21,224 bases of DNA from a virus, in the IMG/VR virus record IMGVR_UViG_3300029319_000620, positions 1 through 21,224 of that record. One strand, written 5' to 3'. The notes beneath the pieces were generated by a model, which was given only the letters and a program-made list of their open reading frames with translations, did no database searches and was not told where the DNA came from. Every line of letters begins with the position of its first letter. Position 1 is the stretch's first letter. Position numbers and translations under genes: made by a program. Shown in pieces: positions 1 through 21,224 of the stretch.

Positions 1-3000
1 GGTCTATTAGGAGCCGCAGCTGGGTTGACAAAAGCTTTTCTTGACATGGAATTGAGTACAGATGAGTTAATAGAAAAATTTCAAAAAGTTGGGCAAGAGC
101 AAGTTGAAGGACTTAATTCTTATAAGGATTCTTTAATTAAATTTAGAAAAGCTGTAGCAATCGGAAGCGCTAAAGATCAAGAAGAAGCGAGAGCTGAGCT
201 TTCAAAAGCTTTATCTGGAATAAAAGATGAAGGTTTATTGTCACAGTTACGTGGAGCTACTAGTCCAAGACAAGTAGATGATATTATACAACAAACTAGA
301 CAAAGTACTGCTAGAGCTGTTGGATTACAACAATTAGAATTGCAAGGTGTAACCGCTGGAAATGATACGAGTTATACACAGAATTTATTTAAAAGTCTTA
401 CTATCGGGATTATTAATGCAGGAAAAGTCGCAATAGATGTCGCTACTGATTTTTTCAAGACTATTGCTGATAATTTAAAAGATATTACCATATACGCTAC
501 CGATTCATTTACTCTTCTTAGTAATTACTTAGCTAAAAAAATTAATGAATTTTTACCTTTTGGGATGATGGATGTGCCGACGCTTACTAAAGATGAAGAG
601 AAAGAAATAGATGAAAGAAGGTTAAAAGCTTTAGATAATATTACAGAAGCTGTAACAGATAAGATTGAAAGAGATATTGAAAAGTTAGGCAATGCATTCA
701 GTAAAGCTGCAGATGTTATCGAGGCAAGTAATATTAGTCAAGCTGTTATCGGTGTAGTTAAAGGTGCTAGAGAAGGGTTTACAGGTCGGAGAGAAATAGA
801 TGAACTATCGGAACAAGAAGTTAAAGCTAGAGGTGAAGCTTTATTAAAAGGAGGAGAAAGACAAGCTGGAATAGAAGCTTTTCTCAATGTAACAAGAGCT
901 TCAGGGGCTTCTACTTTTAAAGATGGACAGTCTACGATTGGACCTGTGTCTGGAGAAGGTATAAATGTTTCAGGCTTGCTTAAAGCTATAGCTTCAACGG
1001 GAGATTCAAAAGAAAGAAAAAAATTAATAGATGAGTTAATAAACTTTTTGAGTTTGCAGGGTTTTCAGTTAAACGAATTAAAAAGTCTAGAAAAAACTGT
1101 TTCCGAGTTGTCTAAGGAAGGTAATACTTTTGGTCAACAATTTTTAGCTAATATAGATTCATTTGCTAAATTTTTCCGAGAAAGTAATAAAAAAACTGAT
1201 CCGGCTAATGACGATCTTATTAATGATGTAGAAAATTTCACAAGATTACGAGAAAATTTACAAAAAGAAATATCAGATTTCATAAATACTAATACTAGTA
1301 ATGAAATTGTTTTAGCTGAAGGGATAAAGCGTCAAAGATTAGCTATTGACGAACTGTTATCAAATACAGTTGGTTTTGGCAGACCTTTTGAGGCTATAGA
1401 TTTAAGAAGAAGAAGGGAAGAGTTTAATATAAATCAAGATGTTGCAGGTAGAGAAAGATCTCAGATTCAGGATCTAAGAAGATTGACTGTTGGAGATTTA
1501 AATACAGCTGTAATGGATCAAAGCAGACAACGATATAATGATTTAGTTACAGGTTTTGAGGAAGCTAATCTATCAGCTCAACAAAGAATCGATCAATTAA
1601 GGATATTTTTACAAGATGAAAAAAATGTAGACGCTGAAAAACGTCAGACCCTTTTATTGCAATTAGATGTGGCTGAAAGAACTTTGAAGAATTCATTACT
1701 AGAAGGCGAAGAAAAACGTAAAACAGCTGATTATGTTGCAGAGCAAGAAAAAAGAAGAGCTGAGCAACAAAGAAGTATGTCTTTTCAATTTCAGAAAAGT
1801 GTTTCAGGAATGAATGATCAAGGTAATTTGATGTTGAGTCAGTTAGCTTATGATGCTCCTAGAAGATTTGCAGATGGAATGGCTAACGCTTTAAGTGAAG
1901 TTGCTCAAGGAACCAAAAGTATTGGTGATGCTTTTACTGATATGGCAATTGATTTTGGTAGAATGTTGCAACAAGAAGTTTTTAGAGCTTTAGCTGCAAA
2001 AGCTGTTGGCAACTTGTTAGGCAACTTTGCTATACCTACGCCAAGTGCTACTGGGCAAACTGGAGGTTTAATGAGCAAGGGTGTTATCAAAGCTCAAAAT
2101 GGAATGTATATAAGTGGCGGTCGTACTGGTGATCGTAACTTAGCTTTATTGGAAGATGGTGAGTATGTGTTAAACAGAAATGCTGTTAAAATGATGGGTG
2201 GATCAAAATCTTTAGATAAAATGAATTTTGATATGGCTCCAAGATTTGCATCAGGGGGGTATTTCAGTATGGCTCCTGAAATGGCAAGAAAAAACGGTGA
2301 ATTAAGTGCTACTGGAAATCTTATGTATAATAGCACAAATGTTGGTCTTCTTTCTGAGGATATGTATACTAGTTTTGCATTAGAAAATAGTCCTTATTTT
2401 CAAAATCAAAGAAAAAAAGCTCAAGAAAGATTTCAAAGAAATGTTCAAAAAAGATTCGAGAAAAGACAAAAAAGAGCTCAAATGGTAGGGGCTATTGTTG
2501 GAGCTATTGGTGGCGCAATGATGGCTTATGGTGCAGCTGGTATGGCTGCGGCATCTAGTCAAGCGACATCAGCTGCTTCAACACCGTTAAAAGCGTCAAT
2601 AGATGGTGGGTCCCTTGTGGCTAAAGAAGGGGCTAGTAAAGCTGGTAAACTTTTACAAGGAGTTAAAGATGGTACTGTTAACATGAATCAGTTTACTAAA
2701 TTCGCAGCAAGAAATCCTCAAGATTTCTTATTGAATGGGGCTCAATTAGCCGCTAAGCCAAATTTATTTTCTGGCGTAGCTACTAGGATGACTTCATTGC
2801 AAACTTCACTTTCTGAAGCTGGGTACAAAAGCACTATATCAGCCTCAAGAGCAGCTTCTTCCTCTGCAAGATCAGGTGCATTACAGAGTTTATTTGGGAG
2901 CGCTTCTAATATGGCTAAGACCGGAAAAAATCAAAAAGGAGGTTTAATTGGTTATAATGCGGGTGGTTACGTTCCTTATGGTTCTAGGTTAAATGATACG

Positions 3001-3342
3001 ATTCCAGCTATGTTAACAGGTGGAGAATATGTAATGAATAATAAAGCTGTTAAAAAGTATGGGGTGCCAGCGATGAATCAAATGAATGCTGGTTCTTATC
3101 AAGTAGGTGGAGCTACTAATTCAGCTACGACTAATAATACTAATAATAATTCTACAAGTATTTCTATTAATGTAGACAGATCTGGTAAAGCTGTTTATGG
3201 AGCTCAAACTAATAGTTATGAGAAGAACGATATAGTTATTAGTAAAGAAATGGCAAAACAAATCAATGGTATTGTGTTAAAAACAATGGTTAATGAAAAA
3301 AGATATGGGGGAGAGTTATACAAAAATCCACTAAGGACATAA
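1..3342 (+). CDS. Tail tape measure protein, lambda gpH-like, 5' partial
   Basis: This protein forms the rod inside the tail tube that fixes tail length. The frame is open to base 1 (it begins GLLGAAAG before a TTG at 25), so the start lies upstream and at least 1113 residues are seen. The N-terminal half seen here is helical, charged and rich in Gln, Glu and Lys, with a hydrophobic stretch near nt 385-560. At nt 1867-2030 is the segment FADGMANALSEVAQGTKSIG and what follows it, which closely matches the conserved C-terminal region of lambda-family tape measures. It is followed by two Gly-rich segments ending in GEYVLN (2158-2175) and GEYVMN (3022-3039), typical of phage tape measure tails. 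Between them lies a basic Lys/Arg/Gln stretch and an Ala/Gly-rich hydrophobic helix (about 2485-2565), a candidate membrane-interacting segment. The stop touches the next ATG directly. Confidence 0.9.
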   Translation, partial: GLLGAAAGLTKAFLDMELSTDELIEKFQKVGQEQVEGLNSYKDSLIKFRKAVAIGSAKDQEEARAELSKALSGIKDEGLLSQLRGATSPRQVDDIIQQTRQSTARAVGLQQLELQGVTAGNDTSYTQNLFKSLTIGIINAGKVAIDVATDFFKTIADNLKDITIYATDSFTLLSNYLAKKINEFLPFGMMDVPTLTKDEEKEIDERRLKALDNITEAVTDKIERDIEKLGNAFSKAADVIEASNISQAVIGVVKGAREGFTGRREIDELSEQEVKARGEALLKGGERQAGIEAFLNVTRASGASTFKDGQSTIGPVSGEGINVSGLLKAIASTGDSKERKKLIDELINFLSLQGFQLNELKSLEKTVSELSKEGNTFGQQFLANIDSFAKFFRESNKKTDPANDDLINDVENFTRLRENLQKEISDFINTNTSNEIVLAEGIKRQRLAIDELLSNTVGFGRPFEAIDLRRRREEFNINQDVAGRERSQIQDLRRLTVGDLNTAVMDQSRQRYNDLVTGFEEANLSAQQRIDQLRIFLQDEKNVDAEKRQTLLLQLDVAERTLKNSLLEGEEKRKTADYVAEQEKRRAEQQRSMSFQFQKSVSGMNDQGNLMLSQLAYDAPRRFADGMANALSEVAQGTKSIGDAFTDMAIDFGRMLQQEVFRALAAKAVGNLLGNFAIPTPSATGQTGGLMSKGVIKAQNGMYISGGRTGDRNLALLEDGEYVLNRNAVKMMGGSKSLDKMNFDMAPRFASGGYFSMAPEMARKNGELSATGNLMYNSTNVGLLSEDMYTSFALENSPYFQNQRKKAQERFQRNVQKRFEKRQKRAQMVGAIVGAIGGAMMAYGAAGMAAASSQATSAASTPLKASIDGGSLVAKEGASKAGKLLQGVKDGTVNMNQFTKFAARNPQDFLLNGAQLAAKPNLFSGVATRMTSLQTSLSEAGYKSTISASRAASSSARSGALQSLFGSASNMAKTGKNQKGGLIGYNAGGYVPYGSRLNDTIPAMLTGGEYVMNNKAVKKYGVPAMNQMNAGSYQVGGATNSATTNNTNNNSTSISINVDRSGKAVYGAQTNSYEKNDIVISKEMAKQINGIVLKTMVNEKRYGGELYKNPLRT
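3333..3337 (+). promoter_or_regulatory. Shine-Dalgarno-like AAGGA
   Basis: AAGGA ends 5 nt before the ATG at 3343, inside the last codons of the tape measure gene. It is one of the few plausible SD elements in the window and supports that start. Confidence 0.45.
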
Positions 3343-4242
3343 ATGAAAAACGCAATAACTAATTACGAAAATACTTTTTACTTTAATGGGTCTTCTTTAT
3401 CAGGAGTCATTTCTGTTGATGGTTCTTATTCTTTAGATTACTCACCTATAAATGTGATAGGTAAGGGTTTTTTGAAACAAGTTATGTCTAGTGTTCCTAG
3501 CGCAAATATGTCAGTAAGCAGATATTTAACTAGCGACGACCCTATTTTAAGAACCACAGGGCAAAGAGGTAGATTAGCAACTTCTTTTAATGCGGGTTTG
3601 TATTATAATGATAAATATTTTGCTTTCACAGAAGGATATTTAAATTCTTATGGTCTTAGTTGTGCGGTTGGTGAAATACCTACTATTCAATCTGAGTTCG
3701 AAGTTTATGGAGATATTGGTCCTAATTTTAATCCATCTGGAGATAGATACGCAGGATCTGTATTTGTACCGCAAGTAAAAAATATTTTATTAACAACAAA
3801 AAATTCAACAACAAATAGAATAACTGATTTTAACATTGATTATTCTATACCTAAGTCTGCTATCTATGGTTTATCTAGCACTAACTCTCAGTTACCGCTC
3901 GAAGTTCATAATGAATATCCTATAGAGGTAACTTCTAGTTTTACTATGGAAATAGATGACTATCAAACAAAAAGTATTTTTGATGATTTGACTACTAGTA
4001 GTGCGTCAGAATTTTCGATAAATATAAAAGCGAGTATATTGAATGACTTAAATCTTGAAACTGCAGCAGGAGAGCAATTAGTAAGTGCTGATAATAATGA
4101 ATATAATTCTCAAAACAAAGGGGATGATCCTTCTATTTTTTCGTTTAGCGCATCTGATGCTGTAATTGTATCAGAGCAAGTTAGTTCTACATCAGATGAT
4201 GTAATGAGTGTAAACTTATCATATAAAACATATTTAAATTAA
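3343..4242 (+). CDS. Beta-rich tail protein, paralogue of the protein at 6023-6862
   Basis: A 299-residue protein of unknown exact role. It is predicted to be beta-rich, with many Ser, Thr, Tyr and Asn and no signal peptide. It resembles the 279-residue protein encoded at 6023-6862. Shared landmarks in order are a VSVDGSYS / VSIGASAS strand (residues 24-30 here), SRYLTSDDP versus EFYLTDSLP (59-67), and GYLNSYGLSCAVGEIP..SEFEVYGD versus the matching CKSLSFSV...SVEFDWYGD (98-124). The alternation of strands and the repeated Y-L-T / S-x-S-x-x-V-x pattern recall tail-tube or distal-tail folds, but I cannot assign it to a named family. It starts immediately after the tape measure stop (TAAATG), with AAGGA 5 nt upstream, so translational coupling is likely. 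Role inferred: structural component of the distal tail. Confidence 0.75.
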   Translation: MKNAITNYENTFYFNGSSLSGVISVDGSYSLDYSPINVIGKGFLKQVMSSVPSANMSVSRYLTSDDPILRTTGQRGRLATSFNAGLYYNDKYFAFTEGYLNSYGLSCAVGEIPTIQSEFEVYGDIGPNFNPSGDRYAGSVFVPQVKNILLTTKNSTTNRITDFNIDYSIPKSAIYGLSSTNSQLPLEVHNEYPIEVTSSFTMEIDDYQTKSIFDDLTTSSASEFSINIKASILNDLNLETAAGEQLVSADNNEYNSQNKGDDPSIFSFSASDAVIVSEQVSSTSDDVMSVNLSYKTYLN

Positions 4243-4243
4243 A

Positions 4244-6022
4244 ATGGCAAAATTCACAGACTTAACACCCATAAATGGTTCGAACTTAACTGATAGCTTT
4301 GTTTTTGCAGTTTCTACGGCTTCAGATAGTAGATCTATAGCTTTAGATGAACTACAAAATTCGTTTTCAGGGTTAAACGCTAAAAATAGTAGTGGATTTA
4401 ATGTGTTTGGAAATACTGTAGCTAGTGGAATCACTGTAGGTGATAATGGTTTTTTGGGAGTGGATAACACTGACCCTTTATTTTCTTTGCATGTAGGAGA
4501 TTACGGTGGAGCTACTCATCCTGAATTTAGGATATCAGGAACTAATTCTGCGAGAAACGTTTCGGTTACTATCGCTGATTCTGGTATTTATTGGCAGACA
4601 ATAAAAAAAGCTTCTGATACTGATTATTATCTACAAAATTCAGAAGATGGGGTGAATTTTACAGGTGTTCTTAATATAGATAAAAATGGTAATTTTGGTT
4701 TATTTGATGGGAGCTCAAATTTAGATTCTAAATTATATGTAAGCGGAGATGCGAAATTTTTAGACGGTGCTGGAGGTTTTGTTTTTGATTCTAGTGAGTC
4801 AGAAATTAAAACTAATACAGCTGGAGATATTTTTTACATAAATAAAAATAATACAGATGATGTTGTTTTGGGTAATGACATTTTATACGTAACTAATAAT
4901 AGTTCATCTCCAACTGTTGGTATAGGTACAAATTCACCAAGTAATCCGTTAGAGATACATGGCTCTAATACAATTTTAAACTTAGAAAACTCCACTAGTA
5001 ATAGAAGTAGAATTAGAATAAGTAATAATGTAAATACGGTTTTTGTAACGTTACAATCTAACCGTTTAAGTTTTGGCCCAACGAGTAGCAGCAGTACTAA
5101 TAATTTAATTTATGACACATCTAGCAAAAAATTAGGTTTAGGGACAATTAATCCAGCTAATAAATTACATATTTATGACGCTTCTGATTCTAGACTGGTA
5201 AAATTTGAAGGAGTTAATTCTTCTAAGTCAGAGATATTTCAAGTTCATAATTATGTTACTAACGATTTTACAGGACCGAGAAACACTGTCTACACTTTTG
5301 CTAGATCAAATGTAGACCCTAGTGGTCCGACAACAACAACAGATATTAGCAAATGGAGTATTGGTTTATATGATGATGGGGTTGCTAATAATTATGAAGA
5401 TGTTTTTGTGTTTAGGGTAAATGGTGACACTAGTTCTGAATCTTCCATAAAAGCTTATTTAGACACAGCAGGTAATTTAGATATTGATGGATCTTATTCT
5501 AGTGAAGGTTCTTATGCAAAAGGAAAATTTGTTCAAGTTTATGATACAAGAGTAACTGGAACTCACCAATATTTCAACCCTTTCAGTGCAAGTAGTAACT
5601 CTAATCCTAGTGGTGTAAGTGGATCTAATTTGCCTTTTGGTGTGGCTGCTTTTTCAGGAAAAATTGAAAACATAAAAATATTTTCTACAGATGAAAGTGT
5701 TACAGGCGTTTCTAACGATGGGGGAAGATTTGAAATATCTTCTGTAACTCCTAGCTCTGGTGTTAATGGTTTTGTCAGTGGGTTCAGTGTAAGCCCAACA
5801 TCTGCCGCCACCTCTTTGCCTGTTAGTGGAATTATAGGGCAGTTCTCTGTCGCAAATATATCAGGAAATATGAATGTATACAGCTATGATTCTTCTACCA
5901 TTTCAGGTAGCACGAATTTTGATCAAAATGATTTGCTTCAATATCGAATTGTTCAGAATGACGGAACACGATCTACTGGGGAATACAATGTTATTTCAAC
6001 GATATCATACACAATAACATAA
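4244..6022 (+). CDS. Tail fibre-like protein with GIGT-P-L-I shaft motifs
   Basis: A 592-residue protein with the hallmarks of phage fibre or appendage proteins. An N-terminal segment (1-60) contains GLNAKNSSGFNVFG, probably the attachment part. A shaft follows with repeated motifs of the form G-x-G-x-x-x-x-P-x-x-x-L-x-(I/V): LGVDNTDPLFSLHV (71-84), FGLFDGSSNLDSKLYV (151-166), VGIGTNSPSNPLEIHG (225-240) and LGLGTINPANKLHIYD (297-312), plus a weaker GNLDIDGSYS (410-418). The last 160 residues (about 430-592) form a separate Ser/Gly/Val-rich beta domain, the likely tip or receptor-contacting part. It has no collagen-like repeat. The gene sits between two paralogous tail genes, one base after the first, and opens with the same MAKF start as the gene that follows. 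No SD is visible. Receptor binding is inferred from the architecture. Confidence 0.75.
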   Translation: MAKFTDLTPINGSNLTDSFVFAVSTASDSRSIALDELQNSFSGLNAKNSSGFNVFGNTVASGITVGDNGFLGVDNTDPLFSLHVGDYGGATHPEFRISGTNSARNVSVTIADSGIYWQTIKKASDTDYYLQNSEDGVNFTGVLNIDKNGNFGLFDGSSNLDSKLYVSGDAKFLDGAGGFVFDSSESEIKTNTAGDIFYINKNNTDDVVLGNDILYVTNNSSSPTVGIGTNSPSNPLEIHGSNTILNLENSTSNRSRIRISNNVNTVFVTLQSNRLSFGPTSSSSTNNLIYDTSSKKLGLGTINPANKLHIYDASDSRLVKFEGVNSSKSEIFQVHNYVTNDFTGPRNTVYTFARSNVDPSGPTTTTDISKWSIGLYDDGVANNYEDVFVFRVNGDTSSESSIKAYLDTAGNLDIDGSYSSEGSYAKGKFVQVYDTRVTGTHQYFNPFSASSNSNPSGVSGSNLPFGVAAFSGKIENIKIFSTDESVTGVSNDGGRFEISSVTPSSGVNGFVSGFSVSPTSAATSLPVSGIIGQFSVANISGNMNVYSYDSSTISGSTNFDQNDLLQYRIVQNDGTRSTGEYNVISTISYTIT

Positions 6023-6862
6023 ATGGCAAAATTCATAAATTATAGAGATATTGATTTAAAGATTAATTCTCAAGAGTTTTACGCTTCTCAGGTAAGCATA
6101 GGAGCGAGTGCTTCAATTGAACCTGTGATTTTAAGCGACGGAAGTCTTTTGAATTATTCTCCTACCAATGCTTTGGTTGGAGATTTTAATTGTGAATTTT
6201 ATTTAACTGATTCTTTACCCTCTTTTTTAAATGTGACGGGTACAAATGAAGATGCTGTTTCTATAAATTTTGCTGGCGTAGAAATTTCTAAAGCATATTG
6301 CAAATCTTTATCTTTTTCCGTGGAACCTTTTGCCCCTATTCTTTTGTCGGTAGAGTTTGATTGGTATGGAGATTTTAATGTACAAGATTTTAAAGAACAA
6401 AGTGTCAGAGACAGAGAATCTAAAAGTGTTCCTAATTTTTGCGCTCACGCTTTCAAAAGTTATTTAGATTCTCAAGGTATATTTAACACTTCTTTGGGGG
6501 GTAGTGATGGAAGTCAAGGGGATTCAGGGCAAGTAGGTGATGTGGTGTCTTTTTCTTATACCTCGTCTTGCGATAGGCCATCTTTTTTTAATGTTAATGA
6601 ATTAGTCCCTTTTCGTGTGGCTAAATTGAATAAAAGGTGTGAGATTGGTTTATCTGCTAGTAATTTAGGTGATTTGATCTCTTCAGACGGAAAAAAAGCA
6701 TCTACTAAAATATATCTAAAAGATTTTTATGGAACTGTGTTGAACGAATTTCCAGTAAGTGGGGTTTTATCTAATCAAAATTATAATATATCTCAAGGTC
6801 AATATTTATTATCTGAAGCTACAATAGAACAAGTAGTAACAGAAAGAAAGGTTTTAGTTTAA
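6023..6862 (+). CDS. Beta-rich tail protein, paralogue of the protein at 3343-4242
   Basis: A 279-residue, Ser/Phe/Asp-rich protein. It aligns by eye over most of its length with the 299-residue protein at 3343-4242: the VSIGASAS strand (24-31), EFYLTDSLP (58-66), a stretch ending SVEFDWYGD (109-117), and a C-terminal half that starts FSYTSS (177-182) against FNIDYS in the partner. It has an insertion-like Gly-rich loop (159-173, GGSDGSQGDSGQVGD) that the paralogue lacks. It also contains several Cys (57, 93, 140, 183, 206). The ATG follows the previous stop directly (TAAATG) without an SD. Its own stop overlaps the next ATG by one base (TAATG), which implies coupled translation. Function unknown; a distal-tail structural role is inferred from position between the tape measure and the gpM-like gene. 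Confidence 0.75.
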   Translation: MAKFINYRDIDLKINSQEFYASQVSIGASASIEPVILSDGSLLNYSPTNALVGDFNCEFYLTDSLPSFLNVTGTNEDAVSINFAGVEISKAYCKSLSFSVEPFAPILLSVEFDWYGDFNVQDFKEQSVRDRESKSVPNFCAHAFKSYLDSQGIFNTSLGGSDGSQGDSGQVGDVVSFSYTSSCDRPSFFNVNELVPFRVAKLNKRCEIGLSASNLGDLISSDGKKASTKIYLKDFYGTVLNEFPVSGVLSNQNYNISQGQYLLSEATIEQVVTERKVLV

Positions 6863-8868
6863 TGAGTTATATAATTTCAGGATTAAATCTAAGTGGAATT
6901 TACGAATACTCTTCTGCTGAGCAGTATGAAAAATATGATATTGTTGATTATCAATTAAATGATTCTGAGGCTCTTTTTCCTGATTATCAAGGTTTAGGTG
7001 GTGAGTCTGGTATAGCTTTCTGGTTTAGCAATGATTATATAGCAAATTTTACAGTAGATGAAACAAGTTCTATCGAAAAATGGTCAATAAGGAATAATAG
7101 AGTTTCTTATGCAGAAGATCAAGATCCTTCTGTGTGTCTAAGTCAAAGTGACACTTCAAAAAGACCAGTGATAAATTTAAATAGTAATTTCACTATATTG
7201 AAAGGCTCAGAGTCTTTAGCTGGAGATGTTGGTGAGTTAAATAATAGAACTTTTTTTATATGTTTCGAAGCGTTACCTTTCTCAGATACATCTTTTGACG
7301 CTCAAAATATTTTTTCTGTAAGCGATGATCAAAATTTTTCCAGCAATGTTGGGTCGATAAAAATTAAAGGAGATGATTCTTATGTCAGTCCTAGTTCTCA
7401 AGCGTCTATAGTTATAGATGGAGTAGATTACAGCGCAGCTAATATTCTGTATAATCAGCCTAATATTTTAACAATAGTTCAATCTTATAATTCAGACACT
7501 CTTGCTAAAAATATTATTGTTAGGCAAAATGGTTTAGAGGTTGCAAATTTAAATACTTTTAATGCTGGTTGGCTAGGAGAATACTTAAAGATAGGAGACA
7601 ATCCGAATAATCAAGGAATAAAATATTATGACTTTTTTTGTCATGATGTTGTTTTGCCTGATTATACAATAAAATCTTATGAGAAATACTTATATGAAAC
7701 TTACTTTAATAATGAAGGTTTGTATTTTGCTAAAAAAGATGTTCCAGCGGGAGCATTGAACGGGCCTTTAACTCCTGTTGGAACAGAATATTGGACAAAA
7801 AATATAGATGATTTATTTACCTTGAGTTATGGTTGTTCTGTAAGCTTTTCAGCTGAGCTGTCTAAAGCTAATTTAGGCGATGGTTATCAAAGTAATGTGG
7901 CTAGAAATATAAATTCTCTGAATTCTAAATTTGATTTGAAATATGAAGGGTTGACAGATAAACAAGCTAAGTCTTTAATTGGTTTTTTTGAAAACACTCC
8001 AGAAAATGAAAATAATAATATAAATGAAGGTTTTTCTGGGGTTAAAATGAATTTATTTCCCCCTTATAAAACTAATTCAGAATTATATTTTTTAGACATA
8101 AGTCACCAAACCCCATACAACAATATAAATAACATTTCTATATCAGCTGAGTCTTTATATGATAGCAGTTTAGATTACAAGGGAATGTTAGTTCAATTAG
8201 ACGAAACTAATATAAGAACTTACTCTAATGATTTATCTTCTTTTGAATATAATGATGTTGTTTATTTTGATAGTTCAAATATTAATCAGAGGGGGTATTA
8301 TTACTATACTGGAGAAAAAACACAAGGGTCTTTAAACGAAGCAAATTCTCCGATAGGTGAAAACTCTTATTTCACAAATGAATTTTATTTTAAAAATGAT
8401 ATAGATTACGATATAAACTCTAATATCAGATTAAATATTATTGACTATGAAGGATCTTCTAAGCAGTATTTAAAAGACGGATTAAATTACAATCTATTAG
8501 AATTTGATCTTACGTTTTCTAATCGAACTAATAAAGAAGCTTTATCTCTTTTAAAATTTTTAGACTCTAAAGCTGGATTTAAAACTTTTGATTACACTTT
8601 ACCTCAACCTTACAATAAAAAAATACAAGTTTTTTGTCCTGAGTGGAGTCATACTTACAATTTTTTGAATAATAATGAAATAACTATGAAGTTTAAGGAG
8701 TTTAAATCTGAGCCTAAAAGAACTACGGTTTTTAATACAAAAGTATTTTTTGATGCAGCTCCTACAACTCAAAATAATGTTAGAAATGACCTAATTGATA
8801 CCATATTATATGGAAGAATTATAGAATATAATGGGTTATTATTTTCAGAAAAGACTTTAGTTTATTAA
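6862..8868 (+). CDS. Composite minor tail protein: two gpM-like units, carbohydrate-binding-like modules and a LamG-like domain
   Basis: A 668-residue protein. The last third (about 517-614) looks like a lambda gpM-type minor tail domain: FDLTFSNRTNKEALSLLKFL, then FDYTLPQPYNKK, FCPEWSHTYN and a closing ITMKFKEF. A diverged copy lies at about 322-430 (FDLKYEGLTDKQAKSLIGFF, FPPYKTN, ISISAE). Each copy is preceded by a short aromatic module resembling carbohydrate-binding modules: YEKYDIVDY ... YFAKKDVPAG...YWT, and FEYNDVVYFD ... YYYYTGEKTQ...YFT (449-505). The first module is interrupted at about 32-284 by a LamG/concanavalin-like domain (W54, W74, KRPVINL at 100-106, QNGLEV at 222-227, YEKYLYETYF at 273-282). 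Canonical gpM is only about 100 residues, so this one is greatly enlarged. A C-terminal tail (615-668) is unassigned. Position upstream of the gpL, K, I and J homologues supports a tail-tip role. Glycan binding is inferred. Confidence 0.75.
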   Translation: MSYIISGLNLSGIYEYSSAEQYEKYDIVDYQLNDSEALFPDYQGLGGESGIAFWFSNDYIANFTVDETSSIEKWSIRNNRVSYAEDQDPSVCLSQSDTSKRPVINLNSNFTILKGSESLAGDVGELNNRTFFICFEALPFSDTSFDAQNIFSVSDDQNFSSNVGSIKIKGDDSYVSPSSQASIVIDGVDYSAANILYNQPNILTIVQSYNSDTLAKNIIVRQNGLEVANLNTFNAGWLGEYLKIGDNPNNQGIKYYDFFCHDVVLPDYTIKSYEKYLYETYFNNEGLYFAKKDVPAGALNGPLTPVGTEYWTKNIDDLFTLSYGCSVSFSAELSKANLGDGYQSNVARNINSLNSKFDLKYEGLTDKQAKSLIGFFENTPENENNNINEGFSGVKMNLFPPYKTNSELYFLDISHQTPYNNINNISISAESLYDSSLDYKGMLVQLDETNIRTYSNDLSSFEYNDVVYFDSSNINQRGYYYYTGEKTQGSLNEANSPIGENSYFTNEFYFKNDIDYDINSNIRLNIIDYEGSSKQYLKDGLNYNLLEFDLTFSNRTNKEALSLLKFLDSKAGFKTFDYTLPQPYNKKIQVFCPEWSHTYNFLNNNEITMKFKEFKSEPKRTTVFNTKVFFDAAPTTQNNVRNDLIDTILYGRIIEYNGLLFSEKTLVY

Positions 8869-8878
8869 AATAAATATT

Positions 8879-11860
8879 ATGCCATCAGATTACAATAAAG
8901 GAGTGGTTTTAGATAAAGTGCCAACAGGTTTTGGTATATATACAGGAGTAGTTTTGAAAAATAATTCTACTGATCCTGTGACTTATACTATTTCTTCAAA
9001 TAAAACTACACTATATAAAGGGTTAAATGAAACGCAGCAAATGCCTGTTACTGATGGTCTTTTAGATGAAATAGCAAATAATACAATACAGGTTTCATCT
9101 GACTTAGAAAACATTAAAGATGAATGTTACTTAGATTTAGGTTCATCGGAATCAGGTATTTTTTATATAACTCATAAACCTTTTTCTACATTCAATGAAG
9201 ATGCTGACGGTAATTCTTTTGCGTCAACAGGTTATGAAATTTCAAGTATAAATATTTCTAGCACTTCCCATGAGGGAATAGATGACAATTTAATAACTAT
9301 AGATGTAACTGGTCAACGAATACTAGACCCGCCGAATCCTGATAAATTATTGAAATTTTATTGTAAACAAGGTTACAATGAAACAAATGGATTTTATTTA
9401 GATGCTAACTGGGCTATTCCTGAAGGGCAAAATTTTTTAACAGGTTTTGTTTTAGATATTTGTAGCGATAATAGTTTTTCGAATCATATAGGCGAATCTC
9501 CTTATTATATAAAAATAGAAAAAAATACTGATTCATCTTTGCCTGATTATTTGGGGTATTACAATGAAAATGTTGAGAATTATTCTCATCGGGTTGAAGG
9601 TTTATCTTTAGGTGATTCATCAATATTCGCTAGAATTAAAGGTTTAAATGGGTTAAACGAAGAAAGTCCTGCTGCTTTTGCTAAAAAAGTTGAGTTTCAA
9701 GAAAATATAGTATTTAATGATGAAACTTACTATTCGAATAAAGTGACACCGGGAGATGATTTAAAGGCGGTTGCTCGTTCTTTGCTTATAGAAACTGTCA
9801 TTGATGAAAGTCAAAATTTAGATTTAACTAATTTAATACGTGGGTATAACAATAATTCTTACGACCTTTCGATTTATGATTCAGTATATATTAAAATTAA
9901 ACCTAAGTCTAGTGATGGTAAATTAGCTGTAATAAATTCATACATCAAAGATTCTGCTGCAATTTTATTTAAAAAATTAGATAAAAATTTTAAGTTCGTT
10001 AAAAGTTCTGCTGGTAGCAAATTTATTGTATATTTAGATCTTTTGGATGCTGAAGTTATTGGTTATGATGGTAAGGGTTCTTATTTCGAAAATGGTGAAG
10101 CTGTGCCAGCTGAAAGCGGAGGTGCTTTATTCGATTTAGATTACATCGAGAATAATGGCATTGAAATTGATTACTATATATTAAAAAATAAAAATTCACG
10201 ACTTTTAGCTGGGTTAGGTGGTGCTAGCAGTTACACTAAAGATACAACATCCGATAATGAAGTTACAAAGAGTTTTTATGCAGGAGGTGTAACAGACAGG
10301 CAAAATACAAACTTTTTGCAAGACGACGCTATAGTAGAAAATCCAATCGAAGGGAATGTTAAAAATATATCTAGTAGAGGTTCCGATGGTTTACTGTTGA
10401 GAAAGGGAAATAAACTTCCTGATGTGTATTTAAGTATTTCTGGTAACCCTAGTTATAGTTCTAATAAATTATTTTTTAGATTTTCTTCAAAAAGTTTAAC
10501 TTCAACCAACGTTGGAACCCTTTCTCATGAATGGGTTAAGTATTCTGGTATCAAGAATGTTAGTTTTAAGTCATCTAGCGTTGAAGGTTCGTTTTATGCA
10601 GATACTAATAAACCATTAAGAGTTTGCGAAGCTTATGGTAAAAAGTTTTATGAATTATACCACAGTACAGGTATAAATAGTGTTTACAATTCTTTAATTA
10701 CTATGCATGATTCTGATAGTGGCCATAGTCCTAAATTTCCTGTTTTTTTTGGTAATCAGCAGGGAAGTGTGGATTTAAGACCTAATTATACAATTTTAGT
10801 TTTTGCTTTAGGTCGGAAAGATTTTGCGTCATCCTCTAATACTAATATTTCTGCTTCTAGGGAAACTAGTTCTATATTGCTAAACGAAATGAGTTTTATA
10901 CAAAGATTTATTGACTCAACGGATTGGCCAGCTGAAGTTGTTTTTAGCGGGAATACAAATTTAGAGAGAAATAGTAATAATAATTTTTCTGCATCTGGTT
11001 TCAGCGCAAATTTTAAATCCACATTGAATACAAATCGTAATAACTTTCAAACAAGAAAAAATAGAGCTTCTTTTGTCGGTTCCGCTTTAAATAGTATTGA
11101 TTATGTTCAGCCCGGATATCTTTATAAGAAAGAAGGAAATGAACTTAAGGATAAACATTTTGCAAGAAAAGATTATTTTTACTCTAACAAAAGATCATCT
11201 ACTTATAATGTTATTGGAAGCCTAGATAATTTTGAAAAACTTTGGAGTGATCTAATAGTTTATGATCAAACAGGTTTTAATGGGGGTGGCCATAATTCAT
11301 TTACGCCTCAAAATTCATCTAATACTCCACTATTCAATGAAAGCGATGGAATATTTAAAATTAACAATGGAAGTGAAGAAGATTTAAAAGTTTTTAACTT
11401 GTATTTTGTTTTGATGAAATCAAGCTTGGGTAGTAAAAACGGTGTTAATTATGTGAACGGTGTTGAAAAACCTTTAGATGAAATTTTAACTAACGAAACA
11501 TTTATTAATGGCAAGAAAGTTTTTGAAAATAATTTAATTATGCAAAATACAAAAAATCCAAAACATATGCTTATATCACTTATAAATTCTTCAGGTAACA
11601 CCTATGATGGCGATATTAGTAATGGTGATAGGCCGAGATTATATTTAATGGATTACATGTATGGAGTAGAAGATACTATCGCGCAAAGAGATATAACATC
11701 TAATAACATGATGGATTCTTTAATTTGTGACTATCGACCTTTAATTCTAAAATCTTCTAATCTTCAAGTAGTAAAACAGGGACAGGGGTCAAGCCAAGGC
11801 GAACAATTATCTTTTGGTTTACCTGTTAGTCATAATTATTTACAGATATACACAGGATAA
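8879..11860 (+). CDS. Large tail-tip-associated protein of unknown function with an Fn3-like segment
   Basis: A 993-residue protein that I do not recognise as a whole. The N-terminal 50 residues contain TGFGIYTGVVLKNNSTDPVT, a possible attachment domain. Residues about 150-272 look like a fibronectin type III repeat: PPNPDKL at the start, the strand WAIPEGQNFLTGFVLDI (178-194), HRVEGLSLGDSSIFARIKGL (237-256) and NGLNEESP near the end. The remaining roughly 700 residues are Ser/Asn/Lys-rich, without membrane segments, catalytic motifs or evident repeats. A few glycine-containing turns and a late SSQGEQLSFGLPVSHNYLQI tail are visible. It lies between the gpM-like and gpL-like genes, a place where lambda has no gene. 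It starts 10 bp after the previous stop with no SD. A structural or adhesive tip role is inferred; other possibilities remain open. Confidence 0.65.
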   Translation: MPSDYNKGVVLDKVPTGFGIYTGVVLKNNSTDPVTYTISSNKTTLYKGLNETQQMPVTDGLLDEIANNTIQVSSDLENIKDECYLDLGSSESGIFYITHKPFSTFNEDADGNSFASTGYEISSINISSTSHEGIDDNLITIDVTGQRILDPPNPDKLLKFYCKQGYNETNGFYLDANWAIPEGQNFLTGFVLDICSDNSFSNHIGESPYYIKIEKNTDSSLPDYLGYYNENVENYSHRVEGLSLGDSSIFARIKGLNGLNEESPAAFAKKVEFQENIVFNDETYYSNKVTPGDDLKAVARSLLIETVIDESQNLDLTNLIRGYNNNSYDLSIYDSVYIKIKPKSSDGKLAVINSYIKDSAAILFKKLDKNFKFVKSSAGSKFIVYLDLLDAEVIGYDGKGSYFENGEAVPAESGGALFDLDYIENNGIEIDYYILKNKNSRLLAGLGGASSYTKDTTSDNEVTKSFYAGGVTDRQNTNFLQDDAIVENPIEGNVKNISSRGSDGLLLRKGNKLPDVYLSISGNPSYSSNKLFFRFSSKSLTSTNVGTLSHEWVKYSGIKNVSFKSSSVEGSFYADTNKPLRVCEAYGKKFYELYHSTGINSVYNSLITMHDSDSGHSPKFPVFFGNQQGSVDLRPNYTILVFALGRKDFASSSNTNISASRETSSILLNEMSFIQRFIDSTDWPAEVVFSGNTNLERNSNNNFSASGFSANFKSTLNTNRNNFQTRKNRASFVGSALNSIDYVQPGYLYKKEGNELKDKHFARKDYFYSNKRSSTYNVIGSLDNFEKLWSDLIVYDQTGFNGGGHNSFTPQNSSNTPLFNESDGIFKINNGSEEDLKVFNLYFVLMKSSLGSKNGVNYVNGVEKPLDEILTNETFINGKKVFENNLIMQNTKNPKHMLISLINSSGNTYDGDISNGDRPRLYLMDYMYGVEDTIAQRDITSNNMMDSLICDYRPLILKSSNLQVVKQGQGSSQGEQLSFGLPVSHNYLQIYTG
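11854..11857 (+). promoter_or_regulatory. Shine-Dalgarno-like AGGA
   Basis: AGGA ends 6 nt before the ATG at 11864, overlapping the end of the previous gene. It supports that start; most neighbouring starts have nothing comparable. Confidence 0.4.
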
Positions 11861-11863
11861 CAT

Positions 11864-13894
11864 ATGTCAGATTTATTTTTAATAGATAATCAACAGATAA
11901 TAGATTTATTTGAAATTAAGATTAGTGATTTTGATGGTTATTTTTATTTCCATGGGTCAAAAAATTTCAATAAAAATTTAGTTTTTAATGGGATTACTTA
12001 TCTTTATATTCCTGTGGAAATGTCAAATTTATCATACGACTCAGAGGGAAAGCAAAACAGACCTGTTGTAAAAATTAGTAATGTTAATAATTTTATAAGC
12101 GATTTAATAAAATCTAAAGGAGACTTGTTGGGTAAAGATTTTCATAGAAAAAAAATATTAGCTAAAGACTTAGATGATGTTAATTTTGGTGGGCGCAATA
12201 AAAATTTATTAGGTGTTTCTAATTTTAGGGATTATATATCTCAAGATAAATTTATCATAAATAAAAAAAATAGTGAAAATAAAGAAAGAGTAGAATTTGA
12301 ATTATCTAATATTTTAGACATTGATGGTCTAACTTGTCCTTCTAGAAAGGTTTATAACAATAGTTGCCCATGGCAATATCGAGGATATGGCTGTAATTAC
12401 GGTAAAAGATTAGGGTATGATGGCCCTAATGTATTTTTAAGAGAGTTTGGAGAAACATCACCAGCGTCTAGTTTATCTAGTCTTTTAAGTGAAGAAAGCT
12501 TTAATGGTTTGAAAGATAAATTAATTTCTTGGTTTAATTTTGATACAGAAACAACTAATTATGTTAAAGGTGGACCGAAAGCTTTTGATATGCGAACAGG
12601 AGATTCTTCCTATGAAAGGCAGAGATTAGATACTCTTAGTTCTTGGAAAAATGTAGCATCTACTATAAATACAACTGATTCTGGTAGTATGATTACTAAT
12701 GATTTTCAAATAGCCAATCCTACGATAGGGGGTTCTGCTCAGCGTCCAGCGCTTATTACTGCTAATTCGTATATGAATGGTAAAAGATCTGTTTGTTTTG
12801 TATATAACAAAGTATACGAAGGGACTAGAGCATTAAGCGCATATATACCAACTAGTAATTTTAATGATAAAGATTTGACTATTGTTTATGTATGTAGACC
12901 TACAAGCCTTTTTAGTCCATGGAAACCTCTTGAAAGAAATAATAGAGATTTTGTGCCTTATGGTGGTAAATTTTCAAGAGGTATGACTACTTTAAGTAAA
13001 GATACTTTTTTAGGTTTTAAAGGCTTAAGGGCTGCAGATAAAGACGAATATGAAACCAAATCGACTGATGATTCTTTTAAGATCAAAAGTGATAATAATA
13101 TCGTAACAGGAGTTAATAGCCCTTACTTAAATATGAATAAACCATACATATACACCTCTGTAATACCTGCTGCCAACGGGGAAAATGCAATTTTTTATAG
13201 AGATGGGTTTAAAATATCAGAAATAACTGTTAACTATGGTGGTGTAGGTCAAAGTCATAATATTGAAAATTTAGGATTTAACATCGATGATTCAGTTTAT
13301 AGCGAAATGGAAGTTTATGAAGTAATAATATTTAACGCTAAATTAAACGAAATTCAAGTGAGGGGGGTTAACGCTTATTTGAGTGAAAAATATGGTATGA
13401 AAGTAAATAATTCACAATTTTCAGGTATTAAATCATCTTCTAGTGCTAGTTTTTTCAATGATGAAGATGGAAATATGGGGGTGCCGATTGCTGATGAAAA
13501 TGATAAATTGTTTTTTGACGAAACTGCAAAAAAAACATTTAGACGTTATTCAACTTATGGGTTTGATAAGTTAACTTATAGAGGGGATTACAACAAAAAA
13601 ACTGTATATAAAAAAGGAGATTTCGTTAAAATAGATTCAGAGATAAATTTTGATTTTAATAGAGATGTGCTTACGAAGGATTCTGAAATTCCTGCTAAAT
13701 TTTTTGTGTGTATTAATGAAAACGGTTCTGTTGGTATAAACCCTCTTGATAGAACAGATATTTGGGTAGAAGATAAGTGTTCTAAAAAATTGAGCGGGTG
13801 TATTGCTAGGTTTAGAAATGAAAGTACAGATGATAGGGTGCCTTTTGGTGGTTACCCCGGAACTGTTTCTTATCCATACGAATTACCCAGTTAA
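11864..13894 (+). CDS. gpL-like minor tail protein with LamG-like and carbohydrate-binding-like insertion in its Fe-S motif
   Basis: A 676-residue protein related to lambda gpL, whose C-terminal domain binds an iron-sulfur cluster through four Cys. The two halves of that motif are present but far apart: SCPWQYRGYGCNYG (Cys168, Cys177) and DKCSKKLSGC (Cys639, Cys646), followed by the family signature VPFGGYPG (659-666). An additional Cys158 precedes them. Between the halves, residues about 216-511 form a LamG/concanavalin-like domain: ISWFNFD, W261, QRPAL (293-297), YRDGFKI (445-451), LGFNIDD and NAYLSEKYGM near the end. This domain resembles the LamG-like domain of the gene at 6862. Residues 570-637 (YRGDYNKKTVYKKGDFVKI ... 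ICINENG-like stretch ... DIWVEDK) look like a chitin/carbohydrate-binding module. The usual gpL is about 230 residues, so the excess is explained by the insertion. Role: connector of the tail tip between the gpM-like and gpJ-like parts, with predicted surface glycan binding. Confidence 0.85.
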   Translation: MSDLFLIDNQQIIDLFEIKISDFDGYFYFHGSKNFNKNLVFNGITYLYIPVEMSNLSYDSEGKQNRPVVKISNVNNFISDLIKSKGDLLGKDFHRKKILAKDLDDVNFGGRNKNLLGVSNFRDYISQDKFIINKKNSENKERVEFELSNILDIDGLTCPSRKVYNNSCPWQYRGYGCNYGKRLGYDGPNVFLREFGETSPASSLSSLLSEESFNGLKDKLISWFNFDTETTNYVKGGPKAFDMRTGDSSYERQRLDTLSSWKNVASTINTTDSGSMITNDFQIANPTIGGSAQRPALITANSYMNGKRSVCFVYNKVYEGTRALSAYIPTSNFNDKDLTIVYVCRPTSLFSPWKPLERNNRDFVPYGGKFSRGMTTLSKDTFLGFKGLRAADKDEYETKSTDDSFKIKSDNNIVTGVNSPYLNMNKPYIYTSVIPAANGENAIFYRDGFKISEITVNYGGVGQSHNIENLGFNIDDSVYSEMEVYEVIIFNAKLNEIQVRGVNAYLSEKYGMKVNNSQFSGIKSSSSASFFNDEDGNMGVPIADENDKLFFDETAKKTFRRYSTYGFDKLTYRGDYNKKTVYKKGDFVKIDSEINFDFNRDVLTKDSEIPAKFFVCINENGSVGINPLDRTDIWVEDKCSKKLSGCIARFRNESTDDRVPFGGYPGTVSYPYELPS

Positions 13895-13907
13895 AAAATC
13901 ATAAATA

Positions 13908-14234
13908 ATGGATAATATAAAGAAAAATAAACGACTTTTAAGTGAATTAAAAGATATTAGTGTTTCCTGCGACGAAGAAGTTTGTGGTTTTATAAAAGAT
14001 AATGAATTTCACGCTAGAAAAAATGCACACCCTGATCCTAAGAATTTTTTTTTGATTGCGCCTTCTGATTGTGTGTGGGGTGATGATGTTGTTTTGTTTC
14101 ATAGCCATCCGCGACATGCTGGGCTTAAAGGGTTTTCAGATTGGGATTTACAAAATCAAAAAATTTTTGATTTAAGCATGGTTTTATACAGTGTAAAGAA
14201 TGATGAATTTTACTATTATATAAATGATGACTGA
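13908..14234 (+). CDS. JAMM/MPN metallopeptidase domain protein, gpK N-terminal-like
   Basis: A 108-residue protein with the JAMM zinc peptidase signature. Glu24 lies in EVCGFI, then FHSHP with His65 and His67, then SDWD with Ser77 and Asp80, spaced as in H-x-H-P-x(8)-S-x-x-D. In lambda the gpK protein joins such a domain to an NlpC/P60 peptidoglycan hydrolase domain. Here only the JAMM part exists, and no NlpC/P60 (Cys-His) domain is visible anywhere in the window. All metal ligands are intact, so activity as a metalloprotease in tip assembly or maturation is plausible. Target unknown. It lies between the gpL-like and gpI-like genes, exactly where gpK is in lambda. No SD precedes the ATG 13 bp after the previous stop. 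A run of nine T (14045-14053) falls inside the gene. Confidence 0.88.
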   Translation: MDNIKKNKRLLSELKDISVSCDEEVCGFIKDNEFHARKNAHPDPKNFFLIAPSDCVWGDDVVLFHSHPRHAGLKGFSDWDLQNQKIFDLSMVLYSVKNDEFYYYINDD

Positions 14235-14862
14235 TATAACTTTAAGGGGTATTTTAGGTAAAAAATTCGGAAAAAATTGGAAACTCAGTGTTTCTAGTGT
14301 TTCTGAAATTTTCGAAGCAATAGAAGCTAATACTTCTAAAGTGTCAGCTTATTTTAAGGATGTTCAAAAATTTTCTACTCATTTTTTTGTTTTAATAGAT
14401 GGAAAAATAATGCCTAATTATTTAATAAATAGTAGAATTTTAACAGGGAAAAATAAAGTTGAGATAGTGCCAATAATACAAGGTGGAGTAACAGCGGCTG
14501 TAATTTTTGTTGTTGGATTATTATTAACTGTGCTTTCGATTGTGTTAACTAAAATGTTAAGTCCTAAATCGCCTAGAGATGTAAAAACTAGTTCAACTAT
14601 TTTAGGTAAAGTTCGCAATGTAACTTCTCAAAATATAGTTGTTCCGATTTGTTATGGTAGATTAAGAGTTGGAAGCGCTGTTGTTTCAAATTATTTAACT
14701 ATAACAGATGATGGTTTTGAAGGCATACAGGTGGAAGAGGGAAACAGAGGCTTCGTATATAACACTCCCCCTACTGAAAATGACTTTGAATATTACAAAA
14801 AAATATCAAAACCAAACACTGATGGTATTGACGAGTATCAAGTTTACACTGAAGGAAAATGA
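14224..14862 (+). CDS. Tail assembly protein, lambda gpI-like
   Basis: A 212-residue protein matching the gpI family in layout. An N-terminal ubiquitin-like half contains ITLRGILGKKFGKNWKLSV (5-23), SVSEIFEAIEA (25-35) and ends in KVEIVPIIQGG (78-88). One hydrophobic Gly/Val/Leu helix (about 89-112) follows, a likely membrane or buried tail-tip segment. Then comes the family motif ILGKVRNVTSQNIVVPICYG (126-145) and RLRVGSAVVSNYL (146-158). It should help load or assemble the central tip protein encoded by the next gene. The start overlaps the JAMM gene by 11 nt; ATG at 14224 and ATG at 14227 are both possible, so two adjacent Met are shown. The stop overlaps the next start as ATGA. No SD precedes it, which favours coupled re-initiation. 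Confidence 0.85.
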   Translation: MMTDITLRGILGKKFGKNWKLSVSSVSEIFEAIEANTSKVSAYFKDVQKFSTHFFVLIDGKIMPNYLINSRILTGKNKVEIVPIIQGGVTAAVIFVVGLLLTVLSIVLTKMLSPKSPRDVKTSSTILGKVRNVTSQNIVVPICYGRLRVGSAVVSNYLTITDDGFEGIQVEEGNRGFVYNTPPTENDFEYYKKISKPNTDGIDEYQVYTEGK

Positions 14863-17800
14863 AAGAGTTTTTTTTAAATGGGTTTTATATATTGGGTGAA
14901 AACCAAAAAACTACAAGCACAGATCAGGTTGTTTTGTCTACTGATTTATTATGCGAAGGTCCAATTCAGGGGTTGGTTGATTCTGATGGCAGTACATTAA
15001 AATTTTTAAAAAATAAAAGTTTGTCAGACGTTGGATTGGGTAAAGGAATTTATTACAATGATGTACCGATTATAGATTCAGAATTAAATAAGTTTAACTA
15101 TATTAGTAAAGGTTATGAAATTACTGATGGGTCTAATAATGCTGATTTTTGGGACTACCCTTCTACAGTTTTTAGATATAATTCCCTGCTTGGCCTTAGT
15201 AATATTAACGCTAATGTAGCTTTGTCGAAAATAAATAGTTTAGGCCATTGTGTTGTTTTTGACGGTACGGAAGATGGAAGTTTTTCTTTTGCCGGGGCTA
15301 AAGATTCTCAACAATTTTATAGTGCAATTCCTGATTACGACCAATATGATTGGCTTCTTGGTTATGTTCCTGCCGAAGGCTATATACATGGTACGTATCG
15401 CTACGATTTGAAATTTCCAGTAGCAACGGAGCCTTATAACGTAGCAAATAGGTTGATTAATTTCAAAGGCAATGCTCCAGTTTTTTCTCATAAAATAAAA
15501 AATAAAAATATTGATGAGATAACTGTTAATTTTAATGCGAATCAACTTTTTACGATGGACAATGACGGCGACACCCTTGCTGACAATTTGGATTTTTGTA
15601 TAGAGTTAACTCAGGATAATAACATTATTAGATATTTTATTTATGTTCCAGTTTCCCTAGTTTCAAAGGGGAATAAATTAATTCCTGTAAAAATAAATGT
15701 TGATTTAGATGATTCTTCTCCTAATGACTATTATGTGAATATTTTTATGTTGGCTAAAACAGTCGCTCTTAAAGATGGTAGGACGCAAAGATCTGCGATT
15801 TTAGATAGTATCGTAGAAACGGTTAGAAGAAAGGGTAAATTTAATTATCCTTATGGAGTTGTATGCAAAAGTATGTTGAGTTCTAGTCATTTTAAAAGTG
15901 ATCCCACTAGAAGTTTTGACATAAAAGGTCTAAAAGTTAAAGTACCTTCTAATTATGATCCAGATTCTAAGCAATATTATGGTAATTGGGATGGAACATT
16001 TAGTAAATTTTTACAATGGACTGATAATCCAGCTTGGATTTATTACGATATTTGTACAAATCAAAGGTATGGGGTAGGTAACGGAAATGTTTTATCAGAA
16101 GATTTAAATAAATGGGAACTATATAAAATAGCAAAATATTGCGATGAGTTAATCGAGTCCACATCTCCTAAGCGTTATGAGGCAGATGATTTTATTTACT
16201 ACCCTCAAATTAGAGATAGCATTTTTATTTCTAAGGTTTCTTCTTCGGGGGTTGAAAACACTATACATTCTATGCGAGAAAAATACAAGCCTTTAAATAG
16301 CGGAAACGCAAACAAAATAAGGAATTCCGACAATGAAAATAATTCAGGATGGGATATAGTAAATTCTATTGTGTACTTGTATGATATAGATAAAGGTGGA
16401 CATGGCGCTGTGAAAAAAGTGCTTTATTCGGTAACGGAAGGAGATGTGATTGAAAGTGCAGATGGTACACCGACATTTCAAGAAGCAGAAACGGAAGGGG
16501 CTGGGGGTTTATTTAGATTACATTGTGGTAAAGATTTTAGCCCTTCATGGTTTTTTCAAAACGAAGAAAATGGAAGAGGATTGAGTAATTTTAAAGAAGT
16601 TATTACTCCTCATGGTGATATTAGTAACGAAAAAAATTCATACAAATATGTTAAGCAACAAATTGCATTCGCTAATGCAAATACAGAATTAGGCGCTAAA
16701 GCTATTTTGCTGGCATATATATACCATAACTGGTGGGCAGAAGGCAATGACTGGATTAAAAGAACTTTAATAACTGATAGTTTATTTGAGGGGCAGTCTG
16801 GGCAAACTATATTAAGAGGTAAATGTATGCCTAAAGCAGAAAATTTTAGGGAACCTTTAGAGCCTAGATTTACTGCTAATTTATATATAGATAATGAGAC
16901 GGAAGTATTGAAGTTGATTAATGATATAGCTTCTATTTTTAGAGGTTTAACTTATTATAGAAACAATTTAATCACAACAACTATAGATGTGAGTAAGCCT
17001 ATTTCTTATATTTTTAATAACTCTAATGTTAAAGAAGGTTTGTTTTCATATTCGACTGGAAGTATAGATGGGAATTATAGTGTTGCAAAAGTATTGTATA
17101 AAGATAAATATAAAAACTTTTCTGACGAAGTTGAAATTGTCGAAGATGCAGAATTGGTAAAAGAATTTGGAATTGTTTCAAAAGAAATATTAGGGTTTGG
17201 TGCAACTTCTAGAGATCAAGCTAGAAGAATGGGTTTGTGGCTGTTGTCTACTAATAGATTTGAAAATGAAACTGTTAGTTTCACTACAGATATTCAAGGG
17301 TTACTATTGAAGCCCGGAGACGTTGTTCAAGTTCAAGATTCTTTCAAAAGTCTATTTACATTACATGGAAGAGTTGTTGATATTAATTTAGACCAAACTG
17401 ACGCTAATAAAAATTACATAATTATAGATAGAAAAATAAATATTCGTTTTGCTGGTGAGAAAATTAAATTTTTATTTAATAATGTGAGAAAAAATTACAA
17501 GGCTATTACCGATTCAAGTCAGTATGAAGAAAATGAAAATTATGATGTAATGGAATTAGTTATAGATCGGATAGAAAACAAAGGCAATAAGATTTATTTT
17601 AAGGGTATACAAGGCGATTCATTAGAGGATAATGTTAATTTTATTAATTTTTCAAAACTTGCTGTTGCTACACCTTTTATTATTCAAGGGGATTCTTTGA
17701 ACTCCAAAATTCAAGAGGAAAGAACACTTATTTCAGAAAATGATCTTGATTATGAAAGAGAAAATGAAAACCTTTATAAAATAATTAGTATAAATGAAGA

Positions 17801-18371
17801 AGATGTAAACGAATATTCTATCTTTTGTGTTAAATATGATAGGAATAAATATTTAAGTTTAGATAAAAATGTAATACAGGTAAAAACCGAAGCCTCTAAA
17901 GAAAAAATATCATATTCTACCTCTGAAAATATAGTAGAGTTAGATTTATCTGGGATGGGTGATGATTATTATGAAGTTATTAGGGTTGATTTTAAGAAGT
18001 TAAGTTCTCTTAATTTTGATTACCAATTCTGTAAAGAAGAAAACTTTATGGATTTTTCTGAAAGCGCGAATTATGCATATATTAATTTGAAGTTTTCAGA
18101 AATTTATAATTATGTTAACAATCAATCTGATAGTGGAAGCACTTATTATAACAAAGTTTTAAATATTTTAGAAAAAAATGGAGGTTTTGTTTGTAAAGTC
18201 CAATCCGAAAATCAATCAATAAGATTTAAGGTTCCTTACATAAATATGGAAAATAAATCTATATTTTTAGGTAAATATCCAAATTCTGTAGACACCCTTG
18301 GGCTCATATCTTTTAAATCTGATGTTAAAATTTATTTATATGATGATCAGAATAAAATTATAGAGGTGTAA
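14859..18371 (+). CDS. Central tail-tip protein, lambda gpJ-like, with a 235-residue insertion
   Basis: A 1170-residue protein that should form the trimeric hub or host-specificity protein at the tail end. The N-terminus carries STDLLCEGPIQGLV (27-40), typical of gpJ. WTDNPAWIYYDICTNQRYGV (387-406) and KYCDELI (426-432) follow. EPRFTANLYIDNETEV (668-683), FRGLTYYRNN (694-703), FSYSTGS (729-735), TSRDQARRMGLWLL (783-796), LKPGDVVQVQD (817-827) and YKIISINEEDVNEYSI (973-988) are all standard gpJ landmarks. In lambda the CDELI-like and EPRFT-like motifs are nearly adjacent. Here about 235 residues (433-667, nt 16155-16859) separate them. The protein ends about 180 residues after the YKIISI motif, without the long Fn3 and fibre extension seen in some gpJ proteins. 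The ATG overlaps the gpI stop by 4 nt. An AAGGA ends only 2 nt before it, too close to be a normal SD. Confidence 0.92.
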   Translation: MKEFFLNGFYILGENQKTTSTDQVVLSTDLLCEGPIQGLVDSDGSTLKFLKNKSLSDVGLGKGIYYNDVPIIDSELNKFNYISKGYEITDGSNNADFWDYPSTVFRYNSLLGLSNINANVALSKINSLGHCVVFDGTEDGSFSFAGAKDSQQFYSAIPDYDQYDWLLGYVPAEGYIHGTYRYDLKFPVATEPYNVANRLINFKGNAPVFSHKIKNKNIDEITVNFNANQLFTMDNDGDTLADNLDFCIELTQDNNIIRYFIYVPVSLVSKGNKLIPVKINVDLDDSSPNDYYVNIFMLAKTVALKDGRTQRSAILDSIVETVRRKGKFNYPYGVVCKSMLSSSHFKSDPTRSFDIKGLKVKVPSNYDPDSKQYYGNWDGTFSKFLQWTDNPAWIYYDICTNQRYGVGNGNVLSEDLNKWELYKIAKYCDELIESTSPKRYEADDFIYYPQIRDSIFISKVSSSGVENTIHSMREKYKPLNSGNANKIRNSDNENNSGWDIVNSIVYLYDIDKGGHGAVKKVLYSVTEGDVIESADGTPTFQEAETEGAGGLFRLHCGKDFSPSWFFQNEENGRGLSNFKEVITPHGDISNEKNSYKYVKQQIAFANANTELGAKAILLAYIYHNWWAEGNDWIKRTLITDSLFEGQSGQTILRGKCMPKAENFREPLEPRFTANLYIDNETEVLKLINDIASIFRGLTYYRNNLITTTIDVSKPISYIFNNSNVKEGLFSYSTGSIDGNYSVAKVLYKDKYKNFSDEVEIVEDAELVKEFGIVSKEILGFGATSRDQARRMGLWLLSTNRFENETVSFTTDIQGLLLKPGDVVQVQDSFKSLFTLHGRVVDINLDQTDANKNYIIIDRKINIRFAGEKIKFLFNNVRKNYKAITDSSQYEENENYDVMELVIDRIENKGNKIYFKGIQGDSLEDNVNFINFSKLAVATPFIIQGDSLNSKIQEERTLISENDLDYERENENLYKIISINEEDVNEYSIFCVKYDRNKYLSLDKNVIQVKTEASKEKISYSTSENIVELDLSGMGDDYYEVIRVDFKKLSSLNFDYQFCKEENFMDFSESANYAYINLKFSEIYNYVNNQSDSGSTYYNKVLNILEKNGGFVCKVQSENQSIRFKVPYINMENKSIFLGKYPNSVDTLGLISFKSDVKIYLYDDQNKIIEV

Positions 18372-18382
18372 TATATACTAGT

Positions 18383-21224
18383 ATGGCAACTTTTAGTGGA
18401 TTAACTGGGCCTTTAACCAGTGCTTTTGAAATAGAAGGTTTAGGAATAAAGCAATTATCTAGGCATAGTTCTTTAGATGGTTCTTTATCTCCTGAATCTG
18501 TTGGCTTACTTCCTAATTCAAAATTAACCTCTTTTACAGTTGGTCAAGATAGCTTTGAGGTAATATTACAAGTAAAAGATCCTCAGTCTAATGAGTCGAT
18601 AAGTGGAGATATTATACATTCTAATGATTTTTCAGGCATAAAAGTAGATCTCTACGATGAAGATAGAAATTTGATAAAAACTTTTTTAAAATCTAAATCT
18701 ACTTCACTTAAATTTGATAGTTTTGAATTTTACAATTCTTTTTCACAAGTTTTTGGCTCTGACTCAGCAAATGAGTATAGGAGTTTTTTCTTAGATTTTG
18801 AAACTGTAGATTTTTCTAATAACACTGATGTTCATAGTCTTTATTTAAACTATCCAAAACCTAATATTACTGGTTTTGACATATCAATTTCAAATCCCGT
18901 AAAGGTTTCACCTTTAATTGATAATTATTCTTTTTTAAAACAATTGTCAATATACACTACACCTTCTGTTAGTGGATTTTTGCCTACTGGTCGTTCTAAT
19001 TTTAATGCCCATCCTAATTATGGACTTGTTAAGCAGATATATTTTAATCAACAAAGCAATGCTTACGATCAGTCTTATAATACTGATAAAATGTGTTTTG
19101 AGTTTGATCCTGTAGTTTCAGGTTCACCTTCGGATTTAGATTTTGGTTCGTATTATAATTCTCAAGATTATATTAATCCATTTCACTTTGTTGGTATAAC
19201 GGAAGATTATTTCAGCACTGGCAGTTATTTTGTTTCATCTGGTATAAAATTAAGTAAATACAAAGAGGAATTAGTTCCTGCAAAATTAAACAATTTAACG
19301 GGTTTTGTTTTTGCGGACCAGAATAAGTATGATAAAAATTTAGACACAAAGGCTGTTTTAAAATGGGATGCTTTGCACCAGAAAGAAGTTTTGTCCTTTG
19401 AGGCTCATGTGCAAGAATATGGAGACGAAAACTTAAGCTATGTTTTTACATCTCCTAATAAAAAAATTAACATTGTGGAGTGCGCCGCTCATGGTACCGG
19501 TGTAGATGTAATAGCTAATTTAAAGACTAATACTTATTATTCTGGGTCGGAGCCTATTTTTACACCTTATGAAAATTCTGGAATAAAGTGGCCAGATCAT
19601 ACTTTATATATAGATAATTTTTCTTCTTTGCCTGTGGGGCTTTATGAAACAGGTTTTATTTTAGCAAATACAACTGAAATTAGAATTCCTTCTGGTTTTT
19701 CTAGTGATCCTGAATTGTATTTTAATTTTGGTTACGAAACTGGATCAAACCAATTTTTAATTTTTCCTAGCGGAGGTTTCTTTTCTGGGTCAGTTTATAC
19801 TGGAACTTATAGTGGAGCTAAATATACTGGAGGATATCAAAATCAAGAAGATTATCCTCCTTTAGGTTCTGATGGAGTATCTGGATTTTCTCCTTTAAAA
19901 GTAAATTTTGAAACAGGTACTTTGTTTGCAAAAAGGGTAACAGGATCAACTGGAGAAATAGATTTTATCCTATCTGAATTTGAGCCAAAGGTGGAATTTA
20001 ATGTTAAGCCTAATAAAAATTATGAAGTAAAAGTTAGAGCATCTTATGAAGATGGTACAGCTTCAGATTTTTCTGATGCGTTTTTGTTTACTTCAGGGCA
20101 AATATTAAACAATATAGAACAAATTTTTTCTGGTAAGTATGTAGTAGCTGGTTCAGGCACAAGTGGTTTTATTCCTTACTTTAGTGGCGATGATCTAATA
20201 TATGATTCTGTTATTTATCAAACTGAATCTGGTGATATAGGCATCGGGGTGACTGGAGACGATATTTCTGGTCAATTACACATTGGTGGGGATGTTTTTG
20301 TGGATGCGATTATTGAAGATCAAAATGCAGATAAAGTTTTAACGTGGAATGCTGATAGTAAATTAATTAGTTTTTCTACTTCAGGTTTAAGTGGTAATTC
20401 TGGATCAAGCGGAACTTCTGGAACTAGTGGTAGCTCTGGCACATCTGGAACTAATGGAAGTAGTGGAACCAGTGGCACTTCTGGAACTAGTGGAACTAGT
20501 GGAACTAGTGGTAGTTCTGGAACTAGTGGAACTAGCGGGACAGATGGATCTAGTGGGACTAGCGGAACTTCTGGAAGTAGTGGAACCAGTGGTACTTCTG
20601 GAACTAGCGGAACAGATGGAACACATGGGACTTCTGGCACTAGTGGAACTAGCGGGACAGATGGATCTAGTGGGACTAGCGGAACTTCTGGAAGTAGTGG
20701 AACTAGTGGTACTTCTGGAACTAGCGGAACAGATGGAACACATGGGACTTCTGGCACTAGTGGAACTAGTGGCATTTCTTCGACATATGTTGGAGAATCA
20801 ACTACTTCGATTAATTTATCTAGTTTATCTGTGGGGGTTAACACTACTTTAACCACAAGCAATGGTTTAAGTTATACAAATGGTCAATCTGTTTTAGTTT
20901 CTCACAATATAAATAACCGTTTCGATGGTTACGTCGTTTCTTATAACATAAATAATGGTTCTTTAGTATTAAATGTTATTTCTATTACAGGAACTGGTAC
21001 TTATTCTTCTTGGGATACAAACTTAAATGCTGCTGCTGGACCATCTGGAACTTCTGGAACAGATGGAAGCAGCGGAACTTCTGGATCAAATGGCACTTCT
21101 GGAACTAGCGGAACTTCTGGAACTAGCGGAACTTCTGGAACTAGCGGAACTTCTGGAACTAGCGGAACTTCTGGAACTAGTGGTAGCTCTGGCACATCTG
21201 GAACTAATGGAAGTAGTGGAACCA
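18383..21224 (+). CDS. Large tail fibre protein with Fn3-like and Gly-X-Y repeat regions, 3' partial
   Basis: The frame from ATG 18383 (MATFSGLTGPLTSAF) stays open to the window end, giving at least 947 residues. Residues 1-300 are Ser/Asp/Phe-rich and unassigned. Around 300-570 lie Fn3-like pieces (AVLKWD near 310-315, NYEVKVRASYEDGTASDFSD at 546-565) with an apparent inserted segment between them. Residues 583-667 match the fibre pattern GTSGFIPYFSGDDLIYDS, GDIGIGVTG, LHIGGDVFVDA. Residues 668-799 are 44 perfect Gly-X-Y triplets, mostly GTS or GSS. Residues 800-885 form a small compact beta domain (GLSYTNGQSVLVSH ... WDTNLN). From 886 the Gly-X-Y triplets resume to the edge. It starts 11 bp after the gpJ-like gene; GAGGTG lies 14 nt upstream, too far for a strong SD. 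Role inferred: a long side or central fibre extending from the tip. Confidence 0.85.
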   Translation, partial: MATFSGLTGPLTSAFEIEGLGIKQLSRHSSLDGSLSPESVGLLPNSKLTSFTVGQDSFEVILQVKDPQSNESISGDIIHSNDFSGIKVDLYDEDRNLIKTFLKSKSTSLKFDSFEFYNSFSQVFGSDSANEYRSFFLDFETVDFSNNTDVHSLYLNYPKPNITGFDISISNPVKVSPLIDNYSFLKQLSIYTTPSVSGFLPTGRSNFNAHPNYGLVKQIYFNQQSNAYDQSYNTDKMCFEFDPVVSGSPSDLDFGSYYNSQDYINPFHFVGITEDYFSTGSYFVSSGIKLSKYKEELVPAKLNNLTGFVFADQNKYDKNLDTKAVLKWDALHQKEVLSFEAHVQEYGDENLSYVFTSPNKKINIVECAAHGTGVDVIANLKTNTYYSGSEPIFTPYENSGIKWPDHTLYIDNFSSLPVGLYETGFILANTTEIRIPSGFSSDPELYFNFGYETGSNQFLIFPSGGFFSGSVYTGTYSGAKYTGGYQNQEDYPPLGSDGVSGFSPLKVNFETGTLFAKRVTGSTGEIDFILSEFEPKVEFNVKPNKNYEVKVRASYEDGTASDFSDAFLFTSGQILNNIEQIFSGKYVVAGSGTSGFIPYFSGDDLIYDSVIYQTESGDIGIGVTGDDISGQLHIGGDVFVDAIIEDQNADKVLTWNADSKLISFSTSGLSGNSGSSGTSGTSGSSGTSGTNGSSGTSGTSGTSGTSGTSGSSGTSGTSGTDGSSGTSGTSGSSGTSGTSGTSGTDGTHGTSGTSGTSGTDGSSGTSGTSGSSGTSGTSGTSGTDGTHGTSGTSGTSGISSTYVGESTTSINLSSLSVGVNTTLTTSNGLSYTNGQSVLVSHNINNRFDGYVVSYNINNGSLVLNVISITGTGTYSSWDTNLNAAAGPSGTSGTDGSSGTSGSNGTSGTSGTSGTSGTSGTSGTSGTSGTSGTSGSSGTSGTNGSSGT
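20408..20471 (+). repeat. 64-bp dispersed direct repeat, copy 1
   Basis: These 64 bases recur exactly at 21161-21224, 753 bp downstream and in the same reading frame. The second copy is cut by the window end, so the shared stretch may be longer. Confidence 0.85.
20531..20764 (+). repeat. 117-bp tandem duplication inside the Gly-X-Y array
   Basis: Bases 20531-20647 and 20648-20764 are the same 117 bp (39 codons, 13 triplets) with a single visible difference, C at 20587 versus T at 20704, which is silent for Thr. Each copy contains the unusual GTDGTHG segment. The near-identity indicates a recent duplication. Confidence 0.9.
21095..21180 (+). repeat. 18-bp tandem array encoding Thr-Ser-Gly pairs
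   Basis: The unit ACTTCTGGAACTAGCGGA is repeated exactly four times (21095-21166) and then partially to 21180. Each unit encodes TSGTSG. Perfect copies of this kind are prone to slippage. Confidence 0.85.
21161..21224 (+). repeat. 64-bp dispersed direct repeat, copy 2, truncated by window end
   Basis: Exact match to 20408-20471 with an offset of 753 bp, a multiple of 3. The two copies bracket the non-repetitive domain at 20780-21037. Confidence 0.85.

Follow-up and report, generated by a model that had tools for sequence, protein, structure and literature searches.

The window, a 21,224-base virus record from IMG/VR whose whole length is the reference for all coordinates given here, contains the tail module of a lambda-like phage. 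Pfam and PHROG matches identify genes for tape measure, gpM-like, gpL, gpK-like, gpI, and gpJ proteins. The gpM-like minor tail protein (6862..8868, + strand) matches PF05939 at residues 507-613 and has its own LamG-like N-terminal part. The gpL-type tail-tip hub protein of 676 amino acids (11864..13894, +) lies between gpM and the gpK-gpI-gpJ genes, the position expected for the lambda gpL family from the PHROG and Pfam assignments, except that one additional gene separates it from the gpM-like gene where lambda has none. This gene (8879-11860) encodes a 993-amino-acid protein without a Pfam or PHROG match that is among the least conserved proteins across the relatives. Downstream of gpL are a gpK-like protein (13908..14234, +; phrog_30, E=3.4e-10; Prok-JAB, 0.039), a gpI-like tail assembly protein (14224..14862, +; phrog_32, E=2.4e-25), and a gpJ-like central fibre protein, the partner of gpL (14859..18371, +; phrog_31, E=1.4e-100). 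The gpK-like protein is only 108 amino acids long and matches just the JAB-type part of gpK families, with no NlpC/P60 peptidase part detected in it. After gpJ, a fibre-like frame with collagen-like Gly-Thr-Ser-Gly repeats of 9-base period (20387-21224) runs off the end of the contig.

The original prediction, made from the DNA letters, called the 676-residue product a gpL homologue, and this is borne out by matches to Pfam, NCBIfam, and PHROG profiles and by aligning it directly with the lambda protein. The protein matched Phage_tail_L (PF05100) at E=2.5e-30 (105.8 bits against a curated cut-off of 25), NCBIfam TIGR01600 at E=3.8e-34 (117.9 bits against a cut-off of 70.75), PHROG 18 at E=3.3e-42, and the lambda gpL chain 8iyk_L at E=5.5e-15. 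Its N-terminal HDI-type domain (residues 1-167; 11864..12364, +) aligns with lambda gpL, and 8iyk_L is its top Foldseek match in the PDB. The two proteins also have in common the four cluster cysteines, a GGF(P)-type C-terminal signature, and a gene upstream of gpK, gpI, and gpJ.

In the lambda structure, the cluster density is surrounded by four residues of gpL, Cys173, Cys182, Cys205, and Cys212 (PMC10721106). Their counterparts in the window protein are Cys168 (12365..12367, +), Cys177 (12392..12394, +), Cys639 (13778..13780, +), and Cys646 (13799..13801, +), which are invariant both when the protein is aligned with lambda gpL plus six further gpLs and across all 26 aligned relatives. The sequence context of the cysteines, CxWxYRGxxC and DxCxxxxxxC, is likewise kept in every aligned relative that bears an insert. 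The remaining gpL cysteines vary among the 26 sequences, with the exception of one, located in the small insert module described below, which nearly all of them have. The distance from the second to the third cysteine is 462 residues in the window protein, compared with 23 in lambda gpL, which has 232 residues and no insert, and 22 or 23 in most gpLs. The separation of the two pairs by about 460 residues is thus confirmed, the coordinates predicted for it, 12365-13801, are exact, and the VPFGGYPG signature that was said to be intact downstream is found at residues 659-666 (13838..13861, +) in alignment with other gpLs.

Lambda gpL has the sequence GYSGPAVADEYDQPTSDITK from its second cysteine to DKC, and part of this loop survives in the middle of the window insert as GVPIADEND (residues 539-547; 13478..13504, +), which aligns with the lambda GPAVADEYD. 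A module of about 310 residues lies N-terminal of the remnant, and another of about 75 residues lies C-terminal of it. The large module (residues 205-518, with outer limits of about 189-535; 12476..13417, +) is the most divergent part of the protein. In an AlphaFold2 model of the 676-residue gpL built from 26 sequences (mean pLDDT 71.5, pTM 0.57), much of the large module is modelled at a pLDDT of 75-93, and residues 153-165 and 171-177, in the iron-sulfur region around Cys168-177, are below 50. Foldseek searches of the PDB returned lambda gpL as the best match, followed by jelly-roll lectin-type domains, and among the viral models (BFVD) matched are many phage proteins annotated as concanavalin-A-like or LamG. 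By structure comparison, then, the large module has a LamG/concanavalin-A-like jelly-roll fold, in agreement with the LamG-like domain read earlier from the sequence. The LamG Pfam model gave no match in the window gpL at E values up to 1, and no Pfam model matches either part of the insert, so the class assignment rests on structure and on a C-terminal pattern, IFYRDG...YEVIIF...YLxxKYG. Foldseek also matched the jelly roll to lectin domains of toxins and sialidases, which was taken as similarity of fold only.

The small beta module (residues about 564-636; 13553..13771, +) is common to short-insert relatives and, when modelled separately, has a pLDDT of about 90 in its core strands. Its matches to CBM5/12 proteins are weak and none is significant singly (Foldseek, E of 0.13-9; hmmsearch, E of 0.9-2.2). 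Sequence and structure searches both return proteins of chitin-binding or tail-fibre type, namely, the A-1(L) cyanophage fibre, Anabaena All3316, Serratia ChiB, and a chitin oligosaccharide deacetylase. The second, carbohydrate-binding-like domain of the original prediction corresponds to this module, which looks CBM5/12-like on sub-significant matches that agree between methods and is a putative member of that class.

The loop remnant between the modules suggests two separate insertions. In a short-insert group (L009, L012, L018, L025, L026, L032, L033, and L037), the remnant is likewise present, the C-terminal module is the only one, and the spacing is 129-145 residues. The simplest reading of these sequences is that the small module was inserted first and the large one later, although the order of events is inferred.

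The distribution of spacings was surveyed by a motif scan of IMG/VR DNA for CPWxYRGxxCGY, with counts taken over distinct closed gpL ORFs containing both cysteine pairs. At least 102 such ORFs were found; among the matches listed, 95 of 102 have a spacing of 21-45 residues, made up of 77 with 21-24 and 18 with 25-45, and 7 exceed 45. The CNY version of the scan yielded 24 ORFs, 18 of them with spacings above 45 and 6 with 21-24. A profile-guided scan recovered 34 long-insert relatives, many of which are identical, and the 17 other distinct ones that were aligned have spacings of 386-526 residues and keep all four cysteines. Single-protein scans with gpL and gpJ against IMG/VR, and with gpJ against genome_contigs, found no relatives. 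The gene order from the gpM neighbour to the fibre is conserved in the long-insert relatives. The recurrence of the layout with its gene order in 17 other distinct relatives rules out a sequencing, frameshift, or assembly artefact and indicates that the long insert is stably maintained within a phage lineage. Judged from the alignments, the four-cysteine and insert layout is not due to chance, as the cysteines are kept while the LamG part diverges. One contig, assigned by binning to a lake Bacteroidetes genome, carries gpK, gpI, and gpJ along with the C-terminal part of a closely similar gpL. This single bacterial-bin match was not accepted as a host assignment; the contig is probably viral, and it represents either a faint clue to the host or a virus placed in the wrong bin.

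The N-terminal domain averages 0.73 identity across 18 long-insert proteins, compared with 0.32 for the LamG part (23% gaps), 0.57 for the CBM-like part, and 0.70 for the C terminus. The dN/dS ratio in most close long-insert pairs is 0.03-0.13 in the N-terminal domain, and it reaches 0.5-1.3 in the LamG part of several pairs; synonymous changes were too few for a ratio in the closest pair, L169 and L170. Between L186 and L188, 17.4% of bases differ in the LamG part, compared with 2.0% and 3.9% in its flanks, whereas another close pair, L178 and L180, has no excess divergence there. This pattern of substitution fits a fast-diversifying surface module, for which selection and recombination are not separated by these data. 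The otherwise similar L169 and L170 contigs differ at gpL residues 255-285 by clustered, mostly nonsynonymous changes and 3-base indels. A diversity-generating retroelement was considered because these differences cluster and often hit A, and it was rejected because no reverse transcriptase was present in 14 related records (which are fragments), no template repeat was present in the window, and the differences also include the 3-base indels.

The LamG region of the gpM-like protein and the gpL insert match each other at the level of profiles (hhalign, E=2.4e-5, probability 75.6), a similarity found only by profile comparison, since BLASTP of gpL against the gpM-like protein gave no match. In the short-insert relatives L009 and L033, similarity to the window gpM-like protein starts only at residue 309, so that a LamG part in the gpM-like protein goes together with one in gpL within one lineage.

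Inserts of other kinds occur elsewhere in the gpL family. L061, L115, and L125 contain a related insert at the Cys2-Cys3 site (spacing 321-323), and that of L061 matches putidacin L1-type lectin-like bacteriocins, which are monocot-mannose-lectin-like (NF033557, E=5.8e-15). Weak B_lectin matches were obtained for L061 (E=0.0005) and L115 (E=0.0002). Synechococcus phage S-CBS4 gp036, a PF05100 gpL of 465 residues with a spacing of 261, also has a large insert, positioned as in the window protein; unlike the window insert, it apparently consists of helical arms with a small domain, and L010 and L056 have similar helical-looking segments around a small domain in this loop. In L015, L016, L019, and L034, 240-500 residues are instead inserted after the fourth cysteine and before an FGGFPG signature, so that the gpL iron-sulfur domain has at least two insertion sites. 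The Cys2-Cys3 loop has repeatedly received unrelated domains, namely, a CBM-like module alone, LamG plus CBM, a putidacin-type lectin, and a coiled coil.

Solved tail hubs offer precedents for a domain of sugar-binding type lying between the two pairs of cysteines. In the hub of the RcGTA gene transfer agent (Rcc01696, 6TEH), an iron-sulfur cluster is held by four conserved cysteines, and the ion-binding domain is split (residues 143-167 and 250-263) around an oligosaccharide-binding domain at residues 168-249 (PMC7296036). The hub of roseophage R4C (8GTC) repeats this arrangement, with an oligosaccharide-binding domain between the iron-binding halves (PMC10276861); its cysteines are at 147, 157, 244, and 251. 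The upper baseplate protein gp50 of phage JBD30 has four metal-binding cysteines at 147, 156, 238, and 245, with pairs about 80 residues apart, but the small domain between them is not described as LamG and the metal is described as putative. Cysteine pairs are 80-90 residues apart in all three of these solved hubs. The expectation that the arrangement was undescribed is therefore contradicted by RcGTA and R4C and by the cysteines of JBD30 gp50. The RcGTA and R4C hubs belong to PF09931/PF09356 and have an oligosaccharide-binding insert of about 80 residues, whereas the window gpL contains about 440 residues of LamG plus CBM5/12-like sequence and gave no match to the PF09931 N-terminal domain, which the R4C hub matches at E=6.5e-44. 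What the window gpL has in common with these hubs is an architecture with a domain between cysteine pairs, and not family membership. Evolved Dit and Tal proteins of phages with Gram-positive hosts also have carbohydrate-binding modules in loops of core tail-tip proteins, although not within an iron-sulfur motif (PMC7291167). Within a literature coverage that was incomplete, making this a weak negative, no report of LamG in phage tail hubs was found, nor any description of a LamG-class or lectin-bacteriocin-type domain in the PF05100 loop or a count of filled loops. The apparent novelty lies in how large the insert in a lambda-type gpL is and of what kind, and in the repeated uptake of unrelated domains by the same loop.

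We consider it likely, with a probability of roughly 0.7, that the window protein is a hub subunit of the lambda gpL type whose iron-sulfur domain acquired two modules by separate insertions, and that these modules make weak, reversible contacts with surface glycans. A CBM5/12-like module would have been inserted beside Cys3 and a LamG/concanavalin-A-like jelly roll beside Cys2 of a 22-residue loop. The cluster, if formed, would tie together the two roots of the insert so that the modules hang outside. Each tip would carry three LamG and three CBM-like modules that contact surface glycans weakly and reversibly, acting with the adjoining LamG-like parts of the gpM-like protein, and our best guess for their role is that they touch glycans as the phage adsorbs. 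We infer cluster assembly, the outward position of the insert, glycan binding, and the role in adsorption for the window protein; the glycan-contact reading draws on the putidacin-type lectin domain that other phages place at the same gpL site and on the sugar-binding-type domain that the RcGTA and R4C hubs carry at this spot.

LamG folds also bind proteins or play structural parts, and no ligand site was recognised in the insert. Scaffolds that bind no sugar often make use of jelly-roll and CBM-like folds, so that the insert could be mainly structural or protein binding, with the jelly roll and small beta module bracing the tip or docking side fibres. Consistent with such a role, one domain of the baseplate protein All3316 is similar to the CBM-like module, and the four-cysteine protein of JBD30 forms part of the fibre attachment sites. 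The LamG part is, however, the least conserved region while the core and clip are conserved, which is unlike a docking interface, and the domain found at the same place in other phages is of lectin type; we regard a structural insert as unlikely. Less probable still is that the cluster has been lost in this lineage, the four cysteines keeping local structure or binding another metal and the insert having replaced the role of the cluster domain. The putative status of the metal ion in JBD30 and the low model confidence around Cys168-177 would agree with such a loss, and some gpL C-terminal regions lack the cluster cysteines (PMC13243795), but all aligned insert-bearing relatives keep the four cysteines and their CxWxYRGxxC and DxCxxxxxxC motifs without change.

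Beyond glycan contact by a decorated gpL, a broader and more tentative possibility is that the Cys2-Cys3 loop is a general exchange port. The cluster would staple the root of the loop, allowing unrelated sugar-binding domains to be exchanged and to diversify as heads that bind receptors, on a hub core that does not change. What the iron-sulfur cluster of gpL does has been described as still to be characterised (PMC10721106). If true, the exchange port would give the cluster a function, that of a rigid base able to accommodate bulky, exchangeable adhesion domains. The gpL loop may be an overlooked place for receptor-binding determinants in environmental phages, and the insert-length variants would provide natural material for structural work.
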